Made by a program: the position numbers and the translations under genes. Of a DNA stretch of 50,889 nucleotides, positions 1-50,889 are shown in pieces; position 1 is the stretch's first letter; each line of letters begins with the position of its first letter. A model generated the notes under the pieces. The model saw nothing but the letters and a program-made list of their open reading frames with translations, had not been told where the DNA came from and made no database searches. Source of the stretch: a bacterium (GTDB taxonomy: Bacteria; Bacillota_I; Bacilli_A; Izemoplasmatales; UBA1188); the NCBI GenBank assembly GCA_017960565.1, contig JAGCYY010000033.1, positions 1-50,889 on the forward strand, given 5' to 3'.

Positions 1-207
1 TAAGCAACGTTCACATAAAGGATGTTCTTTAGCATATCTATCACGGATTCTTTTCCAAGCACGACCATACTTTTTATTATGATCAGATGAACGAGAATAA
101 CGATTGTATTCTTTTGCAACAAGTCCATTATGCTCTTCGCAGTAACTACCTTCGGTAAGATTAGGACATCCTGGATATTTACATGGTTTTAATGGTTTAT
201 GTGGCAT
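1..207 (-). CDS. HNH endonuclease, N-terminal part (runs off window)
   Basis: Partial gene; the C-terminal part lies beyond the left edge. The 69 visible codons begin MPHKPLKPCKYPGCPN and carry a Cys-rich N-terminus (C-x4-C, then C-x2-H) followed by HPLCERC, the pattern that opens phage HNH endonucleases encoded next to the terminase genes. Those enzymes nick or cut DNA and assist packaging; this role is known for the family and inferred here. Two ATGs are possible. The one at 213 lies only 2 nt from the GGAGG ribosome site, whereas the one at 207 is 8 nt away, so 207 is preferred. The HNH core is not visible, so the call rests on the N-terminus and on the position at the end of a phage replication module. 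Confidence 0.7.
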   Translation of the reverse strand, partial: MPHKPLKPCKYPGCPNLTEGSYCEEHNGLVAKEYNRYSRSSDHNKKYGRAWKRIRDRYAKEHPLCERCL

Positions 208-231
208 ATCCATTTCCTCCTTTTACTGCAA

Positions 232-265
232 TAAAAAAAGTCCACAGGATTGCTCCAAATGGACT
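232..265 (-). terminator. Rho-independent terminator before the HNH gene
   Basis: On the minus strand AGTCCA pairs with TGGACT. An inner GGA/TCC stem closes on a GCAA tetraloop, and a run of seven T follows. It sits between the small gene at 355-684 and the HNH gene, so some early or middle transcripts probably stop here. Confidence 0.55.
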
Positions 266-354
266 ATTATTCTTCTATAGCTTTCGCCAATTATATCATA
301 TCACACTCTTGACAAAATCACTATGGTTCAGCGTGGCTCACAATGGCTCAAGTT

Positions 355-684
355 TTATTTTCTTAATGCTAATTTAACATCAGCAATCTTTCCTTTAAAA
401 ATAGTCATGGTTCCACTTTCACCATTCTTTAATACAATTAAATATGCATCACAAACCATTATATTATTACCATATTGTTTTCTAATATCAGTAGTCGCTA
501 GCTCAAACGTTTCTACTTGGCTTGGTTCTAATACAATATCATCTTCGCCAACAATCCAAAGAACTACTTTACCATTTTCAACAGAAAACTGTCTAGCACC
601 TCTTTTTAAGTGTGTAATGCTTCCTTCAACCCAACCTGCTAAATCTTTAGAATTAGCTCTTTTTAATTTTGCAAAAAATCCCAT
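355..684 (-). CDS. Small phage protein of unknown function
   Basis: A 109-residue protein that I do not recognise. It starts MGFFAKLKRAN, looks beta-rich, and has no Cys cluster, signal peptide or membrane segment. An AGGAGAAA ribosome site lies 7-8 nt before the ATG. It sits between the late-regulator gene and the HNH gene of the phage, directly downstream of the G8 promoter-like element. A pleckstrin-homology-like small fold is possible but not shown. Confidence 0.6.
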   Translation of the reverse strand: MGFFAKLKRANSKDLAGWVEGSITHLKRGARQFSVENGKVVLWIVGEDDIVLEPSQVETFELATTDIRKQYGNNIMVCDAYLIVLKNGESGTMTIFKGKIADVKLALRK

Positions 685-718
685 TATTATATTTCTCCTT
701 TTTATGGTTTTTTCTTTA

Positions 719-742
719 ATTATACCCCCCCCGAAAAGTCAA
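719..742 (-). promoter_or_regulatory. Promoter-like element with a G8 tract in a 12-nt spacer
   Basis: On the minus strand TTGACT (737-742) and TATAAT (719-724) are separated by TTTC plus eight consecutive G. Both hexamers are close to the sigma-70 consensus, but the 12-nt spacer is far shorter than the usual 17. The TGA stop of the upstream regulator gene lies inside the -35-like hexamer. A late promoter that needs a phage activator is one reading. Confidence 0.4.
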
Positions 743-1158
743 GAGATATGCAAAATTTTCACCATTTCAATAGCCCTTTCATGCTTTCTTTTTACTGATT
801 CAATCGAACAAAATATCTTCACACATATTTCATCACAAGTTAACCAATCTATATATCGGTATGTAAGCAACATTTGAAGTTCTTCATCCTTTACAGTATT
901 GATTGATCTTTCAATTTCCATCTTTACAGTTTCAAGTTTCTTCTCTAATTCTTCAAGTTCTTCTTCAGCTTCAATCTCTTTGAAAACCCAACGAACGAAA
1001 TATGCATCATTTGAAGGTGTATGATCTACTCTTGGAATTGTAAAGTCTAGTCCTGGTGGAGATGATGCTCTTTCTTGACAAAACTTAATATACCGTTTTT
1101 TCTTTTCTATCTTTTCCAAGATATTATGATATCTACATAAATAAGTCTTCTTATCCAT
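739..1158 (-). CDS. ArpU/DUF1492-type phage late transcription regulator
   Basis: A 139-residue protein with a long acidic coiled coil (about residues 60-90) followed by a C-terminal helix-turn-helix resembling sigma-70 region 4 (LTCDEICVKIFCSIESVKRK). This layout is typical of the RinA/ArpU/DUF1492 proteins encoded just before the terminase genes in Firmicutes phages, which switch on late transcription. A GAGGTG ribosome site precedes the ATG, and the gene follows the SNF2 gene with a 3-nt gap. Action at the element just downstream (719-742) is an inference from position. Confidence 0.7.
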   Translation of the reverse strand: MDKKTYLCRYHNILEKIEKKKRYIKFCQERASSPPGLDFTIPRVDHTPSNDAYFVRWVFKEIEAEEELEELEKKLETVKMEIERSINTVKDEELQMLLTYRYIDWLTCDEICVKIFCSIESVKRKHERAIEMVKILHIS

Positions 1159-1161
1159 ATC

Positions 1162-2526
1162 CTACACCTCCGCTTTTACTGCTTTTAATAATGCATTTTG
1201 TCTTGTTGCCTTTCCGTGAATTACATCAAGTACATCTTCATCGATAGTTCCTTTTGAAATAATGTGAATCACTATTACACTTTCTGCTTTTTGACCTTGC
1301 CTGTATAATCTCGCATTGGTTTGCTCATAGAGTTCCAAACTCCAAGTTAAGCCAAACCATACGATTACATTTCCACCACTTTGAAGATTAAGACCGTGTC
1401 CAGCTGATGCAGGATGAATTAAACCAACATTAAGTTTTCCTTCATTCCATTTTCTAATTGCATCATCTTTATCAAGGCAACCGTAATTAACACCAAGTGA
1501 ATCTAATCTTTCTTTGATTCTTTCCAAATCATGTTTGAACCAATAAGCCACTAACATTGGTTTTCCATTCGATGCTTCAATTAAATCTTCTAAAGCATCT
1601 AGTTTTGCCTCGTGGATTTTAAATGTTGATCCATTATCTGTGTATAAAGCACCATTAGAAACTTGAAGTAATTTATTAGTTAACACAGCTGCATTTGCTA
1701 CAGTTATCTCTTCATCTTTGTCTTTTAGTTCTTGGATGAAATCATCTTGAAGATTCCTATAAACATCTATTGCATTATCTGGCAAATCAACTTCATGATT
1801 TCGATAGATTAGCTTTGGCATCTTAAGATAATCTTCTGCTTTCATTGACATCGTAATATCAGAAATCTTGTGATATATAACTTTGTCAGCACCGGGAATT
1901 AGCTTATACGAATACACAATTTCGCCATTCCTTTTATCAGGGATAAAGTACTTATTGCGATAATGAGTTATAAATCTTTCAAGTCTTACCCCATAATCAA
2001 GCAATTTGAATTCAGCCCATAAATCCATGAGTCCATTTCCTGAAGGTGTACCAGTTAGACCTACTATTCTTTTGGCTAAAGGTCTTACTTTAAGTAAACT
2101 TTTAAATCTTACTGATTTTCCATTCTTGAAACTTGATAATTCATCAATAACAATCATGTCATAATCGAACTTATAACCACTTTTATCGATTAGCCACTGA
2201 ACATTCTCACGGTTGATAATGTAGATGTCAGCTTTTTCATCAAGTGCCTTTTTCCTTTGTGCTTCAGTTCCAACTACAACCGAGTATTTAAGAAAATTCA
2301 AATGTTCCCATTTTTCAATTTCGCTAGGCCATGTAAACTTAGCAACTCTTAAAGGAGCAATAACCAAAACCTTATGAACATCAAATGAATCAAAGAGTAA
2401 ATCAAATAATGCAGATAAAGTTATAACTGTTTTGCCTAAACCCATTGAAAGAAAGACTGCACTTGCTTGTTTTTCTTCAATAAAATTAGTTGCATATTTT
2501 TGATAATCATAAGGTTCGTATTTCAT
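1162..2526 (-). CDS. SNF2/DEAD-family phage helicase
   Basis: A 454-residue superfamily 2 ATPase. Visible motifs are Walker A (MGLGKT, 28-33), motif II DELS (128-131), motif III GLTGTP (156-161) and a C-terminal arginine-finger region with YRQGQ. It is compact, a bare SNF2 core, as in many Firmicutes phage replication modules where it follows a VRR-NUC gene. The ATG at 2526 has AGGAGG 8 nt upstream and is preferred to the TTG just before it. The gene overlaps the nuclease gene by 20 nt, so the two are probably translated in step. Probable role: remodelling DNA or protein-DNA complexes in phage replication or recombination. Confidence 0.88.
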   Translation of the reverse strand: MKYEPYDYQKYATNFIEEKQASAVFLSMGLGKTVITLSALFDLLFDSFDVHKVLVIAPLRVAKFTWPSEIEKWEHLNFLKYSVVVGTEAQRKKALDEKADIYIINRENVQWLIDKSGYKFDYDMIVIDELSSFKNGKSVRFKSLLKVRPLAKRIVGLTGTPSGNGLMDLWAEFKLLDYGVRLERFITHYRNKYFIPDKRNGEIVYSYKLIPGADKVIYHKISDITMSMKAEDYLKMPKLIYRNHEVDLPDNAIDVYRNLQDDFIQELKDKDEEITVANAAVLTNKLLQVSNGALYTDNGSTFKIHEAKLDALEDLIEASNGKPMLVAYWFKHDLERIKERLDSLGVNYGCLDKDDAIRKWNEGKLNVGLIHPASAGHGLNLQSGGNVIVWFGLTWSLELYEQTNARLYRQGQKAESVIVIHIISKGTIDEDVLDVIHGKATRQNALLKAVKAEV

Positions 2527-2788
2527 CAATTATTCCTCCTATTTGTTCTCCATCGTCAAGGACATAAACCCTAAAGCCCATCTTCCTTAACATCTCATGT
2601 CTTTTGACTTGTAGTTTTCTTGGTTTCTTACCTTTAGCTTTGACTTCGACAAATGCCATATGACCAATTGCTATAAGGATCAATCTATCAGGCATCCCAT
2701 CAAATCCAGGACTTACAAACTTCAAGGCAATACCACCATTCTTTTTCACTTCTTTACAAAGCTTCTGCTCAATCTTTTTCTCTTCCAT
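2507..2788 (-). CDS. VRR-NUC domain nuclease
   Basis: A 93-residue stand-alone VRR-NUC protein (PD-(D/E)xK fold). The conserved pieces are GMPDRL, then VEVKAKG and a downstream Gln in KLQVKRHE. Family members of this size are structure-specific nucleases, often of the Holliday-junction type, and are common next to SNF2 helicases in phages. An upstream ATG at 2806 exists, but GGAGG lies 5 nt before the ATG at 2788, which is therefore chosen. The gene overlaps the helicase start. Confidence 0.85.
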   Translation of the reverse strand: MEEKKIEQKLCKEVKKNGGIALKFVSPGFDGMPDRLILIAIGHMAFVEVKAKGKKPRKLQVKRHEMLRKMGFRVYVLDDGEQIGGIIDEIRTL

Positions 2789-2800
2789 AACAACCTCCAA

Positions 2801-2904
2801 TGACATGGTCTACTTAGTCGATATACAACTTTTTCTATATAGGTTTTTTTGGCTATTTTTTGCTATATGCAATAGTTTGTATTTAGACTATGTAGACTAT
2901 GTCA
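2801..2904. repeat. Long imperfect inverted repeat, possible phage origin or hairpin
   Basis: Arms at 2801-2819 and 2886-2904 match in inverted orientation at 17 of 19 positions (TGACATGGTCTACTTAGTC against the complement of the right arm). Inside them ATACAACT/AGTTTGTAT and CTATAT/ATATAG can extend the pairing. A 13-bp direct repeat TTTTGGCTATTTT occurs at 2847-2859 and 2905-2917, and the right arm itself repeats GACTATGT. The element fills the gap between the primase-helicase gene and the nuclease gene. Confidence 0.6.
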
Positions 2905-2922
2905 TTTTGGCTATTTTCCTTA

Positions 2923-5187
2923 CTACGTAAGGAACTCCTCAAAGTCAGTCACAGTCGAATCAATAAGCTTAAGTCCTTTGATGTACTTGATTCTTTTTTT
3001 GACTTCCTTCTTGAATCCATTTTTTTCTAAGGCTGTATAAAAGTCACTTGTGCTTCTTGGATACTCACCAATACTAGAACAGTAAGCTCGATATGAAGAA
3101 TAAAGTTGACTTGATGAAACTTCATAACCTTTACCAACTTCGCAGCAGTCTTCAATGAAATGGTTAAACCAGTTAGATTGTTCCTTATACTCTCTAATGG
3201 CATCAGTTACTACCTTTGGTTCTGCTATTCTAAACTTTGAATCGATGACCTTCTTTGCACCTTCAATAAGCCATGAAAGGATATACTCTCCCGCATTTTC
3301 ATAAAGGTAATCGGCATAGTTTTTGATGTCATCTTTGCCTGTAAGTTTTCTTGTATATGGGATAACAATTAAACGTCTCCAAATACCATCATCGCTTCCT
3401 GATATTCTTGGAAGGTGGTTAGTATAAAGAACTAGCATATGGGTAGGTGTGAAATAGAAAGGGTCTTTGTACTTCTTTTCTGCCATTACCTCATCAGTCG
3501 AACATAGTTGTTTTATCATCGACTCATTTAGCCTTGCTCCTTCTTGAGATTCACTAGCAATAAGAAGTCTTCTTCCTGCCATTTCTGCCATTTCAGGCTT
3601 TACATTTCGCCTTACGCTCGTAGTTAGAGCATCAGCTGATAATTTACCCGAGTAGTTTCCTAAAACGCGGAATATGGCATTCCAAAAGGTCGACTTACCA
3701 TTTCCACCATCGCCATAAGCAATTATCATGGCTTCAATAAAAACTTTACCTATTACTGCAAGTCCACATATTTTTTGAACATAATCAATAAGCTCAGCAT
3801 CGCCATAGATCTTATCCAAGCAATCAAGCCATATATCCTTACCTTTATTACCTGGTGATACCGTAGTAATCTTAGTAATAAAATCTTCAGCTTTATGCTC
3901 GCTAAAACCACCTAGTCCTTTTCTTAAGTCAAAAGTGCCACTAGGCGTATTTAAAAGATATGGATTCTTATTAAGTTCGCTTGGCATAATTTCAACAATA
4001 GGTCTAACTTCCTTTAATGTCGCTGATATGTACTTACTATCCCTACGCTTATAAACGAACTTTAGATATTGCTTATTAGTTTCTAGTTCTTGAACATCAT
4101 TAAATAGATCCTTGCTGATTTTATCTTGAAGGTTCTCACCCTTTTGAAGAGTGGCAATTACATCAAAAACGCCACCATTCTCAAGTTTTTTATTTAAATT
4201 TGCAATTTTAGTTAGTGCTTCTTTTAATTGCTTATCAGTTAATTTTTGAACTAGTCTTTGTGCCTTTTCTTCTGACTCTTGCCAGTAACCATTTGTGTAG
4301 ACTAAGAACTTAGTTGATGGAGAGTAACGAAGACATGACTCATATGTATTTTTAAGAACAGTAGCTTGTCCTAAATCGGTAAAATCATCAGGACGATATG
4401 ATTTATCATCGTTGTACTTTTCCGGTGTTACATAGTTTGGATTTTTAAGAACAGTATTTCTATAGAAATTTAAGGCACTGCCCCAAATCATCTTTAATTC
4501 ATTATCTTCAACTGGTGGATTACATCTTTCTTCATTTGCTTTAACAAACGAATTATATGTTTCATCGCCTTCACCAAAACGAACTAAAAGCCTTGAAGCT
4601 AACCTCGAAAGATATGTATTTCTACCGCCCTCTTCAATAACTATTTCACTATTCATTTTGGCAAACTTATCTTCATCTAGAAATTCAAGGATATTCATAT
4701 CACCATCAATCCACTCTACTTGTGGTTCACTAGTACCATAAAAGAACCTTGCTGCATCTTTAGCACCAAAGTCGAAGAAAGGATAAATTGATAATATCTT
4801 CTCTTTTAATTTCCTATATTCTTCATAATTCCTAATAGGTTCAATTGGAAAGAAAATGTGGAATTTAGGGCGAGCCTTCTTTCCTTGCTTTTCTTTCATG
4901 TTGTTTCTTGAATAATGCACTGCAAAAGAAACACCTGGTAGCATCTCTTTGATTGCTTTAATATCAACCCACTTGCTTTCATCTTCAGTATGAGTGTTAT
5001 CACAATCAAGTGCTAAAGTATCAGCAATAATAAAATCAGCATTGGATCTATGAAAGCTTTTATATTTAGCACATACATAGTCTTTCTCTACTGCTTTTTT
5101 AAGTGAATCAACATCAACCACTTTTATCTCATGGGGATAATAAGAGTTAGTTTCTTTTTGAAGTACATCAGATATATAAAAATGCAT
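2923..5187 (-). CDS. Phage primase-helicase (AEP-like primase plus SF3 helicase)
   Basis: A 754-residue replication protein. The N-terminal part shows primase-polymerase-like acidic residues (LALDCDN, D61 and D63) and RPKFHIFFP (106-114), typical of archaeo-eukaryotic primases. The C-terminal part is a D5/VapE-type superfamily 3 helicase with Walker A GDGGNGKST (492-500) and the downstream TNHLPRISGSDDGIWRR block (sensor and arginine region). Such proteins prime and unwind at the phage origin. GGAGG lies 8-9 nt before the ATG. It follows the DNA polymerase gene by 17 nt, and the inverted repeat just after its stop could be its binding site (inference). Confidence 0.9.
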   Translation of the reverse strand: MHFYISDVLQKETNSYYPHEIKVVDVDSLKKAVEKDYVCAKYKSFHRSNADFIIADTLALDCDNTHTEDESKWVDIKAIKEMLPGVSFAVHYSRNNMKEKQGKKARPKFHIFFPIEPIRNYEEYRKLKEKILSIYPFFDFGAKDAARFFYGTSEPQVEWIDGDMNILEFLDEDKFAKMNSEIVIEEGGRNTYLSRLASRLLVRFGEGDETYNSFVKANEERCNPPVEDNELKMIWGSALNFYRNTVLKNPNYVTPEKYNDDKSYRPDDFTDLGQATVLKNTYESCLRYSPSTKFLVYTNGYWQESEEKAQRLVQKLTDKQLKEALTKIANLNKKLENGGVFDVIATLQKGENLQDKISKDLFNDVQELETNKQYLKFVYKRRDSKYISATLKEVRPIVEIMPSELNKNPYLLNTPSGTFDLRKGLGGFSEHKAEDFITKITTVSPGNKGKDIWLDCLDKIYGDAELIDYVQKICGLAVIGKVFIEAMIIAYGDGGNGKSTFWNAIFRVLGNYSGKLSADALTTSVRRNVKPEMAEMAGRRLLIASESQEGARLNESMIKQLCSTDEVMAEKKYKDPFYFTPTHMLVLYTNHLPRISGSDDGIWRRLIVIPYTRKLTGKDDIKNYADYLYENAGEYILSWLIEGAKKVIDSKFRIAEPKVVTDAIREYKEQSNWFNHFIEDCCEVGKGYEVSSSQLYSSYRAYCSSIGEYPRSTSDFYTALEKNGFKKEVKKRIKYIKGLKLIDSTVTDFEEFLT

Positions 5188-5204
5188 ATATTAAATCCTC
5201 CGTA

Positions 5205-7142
5205 TTAATCTTTTTTGTAGAAGCTACATTCATAACCATCGGCATTAAGAATTAAGCCATTAGCCCATGAAGGAACCTCACTCATTTTCTTAGACACGTC
5301 TTCGACCTTTAAATCGAGTGGTGCATCTATTACCACTTCATCATGAATATGCATAACTATCGGTAGATCTAGATTCTTCATCGCATACACAAGTAAATCT
5401 CTAGCTGTTGCTTGAACGATGTTTTCTACAAACTTTGGTCCGTAAGATTCTAATCGTTCCCATTTCTTTGCTTGAGATAAACCCATATAAGTGATTTGCC
5501 CATCAACAACTTTTGGCATTGAGTAAGCAAGTCTTCTTCCACTTGGAAGAGTGATGAAAAGAGTCCCACCAAGATATGCAAATTCTAAATTCTTAAACTT
5601 AACTGTTGTTTTATTTTCAATAGCCTTGATGACTGCTTTATCAACATCCCACCAAAACTTAGTAATATTTGGATTTGCTACTCTCCATGATTCAACAAGT
5701 GGCTTTAATTCATCTTCTTTAAGACCCATCTCAATTGCACCCATAGCTTTAAGTGCACCAACTGATCCGCCATAACCAAGTGCAAGTTCTGCAATCTTTC
5801 CTTTAGGTCTTAGTTCACCATTGATCCCGTGCTTTACTACAGGAACATGGAACATTTGTGATGCAGATGCACAATATATGTCTTCACCATTTTTGAAAGC
5901 ATTTAATCGCCACGTCTCTCCTGCATACCAAGCAATAACACGTGCTTCAATAGCAGAGAAATCAGATACGATAAACTTATGACCAATTGATGGAATAAAG
6001 GCAGTACGAATTAACTGCGATAATGTATCAGGCACATCTTCATATAAAACTTCCACTGCTTCTAAGTTGCCACTGCGTACCAATGACCTAGCTTCAGCTA
6101 AATCTTTGAGATGGTTTTGTGGTAAGTTTTGCAGCTGCACTATCTTTGAAGAGAACCTTCCTGTACGATTAGCTCCATAAAACATAAACATTCCATGGAC
6201 CTTGCCATCACTGCATCTAGCACTTTTCATTGCAAGATATTTTTTAATTGAAGATTTGGATACTTGTTGGCGTAGCAATAATACTTGTTGCACCACTTTG
6301 TCATCAGCATAACCTATAAGGTTAGCTACCTCTTTTTTGCCTAAAGTTTCAACCTCGACATCATTTTCAAAGAGCCAACTTTTAAGCTGTGCCACAGAGT
6401 TAGGATTATCTAATTTAGTTAGGTTTTGAAGGGTTTTTATATTGAAATCCCTAGTTTTTTCATCAAAGTCGATGGCATTATCAACTAGAGTTTCATCTAC
6501 TAAAACACCCCTATCATTTATAGTTTCTGATAGGTGATATTCATCCCAAACAAAATCCGGAACAGGATACTTACTAATACGTTCTTGAATAGCCATTTCA
6601 GTTTCAACATCACGGATATTGTATTTCTTGAATAACTCCCACTTTTCTTTATCGTGGTAGTAATAGTTACGAGTCCTATATCCATTCTTGCTTGTTGGTC
6701 TACAAGGAACACAAAAGTACTTAATTAGATCCTTACCTTCATTTAGTTTTTGCTTATCAAGTCTTAATATTTCACCTACTTGTTTTAATGAAAAAGCGAG
6801 TCCTAAATAAGCACTCCAAGTCATAGTGCATCTCCAAGAATCAGGCGATAGATATTTCCCTTTTTCTATTCCAAGATGTCTTGATAAACACACTCTTTCA
6901 AATGTTGAATTATATGCGTACTTTATTACATCATCGCTTTTAATGGCATCAACCAGGAATCCTGGAAGTGGCTCACCTTGTGCTAGGTCAACCACCTCCA
7001 CTTTTCCGTTGTTTATTGCATAAGATAACAGCAATATTTCAAAATCGTTGGATTCGGCATACTTGTATACGCCACACTTGTTTAAGTCTGTACTTGAGTA
7101 GGTTTCAATATCAAGATGTAATGACTTAATCAAGGAATCCAT
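5205..7142 (-). CDS. Phage family A DNA polymerase with 3'-5' exonuclease domain
   Basis: About 645 residues. The N-terminus carries the exonuclease motif (HLDIETYSS). The C-terminal half has motif A (DFSAIEAR), the motif B region (KIAELALGYGG) and motif C (HIHDEVVID). This is the DNA polymerase I-like replicase common in Firmicutes phages with DUF2815 and DUF2800 neighbours; no 5'-3' exonuclease domain is present. The start is uncertain: the frame overlaps the DUF2815 gene, ATGs occur at 7148, 7145 and 7142 behind a weak GGTGG, and a TTG at 7133 would start exactly where relatives usually begin. The coding call itself is firm. Confidence 0.92.
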   Translation of the reverse strand: MDSLIKSLHLDIETYSSTDLNKCGVYKYAESNDFEILLLSYAINNGKVEVVDLAQGEPLPGFLVDAIKSDDVIKYAYNSTFERVCLSRHLGIEKGKYLSPDSWRCTMTWSAYLGLAFSLKQVGEILRLDKQKLNEGKDLIKYFCVPCRPTSKNGYRTRNYYYHDKEKWELFKKYNIRDVETEMAIQERISKYPVPDFVWDEYHLSETINDRGVLVDETLVDNAIDFDEKTRDFNIKTLQNLTKLDNPNSVAQLKSWLFENDVEVETLGKKEVANLIGYADDKVVQQVLLLRQQVSKSSIKKYLAMKSARCSDGKVHGMFMFYGANRTGRFSSKIVQLQNLPQNHLKDLAEARSLVRSGNLEAVEVLYEDVPDTLSQLIRTAFIPSIGHKFIVSDFSAIEARVIAWYAGETWRLNAFKNGEDIYCASASQMFHVPVVKHGINGELRPKGKIAELALGYGGSVGALKAMGAIEMGLKEDELKPLVESWRVANPNITKFWWDVDKAVIKAIENKTTVKFKNLEFAYLGGTLFITLPSGRRLAYSMPKVVDGQITYMGLSQAKKWERLESYGPKFVENIVQATARDLLVYAMKNLDLPIVMHIHDEVVIDAPLDLKVEDVSKKMSEVPSWANGLILNADGYECSFYKKD

Positions 7143-7689
7143 CATCATCGCCACCAAAATCACTCTCAGGTGTAGACTTAGTTCCTAAAGGTTCGCCATC
7201 AGCTATCTTTTGAAGATTGTTAAGTCCTACTGCGATACCACGTGCTCCATTGTTGTTGTAAGCATAGAAAGTGATTGATGCACGACCATAAACACCACTA
7301 TAGACTTCGCTATGATCTAAGATTGGATTGCAATCTACATCAACGATTCCAGGTGCGGTTGCAGAGTTTGCATTGACGAAATATGCATTTTTATATGCTT
7401 CATCATCAGGACGTTCTACATCACCATCACGAAGAGGTGTGTGAATAGCAGCAAGTGCAGGAACACTTTTTGCATTACCTTTAAGCTTTGATTCGCCTTC
7501 TTGGTAAGCTGCATTAATAGCATTCTTAATTTTTTCGATTGTTTGAACATCATCTTTAGGGATGATTAAGCTAACTGAATATTTAGGTGTAGCACCTTCG
7601 TTAGCAGCTTTTGGAGTCCATACATTTGCATAGCTCCATCTAGTTTTTTTACCTGTAATTACCTTTGTTGGATTTATAATTTTACTCAT
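7126..7689 (-). CDS. DUF2815 single-strand-binding-like phage protein
   Basis: A 187-residue protein starting MSKIINPTKVITGKKTRWSY, matching the DUF2815 family of phage proteins thought to be gp2.5-like ssDNA-binding proteins with an OB fold. The acidic tail (FGGDDDGFLD) is what ssDNA-binding proteins use to recruit partners. AAAGGAGA lies about 8 nt before the ATG at 7689; a longer frame from 7710 lacks a ribosome site. It overlaps the DUF2800 gene by 8 nt and the polymerase gene downstream. Probable role: coating ssDNA at the phage fork. Confidence 0.85.
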   Translation of the reverse strand: MSKIINPTKVITGKKTRWSYANVWTPKAANEGATPKYSVSLIIPKDDVQTIEKIKNAINAAYQEGESKLKGNAKSVPALAAIHTPLRDGDVERPDDEAYKNAYFVNANSATAPGIVDVDCNPILDHSEVYSGVYGRASITFYAYNNNGARGIAVGLNNLQKIADGEPLGTKSTPESDFGGDDDGFLD

Positions 7690-8845
7690 TGTTATTGTCT
7701 CCTTTTTCATTTAAATCTTTAAAATCTAATTCAGCTGTTGTGACTTCAGGTCTTTTATCTTCATCACGTTTTGCTAGGGTTAGTTTTCCCTTTGGTTTGA
7801 AGATGTAAGAATTTAATAATTCTTCGAACTTCTTTTTTCCGATTAACGACTGCATGGATGTAACGCTTAATACTTTTTCCTCATAAGGATTAAATCCTGC
7901 GTCTTTTACTACTTTTGCAACTTCATCTTCATCAGTCCACTTACGATTGCTTCTACCTTCAACGAGCTTATAGTGTTCGTACTTGTGACCTTTGATAGCT
8001 TCTGATAAAGCAAAGTCTTTTACTGTGTTTAACCACTCGGTTATATCTTCTGCTTGATCCAAAATCTCTTCTATTTCCTCGTCATTTAATAGAAACGGTG
8101 GTTGAAACTCTTTCTTTGCAACATCGAGATTCTTATCTCTTAATGCCTTACATATTGGCTTGGCTTTACAAAATTTACAGTGCTTGCCTGGATGGAATTC
8201 TTCACTACCTTCCTTGATTTTTCTAATTGCATCTTTAAGGATTGTATCGGACCACTTATATAGGTCATCTTTAGAAATGCTCCACTCGGATACGTTAGAT
8301 AATCTTGGTTGATAGATACACAATTTGATGTTGTTGATGTCATATAGATGGCCGAATGTTTCGATAAGGCAAAGAGCATAAATTTTTAGTTGAACATTAT
8401 CTGTAGCATCAATTTTTACGCCCATACCATACTTCAAATCAACTATCGTTAAGTCGCCATCAGCTAAGACTGCAAAGTCACAAGTGCCAAATAGTCCTTC
8501 ACCATATCTATCGGTAGATACTTGTTGTTCCACCATTGTTACGACATCCTTTGTCTTCTCTTTGGCTTCAGCTACTTTTTCATTACAGTAAGATACATAA
8601 CCTGCGATATGATCTTCCATTTCTTTGTTGTACCAAGTTAAGTCACTGGTGTTTATTTCAACTTTTTCACCAAGACTGTTTAATAGTCTTACTGAAGCTA
8701 ACTCATGTGCATCAGTTCCTTCACTTGAGAATAAAGAAATCTTTTCAGGGATACCTTTACTTGCTTTAGCACTTCCAGGACAAGCGATGAGTCTTGCCCC
8801 AGAAGATGGGCTAAACAAATCCGAATGACTAGTTGGACTCGCCAT
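7682..8845 (-). CDS. DUF2800 Cas4/RecB-like nuclease with probable Fe-S cluster
   Basis: A 387-residue PD-(D/E)xK protein. The nuclease motif is visible as D123 and then VDLKYG (D136, K138), with Q152 after it. Cys22 in the ACPGS motif plus Cys223, Cys226 and Cys232 (C-x2-C-x5-C) form the split four-cysteine set that holds an iron-sulfur cluster in Cas4, AddB and related proteins. DUF2800 proteins are regular members of phage replication operons and probably process DNA ends during recombination. GAGGTGA lies 6 nt before the ATG at 8845. The C-terminal 130 residues are not assigned. Confidence 0.85.
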   Translation of the reverse strand: MASPTSHSDLFSPSSGARLIACPGSAKASKGIPEKISLFSSEGTDAHELASVRLLNSLGEKVEINTSDLTWYNKEMEDHIAGYVSYCNEKVAEAKEKTKDVVTMVEQQVSTDRYGEGLFGTCDFAVLADGDLTIVDLKYGMGVKIDATDNVQLKIYALCLIETFGHLYDINNIKLCIYQPRLSNVSEWSISKDDLYKWSDTILKDAIRKIKEGSEEFHPGKHCKFCKAKPICKALRDKNLDVAKKEFQPPFLLNDEEIEEILDQAEDITEWLNTVKDFALSEAIKGHKYEHYKLVEGRSNRKWTDEDEVAKVVKDAGFNPYEEKVLSVTSMQSLIGKKKFEELLNSYIFKPKGKLTLAKRDEDKRPEVTTAELDFKDLNEKGDNNNE

Positions 8846-9149
8846 CACCAATCACCTCGGCTTGAAGATATAAATCTTCATAGTCTTCTTCTTTAACTTC
8901 AGATAATTTATTAGCACCGAAGCTCTTAAGTAACGCTTTTACTTCAGCTGTATAGCCATCACGACTTTTAGCTGCAAGCAATGTTCTAACTTCTTCTAAA
9001 GTTAATTTTTTCTTTTCTTCTTTAGGACTTTCTTCCTCCGTTGGCTTAGAAGAAAATAAAGAATGTAAGTCATCTACTAAAGAAATAATCTTTGTAGCAG
9101 ATTCTCTTAACTCTTTTAGAGTTAAATCAAGTTCACTCATCTTGCCCAT
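8829..9149 (-). CDS. Small phage operon protein (rrp5-like annotation family)
   Basis: A 106-residue acidic protein with an N-terminal helix, a charged Lys/Glu linker (residues 36-48) and a C-terminal helical repeat of the form LTLEEVRTLLAAKSRDGYTA and then KALLKSFGANKLSEVKEEDY. Similar phage proteins are often labelled rRNA biogenesis protein rrp5, a name without functional basis. They nearly always precede DUF2800 and DUF2815, so a role as a replication or recombination accessory protein is likely. AGAGG lies 6 nt before the ATG, and the gene overlaps both neighbours. Confidence 0.7.
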   Translation of the reverse strand: MGKMSELDLTLKELRESATKIISLVDDLHSLFSSKPTEEESPKEEKKKLTLEEVRTLLAAKSRDGYTAEVKALLKSFGANKLSEVKEEDYEDLYLQAEVIGDGESN

Positions 9150-9310
9150 GATTTACCTCTCTTGTTTTGATTTTTAAGTGAATCAATCATCACTTTCTTG
9201 GCTAACGATCTCGCTACAACGGAAATTGAGATAAGAGTTGCGACTAGCTCATCCTCTAGTCTTGGCTCTCTTTTGCGGTAACCATTTTTGTAATTGTGTT
9301 GCTTTTTCAT
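9137..9310 (-). CDS. Small basic phage protein, 57 residues
   Basis: A short gene starting MKKQHNYKNGYRKREPRLEDE and ending NKRGKSWAR. Both ends are strongly basic around a central helical, partly hydrophobic stretch (ELVATLISISVVARSL). It has an excellent AGGAGG site 8 nt before the ATG and overlaps the next gene by 13 nt, which supports it as a real operon member. I know no function; tiny proteins of this kind are usual at this position in Firmicutes phage early operons. Confidence 0.65.
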   Translation of the reverse strand: MKKQHNYKNGYRKREPRLEDELVATLISISVVARSLAKKVMIDSLKNQNKRGKSWAR

Positions 9311-9319
9311 GGTTCTTAC

Positions 9320-9368
9320 CTCCTGAATTTATTTGAAGGATTATTTGCAACTCTTCTTCCTTCAGGAG
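9320..9368 (-). promoter_or_regulatory. Hairpin that hides the ribosome site of the 57-residue gene
   Basis: In the minus-strand transcript CTCCTGAA (9361-9368) can pair with TTCAGGAG (9320-9327), which contains the ribosome-binding site. GAAGGA (9358-9363) can also pair with TCCTTC (9335-9340). The structure would mask the AGGAGG of the small gene. Confidence 0.4.
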
Positions 9369-9403
9369 TTAAGGGACACTTCTAAGGCAATCTATAACCT
9401 TTA

Positions 9404-10033
9404 TCACAAAAATTTTTTTATTTTTTCTTTCAATCTTTTGATTTTCTTTACGATGTTAGGTTGACTGACACCTTGAATCTTGGCTATTTCAACAGTAGAT
9501 TTGTTTTCAACTAGCATTTCCCATATCTTTCTATAATCTGGTTTCAATTCGGACAAAGCTTGTTCTAATGCATTATGCAAAACGATGTTTGCATCATCTT
9601 CATCCATGTCTTCTTCATAACTAAATTGATAATAATTATCTTTAGTTATAAGATGCCCATGTTCATCTAGTTCAAGTTCATATAAATCATGGAGTTCATC
9701 AAGCGATACCATCATTTGTCTATGGCGTTGTTCTTCTTTTTTATCACGCCAATATGGACGCATATAAAGAAGGAACATTTCTCTATCCAAATAGATATAA
9801 GTATTGTTTTCTAAATCGTATGCGTACACACGATTCTTGCTTGGATGGTACCAATCAATTTGAAAATCCATGATGTATTGGAACTTCTCTAACTTTTCTT
9901 CATAGTTTGGATCATTCTTATCTGCATCAAATACAAACTTATCAACTACGTCTTCTACCCATGTCTCAGGGTGTGTTTTAGCCTCTTTAGTAAGGTAGGC
10001 CATCCTTTTTTCGTTTTTACAAAAATTTGTCAT
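9404..10033 (-). CDS. Sigma-70-like HTH protein, first gene of the phage early operon
   Basis: A 209-residue acidic protein whose last 60 residues form a sigma-70 region 4-type helix-turn-helix (KSTVEIAKIQGVSQPNIVKK) followed by a basic helix. The first 140 residues show no region 2 signature, so it is more likely a DNA-binding transcription regulator than a full sigma factor. GAGGT lies 7 nt before the ATG. It is the first gene after the structured leader and heads the early operon, which suggests control of phage gene expression (inference). Confidence 0.7.
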   Translation of the reverse strand: MTNFCKNEKRMAYLTKEAKTHPETWVEDVVDKFVFDADKNDPNYEEKLEKFQYIMDFQIDWYHPSKNRVYAYDLENNTYIYLDREMFLLYMRPYWRDKKEEQRHRQMMVSLDELHDLYELELDEHGHLITKDNYYQFSYEEDMDEDDANIVLHNALEQALSELKPDYRKIWEMLVENKSTVEIAKIQGVSQPNIVKKIKRLKEKIKKFL

Positions 10034-10049
10034 GTTTTTTACCTCGCTT

Positions 10050-10310
10050 TACAAATTTCTTTGTCAGACAAGGTTCAAAACACGGCACCTATCGTTGGAT
10101 GAGCATAACAAAAAGAGATATTGCTTTTTTGCCTTATCTAACTTCTTGCAATCTCACCTTCGCAATAGGGGTGACTGCTAATTATTTAGTTATTTATTCG
10201 CATCCGATTGCGACCCCTACAAAGGTAGCTATTCTTCATAGGGTCGGATGCCTTGGAAGTAGCAAGTTTCCAAGAAAAGATGTTAAAAATTCATCTTCTG
10301 GATATATGGT
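10050..10310 (-). ncRNA. Structured leader of the phage early operon (candidate)
   Basis: No convincing gene on either strand. Inverted repeats are dense: CTTGGAA/TTCCAAG (10252-10258, 10268-10274), GCATCCGA/TCGGATGC (10200-10207, 10244-10251), TAGGGGT/ACCCCTA (10166-10172, 10213-10219) and the near-perfect dyad TTGTCAGACAA (10061-10071). The second and third pairs cross each other, as in a pseudoknot, and each can also join alternative pairings. The segment ends just before the ribosome site of the sigma-like gene. It may be a regulatory RNA leader or a cluster of operators. From 10311 to 10383 I see only AT-rich sequence with weak promoter-like hexamers. Confidence 0.4.
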
Positions 10311-10383
10311 ATCATTAAAGAAAAATAATTGATATTTCCACAAAAAGCGATTATTTTATATTGAAAAATATATGTAAAACTAA

Positions 10384-10411
10384 TTACTTTTTTAAAAATT
10401 TGTGATATAAT
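10384..10411 (+). promoter_or_regulatory. Promoter of the zinc-ribbon gene
   Basis: TATAAT at 10406-10411 is preceded by TGTGA and has a weak -35 (TTACTT, 10384-10389) at 16 nt. It lies about 85 nt before the ATG at 10498. The transcript diverges from the phage early operon. Confidence 0.55.
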
Positions 10412-10497
10412 CTAATTATCAATTATTTTATTGATTATTTTTTATTTAAAAACCTGCAAACATGCCTAAAATCAATCTATTTAGGAGGTTCTAAAAG

Positions 10498-11643
10498 ATG
10501 GCTAAACACGAAAAAAATAATAAAAAAATTTATAAAAAAGATGAAAATTTCTATTATGGGAGCACTTTTACTTTGCAAAATCTTCCTTGCGATTTTGTAA
10601 TTGATACAATTCACCATTTACCAAAAGGTGAAAAAACAAATATTTATAAAATTGGTGCTACTGAAGGAACTATAAAATTTGCTTATGAAACTCAAAAAGG
10701 ATTGGTTCGTCTTTCTAATTCTACTGGTATGATTGAGGAAGAAAACATTATGGGAGGATTCCTAAAATTAAAGCCAAAAGACTATCCTAAGTTTTTTGAA
10801 AAAAATGGTTTTATTTTTGCAATAAAAAAAGACGAGTATCAATCATTGAATGAAGAGTCCATTCAACAACTAATTACTCGTCTAAAGTTATGTGTAGAAT
10901 TAATGGGTGAGATTACCAACAATAATAAATCATATAAAAATATTTTAGCTAATGCACTAGCATTATTTAGTGCAGATCCGATTGATGTAAAGCTCGAAGG
11001 TAAAAAGATTTATTCTTCTGCTATTCATCCTCTCTACGATGCAATCTACAGTAATGCCAGAATGACTAACGATGATTATAAGAGAAGATTACAAAACTCA
11101 AATTACGATTATGAAATAAAAGATAGCATTTTTGGAACCTATATTTTTGATAGCGAGGAATACTCTAATTATATTGAAGATTGTGATGACGCCTGGTTAA
11201 AACGTCTAGTCATAACTTATGTGAATAAAAATAATGAGTATTCAAAAGATGAAAAGTACATTATAGATACATTGTTCCACTACTATTATGATTTCTTGCC
11301 AAAAGCATCAGCTGATACTGAACTCGATGACAAATTAAAAGATGGTATTCTTGCTTTTGCTAAGCTTATGGTAAAAGAGGAAATAGATCATAATATTAAG
11401 GGAGTACACGCATCATATGATACAGATAAAATGCAACCAAAATGGAATGTTGATGATTTATTTACTGCGATGTATATGTCTCTTTTCTATTTAAGAGCAA
11501 ATAATTATATCTATAAGCAATGCCCACACTGTGGAACTTATTTCATTGTTTCTAGAACTACATCTAAAAAAATATATTGTACTGATAGATGCCGAAGAAA
11601 CGCTAATGCTAAAGCATTTAGAAGAAAACATCAAATGGCATAA
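10498..11643 (+). CDS. Zinc-ribbon protein of unknown function (CGNR/DUF6076-like C-terminus)
   Basis: A 381-residue soluble protein. The C-terminal 40 residues form a zinc ribbon, CPHCGTYF and then YCTDRCRRNANAKAFRRK, with four Cys and a basic tail, resembling the CGNR zinc finger although the G of CGNR is absent. The first 330 residues are mostly helical and not recognised; DUF6076-type phage proteins share this plan. A strong AGGAGGT precedes the ATG. It is one of only two clear plus-strand genes, with its own promoter and terminator, and it stands where a temperate phage usually keeps its repressor and integrase. Regulator, defence protein or cargo are all open. Confidence 0.75.
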   Translation: MAKHEKNNKKIYKKDENFYYGSTFTLQNLPCDFVIDTIHHLPKGEKTNIYKIGATEGTIKFAYETQKGLVRLSNSTGMIEEENIMGGFLKLKPKDYPKFFEKNGFIFAIKKDEYQSLNEESIQQLITRLKLCVELMGEITNNNKSYKNILANALALFSADPIDVKLEGKKIYSSAIHPLYDAIYSNARMTNDDYKRRLQNSNYDYEIKDSIFGTYIFDSEEYSNYIEDCDDAWLKRLVITYVNKNNEYSKDEKYIIDTLFHYYYDFLPKASADTELDDKLKDGILAFAKLMVKEEIDHNIKGVHASYDTDKMQPKWNVDDLFTAMYMSLFYLRANNYIYKQCPHCGTYFIVSRTTSKKIYCTDRCRRNANAKAFRRKHQMA

Positions 11644-11676
11644 AAAAAGAGGAACCAGATTATTAGTCTGATTCCT
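11642..11676. terminator. Bidirectional terminator between convergent genes
   Basis: AGGAACCAGA (11650-11659) and TCTGATTCCT (11667-11676) form a 10-bp stem with one mismatch. T runs follow on both strands (seven T on the minus strand). The stop codon of the restriction gene lies in the loop region. Confidence 0.75.
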
Positions 11677-12973
11677 TTTCTGTTTCAAGATACTTTTCAA
11701 TTTGTCTAACTAGTTCTTCTTTATCTTTTTGATGTTTTGATTCATAGTTATACATTAAGTGTCTTACATCTAAAACTATTCCCTGTATTTTCTCATAATT
11801 ATCTAATTCGGCTTTAGTTTCCTTACGCCAGTCAGGAATAGCCTCTGCTACATTTGCAAGTTTCTCACTTGTCCCGAATTCATTATTAGCTTTATTATAA
11901 GGCATAATAAATGCATTAAACAAATGGTAGTTATCTAGATGCTCTTTGTTTTTAACAAAGTCGCCATATGTAATTTGTTTATTAATATCTGATGAATTTG
12001 GAAGATGATCCATATTATTTGTAACACCATAACGATAATATTTAGCATCCAATACATAGAACTTATTATTCAAAATCATTATTGAATCAGGTTCCAATGG
12101 ATGCTTTTCTTTTGTCTTACCAGTTCTAGCAATCCATGTAGTTCTAGGAAAGTAATCCTCTTTATTAGGTTCACCAAAGACTTTATCAATTAGTTTTTCC
12201 CATACATGCTCAAAATGATCAGTTCCAAAGTAGAATAGTCTATCCGTTGTTTTTTCATCAAGATATTTAATCATTGCTTTCATAGCTAAGAATAATCGCT
12301 TATCTTCAAGTATGTTAGTATGAAGAATTTTATAATCAAGCATTGAAAGATATTGATTCTTAACTATTTTTAAAGACTCTAAATCGATATTATATCTAGG
12401 GTCATTTGGCACAAAACTTACAAACAACCAACCTAATTTTTGCATTGCTTCTTGAACACAATACTTATTAATTTCAGTAATAAGCATATTCGCATTAGGA
12501 GATGTCGCTCTTACTGTTTGCTTTAAATAAATTATTGATTGTCCGTCAATATCAATATATGGCATTTGATTTTTGATTGTTCTTGGCCAGTCGGTCTTAC
12601 CACCAATATCAGTTTTATAAACAACCTCAGTTTCCATATAATATCCATTATGATCTAGATAATAATTGATTACATCTAGATAGGCTTGGATTGGAAATGT
12701 GACAGTTTGCGGTGCTTCAAAACTTTTAAGAGCAAGCAACTTATCTTCTTTATTTGTAAACTCAGCTAAAACTCTAAATAAATGTCTTATTTCAAGTCTT
12801 ATATCATAATCATTATCAGGCAATTGATAACCTATTGGAAAGTAAACAACTGCACCTTGATCATCAGCTTTAACGCCTACAAAGTTCTCTCCGTCCTCAC
12901 CACTATTAACATGGCAACATTTCTTTATGTCAACCTTAGGGTCATACATTTTAGTTTGTTTCGCTTGTTCCAT
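11663..12973 (-). CDS. LlaJI-family restriction endonuclease subunit
   Basis: A 436-residue protein matching the LlaJI restriction endonuclease family, the nuclease partner of an McrB-like GTPase. A PD-(D/E)xK core is visible as LEPDSIM (E294, D296) and then VLDAKYY (D309, K311). It cuts unmodified DNA only together with the GTPase encoded just upstream (known for LlaJI, inferred here). The start at 12973 has AGGTGA 5 nt upstream; in-frame starts further upstream (to 13015) lie deeper in the GTPase gene and lack a ribosome site. The genes overlap by 23 nt. It is last in the four-gene operon, so it is made after the protective methyltransferases. Confidence 0.85.
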   Translation of the reverse strand: MEQAKQTKMYDPKVDIKKCCHVNSGEDGENFVGVKADDQGAVVYFPIGYQLPDNDYDIRLEIRHLFRVLAEFTNKEDKLLALKSFEAPQTVTFPIQAYLDVINYYLDHNGYYMETEVVYKTDIGGKTDWPRTIKNQMPYIDIDGQSIIYLKQTVRATSPNANMLITEINKYCVQEAMQKLGWLFVSFVPNDPRYNIDLESLKIVKNQYLSMLDYKILHTNILEDKRLFLAMKAMIKYLDEKTTDRLFYFGTDHFEHVWEKLIDKVFGEPNKEDYFPRTTWIARTGKTKEKHPLEPDSIMILNNKFYVLDAKYYRYGVTNNMDHLPNSSDINKQITYGDFVKNKEHLDNYHLFNAFIMPYNKANNEFGTSEKLANVAEAIPDWRKETKAELDNYEKIQGIVLDVRHLMYNYESKHQKDKEELVRQIEKYLETEKESD

Positions 12974-14789
12974 CGGCATCACCTGTAGCTTCATCCTTTG
13001 GTTTTGACTCATCAATCATTGTTCTTTTGATGTTATCAAGGAATATATCAAATCTAGCATCACCCTTAGCTCCTAAGAATGATCTAATTATTGCTTCAAG
13101 TGAGTTATTTGTTCCATTATCACGAACATTAAACAAAGATTCACGATTGAACTTAAATGCATCATCCCATAAATATTTAATTACCTTTTCAGCAAATCTT
13201 CTATTCTCTAGTTTAGCATCAATTTGTTCTTGACCAGTTCCTTTATCTGCTTTGTCATTGTATTTCAAATCTTCTTCAACGACAAAATGAGTTCCTAGTC
13301 TCTTATCTTCAGCTGATGTTAAACGAACATTAGTATTTAAGATAATCTCGTTTATGGTTTCTTGGAACACTCTCCATGTAACTGATGAATCAAGAATTTT
13401 AACATTGGCAATTTCATCATTTTCTTTAAATGTATTCTCGATTAATCTCATATTCCATCTTCTTTGGAATGCAGTATCAAGAGTAAATACATTCTGGTCA
13501 GATGTATTCATAGTACAAAGAATAGACATATTTGATGGGATTCTAACTTTATGATTAGGGTCATCATAAACTATTTTTGCTATATCTGTATTTGTGATTC
13601 CATACATACTTGTTCCATCTGGTTTTCTATCTAATAACTGGAACACATCTCCAAAAATTGCTGGAGCATTACCACGGTTTATTTCTTCAATAATAAGGTA
13701 GTACTTGTTTTCTGGGTCTCTATATGCCTTTTTTAATAAAGTTGTGAAAGGTCCGGCTTCAAACTTATATTGAATAGTCTTGCTTTCACCACTCTCATCA
13801 ATTGATGGTAGGATTTGACCCACGAAATCACTGTATGTATAGTCTGGGTGGAACACCAAACGTTCCATCTTATCTTCATCTTTGCAATATTCAGTTTCAA
13901 TTGTATAAGATTTACCTGCTCCAGGAACACCATAAAGGATAATGTTTCTTCCACCTTTAAGACGATCACAATTATCATATTTTTCAGCAATTGTCTTGTT
14001 AGTTTCATTTTCAAGATATTCTTGCAAAAAATCCCCATATAATTTAATTGCAGAAGAATAATGACGATTTGTTGATTCGTCCTTAGGAGCCCAGACTGAA
14101 TCAGTCTTAATAAACTTATAAAGATTCTCTATTTCGTTAATATCGGTAATTTCAAAAATATTGTTTCCGGTGCTTTTTGAAAATGTATTAATCGACGTCA
14201 ATGTAACTTTAATGTAACTTTCTTTTTTGCCTTCTTTAAATAACCATGCTATGAATAATTCTTTTAGAGATTCTTCTACCTCGACATCTTCCTCTTCTTC
14301 TGTAGTTTCTGCTCCATTAAATATCTCTAATGTTAACTCAATATCAAATGTTATTTCTTTTGCAACATCATCGACATATGTAACAAAATTAACACCTTCA
14401 ATATTTTTATCATATAAATCTACAAACCATTTATACTCTTCCCCTTTTGCAGAAAAATCAGTGCGCTTTAATTGAAACTTAGCACTCTCGCCATTTGGAC
14501 CTTCTGTATGAGTAAAAATAACTTTCTTTGCTTTGCTCTTATATTCGTCACCAATTACCGCATATATATTCGAAGAAAGACTAATTTTATATCCGTTTTT
14601 TAATTCATATAATTGATGCGTATCATCACCAAATGGAGCAACTCGCTCTATAGCATCCAAGTTTTTTAAATATGGTTCTATATCGTTTGGCAAATTATAT
14701 GAACATTGTTGTGTAACATTTTTTCTTTCGATATTAGCTCTGAACTTTGATTGAGTTCTACTTATTGTTCTTTCAAATTTCTTTTTCAT
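12951..14789 (-). CDS. McrB-like AAA+ GTPase subunit of the restriction system
   Basis: A 612-residue protein. Residues 1-160 form a unique N-terminal domain, probably the DNA-recognition part, followed by an acidic linker (162-175). The AAA+ core has Walker A GVPGAGKSY (287-295), Walker B with IIEEINRGN (366-374) and the McrB signature MNTSD (427-431) with a nearby arginine pair. In LlaJI and McrBC the equivalent subunit binds DNA, hydrolyses GTP and translocates to activate the nuclease. TTAGGAGGT precedes the ATG. It overlaps the upstream methyltransferase gene by 17 nt and the nuclease gene by 23 nt. Confidence 0.9.
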   Translation of the reverse strand: MKKKFERTISRTQSKFRANIERKNVTQQCSYNLPNDIEPYLKNLDAIERVAPFGDDTHQLYELKNGYKISLSSNIYAVIGDEYKSKAKKVIFTHTEGPNGESAKFQLKRTDFSAKGEEYKWFVDLYDKNIEGVNFVTYVDDVAKEITFDIELTLEIFNGAETTEEEEDVEVEESLKELFIAWLFKEGKKESYIKVTLTSINTFSKSTGNNIFEITDINEIENLYKFIKTDSVWAPKDESTNRHYSSAIKLYGDFLQEYLENETNKTIAEKYDNCDRLKGGRNIILYGVPGAGKSYTIETEYCKDEDKMERLVFHPDYTYSDFVGQILPSIDESGESKTIQYKFEAGPFTTLLKKAYRDPENKYYLIIEEINRGNAPAIFGDVFQLLDRKPDGTSMYGITNTDIAKIVYDDPNHKVRIPSNMSILCTMNTSDQNVFTLDTAFQRRWNMRLIENTFKENDEIANVKILDSSVTWRVFQETINEIILNTNVRLTSAEDKRLGTHFVVEEDLKYNDKADKGTGQEQIDAKLENRRFAEKVIKYLWDDAFKFNRESLFNVRDNGTNNSLEAIIRSFLGAKGDARFDIFLDNIKRTMIDESKPKDEATGDADGTSETN

Positions 14790-15852
14790 TATTGTTACCT
14801 CCTAAAGTATTTAGATAGTGATTAATAGCTTTGGCAATTTGCTCTGCTAAAATCACAGGAACTGCATTTCCTACTTGAGTATATTGGCTTCCTTTTTTTC
14901 CTGTGAAAAAATAAGTATCAGGAAAAGATTGTATACGTGCACTTTCACGTGCAGTAGGAATTCTGTTTTCTTCATAATGGAAATAGTTTCTATGCCCACA
15001 ATCTATTGTACCACTAGGAAGTTTGCTATTCATTCTTTTGAATGCGGCATTATAATTTCTTACTTTATAATACTCTTCAGGTAAATCTTTTATATTACCC
15101 CCATCTTTTATTTTAGAAATAATGTCAATAGTTTGCTGAGTATGATGAGTTACTTCGTTATTATAAAGCATGCTTGAGCCTCTTCTCATTTTCATTTGAA
15201 ACTCATTTAACGGTGAAGTTTTATATTTAGTTTCATCTTCCCCCTTATCAAGACTAGGCAAATCAGATAAGGCATCTTTAGTGCAAACCATAGGTTGTTT
15301 TTCAACAAAATCAAAATCAAAAAAGGTTTCTTTAAAGACATCTTTTTTTAGTCCAACAAAAAATACTCTTTCTCTTGATTGTGGAACACCATAATCTGAA
15401 GCACGTAATAATTTATAAGTAACATTATATCCTAAATCAGAAAAACGTTTTATGATGTCTTCTTTATAGATTCCGCCTTCCATGCTAAGTAACCCTTTAA
15501 CATTTTCCAAAATAAAAAATTTAGGTTTAATATTTGAAACAAATCGTACATATTCAAGATATAAGCTATTTCTTTCATCACCGGCTTCTCTCTTTCCAAC
15601 TAAACTAAAGCCTTGACAAGGAGGGCCACCAATAATACCACAAACATTATTTTCTTTTTTTATTTCATTCAACATTTCGTCAGTGAAATCATGAATATCA
15701 ATATTTTTTCCACATTTTAGTTTTCGATTATAATTGTATGTTTCAACTGCATCATTCCATTTGTCAATAGCTAAGATGCTTTCAAAGCCCTCGTGTTCAA
15801 AACCCAAAGAAAAGCCGCCAGCTCCACAAAATAAGTCAATAATCTTATTCAT
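14773..15852 (-). CDS. DNA cytosine-5 methyltransferase (second of the pair)
   Basis: A 359-residue complete C5 methyltransferase: motif I DLFCGAGGFSLGF (6-18), motif IV GGPPCQGF with catalytic Cys79, motif VI ENV (116-118), motif VIII QSRERVFFVG and motif X QVGNAVP near the C-terminus. It adds a methyl group to cytosine C5 using SAM. With a paired methyltransferase next door it probably modifies the other strand of an asymmetric site, as in LlaJI. The ATG at 15852 is preferred because AAGGAG lies 10 nt upstream; the ATG at 15861 is too close to it. It overlaps the first methyltransferase gene by 8 nt. Confidence 0.93.
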   Translation of the reverse strand: MNKIIDLFCGAGGFSLGFEHEGFESILAIDKWNDAVETYNYNRKLKCGKNIDIHDFTDEMLNEIKKENNVCGIIGGPPCQGFSLVGKREAGDERNSLYLEYVRFVSNIKPKFFILENVKGLLSMEGGIYKEDIIKRFSDLGYNVTYKLLRASDYGVPQSRERVFFVGLKKDVFKETFFDFDFVEKQPMVCTKDALSDLPSLDKGEDETKYKTSPLNEFQMKMRRGSSMLYNNEVTHHTQQTIDIISKIKDGGNIKDLPEEYYKVRNYNAAFKRMNSKLPSGTIDCGHRNYFHYEENRIPTARESARIQSFPDTYFFTGKKGSQYTQVGNAVPVILAEQIAKAINHYLNTLGGNNNEKEI

Positions 15853-17065
15853 TTGTATCATGCTCCTTCAATATTCTCATAATTTCTTTGGCAATTTCCT
15901 TTGCCATCAAAGGTGGAACGGCATTTCCAACCTGTCTATATTGTTCACCTTGGTTCCCACAGAAAATAAAGCTATCTGGAAAAGATTGAAGTCTTGCAGA
16001 CTCTCTTACAGTAGGCACTCTATGAAATATAGGATGAAAATAATTCATATGCCCTGTATCGATTGTGATTGAAGGCTCATTGAAACTTAACCTTTTATAC
16101 GCAGATGAATGCCTGTTGTCTCTTTGCGTGTCCCATAATTCAGGAGGTACATCTTTCCAATTACCTCCCTGAGGAACATACTTCATTCGTTCTATAACTT
16201 TATCATTAGGTTTCTTAGGGTTGTGATTATATAAAACGTCAGTGTCTTTTGCATAATTTAAAAATTTGTTTTTGATGTTTTGATCAGGATAACAAATATC
16301 ACCAATTGCCTCGTATACAGTCACAGGTTTGCTAACCTTAGTCAAATTATTAAAATCAAATTTGCATCCTAAATCACTAGCAATTCCGACAAATATAGCC
16401 CTTCTTCTAACTTGAGGAACACCATATTCTGATGCGTTTAAAACCTCAACATTCACCGAATAACCAAGTTCTTCTGTTATTTCAATAATTCTATTTTTTG
16501 CAAAACCGTTGTCTTTAGTTAATATTTCTTTCACATTTTCAATTACAAAAACTTTCGGATGCAAAATTCTTATAAATCTTAAATATTCGAAAAATAATTT
16601 ATTTCTAGGATCATCTTTTTCTTTTTCATGTCTATTGGCAGAGCTAAAACCTTGACATGGTGGACCACCAATTATGACATCAACGCCCTTCAAATTCTTT
16701 ATTATAGTTTCATCTGATATTTCTTTAATATCACCGCAGAATTCGAATTTTGATTTAAAATTTGTTGAATGAGTTTCCATTGCTGCTTTATCCCATTCAA
16801 CTCCACCAACAATTGAAAATCCTGCCAATTTAAAGCCATAACTTAGGCCTCCGGCACCGCAAAATAAATCAAGAACTTCCAACTTTTTATTCTTCCTTTT
16901 ATTTAAAGATTTGACTATTGTATTTCTAACTTTTTCGGCTAAAGTGTTGCCTTCGGATAAATCATCAATTTCATTAATTACCTCGTTTGGTAATTTTACT
17001 TTGATTTCTTTACCTTCAATAGCTTTTCTACCACTGCCTTCTCGTTTACCACCTTTAGAGTTCAT
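15845..17065 (-). CDS. DNA cytosine-5 methyltransferase with ribbon-helix-helix-like N-terminus
   Basis: A 406-residue protein. Residues 64-400 are a C5 methyltransferase: DLFCGAGG (66-73), PPCQGF with Cys137, ENV (176-178), QVRRRAIFVG and QVGNAVPP. The extra N-terminal 60 residues begin with a GGKREGSGRK motif and continue with a strand-helix-helix pattern (IKVKLPNEVINEIDDL, then a second helix) like CopG-type DNA-binding proteins. This suggests that the enzyme also represses its own operon. It is the first gene of the operon, directly behind a strong promoter containing inverted repeats. GAGGTGG lies about 7 nt before the ATG. Confidence 0.92.
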   Translation of the reverse strand: MNSKGGKREGSGRKAIEGKEIKVKLPNEVINEIDDLSEGNTLAEKVRNTIVKSLNKRKNKKLEVLDLFCGAGGLSYGFKLAGFSIVGGVEWDKAAMETHSTNFKSKFEFCGDIKEISDETIIKNLKGVDVIIGGPPCQGFSSANRHEKEKDDPRNKLFFEYLRFIRILHPKVFVIENVKEILTKDNGFAKNRIIEITEELGYSVNVEVLNASEYGVPQVRRRAIFVGIASDLGCKFDFNNLTKVSKPVTVYEAIGDICYPDQNIKNKFLNYAKDTDVLYNHNPKKPNDKVIERMKYVPQGGNWKDVPPELWDTQRDNRHSSAYKRLSFNEPSITIDTGHMNYFHPIFHRVPTVRESARLQSFPDSFIFCGNQGEQYRQVGNAVPPLMAKEIAKEIMRILKEHDTNE

Positions 17066-17082
17066 TTTATTACCACCTCTTC

Positions 17083-17132
17083 ATACGAAAAACAGTCGTA
17101 TATATTATACTGAAAAAACGGACTTTTTTCAA
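17083..17132 (-). promoter_or_regulatory. Restriction-modification operon promoter with operator-like dyads
   Basis: On the minus strand TTGAAA (17127-17132) and TATAAT (17104-17109) are exactly 17 nt apart. The spacer holds a perfect dyad, GAAAAAA and TTTTTTC around GTCCG (17112-17130). A second dyad, ATACGA/TCGTAT with a 7-nt gap (17083-17101), lies just past the -10. CACAT/ATGTG occurs upstream of the -35. These are good candidates for binding by the ribbon-helix-helix-like domain of the first methyltransferase. Confidence 0.75.
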
Positions 17133-17295
17133 CTGTTTAGACACATTTTTATGTGAAAAATTGCAACATTCTTTTTTTGACAAACTAAATAATATCTGGG
17201 ACAAAAAGTGAACTTATGCGAAGAGTGTTTTTTTTTCATATAATTTAAATGAAAAAAGCTATCGTCACCTTTCGTCACCATTGCTTTTACATCAA

Positions 17296-17344
17296 GAAAA
17301 AATAGGCTCTAAAGAGTTTAGCTAAAAATCACTCCTGGAGCCTA
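17296..17344 (-). terminator. Terminator-like hairpin left of the tmRNA gene
   Basis: On the minus strand TAGGCTC pairs with GAGCCTA, with an inner GAGT/ACTC, and is followed by TTTTTTC. It lies about 85 nt beyond the tmRNA 3' end, after a stronger terminator. From 17133 to 17295 I see AT-rich sequence with a 9-bp dyad (TTTTTTCAT/ATGAAAAAA) and two CGTCACC repeats, but no gene. Confidence 0.5.
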
Positions 17345-17363
17345 AATTTTTAAAAAACCTATA

Positions 17364-17383
17364 GACGTCGGGATTCGAACCCA
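17364..17383 (-). other. Stray tRNA/tmRNA T-arm fragment, possible attachment-site scar
   Basis: The minus strand reads GGGTTCGAATCCC followed by GACGTC-type sequence, a textbook T-arm without any tRNA body in front of it. It matches the tmRNA T-arm at 12 of 13 positions and lies 46 nt beyond the tmRNA 3' end. Fragments of this kind are left by elements that integrate into tRNA or tmRNA 3' ends. Confidence 0.45.
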
Positions 17384-17384
17384 T

Positions 17385-17416
17385 AAAAAAACAGACTGAC
17401 ACATTGTATCAATCTG
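17385..17416 (-). terminator. tmRNA terminator
   Basis: An 11-bp stem with two G-U pairs (17392-17402 with 17406-17416) and a three-base loop, followed by seven T on the minus strand. It lies 13 nt after the mature tmRNA 3' end. Confidence 0.85.
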
Positions 17417-17428
17417 GTTCTTTCAATA

Positions 17429-17759
17429 TGGTGGACCTGCGGGGATTTGAACCCCGGTCTTGAATACCTTCCTGTTCAACTTCTACATGCTTATCCTATA
17501 TTTGTAAAATAGTTATTCTATAGGCAAAACAACTAAGTTTTCCTTTTAAATCTTAGTGATTGCTTTAAAGGAAAGCAATCAAGCAATTTGTTTTTCTGAA
17601 CCAGATGTTATCTCAACAAATAAAGACAACATGGGTGCCTGCTTTACTTAGCAAGCGTATGCAAAATTATTGTTTGCGTTTAAATTTAATTCGTATTTAT
17701 AGTCTACCGACTGCATGCTTATGAGCCACCCGTTACCCAATCGATTCCAGAACAAGCCC
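17429..17759 (-). ncRNA. ssrA: tmRNA
   Basis: One-piece transfer-messenger RNA of about 331 nt. The 5' GGGCTTG pairs with the 3' CAGGTCC to form the acceptor stem, followed by A and an encoded CCA. The T-arm is GGGGTTCAAATCCCC. The likely tag frame (17648-17677) is GCA AAC AAT AAT TTT GCA TAC GCT TGC TAA, encoding ANNNFAYAC; its start resembles the E. coli resume region (GCAAAC). tmRNA with SmpB and Ala-tRNA synthetase rescues stalled ribosomes. The 5' end lies 2 nt after the smpB stop, so processing from a shared transcript is likely. The 3' end faces the prophage and restriction region, a classic integration target. Confidence 0.95.
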
Positions 17760-17761
17760 AG

Positions 17762-18217
17762 TTAATTTATATGAACATGTGCACGTTTCTCACGCATTTC
17801 AAGATCTTTTTCTTTTAAAGATTCCCTCTTATCGTAGAGCTTTTTACCCTTACATAAGGCTACTTCTACCTTGCACATGCCATTTAATAGATATAATTTT
17901 AGTGGTACTAAAGTCAAAGATGATTCAAGTTTTAATTTGTTGTACCACTTGTTTATTTCAATTTTGTGAAGAAGGAGTTTCCTATCTCTTATTTCAAAAT
18001 GATTATTGATATTTCCTTCTTTATATTTAGAGATATTTGCATTTATTAAAAAGCATTCTCCCTTTTTTATTTGGCAGTAACTATCATTGATATTAACTTT
18101 TTGTGCTCTTATCGATTTAATTTCAGTACCAGTGAGTGCTATACCGCACTCTAAAGTATCTAAAATAAAATATTCGTGATGAGCTTTTCTGTTTGTTGCG
18201 ACAATCTTGATACCCAT
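17762..18217 (-). CDS. smpB: SsrA-binding protein SmpB
   Basis: A 151-residue protein starting MGIKIVATNRKAHHEYFI with the SmpB hallmarks GIALTGTEIKSIRAQKVNI and, near the C-terminus, ALCKGKKLYDKRE followed by the basic tail that enters the mRNA channel. It binds the tRNA-like domain of tmRNA and brings it to stalled ribosomes. AGGTGG lies 5 nt before the ATG at 18217; an upstream GTG is less likely. It is separated from secG by a hairpin and from ssrA by 2 nt, so the three form a compact unit. Confidence 0.96.
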   Translation of the reverse strand: MGIKIVATNRKAHHEYFILDTLECGIALTGTEIKSIRAQKVNINDSYCQIKKGECFLINANISKYKEGNINNHFEIRDRKLLLHKIEINKWYNKLKLESSLTLVPLKLYLLNGMCKVEVALCKGKKLYDKRESLKEKDLEMREKRAHVHIN

Positions 18218-18234
18218 AATTACCACCTAGAGTT

Positions 18235-18260
18235 AAAAAAAGACACTCGATAGTGTCTTT
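18235..18260 (-). terminator. Terminator or attenuator between secG and smpB
   Basis: A perfect 9-bp stem AAAGACACT/AGTGTCTTT with a four-base loop, followed by a T run on the minus strand. It begins in the secG stop codon. The smpB ribosome site follows within about 10 nt with no room for a promoter, so partial read-through probably feeds smpB-ssrA. Confidence 0.75.
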
Positions 18261-18486
18261 ATAGAGCTATGACAAGAATTGAGAATGTCACAAAGAGTAC
18301 TGCAATACCGAGTGTTAAATAGGTCATGATAACTTCAAAGCCTCTAGCTTTTTGGTTAGCGAATAGACCATTCTTTTCGCCAGTTAATGCTGTTCCTGCG
18401 TCTTGTTTAGAATCTTGTAATAGTACTATAACTATCAATAATAAAGATGCTATTAATAATATTGTTTCTTTCCAAGTAAAAGCCAT
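18259..18486 (-). CDS. secG: Protein translocase subunit SecG
   Basis: A 75-residue membrane protein with two hydrophobic helices (about 9-22 and 53-74) joined by a loop rich in Gly and polar residues (LLQDSKQDAGTALTGEKNG), the standard SecG layout. It joins SecY and SecE in the inner-membrane channel. AAGGAGG lies 6-7 nt before the ATG. It has its own consensus promoter and is the first gene of the secG-smpB-ssrA unit, an arrangement common in Firmicutes (often with rnr between, which is missing here). Confidence 0.95.
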   Translation of the reverse strand: MAFTWKETILLIASLLLIVIVLLQDSKQDAGTALTGEKNGLFANQKARGFEVIMTYLTLGIAVLFVTFSILVIAL

Positions 18487-18512
18487 ATTTGCCTCCTTCG
18501 GTCACTAGGAAT

Positions 18513-18541
18513 ATTATATTGAATTGTTAAGATAAATGCAA
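18513..18541 (-). promoter_or_regulatory. secG promoter
   Basis: TTGCAT (18536-18541) and TATAAT (18513-18518) lie 17 nt apart on the minus strand, about 27 nt upstream of the start codon. Confidence 0.8.
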
Positions 18542-18628
18542 GAAAAAAATTTCAAAAATATTATAATAAAATTATAATTATACTAAAAATTCAAAATTAA
18601 ATCTCAATTTTAAAAATATATTTAATTA

Positions 18629-19786
18629 TTATAGACTATTTTCGATTCTTATCAGTTCATTAAATTTAGGAATAGAACCACTAGAATTAATCGATAATAA
18701 TCTAATTTTATTTATAGAAAGAGCTACTCCTAGATCGGCAATAAAAGAATCTTCAGATTCATTTTCAGATGCACTTAAATACACATATATATTATTATCT
18801 CTTAGATATTCTATTAAATCAGATATTTCACTGATAGTTCCTATTTCAGTAATAGAAAGCATTACTGCATTCACTGTAGCACTTGAAATAGCTTTTTCTA
18901 TTCTTCTTCTATTTGATTCAAAATAATTATAGCCGATTATTTTAGATCTATTTGTTAGTCTCTTTGTGAGTTTTTTATAGCCATCATTGTCAGCGTGATA
19001 TAGTGGGTCTATGAACCCATCAATATTGAATCTCTTGACAAGCATATCATAATAATCGATTATTTCTTGAGTTTTCTTAAGAGATTCAAAATTATATTCT
19101 TTGGTTTTCGCATCATAGAAATCATCCATAAACATATTTAGATAGATGGAATAATCTATATTATTCTTATAATATAGTTTTCCAGCTATTTTGATAATTT
19201 CTTGAATTACATCTTTTAATGATTTATTTTCAGTGTGGAGATTCTCTTTCACCATAAAACTAACTTCTTTAAGAAGCCTTAATGATTCAATAATTTTGTC
19301 TTTCATAGGGTCAAATATGATCTCTATTCCGTTATGTTTATAGATTGTCACAAGTGGTGATGGAATAGACCTTTTTACTGCACCACCAAGGTATGAGTGA
19401 AGTGAAAGACCAGTATAATCACTTGCTGCACGGGCAATAGCTAATGAGACAGCTGATATTGCATTTAATCCTAATTTTGTTTTATTGATTGTGTTATCAA
19501 GTTTATTTAATTTGTTGTCGATTCTAACTTGTTCTCGACAATCTTCACCAATCAGAGCTTTTTCAATTTCTAAATTGATATTATCTACTGCTTTATTGAC
19601 ACCGAGTCCAAAATATTTAGAACTATCTTTATCTCTTAAATCTTTAATAGTTGTCTTTGATGAATATAGTGATGCAGAACTAGCTCTACCATAAGCACCT
19701 GATTCTGTGAATACTTCACATTCAACTGTTGGAAAGCCACTTGAATCTAATATAACTTTTGATAATATTTCAGTAATATAAGGCAT
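18629..19786 (-). CDS. Enolase-like protein lacking catalytic residues (pseudoenzyme)
   Basis: A 385-residue protein, shorter than the roughly 430 of enolase but clearly homologous. VILDSSGFPTVECEV (11-25) matches the enolase start, FIDPLYHADNDGYKKLTKRL (258-277) matches the IEDP region, and FNELIRIENSL is the C-terminus. The active-site positions are changed: the Asp metal ligand is N217, the Glu of IED is I259, the GDD segment is GYN (285-287), the base Lys is S311, the HRS triplet reads SAS (338-340), and the late Lys is R362. The metal-binding His/Glu loop is not seen. It is unlikely to make phosphoenolpyruvate; a structural or regulatory role is possible. A good AGGAGG precedes the ATG. 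Confidence 0.85.
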   Translation of the reverse strand: MPYITEILSKVILDSSGFPTVECEVFTESGAYGRASSASLYSSKTTIKDLRDKDSSKYFGLGVNKAVDNINLEIEKALIGEDCREQVRIDNKLNKLDNTINKTKLGLNAISAVSLAIARAASDYTGLSLHSYLGGAVKRSIPSPLVTIYKHNGIEIIFDPMKDKIIESLRLLKEVSFMVKENLHTENKSLKDVIQEIIKIAGKLYYKNNIDYSIYLNMFMDDFYDAKTKEYNFESLKKTQEIIDYYDMLVKRFNIDGFIDPLYHADNDGYKKLTKRLTNRSKIIGYNYFESNRRRIEKAISSATVNAVMLSITEIGTISEISDLIEYLRDNNIYVYLSASENESEDSFIADLGVALSINKIRLLSINSSGSIPKFNELIRIENSL

Positions 19787-19795
19787 GTTGTCCTC

Positions 19796-20272
19796 CTATT
19801 CTCTCTTGGTGATTTTATAACTATTATAGATACCTACACACATAATCAAGATATCTATTATATAGATTAAGGCGTTGATGATAGATGTAAATACTCCATC
19901 TACTGTAAAATCAAAACTAAAAGCGGTTATTAGTCTTAAATAATAAATTCTAGGTATGAGTAATATGGCATCTATTATGCTTGCGCCATCTAAAAAATAG
20001 ATGATAAATATCGCAATGAAATCCTTTAATATATACATTAGTGCAGTGTAAAGTGGAAGTATTATTGAGACAAATTTATTTCTTATAGATATTCCTTTTA
20101 ATACCTGGCGAGTAATAAAGATACTCACAAGAAAATATAATATTACAGAGATAAAATCTATACCAACATAAGTTTCAACAAAAAAACTAATACCGCCAAG
20201 TATAATAGCTGCACAGATATATAATATAAGTCCTACAAATATTAAATATAAATAATCACGAGTTTTTTTCAT
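19796..20272 (-). CDS. Small integral membrane protein, unknown
   Basis: A 158-residue protein with four or five hydrophobic helices (near 8-30, 38-55, 66-95 and 125-150) and a short basic C-terminal tail (YKITKRE). No known family is recognised. It is transcribed from its own promoter (TTGATT, 17 nt, TATAAT at 20288-20316) and is followed after 9 nt by the enolase-like gene, so the two form an operon. AAGGG precedes the ATG. Confidence 0.7.
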   Translation of the reverse strand: MKKTRDYLYLIFVGLILYICAAIILGGISFFVETYVGIDFISVILYFLVSIFITRQVLKGISIRNKFVSIILPLYTALMYILKDFIAIFIIYFLDGASIIDAILLIPRIYYLRLITAFSFDFTVDGVFTSIINALIYIIDILIMCVGIYNSYKITKRE

Positions 20273-20287
20273 AATTTTACCCTTATA

Positions 20288-20331
20288 ATTATATAATTAT
20301 AATAACTAAAAATCAAGTTTTGTGATATTAT
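20288..20331. promoter_or_regulatory. Overlapping divergent promoters
   Basis: Minus strand: TTGATT (20311-20316) and TATAAT (20288-20293), 17 nt apart, drive the membrane-protein gene. Plus strand: an extended -10 TGATATTAT (20323-20331) lies upstream of the GH13 gene. The two overlap in a 92-nt gap. Confidence 0.6.
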
Positions 20332-20364
20332 AGAAAATGTGTATTAAATAAGGGAGTAAGTCTT

Positions 20365-22416
20365 ATGGAACTAAACTTAAAAAAATTATCAGAAATACTA
20401 AAAAAGAATAAAATAAACAATATCAACTATACAGTTCCTGATTTATGGTTTTTAGAAAATTATAAAATAGATCATAAATTTTTACCTACTAGAGAAGTTA
20501 TGGTTAATCCATATGATTTTTATAGTGCTGTCATTGATGAATATCTTCTTCCACGTGCGAAAGATGATATCGATTATTCACTCTCTTATTCAAAAGGTCA
20601 TAATATCAAATCCACAAATGGTGAATGGATAAAAAGACAAGTTTTATATTCAATGATGATTAGAACGGAATCGAGTTATGATAGTGATAGAAGTTATTCG
20701 CTTGATATATCTAACATCGATGGTTTAAAAGAAACAGGAACTTTTGTGAAGACATTAGCGCTTCTTCCATTCCTTAAAAGATTAGGTGTAACTGTGGTAT
20801 ATCTTCTACCTCTTTCTAAATATAGTTTAAAAGATAAGAAAGGCGAACTTGGAAGCCCATATGGTGTCGAATCATTTACTAAATTAGATCCACTACTAAA
20901 AGATACTATGACTGGAACTCATATGACTCTTGAAGAAGAATTTAAATGTTTTGTAGAGGCATGTCATATTCTATCGATGAGAGTTACTATAGATATTATC
21001 CCAAGAACTAATTCTGTTTGTAGTGAACTTGTGAGAAAACATCCTGATTGGTTCTATTGGATTAAGGCTAGCGAATATAAAAAATATAAAGTGCCAAAAG
21101 TTGAAGGTCTTGGAAGCTGTCTATATCCATCATATGATCTAATGGATAAGGTCTATGAAAGTGCTGATGTAATTAGGCATATCAAGATGTTTAAGACTAA
21201 TCCAAAAGATATGGATATTGAAAAATGGAATAAGATCAAAGGAAAAACTAATGAAGAATTTATAGAAGCGATTGAAAAAGAATTTGATCTAAAAATCGCT
21301 CCTGCCTTTAGTGACAACATCAATGACCCTCAACCTGCCTGGACTGATGTGACATTCTTCAGATTATATTTAGATGATCCGGTTAAGACTAGAGATTTAT
21401 TAAAGATAAAACATAATCCATATATCTTATTTGACGTTGCTAAATCGAATTTATATCCTGGAGAAAAGCCAAATAAGAAATTGTGGGATTTAATCGCGTC
21501 TATCATTCCCTATTATCAAACAAACTTTGGCATAGATGGTGCAAGAATCGATATGGGTCATGCCCTACCAGATGATCTATTAAAGCTTATTATGAATAAT
21601 GCAAAATCTATCGATGATGATTTTGCCTTCATCGCTGAAGAACTTAATATGGCTAATGATAAGATGGTTAAAGAAAATGGCTATAATGCGATGATAGGGA
21701 ATGGTTTTTGGGCTCTTCCTAGAGTCAGAGAAGGCGAATTTAAAAGATTCATCGATAATTTAAAAAATAAGATGGTTCCATGTTTTGCATCTGTCGAAAC
21801 TCACGATTCTCGAAGATGTACAAATAGATATGGCGGAAGAAAATTAACTAGATTTATGACAATCTTAAACTACTTCCTTCCAAACGCTATACCATTTATC
21901 AATAGCGGACAAGAAATCTATGAAATTGAGCCAATGAATTTAGGGTGTGATGCTTCTCTTTCTGATCTTACTGTTCTCGATAAAGATGATATCTTTTATG
22001 GTAAATTAGCTTTATTTGATAAATATGCATTCCACTATAGAGGCGAACATTCAAAAGAGATAATGAATCATTTAGTTGACGTTATTAAGACTAGAAACAG
22101 ATGGTTAAATTCTATTTGTGATATTAATTATTATGTTCCAATAAATTTCTATAGAGAAAATAGTATGGTTGTTGGGATTGGATATTATAATGATAAAGGC
22201 AAAATGCTTATTATTCTCGCTAATTCTGATATGGATAATATGGTTGAGGTTCAAGCATCTATCAATATCTTAAGAGAAAAGACTGGAAATGATAATATGT
22301 ATGGAAGATTGTTATATTCTACATATGAATTTCCAAGAAATTTTTATGACTTTAATATTAATCAAGATATAAGTGTGTGCTTAAATAGTGGTGAAGTAAA
22401 AATAATTGAAATATAA
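20365..22416 (+). CDS. Cytoplasmic glycoside hydrolase family 13 enzyme
   Basis: A 683-residue GH13 (alpha-amylase clan) protein without a signal peptide. The (beta/alpha)8 motifs are visible: FGIDGARIDMGHALP with nucleophile D396, FIAEELN with the acid/base Glu (425), and VETHD with the third acid D481. The first 100 residues and the 280-340 insert are not assigned. It probably acts on internal alpha-glucans such as glycogen; the exact reaction cannot be read from the sequence. It may be related to transferases as much as to hydrolases. AAGGGAG precedes the ATG. It stands alone on the plus strand between two terminator or promoter regions. Confidence 0.85.
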   Translation: MELNLKKLSEILKKNKINNINYTVPDLWFLENYKIDHKFLPTREVMVNPYDFYSAVIDEYLLPRAKDDIDYSLSYSKGHNIKSTNGEWIKRQVLYSMMIRTESSYDSDRSYSLDISNIDGLKETGTFVKTLALLPFLKRLGVTVVYLLPLSKYSLKDKKGELGSPYGVESFTKLDPLLKDTMTGTHMTLEEEFKCFVEACHILSMRVTIDIIPRTNSVCSELVRKHPDWFYWIKASEYKKYKVPKVEGLGSCLYPSYDLMDKVYESADVIRHIKMFKTNPKDMDIEKWNKIKGKTNEEFIEAIEKEFDLKIAPAFSDNINDPQPAWTDVTFFRLYLDDPVKTRDLLKIKHNPYILFDVAKSNLYPGEKPNKKLWDLIASIIPYYQTNFGIDGARIDMGHALPDDLLKLIMNNAKSIDDDFAFIAEELNMANDKMVKENGYNAMIGNGFWALPRVREGEFKRFIDNLKNKMVPCFASVETHDSRRCTNRYGGRKLTRFMTILNYFLPNAIPFINSGQEIYEIEPMNLGCDASLSDLTVLDKDDIFYGKLALFDKYAFHYRGEHSKEIMNHLVDVIKTRNRWLNSICDINYYVPINFYRENSMVVGIGYYNDKGKMLIILANSDMDNMVEVQASINILREKTGNDNMYGRLLYSTYEFPRNFYDFNINQDISVCLNSGEVKIIEI

Positions 22417-22422
22417 AATAAT

Positions 22423-22455
22423 AAGGATATCATAATTTTATGATATCCTTGTTTT
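22423..22455. terminator. Bidirectional terminator
   Basis: A perfect 11-bp stem AAGGATATCAT/ATGATATCCTT with a six-base loop and GTTTTATT after it. It separates the GH13 gene from the convergent kinase gene. Confidence 0.75.
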
Positions 22456-22467
22456 ATTGACAGATGT

Positions 22468-23019
22468 TCAGTTATTATAAATGAAATCTTCAATCTTTCT
22501 TAAGAGGTTTTCATCTTCCTGATATTTGAAAGTGTCTGCGTTTATATAGATAATATTCGATAGAGAATAATTTATTTTATTGTTCTTTTGAATATATTCT
22601 TTGAATGAATCATATGTAGTTGGTCCAGAGAGATGACAGCTATGTCTATTAAGACTGCGTTTATTGAATCTTGAATAGAGTATGTCGATATCGCCAGATA
22701 AAACTAAGAATAGACTTTTATAGTTATTTTTTTCAATAATCTGTTCAAGTTCTTTTATCTCTTTATCATGAAAATTAGCTTCTAAGATGAAATCTTTTGA
22801 TTCCATCATTAGTCTCTGCATAAAATATTTCATTATTTCATATGTCGCATGAGATAATTTTAAATTTTCTTCTCGCGATGAAAAACCAAAATTATCAGAT
22901 AAGATTTCTTTGATATTGTCCTTGTTTATAGATGGGACTAATAATTTATCTGATAAAAGGGCAGAAAATGTTGATTTACCAGTTGCGAGTGCACCAGTTA
23001 TAATGATAATTTTTTGCAT
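22468..23019 (-). CDS. P-loop kinase-like protein (AAA_33 type)
   Basis: A 183-residue protein with Walker A GALATGKST (9-17) and the INKDNIKEIL segment typical of small ATP-dependent kinases such as the AAA_33, zeta-toxin-like and nucleoside kinase-like groups. The substrate is unknown. It is last in the run that starts at ribU or the gene at 26309, and follows the ECF component gene with a 6-nt gap and no clear ribosome site, so it is probably translationally coupled. A vitamin or nucleoside kinase linked to the neighbouring transporter would be logical but is only inference. Confidence 0.75.
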   Translation of the reverse strand: MQKIIIITGALATGKSTFSALLSDKLLVPSINKDNIKEILSDNFGFSSREENLKLSHATYEIMKYFMQRLMMESKDFILEANFHDKEIKELEQIIEKNNYKSLFLVLSGDIDILYSRFNKRSLNRHSCHLSGPTTYDSFKEYIQKNNKINYSLSNIIYINADTFKYQEDENLLRKIEDFIYNN

Positions 23020-23025
23020 TATGGT

Positions 23026-23745
23026 TCAAAGTGGCTTAAACTTCTTCTTGAGTGGGAGAAGGATGAGCCTTGTGAGGATTTGATATACGAGCGTAATCAT
23101 TGGGACAGATACTAGTCTTGTGATCCACTGTGCCATATAATTGACACTATAATATTGTTCAATCCAAAGTGGTGTTAGGATGAGTGAACAGATCACTTGG
23201 TAGAGGACAAATGATAAATTTATTATTGTTGCATCACTGTCACTTCTTACAAATAATGAATAGATTACGACAGCGATATTTAAAAGGAATGCGGAAATAG
23301 ATATGATATATAAGATTCCATCTCCAGTGTATTTTTCTGGTACACCATTTTTATACATATAAGCCATAAATATCGGTATTAGAACGAATGAGACAATGGA
23401 TTCGATTATTATTATCAATATCTTTCCCAATTTTGATGAGAAGATATTTTTATATTTCACAACTACACCAAAAAAGATTCCAGAAAGTAATGCATTGATG
23501 GTAAAACCAATCATGAATGGATTAGATGTGCTTCCAAAAAGAAAGAATCCAAGTAGATCGATTATCACAGATGAGATAATAGAATAAAATGGACCACAAT
23601 AATAAGCAATAAAAAAGATTGGAATAATTCCAAGCGAGATTGTGAATACTGTTTGAGTTGGTGGAATTTTAATATCTAGAAACTCATAGAGAACTATGGA
23701 TAGTGAAGATAATACAGCTGTCAGCACTAGTTTTTTTAGTTTCAT
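23026..23745 (-). CDS. ECF transporter S component (FolT-like)
   Basis: A 239-residue membrane protein with six hydrophobic helices and an N-terminal basic start (MKLKKLVLTAVLSSLSIVLY) as in ECF substrate-binding components. The length and the region after helix one (IPPTQTVFTISLGIIPIFF) recall the folate-type group. S components capture a vitamin and dock on a shared EcfA/T module that is not in this window. The ATG at 23745 overlaps the ung stop codon (ATGA). The substrate call is tentative. Confidence 0.75.
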   Translation of the reverse strand: MKLKKLVLTAVLSSLSIVLYEFLDIKIPPTQTVFTISLGIIPIFFIAYYCGPFYSIISSVIIDLLGFFLFGSTSNPFMIGFTINALLSGIFFGVVVKYKNIFSSKLGKILIIIIESIVSFVLIPIFMAYMYKNGVPEKYTGDGILYIISISAFLLNIAVVIYSLFVRSDSDATIINLSFVLYQVICSLILTPLWIEQYYSVNYMAQWITRLVSVPMITLVYQILTRLILLPLKKKFKPL

Positions 23746-24416
23746 TCGATTACGCTCCAATCTACTGGCTCAATTTCATGTTCCATTAAGAATTTATTTG
23801 CCTTACTAAATGGTTTTGAATTGAAAAAACCATTGTAAGCTGAAAGTGGTGATGGATGACTAGATTCAATGACACAATGGATATTAGTATCAATGAATTT
23901 TTTCTTTGCTCTAGCATTTGCACCCCATAATATAAAAACTACTGGGGTTTTTCTTTTGGCAATAAGTTTTATGACATTATCACTGAATTCTTCCCAACCA
24001 AGTCCTTTATGAGATAAGGATATGCCTTTTCTTACAGTTAAAGTTGTATTTAATAAAAATACACCTTCTTGTGCAAGATTCGTAAGATCACCAGATTTAG
24101 GGTTTGTACAATCAGTGTCGTTTTTGAGCTCGATAAAAATATTTTTTAAACTTGGTGGGTATGGTATTCCTTCTTTCACACTAAAACAAAGACCCATCGC
24201 TTCATTATCATTTATGTATGGGTCTTGACCTAATATGACAACTTTAATGTTTTCATAAGGTGTTAGTTTGAAACAATTAAAGATATTTTCTTTTTTGGGA
24301 AAGCATGTGAATGTTTCATATTCTTGATCTATTGTTGATTCTAGATTCATAAAATATGGTTTTTCAAATTCACTTTTTAGTATAGCGTCCCAACTATTGC
24401 CTATTATCTTGTCCAT
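23742..24416 (-). CDS. ung: Uracil-DNA glycosylase, family 1
   Basis: A 224-residue enzyme that removes uracil from DNA and starts base excision repair. It has the water-activating motif GQDPY (63-67, Asp65), the NTTLTVRKG segment, FILWGANA and the C-terminal HPSPLSAYNGFF (catalytic His and minor-groove loop). The residue after DPY is Ile rather than the usual His, a small departure from the family. The gene overlaps the small membrane-protein gene and has no clear ribosome site, so coupled translation is likely. Confidence 0.95.
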   Translation of the reverse strand: MDKIIGNSWDAILKSEFEKPYFMNLESTIDQEYETFTCFPKKENIFNCFKLTPYENIKVVILGQDPYINDNEAMGLCFSVKEGIPYPPSLKNIFIELKNDTDCTNPKSGDLTNLAQEGVFLLNTTLTVRKGISLSHKGLGWEEFSDNVIKLIAKRKTPVVFILWGANARAKKKFIDTNIHCVIESSHPSPLSAYNGFFNSKPFSKANKFLMEHEIEPVDWSVIE

Positions 24417-24594
24417 TTTTATTTAAATTATGAATACAGTCCATTAGGCATGTTTGACATTTAGAATCTATATTCTCACAGTCTTTTGGCTTTTTAGTTC
24501 TAAGGTTTAGAATTGTGATTAAAAAGAAGACAATGATGATTCCAACTATTACTAATACTTTTACCCAAGTTGCGACTAAGATAATATTAAGCAT
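24394..24594 (-). CDS. Small Cys-rich membrane protein (FeoB-associated type)
   Basis: A 66-residue protein with one N-terminal membrane helix (about 4-26), a basic stop (LRTKKPKD) and a short Cys-rich tail with four Cys (C-x6-C-x2-C-x3-C). The layout resembles the small proteins annotated as FeoB-associated Cys-rich membrane proteins, although no feoB is visible here. The ATG at 24594 overlaps the phosphoglucomutase stop (ATGCTTAA); a start further upstream would force a 56-nt overlap. The tail could bind metal. Confidence 0.6.
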   Translation of the reverse strand: MLNIILVATWVKVLVIVGIIIVFFLITILNLRTKKPKDCENIDSKCQTCLMDCIHNLNKNGQDNRQ

Positions 24595-26296
24595 TAGATA
24601 CTTTATCGATGATTGATAATACTTCACCATCGATTCTTTCAATTAATTCTTCTGCTTCATGAATACTTGAAGCTTTTGCGGAATAATATACTTTAAGTTT
24701 TGGTTCTGTTCCAGAAGGTCTTATTACAGCCCAAGTATAATTGTCTAAAATATATTTGATTACATCTGATTTAGGAAGTGTTATTGCGGTTTGAAGTTGA
24801 GATTGAAGTTGAATTCTCTTGCTTTCGAGATAATCTTCTTTTACCAAAATATCTACTCCACCAAGTTTTGAAATTGAAGATGTTCTAAAATAATCAGTTA
24901 TTTTAGCCATTTTCTTTGGACCATCTGCACCCTCAAAGAACATGTTTCTTGTATATTCTTTATAATAACCATATTTTTCATATACTTCATTTAAAACAGT
25001 AACTAGGGTTTTATTTTCTTTTATGTGGTAGTAATTTGCCATTTCGCAGATCGCAATGAGAGATTGAATAGAATCTTTATCTCTCACATAATCTTTGATG
25101 ATATAACCATAAGATTCTTCATAACCGAAGATAAAGTTTGTATCAGTACCCTCAAGAAGTTTAGCTTGTTCGCCAATGAATTTGAAGCCTGTCAATGTTG
25201 AAAATACTTGAAAACCAAATGATTTAGCGATTGATGCACCGAGTTCAGATGTGACAATTGTGTTGAATACTTTACCTTTCTTAGGTAGAATACCAAGTTC
25301 TTTTTCTTTTGATAATCTAAAATATAGAAGGAGCGCACCAGTTTGGTTGCCTGTCAAATAATGATATTTTCCTTCGTGGAGAACACCGATTCCCACTCTA
25401 TCTGCGTCTGGATCGGTTGCGACTAAGAGATCAGCACCAACTTTTCTTCCTAGTTCTTCTGCGAGTTTGAAGGCATTTGGATCTTCTGGATTTGGAAGAG
25501 CGACAGATTTGAAATATGGATCGTGTTCCATTTGAGCATCGACAAAATATGCATCATATCCACGTTCAAGTAGAACTCTTTTAGCCATATCAGCACCAGT
25601 GCCATGAAGTGGTGTATAAACAACTTTAATTTTTCTTTCAAGGTCTTTAAAAAGTTCTACTGATTCTGCGGCGCTTGCGAAAGCATCATCGACATCTTTT
25701 GATAATATTTTATATAGTCCCATTGATTCCATCATTTCAAAATCCATAACTGGAATTTCAAAGATGTCTTCAACTTTATTTACTTCTTCGATGACTTTGT
25801 CAGCGGCATCTATTGTATATTGACAACCATCTTCGTCATAGATTTTATAGCCATTGTATTTAGAAGGATTATGACTTGCAGTAATCATTATGCCAGCTAT
25901 AGCTTTTAAATATCTTACAGAGAAAGAAAGTTCTGGAGTAGTACGCAGATCATCAAACATAAAACATTTGATTCCAAAAGACGCAAGAACTTTCGCTGAT
26001 TCAATTGCGAAATTTCTTGAATTTAATCTATTGTCATGAGATATAACGACACCTCTAGATATTTCTTCTTTATATCTATTTACTAGGTATTTACCAAGAC
26101 CATAATTTGCCTTTCTTAAAGTATAGATGTTCATTCTATTTGTGCCAACACCCATTACTCCTCTCATACCACCTGTGCCAAATGTTAGATCTGTACTAAA
26201 GGCATCTAATAATTCGTCTTTAGATAATTTTTTGATTTCTTTTAGGATTTCAGGATCTTTCTTTCCTTGAAGTTGCCATTTTTCTAGATTTGTCAT
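24587..26296 (-). CDS. pgcA: Alpha-phosphoglucomutase/phosphomannomutase family
   Basis: A 569-residue complete enzyme. It has the phosphoserine loop TASHNPSKYNGYK, the metal loop ATDPDADRVG, the sugar-binding loop GYEESYGY and the phosphate-binding RPSGTEPK. It interconverts glucose 1-phosphate and glucose 6-phosphate, which links glycolysis to the ADP-glucose glycogen pathway encoded 7-12 kb away. GTAGGAGG precedes the ATG. It is in the middle of a co-directional run (26309 gene, pgcA, Cys-rich protein, ung, ECF component, kinase). Confidence 0.93.
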   Translation of the reverse strand: MTNLEKWQLQGKKDPEILKEIKKLSKDELLDAFSTDLTFGTGGMRGVMGVGTNRMNIYTLRKANYGLGKYLVNRYKEEISRGVVISHDNRLNSRNFAIESAKVLASFGIKCFMFDDLRTTPELSFSVRYLKAIAGIMITASHNPSKYNGYKIYDEDGCQYTIDAADKVIEEVNKVEDIFEIPVMDFEMMESMGLYKILSKDVDDAFASAAESVELFKDLERKIKVVYTPLHGTGADMAKRVLLERGYDAYFVDAQMEHDPYFKSVALPNPEDPNAFKLAEELGRKVGADLLVATDPDADRVGIGVLHEGKYHYLTGNQTGALLLYFRLSKEKELGILPKKGKVFNTIVTSELGASIAKSFGFQVFSTLTGFKFIGEQAKLLEGTDTNFIFGYEESYGYIIKDYVRDKDSIQSLIAICEMANYYHIKENKTLVTVLNEVYEKYGYYKEYTRNMFFEGADGPKKMAKITDYFRTSSISKLGGVDILVKEDYLESKRIQLQSQLQTAITLPKSDVIKYILDNYTWAVIRPSGTEPKLKVYYSAKASSIHEAEELIERIDGEVLSIIDKVSNA

Positions 26297-26308
26297 GATT
26301 TGTTCCTC

Positions 26309-27160
26309 CTACAAAAGTTCTTTTATTATTAAAATGATAATTGTGACGACTACGATTATTATAAAAGTTAAGAAGGTTCTTTTAAGGCTATGTTTTAAAG
26401 CTAGTTTAACGCCAGAATAAGTTACTTTTTTCTTATTAAGCCATAGCGATTCACTTCCCATATCCAATAGATTTAATTCTTCACTTTCAGTATCGATTAC
26501 GATACTATCTGTCTCAAAATATTTGCAGTTGTTTAGATTGATTTTAATTGATTCATCGAAGATTCTAAGGATCTCAACTGGTGGAAGATCTTTTAGGTTT
26601 TTAGAATTATAACTATATGGTTCTTTAAGTGGCACATCAAAGTCCATAAATGTGACTTTGTACGAGAAATTTTTAGCGTTCCCATAGAGATAATCTTTAC
26701 TGTTAACTGAGACGATTGCACGTTCGAGCTTACAGTTATGTTCTTCGAGTTTTATATATATTGGAAATTCTCCAATAAACCCATCTTGATTTTCTTTGAG
26801 GTCGAGAGTTTTTGAGATGTGGTCGATTATCTTTTTCATCATCTTATGATAATAATCGATGTATGGATCTAATAAATCATAGATGTATTTGATTTTATCG
26901 AGGTCATATTCTCGCTCATCTAAGATTTTTATGAGGTCAGGATCGAATTCATATTTACTATCTTGATGTTTTTTTGAAAGTTCCTCTAAAAAATAGGCCA
27001 TTTTGTTTAAAGCTTGATTTTTCTTGAGGTTTTTAAAATCATCTTCACCAAGTTTTTTAAATTCTTTATAGCCTAATTTTTCTTTATCATAGTTGAAGGT
27101 TGTATAGAGTATTTCTTGATTTAGTTCTTCTAATATCGATGAAAAGAGGAATTTATTCAT
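26309..27160 (-). CDS. Uncharacterised tail-anchored protein
   Basis: A 283-residue protein that is hydrophilic and rich in Lys, Asp and Glu up to residue 262, then has a single C-terminal membrane helix (LTFIIIVVVTIIILIIKELL). The first 120 residues look helical and the middle is probably beta-rich. No family is recognised. GGAG lies 10 nt before the ATG, and the gene precedes pgcA by 12 nt. Between it and ribU (27161-27270) I see only AT-rich sequence. Confidence 0.65.
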   Translation of the reverse strand: MNKFLFSSILEELNQEILYTTFNYDKEKLGYKEFKKLGEDDFKNLKKNQALNKMAYFLEELSKKHQDSKYEFDPDLIKILDEREYDLDKIKYIYDLLDPYIDYYHKMMKKIIDHISKTLDLKENQDGFIGEFPIYIKLEEHNCKLERAIVSVNSKDYLYGNAKNFSYKVTFMDFDVPLKEPYSYNSKNLKDLPPVEILRIFDESIKINLNNCKYFETDSIVIDTESEELNLLDMGSESLWLNKKKVTYSGVKLALKHSLKRTFLTFIIIVVVTIIILIIKELL

Positions 27161-27270
27161 CTTTATTTATCTCCACATTTAATATTCTTTGGCATCTTTT
27201 TTATATATTACTTAAAAAAGATGTGGTTACTTTTATTTTATCACTTAAGGGTGTGATTTTAAATAGATAA

Positions 27271-27951
27271 TTATATTCCAATCGCTTTTAAAATCGTTGA
27301 AGTTTTCTTATAAACTATCAGTGCAACACCAGAGTTTACAAATGCGACAAGTGAATTGAATGGCAGGATAAAATAAAAGAGGTAGGTAGTTGTAAGATTT
27401 TCTTCTGTGATTGATGGTGCGAATGACTTAAACATCGATATGCAGGCGTCAAGTCCATATAGATTAAGATATAGTGGAAGTGAAACCCAAAGGTTGATTA
27501 AGAATGAGACAATGATCCATGAGAAAAATGAAAAGATAATGCCTAGAATTCCACCGCTTTTATCATGCTTAATGAGGTAGGTGATAGAGGCAGGAAGAGC
27601 GACAGAAAGTGCGATTACGAGATCAGTTATCTCACCGATAAAACCTGTAGAGGTTGGATTTAATATTAACTTTAATAAAAACCTAACAATTGAAATTACG
27701 ACTCCACCGATTGGTCCTGTGAGAAGCGATCCTATCATTATAAATAGATTAGAAAAACTTACCTTTAGGATAGGTGGGAAAAATGGAAGCGGAAATTTAA
27801 GCCAAACATAAAAAACAGTCGAAAGAGCTGAAAACATCGATACACGTGTTATAAATCTCATTCTTCCTTTTTTTGTCTTAAATTGGTTTTTGATGGAAAG
27901 CTTCTTCTCATTTTCTAAAGTTTCTGTTTGTTGAATTAGTTCATCTTGCAT
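27271..27951 (-). CDS. ribU: Riboflavin ECF transporter S component RibU
   Basis: A 226-residue membrane protein with about six helices and the ECF-S motif in helix one (RVSMFSALSTVFYVWL). The following FPPILKVSFSNLFIMIGSLL segment is typical of RibU. The assignment is strongly supported by the FMN riboswitch directly upstream. It binds riboflavin and docks to the shared EcfA/A'/T module. AGGAGAC lies before the ATG, at the base of the terminator hairpin, so both transcription and translation can respond to FMN. Confidence 0.92.
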   Translation of the reverse strand: MQDELIQQTETLENEKKLSIKNQFKTKKGRMRFITRVSMFSALSTVFYVWLKFPLPFFPPILKVSFSNLFIMIGSLLTGPIGGVVISIVRFLLKLILNPTSTGFIGEITDLVIALSVALPASITYLIKHDKSGGILGIIFSFFSWIIVSFLINLWVSLPLYLNLYGLDACISMFKSFAPSITEENLTTTYLFYFILPFNSLVAFVNSGVALIVYKKTSTILKAIGI

Positions 27952-27967
27952 AAAAGTCTCCTAAAAA

Positions 27968-27998
27968 TAAAAAAGTGACAACTTCAGGGTCACTTTTT
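27968..27998 (-). terminator. Riboswitch expression-platform terminator
   Basis: AAAAAGTGAC (27970-27979) and GTCACTTTTT (27989-27998) form a perfect 10-bp stem with a nine-base loop and a T run on the minus strand. It sits between the FMN aptamer and ribU. Confidence 0.88.
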
Positions 27999-28003
27999 AA
28001 AAA

Positions 28004-28108
28004 ACTTCTTTCATCCAGACTATACTGTTGGCTTAGGAATTTCACCTAATCGGCCTTAAAGGTTCGCGGGCTTTACCGCCAGTTGAGATTTTCACTCGTC
28101 CCCGAAGT
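28004..28108 (-). promoter_or_regulatory. FMN riboswitch (RFN element)
   Basis: The minus strand contains the conserved RFN blocks: CTTCGGGG at the 5' side, GGCGGTAAAGCCCGCGA, AGGTGAAATTCCTAAGCC, AGTCTGGATGAAAGAAG at the 3' side. The P1 helix is ACTTC/GAAGT. It precedes ribU and the terminator, so FMN should switch off the transporter. Confidence 0.96.
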
Positions 28109-28117
28109 CATTAATAT

Positions 28118-28144
28118 ATTATACCTATTTAAAATCTTTTTCAA
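28118..28144 (-). promoter_or_regulatory. Promoter of the FMN riboswitch-ribU transcript
   Basis: TATAAT at 28118-28123, with TTGAAA or CTTGAA 15-16 nt upstream (28139-28145). It lies about 10 nt before the aptamer and about 13 nt beyond the metallopeptidase stop codon. Confidence 0.65.
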
Positions 28145-28156
28145 GTGATTTTATTC

Positions 28157-28804
28157 TTATGAATACCACTTCTTGATGTTTATTTTGTAGTCCTTCATAT
28201 ATTGATAAATAAATTCGTAAAATTTATTTCCATGGTTTGGATATTTTAGGTGGGCAATCTCGTGTAGAACGACAGCTTCTATGAATTCTATCGATTTATG
28301 AATAAGTGATTTAGAAAGTATGATTTTCTTCCTCTCTGTATAACATCTTCCAAGAGTTCTTTTTGTCTTTCTTATCTCAAAATCATTTATAGATAGGTTT
28401 GTGATAATAAGATATTTATCGATGATATTTTTATATGTTATATACCTAAATTCATCCAGATATTTATTAAATACATTCTCAATATGAGATTCATCTATTT
28501 TGGATGTGTGAATATAGAGATATTCATCATTGAGTTCTACAAAATTATAATTATCTTTTATGATTTTGATTATATATTTCTTCCCGAGAATAAAGATTAT
28601 TGAATCTTGTTTAAGAGTGTAGTCTAGCGTTAGATCATATGCTTTATTATAATTTTTCTTTATCCAAGGTTCATATTTTTTAATTAAAGCATCTATTTCT
28701 TTTTTGGTGGTGTTTAATCTTACAGATAAAATAACCTTGCCAGAAGGTTCAATTCTGATTCTATTATATTTGATCCTTTTATATTCAACTATAATATTAA
28801 ACAT
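28157..28804 (-). CDS. YgjP-like zinc metallopeptidase
   Basis: A 215-residue member of the YgjP/DUF45 family (M48-related, WLM/SprT-like). The zinc site HEIAHLKYPNHGNKFY is present near the C-terminus, along with the RKTKRTLGRCYTERKKIILS strand block. The substrate is unknown. The gene starts 2 nt after the glgP stop, without a strong ribosome site, so it is the last gene of the glycogen operon by position only; no metabolic link is known. Confidence 0.88.
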   Translation of the reverse strand: MFNIIVEYKRIKYNRIRIEPSGKVILSVRLNTTKKEIDALIKKYEPWIKKNYNKAYDLTLDYTLKQDSIIFILGKKYIIKIIKDNYNFVELNDEYLYIHTSKIDESHIENVFNKYLDEFRYITYKNIIDKYLIITNLSINDFEIRKTKRTLGRCYTERKKIILSKSLIHKSIEFIEAVVLHEIAHLKYPNHGNKFYEFIYQYMKDYKINIKKWYS

Positions 28805-28806
28805 CT

Positions 28807-31206
28807 TTATTTAAGTTTTTTGATATGCCAGATGTCTCTTGCGTAGTCTTCAATCGATCTATCACTTGAAAAATATGGTGATTTCATAGTATTGAAAAGC
28901 GAGATTCTAGCGAAGTTTCTCTTATTTTTATAAAGATTATTTATATGTTCATGAGCGAGTCTATAAGACTCAAAATCACCTAGAACCATATAAAAATCGT
29001 TATACATTAGTCGTTCATAAATCTCTTTAAATTCATCTGGATTTACGTCACTAAAGAATCCATTCACAAGCGAATCTACGGCACATCTTACGAATTCATT
29101 TGATATATAATATGGTCTAGATGAATATTTATTTCTATTTTCAACAACTTCATCTTTTGTGAAACCAAAGATTTCCATATTTTCAGGCCCAACTAGATCG
29201 TATATCTCGACATTAGCGCCATCTAGTGTACCTAAGGTGATTGAGCCATTCATCATCGCTTTCATATTTCCTGTACCACTTGCTTCATAAGATGCTAGAG
29301 AGATTTGTTCACTCACTTCAATCGCAGGCATGATGATCTCAGCGATTGATACACCATAATTTTCGATGAAGACTACTTTTAAATATTTAGAGATTTCTTC
29401 ATCGTCATCAATTTTTTTAGCGATTGTGTTGATTAATTTGATAACTTTCTTTGCAAAATAATAACTACTTGCGGCCTTAGCACCAAAAATGAAAGCATGA
29501 GGTTCATATTGTTTTCTAAATTCTGTATCATTTTTGAGTCTAATATATAAATAGATGATATGAAGGGCGTTTAGTAGCTGACGTTTGTATTCGTGGAGTC
29601 TTTTAACTTGAACATCAAATATAAATGATGGATCAAGTTTATGTTTCATATCTGGATTCTTAGAATTGATGTAACTAGCGAGACGTTCTTTATTTTGATA
29701 TTTTGTCTCTATAAAGCCGTCTAATAGTTCTATATTATCTAGATATGATTCAAGGTATGAAAGTTTGGAAATATCATTTTTGATTCCAGGAACATATTTT
29801 TCTATTAGCTGAACGAGTTGAGGGTTCGAATTTATAAACCATCTTCTTGGTGTAATACCATTTGTGACATTTTTGAATTTTTTAGGATAAAGATCATTAA
29901 ATTCTTTCATGACATTGTTCATGAGAAGATCGGTATGGAGTTTGGCAACACCATTGACACTATAAGACACATGAGCGAGTAAATTAGCCATATGAACATA
30001 GTTGTCTTTAATAATCGCAACCTGGTCGACAAATTCTTTTTGATAACCTTTTTGATAGAGACCATCGACGAATCTTCTATTGATTTCATCAATTATTTCC
30101 ATATTTCTTGGTAGAATATTTCTTACAAGACTCGTATTCCAAGTTTCTAGTGCTTCTCTTAAAAGAGTGTGGTTTGTATAACAAGTTGCGTTCTTGACAA
30201 TATTGAAAGCATCATCCCATTCATATTCTTCTTCATCTAGGAGTATTCTCATAAGTTCTGAGATGATTATTGTTGGGTGGGTATCATTTAAGTGAATGAT
30301 TGCGTGTTTATCAAGGCTATCTAGCGATCCATATTTCATTTTTTCTTTATTCACGATCGATCTGATTCCGGCAGCACTAAAGAAATATTGCTGAACAAGA
30401 CGAAGGCGTTTACCATCTTCGCTTGAATCATCTGGATATAAAAAACCACAGATGTTTCTAAGATCCATCTCATAATTAAATGCTGATTTATTTAGAGGAT
30501 ATTTTCTTGCAGGTTCAGCATTCCAAAGCCTTAGAGTATCGATTATTTCATTTTTATATCCGATAATTGGGACATCATATGGAACAGCTTTAATATATTC
30601 ACTTGGATGATATACTCTCTTACCATTTTCAAATTGAACATAGCCATAAAGAGGGATTTCAATTGCCTCTTCTTCTTTTCTTATTTCATAATTGAATCCA
30701 TCAGATAGCCAATCATCTGGACGTTCTTCTTGGTAACCATTTTTGATTTTTTGGCGAAATAGACCATATCTGTATCTTATTGTGTTGCCAACTGCGGGAT
30801 AAGACATACTAGCAAGTGAATCAAAGTAGCAAGCCGCAAGTCTTCCAAGACCGCCATTTCCAAGACCTGGATCTTTTTCAACTTCTAATATATCATCTAG
30901 TGATATATTTAAAGAATCTAGTGAATTTTTTATTACATCCATTACACCTAGTGATTCTATATTAGATTTTGTGAGCCTTCCAAGAAGGAATTCCATAGAA
31001 AAATAATAGACAACTTTAGCGTTTGATTTATCGATTTTTTTCTTGGTATTTAGCCAAAAATATGATGTATAATCCATGATCATTTGGCTTAGGCAATTGT
31101 ACATCATTCTTGGACTTGCCGAGTCGATATTTACTAGATATTTGTTTTTGAGTCTTAATTTAAATTCTTTTAAAAATTCATTTGTTGAATTGAAGTATTT
31201 GTTCAT
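28807..31206 (-). CDS. glgP: Glycogen phosphorylase
   Basis: A 799-residue, full-length GT35 enzyme. It has VVYYFSMEFLLGRL near the start, DPGLGNGGLGRLAAC, the KRLHEYKRQLLN segment and the PLP-lysine region EASGTGNMKAMMNG. It releases glucose 1-phosphate from glycogen, which the pgcA product can convert to glucose 6-phosphate. It follows the glgD-glgA fusion by 7 nt in the glg operon. Confidence 0.96.
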   Translation of the reverse strand: MNKYFNSTNEFLKEFKLRLKNKYLVNIDSASPRMMYNCLSQMIMDYTSYFWLNTKKKIDKSNAKVVYYFSMEFLLGRLTKSNIESLGVMDVIKNSLDSLNISLDDILEVEKDPGLGNGGLGRLAACYFDSLASMSYPAVGNTIRYRYGLFRQKIKNGYQEERPDDWLSDGFNYEIRKEEEAIEIPLYGYVQFENGKRVYHPSEYIKAVPYDVPIIGYKNEIIDTLRLWNAEPARKYPLNKSAFNYEMDLRNICGFLYPDDSSEDGKRLRLVQQYFFSAAGIRSIVNKEKMKYGSLDSLDKHAIIHLNDTHPTIIISELMRILLDEEEYEWDDAFNIVKNATCYTNHTLLREALETWNTSLVRNILPRNMEIIDEINRRFVDGLYQKGYQKEFVDQVAIIKDNYVHMANLLAHVSYSVNGVAKLHTDLLMNNVMKEFNDLYPKKFKNVTNGITPRRWFINSNPQLVQLIEKYVPGIKNDISKLSYLESYLDNIELLDGFIETKYQNKERLASYINSKNPDMKHKLDPSFIFDVQVKRLHEYKRQLLNALHIIYLYIRLKNDTEFRKQYEPHAFIFGAKAASSYYFAKKVIKLINTIAKKIDDDEEISKYLKVVFIENYGVSIAEIIMPAIEVSEQISLASYEASGTGNMKAMMNGSITLGTLDGANVEIYDLVGPENMEIFGFTKDEVVENRNKYSSRPYYISNEFVRCAVDSLVNGFFSDVNPDEFKEIYERLMYNDFYMVLGDFESYRLAHEHINNLYKNKRNFARISLFNTMKSPYFSSDRSIEDYARDIWHIKKLK

Positions 31207-31213
31207 GTTAGTC

Positions 31214-33637
31214 TCACTTTCTTTCGATTGAATATAGATTTAGGTATTCTTTAGCACATTTTTTGAAAGAGAATTCTGATCTCATTCCGTTTTTGATTAA
31301 GATTTCCCATTCATTTCTATTTGTTGAATAGATTGAATAGGCAAGATTGATTGCGCTTATTAAATCACGATAATCTTGGTTATAGAACTTAAAGCCATTT
31401 CCACTTTTAGATGTTCTATCGTAAGAACTGATAGTGTCGTTTAGTCCTCCTGTTTGTCTGACAATTGGAACTGTTCCATATTTAAGGGCAATCATTTGGC
31501 TTGTACCACAAGGTTCGATTCTTGATGGCATCAAGAAGACATCGGCGCCACTATAGATATATGATGGTTCTGTACCATAAAAATCTAGGAATAGTTTTAC
31601 TTGCGATTTATATCTTTCCTCAATTTCTTTAAGACGAGATATAATGAGTGGATCACCAATGCCTAAGAGGACAAAGTGAATTTTTTTGTTTTCAAGAAGG
31701 CTATAGAGGGCATTTGTGATGAGATCAAAGCCTTTGATACTATCGATTCTTGAAACCATGCCCATAATAAACATATCGCTTGAATATTCAAAACCACAAA
31801 TATCTGACAAATATTTTTTATTTATCTCTTTTTTGATAAATAAATCTTCATCATCGATACTATAGCGTGATGCAAGAAGGACATCGGTGTTGGGATCGAG
31901 TTTACTTGAAAGCCCATTTACTATACCATAAAAATCTGGAGTCCTTCTCATGATGGCTTCTCTTAAGTTTCCAGAATAGTATTCATACTTAAGTTCCTCT
32001 GCATAAGTTTTAGATACAGTGTTTAGAATGTCAGCTGTATTAATTCCAATTTCTAAAAAACTCACTTTAGGTCCTTCGATAGAATAATCTAGTTTAAAAT
32101 GTTCGATTACATCTTTATCGGATGTACCTTGATATGAGAGGTTGTGAATAGTTAAAACTGATAAAGATTTTTGATACATCTCATATTTCTTTTTGAAAAG
32201 TGGGAGAAGGCACATATGCCAGTCATGAATATGGAAGACGTCAATTTCAATGTTCCTACTCTTTAAATATTCAAATACTGCATATGTGAAATAGGCAAAT
32301 CTATATCTGTCATCATCATAACCATAAATCTCTTCTCTATCAAAAAACATATATAGATCGAGAAGAATGTATGTGAGTTTCTCAATCTCTTTTTTAAATA
32401 CACCAATATGATATGTCTTATCGAAAATGGTGATATCTAATTCTTCACGTTTTTCAGATTCGTTTTGGTGCTTGTTTCTAATTTCTTTATATAGTGGGAT
32501 AAAGAGATATACTTCTGAACCTTGATGAGCGATTTCACGGGCAAGACTACCGACCATATCCGCAAGTCCACCGCGTTTTACATATGGTGAACATTCCGCA
32601 GATAACATCGCAACACGTGGGTGTTTTGCGGAAAAGACTGTCTGTTTCTTTTCAGAGACAAATGGATCATCGCTTGTCCCGACAACGACAGCGCCTTCTT
32701 CAACGATCGATTCTTTATCGAGAATAGCGTTTACGAGATAGGCATTTTTCTTTATTATGCAGTTGTTCATGATGATAGAATTTTTGATTACTGCACCTTC
32801 TTCTACTCTAACTCTTCTTGATAAAATAGAATTTTCTACTGTTCCATCTATGAAACAACCAGATGTCATTATTGTAGATTTTACTGATGCTGCACTTCCG
32901 TAATATGTCGGTGAATCAAATTGATCTTTTGCGCGTACTTTTTCTAGTCTTTCAAGGCCTGTTGGGAAGGCACTACCGATAAAACCCATCTGCATCTTAT
33001 AATATTCATCTAAGGTTCTAATATATTTGGCATAGCGATCATATATAATTGTGTTTTTTGTTTCTTGATTAGAATAATCAAATACTTCACAGAGATTTCG
33101 ATAACTTATAGTGCTATAATTTTCAATATAGGTCATAAGTTTTTCTTTTTTGATGATAAAGGTATATAATCTTTCACCATTTTTATTGACGATTTCTGTG
33201 ATATCTTTTTCTGATTCAATATGGTTTTTAACAAATTCTTCAAGATTTGGAAACCAGAAGATGGTTGAAGGCATGATGATACAATATTCTTGATTTGATC
33301 TTCTAAAATAGTCATCTTGACTTTTCATTCTTTGAAATGATAAAAATTCTTCATCGACTGGATTAGACGATTTTGGTGGAAGAATAAAGATGCCATCAAC
33401 TCTTCTTGCGAGATTGAATCTTGCACCATCGCCGATATGATCGTGAAGGCTTCGATAATTTCTATCACAAAAAACACCGACATTGGTGATATTTGATTCT
33501 GTCGCAGATGAGATGGCAATATCGATTAGACGATATTTTCCAAGGACAGGAATCGCACCGGGAACACGGTGTTTTGTCAATGATTTAAAATTTAATTGAG
33601 CTTGTGCATCAATCACTAAAAATGTGTTATTAAACAT
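31214..33637 (-). CDS. GlgD-GlgA fusion: ADP-glucose pyrophosphorylase-like subunit joined to glycogen synthase
   Basis: An 807-residue protein made of two normally separate proteins. Residues 1 to about 330 are GlgD-like: a nucleotidyltransferase fold without the catalytic GGxGxRL (it reads IDAQAQLNFKSLTKHR), then a left-handed beta-helix. Residues from about 338 onward are a complete GT5 glycogen synthase: KRGGLAD (354-360), the HIHDWHMCLLP segment, SRIDSIKGFDLI and the IEPCGTSQMIALKYGTVP nucleotide-sugar site. The synthase transfers glucose from ADP-glucose to glycogen; the front part probably pairs with GlgC. The start codon overlaps the glgC stop (ATGTTTAA), with GGAG 7 nt upstream. The frame is continuous, with no sign of a frameshift. 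Confidence 0.93.
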   Translation of the reverse strand: MFNNTFLVIDAQAQLNFKSLTKHRVPGAIPVLGKYRLIDIAISSATESNITNVGVFCDRNYRSLHDHIGDGARFNLARRVDGIFILPPKSSNPVDEEFLSFQRMKSQDDYFRRSNQEYCIIMPSTIFWFPNLEEFVKNHIESEKDITEIVNKNGERLYTFIIKKEKLMTYIENYSTISYRNLCEVFDYSNQETKNTIIYDRYAKYIRTLDEYYKMQMGFIGSAFPTGLERLEKVRAKDQFDSPTYYGSAASVKSTIMTSGCFIDGTVENSILSRRVRVEEGAVIKNSIIMNNCIIKKNAYLVNAILDKESIVEEGAVVVGTSDDPFVSEKKQTVFSAKHPRVAMLSAECSPYVKRGGLADMVGSLAREIAHQGSEVYLFIPLYKEIRNKHQNESEKREELDITIFDKTYHIGVFKKEIEKLTYILLDLYMFFDREEIYGYDDDRYRFAYFTYAVFEYLKSRNIEIDVFHIHDWHMCLLPLFKKKYEMYQKSLSVLTIHNLSYQGTSDKDVIEHFKLDYSIEGPKVSFLEIGINTADILNTVSKTYAEELKYEYYSGNLREAIMRRTPDFYGIVNGLSSKLDPNTDVLLASRYSIDDEDLFIKKEINKKYLSDICGFEYSSDMFIMGMVSRIDSIKGFDLITNALYSLLENKKIHFVLLGIGDPLIISRLKEIEERYKSQVKLFLDFYGTEPSYIYSGADVFLMPSRIEPCGTSQMIALKYGTVPIVRQTGGLNDTISSYDRTSKSGNGFKFYNQDYRDLISAINLAYSIYSTNRNEWEILIKNGMRSEFSFKKCAKEYLNLYSIERK

Positions 33638-34748
33638 CTAATTTCTCCAAGAATTTACTATCGACTAGTGTTACTTTATTAAAAGAAAGATTCAATCCAT
33701 CTTTGATTGTTAGAGCTTCATCGACTATGGCATTTTTGATTATTACGTTTTTGCCGATCTTAGTCGATGGTAAAATCACTGAATCTTTTATAATAGATCC
33801 TATATCCACTTTAGTGTCATATGACAAAATCGAATGGATTATTTCTCCATTAACTATACATCCATCGGCGATAGATGAATTGATAATTCTTGCTTTGTCA
33901 CCGATAAAATGAGGCGGATAATCATAAGCACGTGAATATATTTTATATTTTTGACCTTTATTATCTAAGATTTCTGGATGATCTAAATAGAACATATTTC
34001 CTTGATAGAGTGAACTTATTGTCCCTACATCCATAAATCTTCCGGTATAGTTATATGAATAAACTCTATTTGTTTCTTTGATTAAGAAAGGAATAAAGTC
34101 ATTGCCAAAATCTATTAGTTTATCTGCATAGTGTAGATATTCTAATAAGAAATCTTTGTTGAAGAGATACATTCCAAGTGAGATTCTATTTGATTTTGGA
34201 TTATCAGGTTTTTCTTCAAATCCGATAACTTTGTTTTCATGATCATATTCGATAATGCCAAAACGTTTTAAATCTTCTTTATTATCTAGATCTTGAGAGA
34301 TGATTGTTAGTTCGGCATTATTTTTCTTATGTTCATCTAAGATTTCACGAAAATCTATTTTATAGATTTGATCACCTGATAGAATCAAAACATATTTAGA
34401 TGTTAGAGATTTGATGAATTCAATTTGACTTAATACTGCGTTTGCGGTTCCTTTTTGATAAACAAGGGAATTTTTAGCCTCATATGGAGTTAAAAATGCA
34501 ATACCAGAATTGAAATAATCTAAATCCCAACTGGATCCACTTCCAATATATCTCATAAGTTCATATGGTTCATATTGAGTGATAATTCCTACTTCTTCTA
34601 CACCAGAATTAGAGATTGATGATAAAGGAAAGTCGATAATTCGATACTTTCCCATGAAGCTTACATATGACTTAGATTTGTTTTTAGTGAGACCTTGAAG
34701 TCGTGTACCACGACCACCGACAAGGACTATTGCGCTTAATTCTTTCAT
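33630..34748 (-). CDS. glgC: Glucose-1-phosphate adenylyltransferase
   Basis: A 372-residue enzyme with the catalytic GGRGTRLQGLTKNKSKS near the N-terminus, LSGDQIYKID, the GFEEKPDNPKS block and a C-terminal beta-helix. It makes ADP-glucose from ATP and glucose 1-phosphate, the committed step of bacterial glycogen synthesis. It is translated together with the GlgD-GlgA fusion (8-nt overlap), suggesting that GlgC and the GlgD domain form one complex. The ribosome site is weak; coupling to glgB is likely. Confidence 0.95.
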   Translation of the reverse strand: MKELSAIVLVGGRGTRLQGLTKNKSKSYVSFMGKYRIIDFPLSSISNSGVEEVGIITQYEPYELMRYIGSGSSWDLDYFNSGIAFLTPYEAKNSLVYQKGTANAVLSQIEFIKSLTSKYVLILSGDQIYKIDFREILDEHKKNNAELTIISQDLDNKEDLKRFGIIEYDHENKVIGFEEKPDNPKSNRISLGMYLFNKDFLLEYLHYADKLIDFGNDFIPFLIKETNRVYSYNYTGRFMDVGTISSLYQGNMFYLDHPEILDNKGQKYKIYSRAYDYPPHFIGDKARIINSSIADGCIVNGEIIHSILSYDTKVDIGSIIKDSVILPSTKIGKNVIIKNAIVDEALTIKDGLNLSFNKVTLVDSKFLEKLDV

Positions 34749-34751
34749 TTT

Positions 34752-36605
34752 TTATTTTCTTTTAAAAATTGTCGTAGAGAGAGGTGCAAGGGTGATAGAA
34801 ATTGATTCTTCAAAACCATGCATTGGAATATTTACTGATTCTAGTGGAAGGCCATTATAGAGGTTTGAACCACCAAATTCTAACTTATCACTATTTAAAA
34901 TTTCTTCATATGTTCCTTTATATGGAACACCTACACGATAATCTAGATATGAATTAGGCGTTAGATTCACAATGACAATTAAATTTTCATCTTCACATTT
35001 TCTTTCAAAAATGAAAACTGATTGATTAGAGTTTGATTGATCAATCCATCTAAATGATTCATAATTGTCATCGGCTTTATAAAGAGCCTTATGGTTCATA
35101 TAGAGTTTATTGATGTAGGCGACAAAGTTTTGAGCCGTTCTGTGGTTGTCATATTGAAGGAGGAACCAGTCGAGTTCGCTTTTTTCTCGCCATTCTCTAA
35201 ATTGAGCAAATTCACCACCCATAAATAATAATTTTTTGCCTGGATGAGTAAACATAAAACCGATTAAAGCACGATATCCAGCGAAGCGTTGCCAATAGTC
35301 TCCTGGCATTTTTTCGATTAGAGAGCCTTTTCCATGAACTACTTCATCATGTGATAATGGTAATATAAAGTTCTCACTAAAGGCATATACTAGTGAGAAT
35401 GTTATATAGTTGTGGTGATATTTTCTATAGATTGGATCTTTTGCAAAATATTTTAAGGTGTCATTCATCCAACCCATATTCCATTTATAATCGAAACCGA
35501 CACCGCCAATAGATGTTGGTTTTGTGACGTTAGGGAAAGTTGTAGAATCTTCAGCTGAGAGGATGACATTTCTATCATATGACTTAACAGCGTCTGATAG
35601 ATCTCTTAAGAATCTTACTCCACCTTCGTTGATGCCATTTCGCATATCACCAAGATAATAATAGATGTTTGATACAGCATCTAATCTAAAGCCATCGATA
35701 TGGAAATATTCCATAAAGAAGAAAGCATTAGAGATTAAAAATGATTTGGTTGTGCCTTTTTGAAGATCGAGGTTAGCTGTACCCCATGTAACATTTTCTC
35801 TTCTATATTCATCATCAAATTCATATAGATGACTTCCATCAAAGCGATATAGTCCATGAGCATCACGGCAAATATGGCCTGGTACCCAGTCCATAATTAC
35901 TTTGATATCTGCTTTATGTAGTTCATCTATTAGATACATTAGATCTTTAGGTACACCATATCTTGAGGTAATAGAATAATATCCAGTGCCTTGGTATCCC
36001 CAAGATTCATCGAGAGGGAATTCTACTAGTGGCATGAATTCAACGGCATTGAAACCCATTTTTTTAAGATATGGGATTAAAAGTGGAGGTAGTTCATTAT
36101 ATTTGTTGAAGGAACCATCGGGTTTAGTCATCCAAGAACCTATATTCATTTCATAGATCGATAGTGGTTCATGAAGATGATCACTATTTCTTCTTCTTTC
36201 TAGATATTCTTTGTCGTGCCAATAATAGCCATCAATATCATAGACTTTACTGCATGTTTCTGGTCTATTATCACTAAAGAAGGCATATGGATCTGATTTA
36301 AATAATGTTTCATTTTGTCTTGTGACAATCACATAACGATATTTTGTCCATTCACCAATAGATTCAATAAATAATTCATAAATACCATTATCATCGATTC
36401 TATTCATTGTGTGAACTCTTGAATCCCAGTTATTGAAATCACCTATTATTGATACAATTCTTGCATTAGGAGCATATACTCTAAAGATTGTACCTAAGGT
36501 ATTTCCATTTTCATCTTTTACGATGTGAGAGCCAAAAAGATCATAAGCTTTTTCTAGTTTCCCTTCATTGAACAAGTATAAATTGAATGCATCAAAACTA
36601 TTCAT
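34752..36605 (-). CDS. glgB: 1,4-alpha-glucan branching enzyme
   Basis: A 617-residue GH13 branching enzyme. It has an N-terminal CBM48 beta domain (residues about 20-115), DGFRLDAVSN with the nucleophile Asp, the SAEDSTTFP acid/base region and LPLSHDEVVHG. It makes the alpha-1,6 branch points of glycogen. GAGGGGG precedes the ATG. It is the first glg gene of the run and starts 21 nt after recX with no visible terminator between, so it may be read from upstream promoters. Confidence 0.96.
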   Translation of the reverse strand: MNSFDAFNLYLFNEGKLEKAYDLFGSHIVKDENGNTLGTIFRVYAPNARIVSIIGDFNNWDSRVHTMNRIDDNGIYELFIESIGEWTKYRYVIVTRQNETLFKSDPYAFFSDNRPETCSKVYDIDGYYWHDKEYLERRRNSDHLHEPLSIYEMNIGSWMTKPDGSFNKYNELPPLLIPYLKKMGFNAVEFMPLVEFPLDESWGYQGTGYYSITSRYGVPKDLMYLIDELHKADIKVIMDWVPGHICRDAHGLYRFDGSHLYEFDDEYRRENVTWGTANLDLQKGTTKSFLISNAFFFMEYFHIDGFRLDAVSNIYYYLGDMRNGINEGGVRFLRDLSDAVKSYDRNVILSAEDSTTFPNVTKPTSIGGVGFDYKWNMGWMNDTLKYFAKDPIYRKYHHNYITFSLVYAFSENFILPLSHDEVVHGKGSLIEKMPGDYWQRFAGYRALIGFMFTHPGKKLLFMGGEFAQFREWREKSELDWFLLQYDNHRTAQNFVAYINKLYMNHKALYKADDNYESFRWIDQSNSNQSVFIFERKCEDENLIVIVNLTPNSYLDYRVGVPYKGTYEEILNSDKLEFGGSNLYNGLPLESVNIPMHGFEESISITLAPLSTTIFKRK

Positions 36606-36626
36606 GTCGTCCCCCTCATATGTGAA

Positions 36627-37349
36627 TTAGATATTATCGATCAAGCCTTTTCTTATTAAAGCTTTTTTAACTTTGATAGTATCACCAGCATATTTTTTTA
36701 GTAATCTTTCTTTTTCTATTTTTATGAGTTCATTATCGCATGAATCTATTTTAGATTCATCGAAGTATTTAGATATGTCTTCTTCTTTATATCCTTTTCT
36801 GAGTAGAAAAATCTTGCATTTCTCTATTTTGATTTTTCTTGATTCTTTTTTGGATGTTTGGTTAAACTTATTTGTAAGATATAATATGTTTTGTTTTTTT
36901 ATATCATCTGGATATAAGAACTCTGGTGAAAGTTTATTTTCTTTGAGTTTCATAGTGATGATATTTTCACCTGAATGTTTTTCATAGATTTCATAATCTA
37001 TGAGAGTTTGTTTATAATATTCATCATTTAAGTAGTTCTTCTTCTCTAAGGTGTTGATTACTTCCTTAATGATTGAAGATGAAGAAGTATATTCTCTCAA
37101 ATGATCGCTTGTTTCTTTTTTGGAATGTGGCTTTTTTTCTAAATATTTTATTCCTTGTTGGAGTATTTGATCATATGGGAGTCTATTTAGAAAGTTTGTG
37201 AATTCTTCGTTTGTGATTTCTTTTAATGATAAAAATCTTGATTCGATTAAGAGATCTTCAGTGATTTTGAAAGTGAAGGTATCAAAATCTTTTTGAATTT
37301 TAATGGTGTATATTCTTTTTTCTTTTCTTATAGACTCGATTCTGATCAT
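36627..37349 (-). CDS. recX: Regulatory protein RecX
   Basis: A 240-residue protein made of RecX three-helix repeats: YLEKKPHSKKETSDHL, then VINTLEKKNYLNDEYYKQ and a late RKGYKEEDISKYF. RecX binds RecA filaments and limits recombinase activity. It starts 1 nt after the prfB stop, with AAGGA in the prfB tail as ribosome site, so the two are one transcript. The N-terminal 50 residues match the beta extension seen in Firmicutes RecX. Confidence 0.88.
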   Translation of the reverse strand: MIRIESIRKEKRIYTIKIQKDFDTFTFKITEDLLIESRFLSLKEITNEEFTNFLNRLPYDQILQQGIKYLEKKPHSKKETSDHLREYTSSSSIIKEVINTLEKKNYLNDEYYKQTLIDYEIYEKHSGENIITMKLKENKLSPEFLYPDDIKKQNILYLTNKFNQTSKKESRKIKIEKCKIFLLRKGYKEEDISKYFDESKIDSCDNELIKIEKERLLKKYAGDTIKVKKALIRKGLIDNI

Positions 37350-37350
37350 T

Positions 37351-38445
37351 TTAGTTTTCCTTGGAATATTTTAGATATGAACTGATGAATTCATCTAATT
37401 CTCCATCCATAACTCTATTTATCTGTGATGTTTCATAGCCGGTTCTATGGTCTTTAACGAGTGAATATGGATGGAATGTATAAGTTCTTATTTGTGAACC
37501 AAAAGCGATTTGAGATTTATTCAGTAAAGAATCGATCTCTTTTTTTCTTTTTTCTAATTCGATTTGATATAACCTGCTTTTTAGGACTTTAAGAGCTGTT
37601 TCCTTGTTTTGAATTTGACTTCTTTCATTTTGACAAGTCACGACAATTTTTGATGGAAAGTGCGTGATTCTAACTGCACTATCTGTCGTATTTACGCCTT
37701 GCCCGCCAGCGCCTGATGAATGAAATACATCGACTCTTATATCTTGATCATTTATGATGATATCGATATCATCGGTGATTTCTGGAGTTACTAAGATACT
37801 TGCGAATGTTGTATGTCTTGCGTGATCACTATCAAATGGTGAGAGTCTAATGAGTCTGTGAACACCTGATTCACTTTTTAAATATCCATATGCATATGGA
37901 CCTTCAATGAGAAGTGAAGCACTTTTTATTCCGACTTCATCTCCCTCTAAATAGTCGAGAACTTTAATTTTATATTTGTGTTTAGAGGCATACATTGTAT
38001 ACATTCTATATAACATCATCGACCAATCTAGGCTTTCAGTTCCACCAGCACCTGAATGAATTTCTAAAATGCAATTATTTCTATCTGTCTTATCAGATAA
38101 TAATAATTCGGTTTCAAGAGAGTCATAAATTTTACTAAAATTTAGGACGATAGAATCAGCTTCATTTATAGAATCTTCTTCTATTTCCGATAATTCAAAG
38201 ATTAGTTCGAGGTTATCAAGTTCTTTTTTTAGTGTTTCATAGTTTTCAAGTTTTTCTTTTAGATCATTCAAGACAGAAAAGACCTCTTTAGTTTTATTCT
38301 TATTTTGCCAAAAAGAAGCATCTTCTGTCTGCTTCTCAAGGTTATCTATAAGATACTTCATTTGCGAAATATTTAAAACTTTTTCTAGATTAGAGAGATT
38401 CTTTTTCATCTCTTCTAGATTTTGCTTGAGAACTATTCTATCCAT
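37351..38445 (-). CDS. prfB: Peptide chain release factor 2
   Basis: A 364-residue release factor. The SPF anticodon-like tripeptide (202-204) marks RF2, which reads UGA and UAA, and GGQ (247-249) promotes peptide release. The frame is continuous from the N-terminus, so the programmed +1 frameshift that regulates many prfB genes is absent. Its presence shows that UGA is a stop codon in this organism. The ribosome site is weak and the gene lies 16 nt after secA. Confidence 0.96.
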   Translation of the reverse strand: MDRIVLKQNLEEMKKNLSNLEKVLNISQMKYLIDNLEKQTEDASFWQNKNKTKEVFSVLNDLKEKLENYETLKKELDNLELIFELSEIEEDSINEADSIVLNFSKIYDSLETELLLSDKTDRNNCILEIHSGAGGTESLDWSMMLYRMYTMYASKHKYKIKVLDYLEGDEVGIKSASLLIEGPYAYGYLKSESGVHRLIRLSPFDSDHARHTTFASILVTPEITDDIDIIINDQDIRVDVFHSSGAGGQGVNTTDSAVRITHFPSKIVVTCQNERSQIQNKETALKVLKSRLYQIELEKRKKEIDSLLNKSQIAFGSQIRTYTFHPYSLVKDHRTGYETSQINRVMDGELDEFISSYLKYSKEN

Positions 38446-38461
38446 ATAATCTAGTTAAGAA

Positions 38462-40975
38462 TTATGCACCATGACAATATTTATATTTTTTGCCAGAGCC
38501 ACATGGACATGGATCGTTTCTTCCGACCTTTTGCACACCCATATTGGTTTTTGGTTTTTTCTTTTGTTCAACTTCGCCTCTGTTTGTGCCTTTGGCCTTC
38601 ATGACTTGTTCGCGCTCTGAGTTTTCTCTTACTTGTGCACGAAGGATGAATGCAGTAGTATCATTTTGAATGTTTGTGACAAGTTCTTGGAAGAGTCTTA
38701 GACCTTGTTCCTGGTATTCACGAAGCGGATCTTTTTGAGCATATCCTTGAAGAGATACTGCTTGTCTTAAATCACTCATTGTGTCTATATGTCTCATCCA
38801 ATATGTATCAACTACTCTAAGCATTACAGCTTTATAGAATTCTTGGAATACATCATCACTTATTACTGCTTTCTTTTCATCAATACATGTGTGAAATGCT
38901 GATAATAGAGTCTTTGTTACTTCTTCAACTGAACCTTCTAAATCATCTAGGAGGATAAATCCTTTAGGGAAATATCTACCATCGATTTCTTGAAGAAGTT
39001 CTAAAGCTTCAATTGAAGTACCCTTACCGATAATTGTATGATTATCAATTACGCGAAGAAGAGTTTGTTCAATGATGTTGAAGATTGTTGGTTCAATAGA
39101 TTCATTGAATAAGATTTCACGTCTTTGGGCATAGATAACTTCTCTTTGTTTACGCATTACTTCGTCGTATTTTAGAACGTTTTTACGTTGATCGTAGTTG
39201 TTTCCTTCAATTTGTTTTTGAGCACGTTCTATTGATTTTGAGAAGATACCAAAATCTAATGAATCATCTAATGAACCGCTTTGAAGCATAAGAGCTCTTT
39301 GAATTAATAATTTAAATCTTTCACTACCAAATCTCGCCATTAAATCATCTTCAGCACTCATGAAGAAGCAAGAATAACCAGGGTCACCTTGTCTACCACT
39401 TCTACCACGAAGTTGGTTATCGATACGTCTTGATTCATGTCTTTCTGTACCAAGTACGGCAAGACCACCTACTTCTTTTACACCTTCACCAAGTTTGATA
39501 TCGGTTCCACGACCAGCCATGTTTGTAGCGATTGTTACAGCACCAAATTCACCAGCGTGAAGAATGATTTCAGCTTCTTTTTCATTTTGTTTAGCATTTA
39601 ATACCTTGTGTGGAATATGTTCACGAGTGAGGAGTTTAGAGACTAGTTCACTTGTTTCAACGGCGATAGTACCAATCAAGATTGGTTGGCCTTTTTCGTG
39701 ACGTTCTTTAACATCTTTTACTAATGCTTTGAATTTAGCTTCTTTAGATACGAATAATTTATCGTTTGCATCTATTCTTATGACAGGCATATTTGTTGGG
39801 ATTTCAATAACTCTCATATTGTAGATATTGATGAATTCCTCTTCTTCAGTCTTAGCTGTACCAGTCATACCTGCAAGTTTTTTATACATTCTAAAGAAAT
39901 TTTGGAAGGTGATTGTCGCAAGTGTTGTAGTTTCTTTTTTGATTTCTACATGTTCTTTTGCTTCTAAAGCTTGATGTAATCCTTCAGTGAATTGTCTACC
40001 ATGCATTAATCTTCCTGTGAATGGATCAACAATTATAACCTGATTATCTTGAACAACATAATCGACATCTCTTTGCATGATATAATTCGCTCTTAAGGCG
40101 TTATCGATGTTGTGAAGAAGTGTGACATTTTTAATGTCATATAAGTTTTCGATATTGAAATGACTTTCAGCTTTTCTAATACCATCTTCGCTTAAAACGA
40201 TTGTTTTTTGTTTGATATCAATTAAATAATCATCTTCGCTTAGATATTTTACAAAATCATCTGCGAGTTCATATAATTTTTCTGTATTTCTTGCACCACC
40301 TGAGATGATTAGAGGTGTTCTTGCTTCATCGATTAAAGCTGAGTCAACTTCATCGACGATTGCAAAATTCAATTCACGTTGAACTAAATCTTCTTTTCTG
40401 ACAACCATATTGTCACGAAGATAGTCGAAACCAACTTCATTATTTGTGGTATAGAGGATATCGCAGTTATAATTATTTCTCTTTTCTTCTGATGACATTT
40501 CTCTTAAGTTTAGGCCAACAGTCAAACCTAGTTTTCTAAATAGATCACCAATAATACCGTTTGCTTCACGACCAGCTAGATATTCATTTACGGTAACGAT
40601 ATGAACTCCTTTTCCAGATAAAGCATTAAGATATGCAGGAAGAACAGCAGTAAGAGTTTTACCTTCACCTGTCTTCATTTCAGCAATGTTACCACCATGA
40701 ATGACAATTGCACCCATTATTTGAACTTTAAACGGATTCATTCCGGTATATTTATAAGCAGCGACAGATGAAAGTGCATATGCTTCAACTAGAAGTGAAT
40801 CTAGGGATTCACCATTCTTTACTCTTTCTTTAAATTCTTGTGTCTTATTTAAGAAATCTTCATCTTCAAAAGATTTATAATCTTCTTCTTTCTTTATTAC
40901 TTCTAAGGCTTTCTTTTCTAACTTCTTTTGTAAGAATCCTTTGATACGATTATCTTTTTTATGATTGATAGGCAT
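38462..40975 (-). CDS. secA: Preprotein translocase ATPase SecA
   Basis: An 837-residue motor of Sec export. It has Walker A MKTGEGKT, the motif II region DEVDSALIDEARTPLI, GRAGRGTD-type NMAGRGTDIKL, LRGRSGRQGDPG and the C-terminal zinc motif CPCGSGKKYKYCH that binds SecB or the ribosome. AAGGAGG precedes the ATG. It has its own promoter, with a perfect palindrome at the start of the transcript, and it heads the long run to the glg genes. Confidence 0.97.
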   Translation of the reverse strand: MPINHKKDNRIKGFLQKKLEKKALEVIKKEEDYKSFEDEDFLNKTQEFKERVKNGESLDSLLVEAYALSSVAAYKYTGMNPFKVQIMGAIVIHGGNIAEMKTGEGKTLTAVLPAYLNALSGKGVHIVTVNEYLAGREANGIIGDLFRKLGLTVGLNLREMSSEEKRNNYNCDILYTTNNEVGFDYLRDNMVVRKEDLVQRELNFAIVDEVDSALIDEARTPLIISGGARNTEKLYELADDFVKYLSEDDYLIDIKQKTIVLSEDGIRKAESHFNIENLYDIKNVTLLHNIDNALRANYIMQRDVDYVVQDNQVIIVDPFTGRLMHGRQFTEGLHQALEAKEHVEIKKETTTLATITFQNFFRMYKKLAGMTGTAKTEEEEFINIYNMRVIEIPTNMPVIRIDANDKLFVSKEAKFKALVKDVKERHEKGQPILIGTIAVETSELVSKLLTREHIPHKVLNAKQNEKEAEIILHAGEFGAVTIATNMAGRGTDIKLGEGVKEVGGLAVLGTERHESRRIDNQLRGRSGRQGDPGYSCFFMSAEDDLMARFGSERFKLLIQRALMLQSGSLDDSLDFGIFSKSIERAQKQIEGNNYDQRKNVLKYDEVMRKQREVIYAQRREILFNESIEPTIFNIIEQTLLRVIDNHTIIGKGTSIEALELLQEIDGRYFPKGFILLDDLEGSVEEVTKTLLSAFHTCIDEKKAVISDDVFQEFYKAVMLRVVDTYWMRHIDTMSDLRQAVSLQGYAQKDPLREYQEQGLRLFQELVTNIQNDTTAFILRAQVRENSEREQVMKAKGTNRGEVEQKKKPKTNMGVQKVGRNDPCPCGSGKKYKYCHGA

Positions 40976-40995
40976 GGTTATCCTCCTTCTTTATT

Positions 40996-41042
40996 ATGCA
41001 TCATTAATGATGCATCATAGATATAATACCATATATATCCAA
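40996..41042 (-). promoter_or_regulatory. secA promoter with 20-bp perfect palindrome
   Basis: TTGGAT (41037-41042) and TATGAT (41014-41019) are 17 nt apart on the minus strand. The palindrome ATGCATCATTAATGATGCAT (40996-41015) begins inside the -10 and covers the start site. It could be an operator or a 5' hairpin of the secA mRNA. Confidence 0.65.
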
Positions 41043-41054
41043 TTTTTTTATTAA

Positions 41055-41089
41055 AAATAAAAAATTAGGAGCCATCTGACTCCTAATTT
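41055..41089 (-). terminator. hpf terminator
   Basis: A perfect 10-bp stem AAATTAGGAG/CTCCTAATTT (41062-41071, 41080-41089) with an eight-base loop, followed by TTTTTTATTTTT in the minus-strand direction. It lies 15 nt after the hpf stop. Confidence 0.85.
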
Positions 41090-41104
41090 GGAATAAATTG
41101 TGTT

Positions 41105-41626
41105 TTAGAATGTTTCGATTAGTCCGTATTCACCATCTCTTCTTAGATACACTATGCATACATTTTCTTTTTCATTTTTGTAAGCATAGAAGGAGTGATC
41201 TAGGAATTCAAGTTGTGTTACAGCTTCATCAAATGTCATTATTTCTAATTTATATTGTTTGATTTTTACTGCACTTTCAACCATTTTCTCTGGTTCTGGA
41301 GTGTCAATAAATAGTCCACTAATACCTGCCTTATCTTGTAAGCTTCTTACAAGTTTATGTTTGTTTGATTTGATTTGTTTTTCTAATTTCTCAACACATT
41401 TATCGATAGCGATAAATAGTTCTTGATTCACCTCTTCTGCACGAAGGATGATAGGCCCAACAGGGATTGTGACTTCAGTTTTTACCTGTTTTCCTTCAGT
41501 CTTGATCATGATCTTTGCATCTAGTGGTCTAGTAGTAAAACGATCTAGTTTAGATAGTTTTTTCATCAAGTATTCCTTGATTTCATCGGTTTGTTTGATA
41601 CCTTTAGTTCTTATGTCGATTTGCAT
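41105..41626 (-). CDS. hpf: Ribosome hibernation promoting factor, long form
   Basis: A 173-residue long-type HPF. The N-terminal S30AE domain (about 1-100) is followed by a linker and the C-terminal dimerisation domain (EIMTFDEAVTQLEFLDHSFYAYKNE) that joins two 70S ribosomes into 100S particles in stationary phase. AAGGAGG lies 8 nt before the ATG, and a likely -10 (TAGAAT) stands about 25 nt upstream of the start. It is separated from secA by a strong terminator, and follows the comF pair as in other Firmicutes. Confidence 0.95.
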   Translation of the reverse strand: MQIDIRTKGIKQTDEIKEYLMKKLSKLDRFTTRPLDAKIMIKTEGKQVKTEVTIPVGPIILRAEEVNQELFIAIDKCVEKLEKQIKSNKHKLVRSLQDKAGISGLFIDTPEPEKMVESAVKIKQYKLEIMTFDEAVTQLEFLDHSFYAYKNEKENVCIVYLRRDGEYGLIETF

Positions 41627-41713
41627 AAAAAAGTCCTCCTTGCCTTTATTCTATCATTAATATTATTTTTGTATATAGATTTTGAAAAAATTTTACAAAA
41701 AAATCAAAAAATT

Positions 41714-42079
41714 TTAAAGAACATCTTCGAGAAGATATTCTAAGTCATTATATGTGATACTTATCAAAGTGATATCTATGCCAAATTCTAAATATTTTAT
41801 AAATGGCAGTGTGTCATCATCAATAAATAATATGAGATCTTTTTTGTTTTCTTTTAATATTTTTATTAATTTTGTGTAGAGTATTTTTTCGATTTCTTGA
41901 GAATAATATTCATCATCTAAAAAGTATTTATATTTTAATATGTGGCCATGATTTATCGGAATTATCAATGTTTTTTCTTTGGTTATAGATAGACATTTTG
42001 AACAGATAAATCTAAAAGAAAAAAGATCTTTAAAAGATATATCATAAAAGATTGGTTTTTCGCAGATTAAACATCTCAT
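41714..42079 (-). CDS. Truncated ComFC-like protein
   Basis: A 121-residue protein starting MRCLICEKPIFY, with a four-Cys zinc site (Cys3, 6, 26, 29) like the N-terminus of ComFC. ComFC is usually about 200-240 residues and ends in a phosphoribosyltransferase domain; here the remaining 90 residues are short and I see no PRPP-binding motif. The gene overlaps comFA by 4 nt. It may be a degenerate or minimal ComFC, so natural competence should not be assumed. Confidence 0.6.
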   Translation of the reverse strand: MRCLICEKPIFYDISFKDLFSFRFICSKCLSITKEKTLIIPINHGHILKYKYFLDDEYYSQEIEKILYTKLIKILKENKKDLILFIDDDTLPFIKYLEFGIDITLISITYNDLEYLLEDVL

Positions 42080-43212
42080 AACATTCTATTCATCCTATTA
42101 ATATAATCTTTCACAAGATTAAATTTGATAGAGTTTTTTTCATAGAAGATATAGATATTACCATATGGATCATCATAACTTCTTCCGACTCTACCACAGA
42201 TTTGAATGATTGTTTGATGAGAAAATATGCGATCTGAAGCATCATATATCATAGAATCTAAGTTCTTAATCGTTATACCGCGTTCAAGGATGGTTGTCGA
42301 AATTAGAAGTTTGTCTTTATTTGATTTGAATGATTTTATAATATCACTGGTGTTTTTATTTTTTGATGTGCAACAGTTTACATTTAATTCTTCTGCGAGT
42401 CTTTCTGCTTTATTTATAGATGAAACATAGATAATTAATTTTCTATTAGAACTCAATATTTCTTTAAATTCATTGCTGGATATGATTTTAGATGGTTTCA
42501 TTTTATAGAATATTGGCATTTTAAGATTATAACCATGATATCTTCTATTCATTGTGAATGTGTCAGCATCTACATATTCTTTTTCAGTGGCGCTCATTTT
42601 GATTATTATTCCATCTTTTTTAAGTGATTTAGAGACTAATCTTTTTAGATAATCATTATTAGCATACGGAAAAGCATCTGCCTCATCTAAAATTATTAGA
42701 TCAAATTCATCTTTGTAGTTGATGAGTTGGTGGACTGTCGAGATGAGAAGATCAGCTTCGTCATCATGGTTTTTCCCATCTAAAAACTTGATGATGGTAG
42801 ATGGAAAGGTGCTTTTTAGCCTTTGAAATAATTCTTGAACAATCTCTTTTCTCGGTATTGCAATAAGAGGCTTTTCGCCTCTATTTAAAGAATAGAGAAT
42901 TGTCTCATATGTCACTTCTGTCTTGCCGCTGCCACAGACAGCTTTAAGATAAGCATTTTTTCTATTTTTGTAGTGATTTAAAAGAAAATTAGATGCTTGT
43001 CTTTGAGCACACGAAAGAGAGAAATTAAGTTTTAAAATATGATTTTTATTTATTACTTTTCTTTGAATTCCATAGACTGGTATTTGTGTATTTCCACACT
43101 CTAGGCATTTATTAGATGTGACATTTTTTGATTCACATATTAGGCACATACCATCTTTTATTGATTCTCCAAGATATACTGAATTCGTTGTTTTTCTTTT
43201 TAATATTTTCAT
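42076..43212 (-). CDS. comFA: ComFA-like competence helicase
   Basis: A 378-residue superfamily 2 helicase. It has a four-Cys zinc site (Cys23, 26, 36, 39), Walker A CGSGKTE (93-99), the ComFA-type motif DEADAFPY (176-183), KMSATEKEY and a C-terminal QICGRVGRS. ComFA drives import of transforming DNA on the cytoplasmic side of the membrane. The ATG at 43212, with GGGA upstream, is preferred to the GTG 15 nt before it. The partner comFC is shortened, and no other competence genes are in the window. Confidence 0.9.
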   Translation of the reverse strand: MKILKRKTTNSVYLGESIKDGMCLICESKNVTSNKCLECGNTQIPVYGIQRKVINKNHILKLNFSLSCAQRQASNFLLNHYKNRKNAYLKAVCGSGKTEVTYETILYSLNRGEKPLIAIPRKEIVQELFQRLKSTFPSTIIKFLDGKNHDDEADLLISTVHQLINYKDEFDLIILDEADAFPYANNDYLKRLVSKSLKKDGIIIKMSATEKEYVDADTFTMNRRYHGYNLKMPIFYKMKPSKIISSNEFKEILSSNRKLIIYVSSINKAERLAEELNVNCCTSKNKNTSDIIKSFKSNKDKLLISTTILERGITIKNLDSMIYDASDRIFSHQTIIQICGRVGRSYDDPYGNIYIFYEKNSIKFNLVKDYINRMNRML

Positions 43213-43337
43213 ATATTTTCCCGACACTAAATAGATACTAGAATAAAAATAAAATGTACAAATTCATATGTATGATAGTATTTAAATTAACGTAGGATAA
43301 ACTATATATTTCTAATTTATAAAAACATACAGCAATT

Positions 43338-43370
43338 AAAAAGGCCTAGAAACCAAATCTAGACCTTTTT
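43338..43370. terminator. Bidirectional terminator after the GNAT gene
   Basis: AAAAAGG and CTAGA pair with TCTAG and CCTTTTT around one mismatch, with a seven-base loop (43351-43357). T runs lie on both sides. It closes the arc/GNAT transcription unit ahead of comFA. Confidence 0.75.
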
Positions 43371-43402
43371 AATTGGATTTTTTTATTTTTGAATGAATGG
43401 CG

Positions 43403-43915
43403 TTAATTAGAGATATTTATCCAATATCTTTCTATATCACCATCAATATATTCTAATATGCCGCCATTTTTTATTATTGTTTTCTTTGAAGCTATGTTTT
43501 CTTTGTCACAGATCATTAAAACTTTATTTATACCTAAGTTTTTACATTCTATTAGGGCTAGTCTAATCATTTCTGTGCCAAAACCTTTTCTTCTTTCAGA
43601 TGGCCTAATTCCATCGCCGATGTGGCCACCTTTTTTTAGTAGATGTTCACTTAAAAAATGCCTTATATTTACAGCACCAATAAATATATTTCTTTTTGTG
43701 TCTAAAGCAAAGAATACAGAATCTGGAACATATTTTCCGTCGAAATGTTTAATTTCTAGGTTCTCAAGATAATTATCAAAATCATGATAATCATTTTTAA
43801 AAATGGCATAAGGGGTTTTATCATCTTTATCGCCTTTAAAGTGAGTCCACTCATCCATCATTTCAAATAATTGATTTTTATATTCTTTTGATAATCTTAC
43901 TAATTTTATTTCCAT
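43403..43915 (-). CDS. GNAT-family N-acetyltransferase
   Basis: A 170-residue acetyltransferase. The acetyl-CoA loop is GIRPSERRKGFGTEMIRLAL, preceded by the strand FIGAVNIRHFL and followed by KVLMICDKENIASKKTIIKNG. The substrate is not evident; this subgroup includes small-molecule and antibiotic-type acetyltransferases. It follows the decarboxylase gene by 33 nt and may be the last gene of the arginine cluster. Confidence 0.88.
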   Translation of the reverse strand: MEIKLVRLSKEYKNQLFEMMDEWTHFKGDKDDKTPYAIFKNDYHDFDNYLENLEIKHFDGKYVPDSVFFALDTKRNIFIGAVNIRHFLSEHLLKKGGHIGDGIRPSERRKGFGTEMIRLALIECKNLGINKVLMICDKENIASKKTIIKNGGILEYIDGDIERYWINISN

Positions 43916-43948
43916 ATTTTTCGAACCTTATTATAGATATTTTTATAT

Positions 43949-45250
43949 TTATATTTTAGATAAAATATCTTCTAAAGTTTGTAGGTTAGAACGAACTACT
44001 ATTTTTGAATCTTTTATTACTAAATCTTTTTCTTCAGGAAGAAGACAGTGGTGTACTCCACCTTTTCCATTCATACTGTTTTGATATGAGCCTGTACCAA
44101 GACAAGCGATATAAAGATCATCATGCTTTTCTGGAAGATTGATATATCCAAGGTCTTTTTGATAATAGACATCATCACAATCACATGTAACTCCTGCAAG
44201 GCGTGCTTTAATGAATTTGCCATCAAGGTTGTTTATAGGTTTTACAACTATTGCCTCACCAAGAGCGTAATATTCTGGAAGAGCGATTAATAAACTTGAA
44301 TCAACTATATACCAAGGATAGACCTTATCAGTATCCTTTTTAGCGATTACTTTATAGATGTTTATCGTCGCATCTTTTTGGCTATATTTGCCATTTTCAC
44401 TGATGATTGATGGAGTTGCAACTCCTGCTTCTTTTGAAAGATTTAAAAGGAGTGTTATAACGTATTTTGCATAGTCATCATAATCAAAATTATAATCTGT
44501 TGGAAGAGGTGTTCCACCACCGATATTAAAATATTTGATTGATGGAATAGATTTTTTTAGTGGAACATAATATTCATTAAAGGCTTCTTTAAGGTTTAGT
44601 TCAAACTTTTCTTTTTCGTAGTCAAAACCTCTTTGGTGGAAGTGTATTACTTCAAGAATAAGTTTTGTGTTTTTGATGTCTTTTTTGATATATTCTATCT
44701 CATCTTTAGTAAGACCAAATCTATCATCAGTTAAGATGTCACCTTCTTCATTATATTTTGCGCTTAAGTGAACCCTTAGACCAACCTTTAAAGAGATATT
44801 TTTTTCTTTTAATCTTTCATATTCATCTATTGAATCAATGACATCTATAATATTAAAACCAGCTTTGAACGCATCAACAATTGAATCTAGATAATCATCC
44901 ATTTTATAGCCATTAGATACAATGTATCTATCTTTTTGGTTCTCTAGGAGTTTTCTTGTGAGCAATAGATCATAATAACTAGATGTTTCAAGACCATCAG
45001 AATAATAAGATGCTTCTTTTAGTTCTAATAGACCGTAATTAGCTTTATTGGCGTTTAGATAGATAAAAGAACCATTGTAGTTTAGTTCTTTAATGGCTTT
45101 ATCAAAGGCTTCTTTTAAAGAAGTTATTCTTTCTTTTATAATATCTAAAAAAGTTATTTTAAGAGGTGTACCATATTCTATTGCCAGTTTTTTAAGTGAA
45201 AAACCATTATAGAATAATTCACCATCTTTAACTTCAACTAAATTGTTCAT
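43949..45250 (-). CDS. PLP-dependent fold-type III amino-acid decarboxylase
   Basis: A 433-residue protein of the alanine racemase/ornithine decarboxylase fold. The PLP lysine is in NANKANYG (K69), with the HFHQRG strand, FNIGGGTPLP and a C-terminal TCDCDDVYY in place of the usual CDSxD. Enzymes of this fold act on diaminopimelate, ornithine, arginine or carboxynorspermidine. Its position directly after arcC (11-nt gap) suggests ornithine or arginine as substrate, which would give putrescine or agmatine, but specificity cannot be decided by eye. AGGAAT precedes the ATG. Confidence 0.8.
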   Translation of the reverse strand: MNNLVEVKDGELFYNGFSLKKLAIEYGTPLKITFLDIIKERITSLKEAFDKAIKELNYNGSFIYLNANKANYGLLELKEASYYSDGLETSSYYDLLLTRKLLENQKDRYIVSNGYKMDDYLDSIVDAFKAGFNIIDVIDSIDEYERLKEKNISLKVGLRVHLSAKYNEEGDILTDDRFGLTKDEIEYIKKDIKNTKLILEVIHFHQRGFDYEKEKFELNLKEAFNEYYVPLKKSIPSIKYFNIGGGTPLPTDYNFDYDDYAKYVITLLLNLSKEAGVATPSIISENGKYSQKDATINIYKVIAKKDTDKVYPWYIVDSSLLIALPEYYALGEAIVVKPINNLDGKFIKARLAGVTCDCDDVYYQKDLGYINLPEKHDDLYIACLGTGSYQNSMNGKGGVHHCLLPEEKDLVIKDSKIVVRSNLQTLEDILSKI

Positions 45251-45261
45251 AAGCGTTATTC

Positions 45262-46179
45262 CTAGTTTTTAATAATTGTGCCTTTTTTACCCTTTATTGC
45301 TTCATATGCATTTTCAATTGAAGTGATAATGGCAGTACCATTTTTAATCTCATCTAAAAACGAAATTGAAGCTTCTACTTTTGGTTTCATACTGCCAGAA
45401 AGAAAATGACCTAAAGAGTTATATTTTATCATTTCATCTTTAGTAACGTTTCTTAAAACTTCTTCATTTTCTTTATTGAAATTAATTTTAGCTTCGCTGA
45501 TAGCGGTTAATATTAGAAGCATATCTGCGTTTATATCTACTGCAAGCTTACTGGATGCAAAATCTTTATCGATGACTGCATCAACACCTATGTATTTTCC
45601 ATTTTCATATACGACAGGAACACCACCACCTCCGCAGGAGATAACGATGAAACCATTTTCGATTAGAGTTTTTATTTCTTTTTCTTCTAATACTTTAAGA
45701 GGTTTAGGGCTTGCAACAACTCTTCTAAATCCTCTTCCAGCATCTTCCTTCATGACATATGGCATTTTAGATGCTTCTTCTTTAGTGTAGAATGAACCGA
45801 TTGGTTTTGTAGGATTTAGGAATGCTTCATCATCTTTTGATACTTCAACTTGAGTGATTAATGAGATGACATTTTTATCAATCTTTTCAAGATTTAATTC
45901 ATTTTGAATAGCGTTTTGAAGATGATAACCGATGTAACCTTGACTCATTGCACCGCATTCAGTTAAAGGCATATCATAAACTTTAGGATTTATTCTTCTT
46001 CCTTCTGTGAAGGCTAGATTTATGAGTCCTACCTGTGGACCATTACCATGGGTTATTACGACTTCATGGCCATCTTTGATGATAGGAAGAATCATTTTAG
46101 CGGTAAATTTAGCGTTTTTAATTTGTTCAAAAGGGGAATCGCCAAGGGCGTTTCCACCAAGGGCAATGACTATTTTCAT
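45262..46179 (-). CDS. arcC: Carbamate kinase
   Basis: A 305-residue enzyme starting [14 protein letters not shown], with THGNGPQVG, the [10 protein letters not shown] loop and [11 protein letters not shown]. It converts carbamoyl phosphate and ADP to ATP and carbamate (which breaks down to CO2 and ammonia), the energy-yielding last step of the arginine deiminase pathway. It overlaps arcB by 4 nt (ATGA). Confidence 0.96.
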
Positions 46180-47171
46180 TTCTCGACCATAGTTGCATAG
46201 ATTACAGCTTTAATTGTATGTAATCTGTTTTCTGCTTCATCAAAAACAACTGATTGTTTTCCTTCGAAAACATCCTCAGTAACTTCAAGACCGTTTAAAC
46301 CAAATTTCTTGTATACTTCCATACCGATCGATGTTTCAAGGTTATGAAAAGATGGAAGACAGTGCATAAATATAGCGTCTTTTTTAGCTTTTTTCATAAG
46401 TGATTGATTGACTTGGTATGGGAGTAATAATTTAATTCTTTCCGCCCATACTGAGTCAGCCTCACCCATAGAAACCCAAACATCAGTAACGATGACATCG
46501 CAGTCTTTTACTCCTTCTTCGATATTTTCAGTAAGAGTAATCTTTCCGCCTGAAAGTTTAGCTGCATCACAGGCTTTTTCTACTAAAGATTCTTGAGGCC
46601 AAAGTTCTTTTGGAGCTACTGCCCTAAAATCGATACCAACTTTTGCAGAACCAATCATTAAGGAATTGCCCATATTGTATCTTGCATCACCAAGATATGC
46701 CATCTTTATTCCTTTTAAGTAACCTTTATGTTCTCTAATGGTTAATAGATCTGCGAGAACTTGGGTTGGGTGGAATTCATTTGTGAGTCCATTCCAAGTT
46801 GGAACACCTGAATATTTTGCTAAAGTTTCAACTATTTCTTGACTATAGCCACGATATTCAATACCATCAAACATACGTCCGAGTACTCTTGCGGTATCTT
46901 TGATAGATTCTTTTTTACCCATTTGTGATCCTGATGAACCGATGTAGGTTACGTTGGCACCAAGATCATATCCTGATACTTCAAAAGCACAACGTGTTCT
47001 AGTTGAATCTTTTTCAAATAATAAAACGATATTTTTACCTTTTAAGGTATCAGTCATAGAAATACCATTTTTCTTTTTTTCTTTTAAATCTTTAGCAAGA
47101 TCTAATAAACCAGTTATCTCTTCTTCTGTAAAATCGAGAAGAGTTAAGAAATTTCTTTTATATAGTGACAT
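46176..47171 (-). CDS. arcB: Ornithine carbamoyltransferase, catabolic
   Basis: A 331-residue enzyme. The carbamoyl-phosphate loop [20 protein letters not shown] and the HCLP ornithine motif are all present. In this context it runs backwards, splitting citrulline into ornithine and carbamoyl phosphate. AAGGAAG precedes the ATG. It lies between arcA and arcC, so the catabolic name is chosen over argF; no arginine biosynthesis genes are nearby. Confidence 0.95.
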
Positions 47172-47188
47172 ATATTTTTCTTCCTTTT

Positions 47189-48409
47189 TTAAATGTTTTC
47201 TCTTTCAAGTGGCATTGACATACATCTTGGTCCGCCTCTTCCTCTTGAGAGTTCGCTTGATGGAATAGTGTATACCTTAATACCATATGATTCTAAAACT
47301 TTGTTTGTTATATAGTTTCGCTCATAAGCTATTACTTCACCAGGTGCAATACAGATGGTATTTGATCCATCGCTCCACTGCTCTCTATCAGCACTGACAC
47401 TGTCATCACCACCACAAGGAATGAGAGTGACTTTGTTTCCTGTATATCTTTCTAAGACTTTCTCAAGTGGTAATGTTTCTTTTTTGATGATGAGAGAATC
47501 TTTTGTCGGAGACTTCGTGAGAATAAAGATTTTTAGTGTCTTATAACATTCTTTATGAATTGTGAATTTATCAATATCAACTTGAGTAAATATTGTATCT
47601 AAGTGCATAAATGTTCTGTGGTTTGGAATTGTGAACACTAAAACATTTTTGAATGATGTGTTTTGTTTAATAAGAATATTTTTCGCAAGAACTTCAACAG
47701 CGCTTGGGCTTGTTCGTTGGCTGACACCAACGATGATTGTCTCTTTATTTAAGACGAGAATATCTCCGCCCTCAATGTTCGCTTTATTTTCTCTGTTAAA
47801 ATAAAGAGGGGTGTTCTTATAAATAGGATGATATTTAAAAATATATTTTCCATAGATGGTTTCACGACTTCTAACGCTTGAATACATCTTATTTAAAGAT
47901 ACTCCACATCCGATAATTGAAAATGGATCTCTTGTAAAATATAGATTTGGCATCGGATCAGTTAAAAATGGATATTCACCGATGTAGTCAGCAAGAGATT
48001 TAAGAGAATATGATTTGACCTCTGTCTTTTTGATGCCAGACATTGTCTTTTTTACGAGAGTTTTTGTGTCTTTAATTGATTTTAAATATTTTTCTAAAAT
48101 TAAAGAAAGATCATCATTTTTGATATCCGCTTCCTGAATGAATTCATGAATAAATTCATTTCTCACATCTAAACTTGTATCAAGCGCTTCAGTAACTAGA
48201 TCAGATAGATAAACAACCTTAACATTAGCATTTATAAATGCGTCTCTAAATGCTTGATGCTCTTTTTTGGCAAGAGGGAGCCAAGGGATATCATCAAATA
48301 ATAATTCTTGAAGATATTTAGGTGTTAGATTGTCTAGTTCTTCACTTGGTTCATGTAGAAGAACTGTCTTGAGTCTACCTATTTCTGAAAATACATTTAA
48401 TTTGTCCAT
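47189..48409 (-). CDS. arcA: Arginine deiminase
   Basis: A 406-residue enzyme. It has the LYFTRDPFS motif, [17 protein letters not shown] and the C-terminal GGPRCMSMP holding the catalytic Cys. It hydrolyses arginine to citrulline and ammonia and opens the arc pathway encoded downstream. AGGT lies 7 nt before the ATG. No arginine/ornithine antiporter gene (arcD) lies in this cluster. Confidence 0.96.
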
Positions 48410-48430
48410 AAGATACCTATTTTTTATATA

Positions 48431-48455
48431 TAATGATTATGAATATATCATTATA
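48431..48455 (-). promoter_or_regulatory. Candidate arc promoter and arginine-regulator site
   Basis: On the minus strand TATAAT (48450-48455) overlaps a dyad TAATGAT/ATCATTA (48431-48437, 48447-48453). The dyad contains TATGAATATATCAT, which partly resembles an ArgR box. I see no convincing -35. Confidence 0.35.
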
Positions 48456-48523
48456 TTTATTTTTTACACGATTATTCTATCACATACGAAAAAATATGCA
48501 ATTAAAAATTTTTCACATAAATA

Positions 48524-48557
48524 ATAAAAAGAGTACTAAGATTAGAATCTAGTACTC
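48524..48557 (-). terminator. fba terminator
   Basis: GAGTACTA/TAGTACTC (48531-48538, 48550-48557), extended by GAT/ATC with one bulge, and followed by TTTTTATTATT on the minus strand. It ends the aldolase transcript before the arc genes. Confidence 0.82.
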
Positions 48558-48578
48558 ATTTTATTAAAATATCATTTA

Positions 48579-49532
48579 TTAAGCTTTATTGTCAGAACCT
48601 AAAACGTCTTTAATTTTATGTTCAACTAATGCTTTAATATTAGATCTTGCATCTGTTAAATATTGACGTGGATCGAAATGATCTGGATGTTCAACGAAAT
48701 GTTTTCTAATTGAGCCAGTCATACAAAGTCTGATGTCAGAATCGATGTTGATTTTGCAGACAGCACGTTTTGCAGATTCTCTTAATTGATCTTCTGGGAT
48801 ACCGATTGCATCTGGCATCTTTCCGCCATATTCGTTAACCATCTTAACATATTCTTGTGGAACACTTGATGCGCCATGAAGTACAATTGGGAAACCAGGA
48901 AGACGTCTTGATACTTCATCAAGAATATCAAGTCTTAATCTTGGATTTTGTCCAGGTTTGAATTTATATGCACCATGTGATGTACCAATAGCGATAGCAA
49001 GTGAATCAACACCAGTTCTTGTGACGAAATCTAAAACTTCATCTGGATTTGTGAACTGTGCATCTTCTGCGCTTACATTAACAGCATCTTCAATGCCAGC
49101 AAGTTTTCCAAGTTCGCCTTCAACTGTGATATATCTTCCACGTGCTTTTACATCGTGTGCATAATCACAAACAGCTTTTGTAACAGCTACGTTTTCTTCA
49201 TAACTTAGTGATGAACCATCGATCATTACTGATGAGAAACCATCATCGATACATGATTTGCAAAGTTCAAAAGATGAACCATGATCTAGGTGTAGAGCGA
49301 TTGGAAGATCAGGGAAATTCTCAATAGCAGCCTTAACCATATGGATTAAATATTTAGAGTTAGCATATTTTCTTGCGCCAGCTGAAACTTGTAGAATTAC
49401 TGGTGATTTTAGTTCTCCTGCAGCTTCTGTGATAGCTTGTACAATTTCCATGTTGTTGACATTGAAAGCACCAACAGCATATCCGCCTTTATAGGCTTTT
49501 TCAAACATTTCTTTCGTATTAACGAGTGGCAT
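48579..49532 (-). CDS. fba: Fructose-bisphosphate aldolase, class II
   Basis: A 317-residue zinc-dependent aldolase. It has VGAFNVNNMEIV, the zinc ligand region LHLDHGSSFE, VEGELGKLAG, GTSHGAYK and VLHGASSVP. It splits fructose 1,6-bisphosphate in glycolysis. AAGGAAGG precedes the ATG, and the gene has its own promoter and terminator. Confidence 0.97.
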   Translation of the reverse strand: MPLVNTKEMFEKAYKGGYAVGAFNVNNMEIVQAITEAAGELKSPVILQVSAGARKYANSKYLIHMVKAAIENFPDLPIALHLDHGSSFELCKSCIDDGFSSVMIDGSSLSYEENVAVTKAVCDYAHDVKARGRYITVEGELGKLAGIEDAVNVSAEDAQFTNPDEVLDFVTRTGVDSLAIAIGTSHGAYKFKPGQNPRLRLDILDEVSRRLPGFPIVLHGASSVPQEYVKMVNEYGGKMPDAIGIPEDQLRESAKRAVCKINIDSDIRLCMTGSIRKHFVEHPDHFDPRQYLTDARSNIKALVEHKIKDVLGSDNKA

Positions 49533-49576
49533 AATAAATCCTTCCTTATTTTATATTTTTATTTTTACCGAAAAAG

Positions 49577-49605
49577 ATTATAACAAATAAAATCTTAAAA
49601 TACAA
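49577..49605 (-). promoter_or_regulatory. fba promoter
   Basis: TTGTAT (49600-49605) and TATAAT (49577-49582) are 17 nt apart, with TGT just before the -10 (extended type). It lies about 45 nt upstream of the start codon. Confidence 0.75.
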
Positions 49606-49625
49606 TTAATATATTAATTGCTTTT

Positions 49626-50741
49626 TCAATTTTCGAAATGAGAAACTATAATAGATAAATATTCTCTAATCTTGATGTGTTGTGGACAAGCTTCTTCACA
49701 TTGACCACATTTTATACAATCACTAGCTTTTGAAGAATCTTCAGTGATTTTATTATATTCAGCTTTTGCAGTCCAACTTTCATACACAATACTTGAATTA
49801 TAACAAGAGAAAATTTCTGGGATATTTATTCCCATAGGACATCCATCCACACAATATCTACATTTCGTGCAAGGGATAGATTTTTCATGCTTTATTGTAT
49901 TAACTACATTTTCTACGGCATGCATTTCTAAACTAGATAATGGCCTAACATCTTTCATAAATGATAGATTGTCTTGCATTTGGCTCATATCACTCATACC
50001 TGATAATATCATAAATATATTATCAAAACTTGATACATATCTAAGTGCATAACTAGCATTGGAACCGCCATTAAGAGAAGAAAATATTTTTTGTGCTTTA
50101 GGGCTAAGATTAACTAGTGATCCTCCTTTTACTGGTTCCATTACAATGATTGGTTTATTATGCTTAACACAAACTTCATAACATTCTTTTGATCTGACAT
50201 TTGGGTTATCATAATCAAGATAATTAAATTGAATTTGAACAGCTTCAATCTCAGGATGATTTGTAAGAATCTCATCTAAAAATTCAGGAGTATCGTGAAA
50301 AGACATACATAAATGTTTGATTTTTCCTTCTTCTTTTAGTTTCTTCATAAATTCAAAACATTTACATGATACATATTTTGAATAATTTCTTTTCCCAACA
50401 GCGTGTAATAAATAAAAATCAAAATAAGTGAGTCCTGTAGATTCAAGTTGTTTATTAAATAAAGGTTCTAAGTCTTCTTCTTTAGAAAAAAGAGGAGATG
50501 ATAACTTATTCGCAAAAACATAAGAATCTCTTGGATATTTTTTTGTAAGACATTCCCTTAAAGCTAGTTCACTTTTCCCTTCGGTATAGACTCTTGCAGT
50601 ATCAAAATAGTTGAATCCATTTTTCATAAAATAATCAACCATTTTTTGAAATTCTTCTAAATCTACTTCACTGCCTTTCATCGGCAGTCTCATACAACCA
50701 AAACCAAAATTTTGTTTAACGTTTAGATAAGGGCGTAGCAT
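49626..50741 (-). CDS. Aldo/keto reductase with C-terminal 4Fe-4S ferredoxin domain
   Basis: A 371-residue protein. Residues 1-275 form an aldo/keto reductase barrel with the catalytic set D47, Y52, K79 and H113. Residues 285-360 hold two Cys clusters, CTKCRYCVDGCP and CIKCGQCEEACP, for two 4Fe-4S centres. Proteins of this plan occur widely in anaerobes and link carbonyl reduction to electron transfer; the substrate is unknown. AGGTGA precedes the ATG. A large dyad lies just upstream and may be its operator. Confidence 0.92.
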   Translation of the reverse strand: MLRPYLNVKQNFGFGCMRLPMKGSEVDLEEFQKMVDYFMKNGFNYFDTARVYTEGKSELALRECLTKKYPRDSYVFANKLSSPLFSKEEDLEPLFNKQLESTGLTYFDFYLLHAVGKRNYSKYVSCKCFEFMKKLKEEGKIKHLCMSFHDTPEFLDEILTNHPEIEAVQIQFNYLDYDNPNVRSKECYEVCVKHNKPIIVMEPVKGGSLVNLSPKAQKIFSSLNGGSNASYALRYVSSFDNIFMILSGMSDMSQMQDNLSFMKDVRPLSSLEMHAVENVVNTIKHEKSIPCTKCRYCVDGCPMGINIPEIFSCYNSSIVYESWTAKAEYNKITEDSSKASDCIKCGQCEEACPQHIKIREYLSIIVSHFEN

Positions 50742-50760
50742 ATCAATTCACCTAGTATAA

Positions 50761-50790
50761 TCAAATTAGATAGGTATAAGTCTAATTTGA
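50761..50790. promoter_or_regulatory. Perfect 10-bp dyad upstream of the aldo/keto reductase gene
   Basis: TCAAATTAGA and TCTAATTTGA are perfect inverted copies separated by 10 nt. The element lies 20 nt before the start codon and has the shape of an operator for a dimeric repressor. The regulator is not in the window. Confidence 0.6.
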
Positions 50791-50807
50791 CTCCTTTCTA
50801 TTTAATT

Positions 50808-50861
50808 GTTCTTCACATCAGTGAGGAACTGGCCCCATAGGGCCGCGCGCATTACGAGCGC
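50808..50861. other. GC-rich tandem hairpins in the upstream leader
   Basis: Three successive hairpins: GTTCTTCAC/GTGAGGAAC (9 bp on the plus-strand RNA with one G-U), GGCCC/GGGCC, and GCGC/GCGC. The GC content stands out sharply from the surrounding AT-rich DNA. A minus-strand promoter-like pair (TTGAGT, 16 nt, TATAGC) lies to the right, so this could be the leader of the reductase gene, or a plus-strand structure for a gene beyond the edge. Confidence 0.4.
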
Positions 50862-50889
50862 TATAATTTACTGATTGTATCACTCAAAA

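Follow-up and report, generated by a model that had tools for sequence, protein, structure and literature searches.

In the genome of an uncultured bacterium from the rumen, which belongs to the order Izemoplasmatales, we identified a single gene that encodes a GlgD-type subunit of ADP-glucose pyrophosphorylase (AGPase) joined to a complete glycogen synthase of family GT5. We will call the protein GlgDA. The gene lies in a stretch of 50,889 nucleotides, which we will call the window. We think it is probable (about 68%) that GlgDA and the catalytic subunit GlgC together form a mixed AGPase to which glycogen synthases are attached, and that the fusion arose by the loss of a single stop codon and was then inherited vertically. 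Bacteria commit to storing glycogen, and control it, at the step that makes ADP-glucose, which is usually assumed to reach the synthase by diffusion. Because a modulatory AGPase subunit has been naturally fused to the synthase since ancient times, the coupling of these two successive steps can be tested in Turicibacter and Haloplasma, genera for which isolates exist.

Table 1. The fusion gene, its parts, and neighboring genes in the window
Feature	Position	Strand	Description
glgD-glgA fusion gene	31214..33637	-	807 amino acids; single open reading frame without internal stop
GlgD-like half	32630..33637	-	residues 1-336; degenerate nucleotidyltransferase domain and left-handed beta-helix
Linker of fixed length	32618..32671	-	residues 323-340; from beta-helix to synthase
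GT5 glycogen synthase half	31214..32617	-	residues 341-807; active site intact
glgC	33630..34748	-	catalytic ADP-glucose pyrophosphorylase subunit; GGRGTRL, SGDQ, EEKP, and MDVGT present
glgB	34752..36605	-	branching enzyme (profile search)
glgP	28807..31206	-	glycogen phosphorylase (profile search)
phosphoglucomutase/phosphomannomutase-like gene	24587..26296	-	named from sequence

The earlier note on this DNA proposed that a GlgD-type protein and a full synthase were joined in one frame, and profile searches bear this out. Matches to GlgD/NTP_transferase and Hexapep_GlmU cover residues 1-333. The score of this half against TIGR02092 (GlgD) is 218.3 bits, which is below the curated cutoff of 236.6. 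Compared to ordinary GlgD, the D half is shorter by ~36 amino acids, including the region around Lys195, and this deletion falls between the two stretches that TIGR02092 matches. In the fused D halves, the catalytic set of GlgC (the GGxGxRL loop, Asp142, Lys195, and Asp276) is replaced or deleted throughout: when we aligned 69 fused proteins, the P-loop glycines, Asp142, and Asp276 were replaced, and the Lys195 segment was deleted in all 69. For instance, the window's D half has Thr125 at the position of Asp142. (Ordinary GlgD proteins do have a residue in the Lys195 column, but it is not lysine.) So the note was correct that the glycine-rich loop is missing, and the remaining catalytic residues are gone as well. 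In a phylogenetic tree, all of the D halves group on the GlgD side, not with GlgC, and they are joined by short GlgD proteins from Haloplasma and from a genus that we will call g77. Also, Foldseek matched the AGPase-like part to the AGPases of A. tumefaciens and E. coli (E ~ 1e-16). By its sequence, the D half is a catalytically dead AGPase subunit of the GlgD type. The window's GlgC retains all of the catalytic residues that we checked.

The synthase half matches TIGR02095 (glgA) with 423 bits, against a cutoff of 328.45; the alignment runs from residue 341 to 803 and from position 2 to 475 of the 477 in the model. By alignment with the E. coli enzyme, K354, D472, H498, R630, K635, and E708 correspond to the active-site residues K15, D137, H161, R300, K305, and E377, and all six are invariant across 58 homologs. 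The equivalents of Lys15, Arg300, Lys305, Glu377, and Cys379 are kept in all 69 fused proteins. By Foldseek, the synthase part is similar to E. coli glycogen synthase (2qzs, E = 5e-34). The synthase half is probably active with ADP-glucose.

The junction between the halves lies at residues ~320-341. All 58 homologs have the same spacing, exactly 47 residues, from the last Asp-Lys of the beta-helix (K308) to the KxGGL motif of the synthase (K354). In these homologs, Gly320 and Lys330 are invariant and Gln332 is nearly so. The family members are 35-75% identical to the query, and none has an insertion or deletion in the linker, so the geometry seems to matter. We considered whether a free synthase could be released by internal initiation. 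There is no start codon at the junction, and the first ATG (residue 344) comes only within the synthase's first strand, so we disregarded this idea. AlphaFold2 modeled the whole chain with a mean pLDDT of 89.7 and a pTM of 0.82, although the relative placement of the two domains is only suggested by the model.

The genes are ordered glgB-glgC-[glgD-glgA]-glgP, all on the minus strand. (Read on the plus strand, 31214-33637 contains no open frame.) As the earlier note had stated, the fusion gene overlaps glgC; the overlap is 8 nucleotides, and glgP begins 7 nucleotides downstream of the fusion gene. In all 66 loci, glgC is directly upstream of the fusion (65 were identified by a script, and L070, which the script missed, has glgC too). 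The phosphoglucomutase/phosphomannomutase-like protein is a probable supplier of glucose-1-phosphate, and several relatives have a homolog of it close to the fused operon.

Could the fusion be an error of sequencing or assembly, or a recent pseudogene formed by readthrough? A missed stop codon or frameshift at the junction, which the earlier note had raised, is ruled out by a search of whole genomes: the full-length frame is open in 51 of 61 related genomes, as well as in Haloplasma and Turicibacter, and 56 of the 61 have a gene that spans the junction. In five genomes (G004, G035, G050, G052, and G054), the fusion is incomplete or interrupted, yet the junction is crossed. Dozens of independent assemblies share the open frame, and some of these are single contigs. 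Pairwise dN is ~0.11-0.15 for the D half and ~0.15-0.19 for the A half; pairwise dS is ~1.1-1.9, which is near saturation; and dN/dS is ~0.1 for each half. Both halves are under purifying selection. One related genome does have a copy that is broken by several stops (L071; G049 C8:8000-12648). This is a relative with a small genome, also from the Izemoplasmatales, and its glg operon as a whole, with the fused gene in it, carries several stops and seems to be in decay. Given the shared open frame and the low dN/dS, we consider the chance of an artefact or a pseudogene to be negligible.

The fusion is found throughout the order, which named relatives in GTDB (Candidatus Izimaplasma HR2 and Candidatus Izemoplasma acidinucleici) identify as Izemoplasmatales. 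The genus to which the window belongs is represented by MAGs from the rumen. Beyond this order, we found the fusion in two related gut and marine genera, Haloplasma (Haloplasma contractile) and Turicibacter. When we searched the window's phylum, the matches listed were all in the same class. Among the matches listed for 399 genomes of the clostridial phylum (below 1e-185) and for 297 genomes of the actinobacterial phylum (below 1e-170), we did not see the fused gene; the strongest matches were unfused glgD-glgA neighbors, and every match listed has stops between the two parts. Some matches in Clostridia and Atopobiaceae extended beyond the junction, and these proved to be unfused neighbors as well. 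Similarly, matches with stops in the class's other families, which we considered as candidates for readthrough, were separate adjacent genes. In those other families, in Clostridia, and in Atopobiaceae, glgD and glgA lie side by side as separate genes, and GlgD has 364-376 amino acids (404 in one ORF call).

To examine the origin of the fusion, we built a tree of each half separately, using a quick search with SH-aLRT support only. In the tree of the A halves, all fused proteins form one clade (support 99), with Turicibacter at the base. In the tree of the D halves, the fused proteins and a stand-alone short GlgD from Haloplasma form one branch (support 84), whose internal order is open, and this branch joins the short GlgD of g77 in a clade with support of 97. 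On each tree, the fused state requires only one change. Because the fused proteins form a single group in the trees of both halves, these phylogenies point to one ancient fusion. The shortening of GlgD most likely came before the fusion, since the unfused short GlgD proteins of g77 and Haloplasma group with the fused D halves. We propose that an ancestral glgBCDAP operon, whose glgD was already shortened, lost the one stop codon that separated glgD from glgA, and that the resulting fusion was passed on vertically.

In g77, which belongs to the Turicibacter family, the short glgD ends in TAA and the ATG of glgA follows in frame with zero bases between (L047:4375-5400 and L048:2818-3843). A single stop codon separates this layout from a fusion. 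It illustrates the step but is not the direct ancestor, because the GlgA of g77 falls outside of the fused A clade. For the same reason, the idea that the g77 layout arose by fission of a fused gene is unsupported. The stand-alone GlgD of Haloplasma (338 amino acids) lies after a separate glgC (L154:3569-5730, in G100 C70) in a genome that also has the fusion operon, and it is a natural unfused control.

GlgD of Firmicutes is inactive and modulates GlgC within GlgC/GlgD tetramers (PMC9093745). By analogy, we propose that the N-terminal half of GlgDA is a non-catalytic subunit that assembles with the separate, catalytic GlgC to form a mixed AGPase of the GlgC/GlgD type. The C-terminal half would work as a glycogen synthase that uses ADP-glucose, and the end of the beta-helix would keep it in a fixed place. 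GlgC would then make ADP-glucose right next to the enzyme that uses it up, with the two activities co-localized and at fixed stoichiometry, and this proximity might be beneficial. Any benefit might come from channeling, from shared regulation, or from the localization or the stoichiometry itself. A mixed AGPase would explain both the constant proximity of glgC and the retention of a dead domain. The earlier note's proposal that the fusion ties the production of ADP-glucose to its use is well supported indirectly, by the dead GlgD half, the constant glgC neighbor, the fixed length of the linker, and the selection on both halves. A stronger version is that GlgC and GlgDA form an assembly of fixed geometry that passes ADP-glucose directly, with AGPase effectors controlling the synthase, and that this has been so since the ancestor of Izemoplasmatales, Haloplasma, and Turicibacter; we view this as doubtful.

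Because the D half is ~36 amino acids shorter than ordinary GlgD and scores below the curated cutoff, it may associate with GlgC in a different way or no longer at all. It might instead be a regulatory or oligomerization domain of the synthase, with GlgC as a homotetramer. But GlgC is adjacent in every locus that we examined, and the D half is strongly conserved at residues 60-116, which presumably correspond to the loop region near the activation and subunit-interface loops of characterized AGPases. We consider this alternative to be unlikely, even though the D half has diverged from ordinary GlgD and GlgC homotetramers are active elsewhere (PMC9093745). It is less likely still that the fusion merely sets the ratio of expression and the stability of its parts, with GlgD modulating GlgC but with no kinetic benefit from the proximity of the active sites. 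The loss of a stop codon should be easy, as glgD and glgA are neighbors in many Firmicutes and Coriobacteria, and the structure of the TreS-Mak complex appears to rule out channeling in that system (PMC11046441), but the lack of indels in the linker suggests that geometry matters. More broadly, the fusion alone does not prove that there are two functions, since one half of the GlgA-GlgB fusion of Waddlia is inactive (PMC7935935).

Other fusions between enzymes of glycogen metabolism have been described, but they are rare. The Waddliaceae and Criblamydiaceae have a GlgA-GlgB fusion, which likewise joins glycogen synthase to another enzyme of the same pathway. It has been called exceptional in Waddliaceae (PMC7935935). 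It differs from GlgDA in its partner and in the order of the domains; also, its branching half is non-functional and the pathway is decaying, whereas both halves of GlgDA are conserved across the lineage. The TreS-Mak and GlgB-MalQ fusions also combine alpha-glucan enzymes, but of different pathways and folds (PMC7935935, PMC11046441). The closest parallel to the D half is the GlgC/GlgD AGPase of Firmicutes (Geobacillus, Streptococcus mutans, and Ruminococcus albus), in which an inactive GlgD-type subunit accompanies a catalytic GlgC and the operon is of the glgBCDAP type; by contrast, the GlgD part of GlgDA is shorter and is continuous with the synthase. Similarly, the synthase half shares the fold and the catalytic residues of the GT5 GlgA proteins of E. 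coli and A. tumefaciens, but GlgDA adds an AGPase-like subunit at the N terminus. We found no description of a GlgD-GlgA fusion in the open-licence papers that we searched, which agrees with the earlier note's statement that the arrangement is not known from well-studied species. The fusion is a new clue to the purpose of the enigmatic, inactive GlgD subunit, and GlgDA could be used as it stands to engineer glucans.

GlgDA is not the only route in the window's genome, as another contig encodes a separate glgA2-glgC2 pair (G000:C29, ~104670-107361; locus L062:6671-9361, minus strand). These are stand-alone enzymes of canonical length, and many Izemoplasmatales, as well as Turicibacter, have the same pair. 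Because this second pair is ordinary and separate, this genome may have two routes for glycogen or glucan side by side. Near the glycogen operon, but on the opposite strand (20365-22416), the window encodes a divergent protein of 683 amino acids that resembles alpha-amylase or cyclomaltodextrinase; its matches to these families are weak only. The window also encodes a short, divergent enolase of 385 amino acids (18629-19786, minus strand), which scores 252 bits against TIGR01060, compared to a cutoff of 300.
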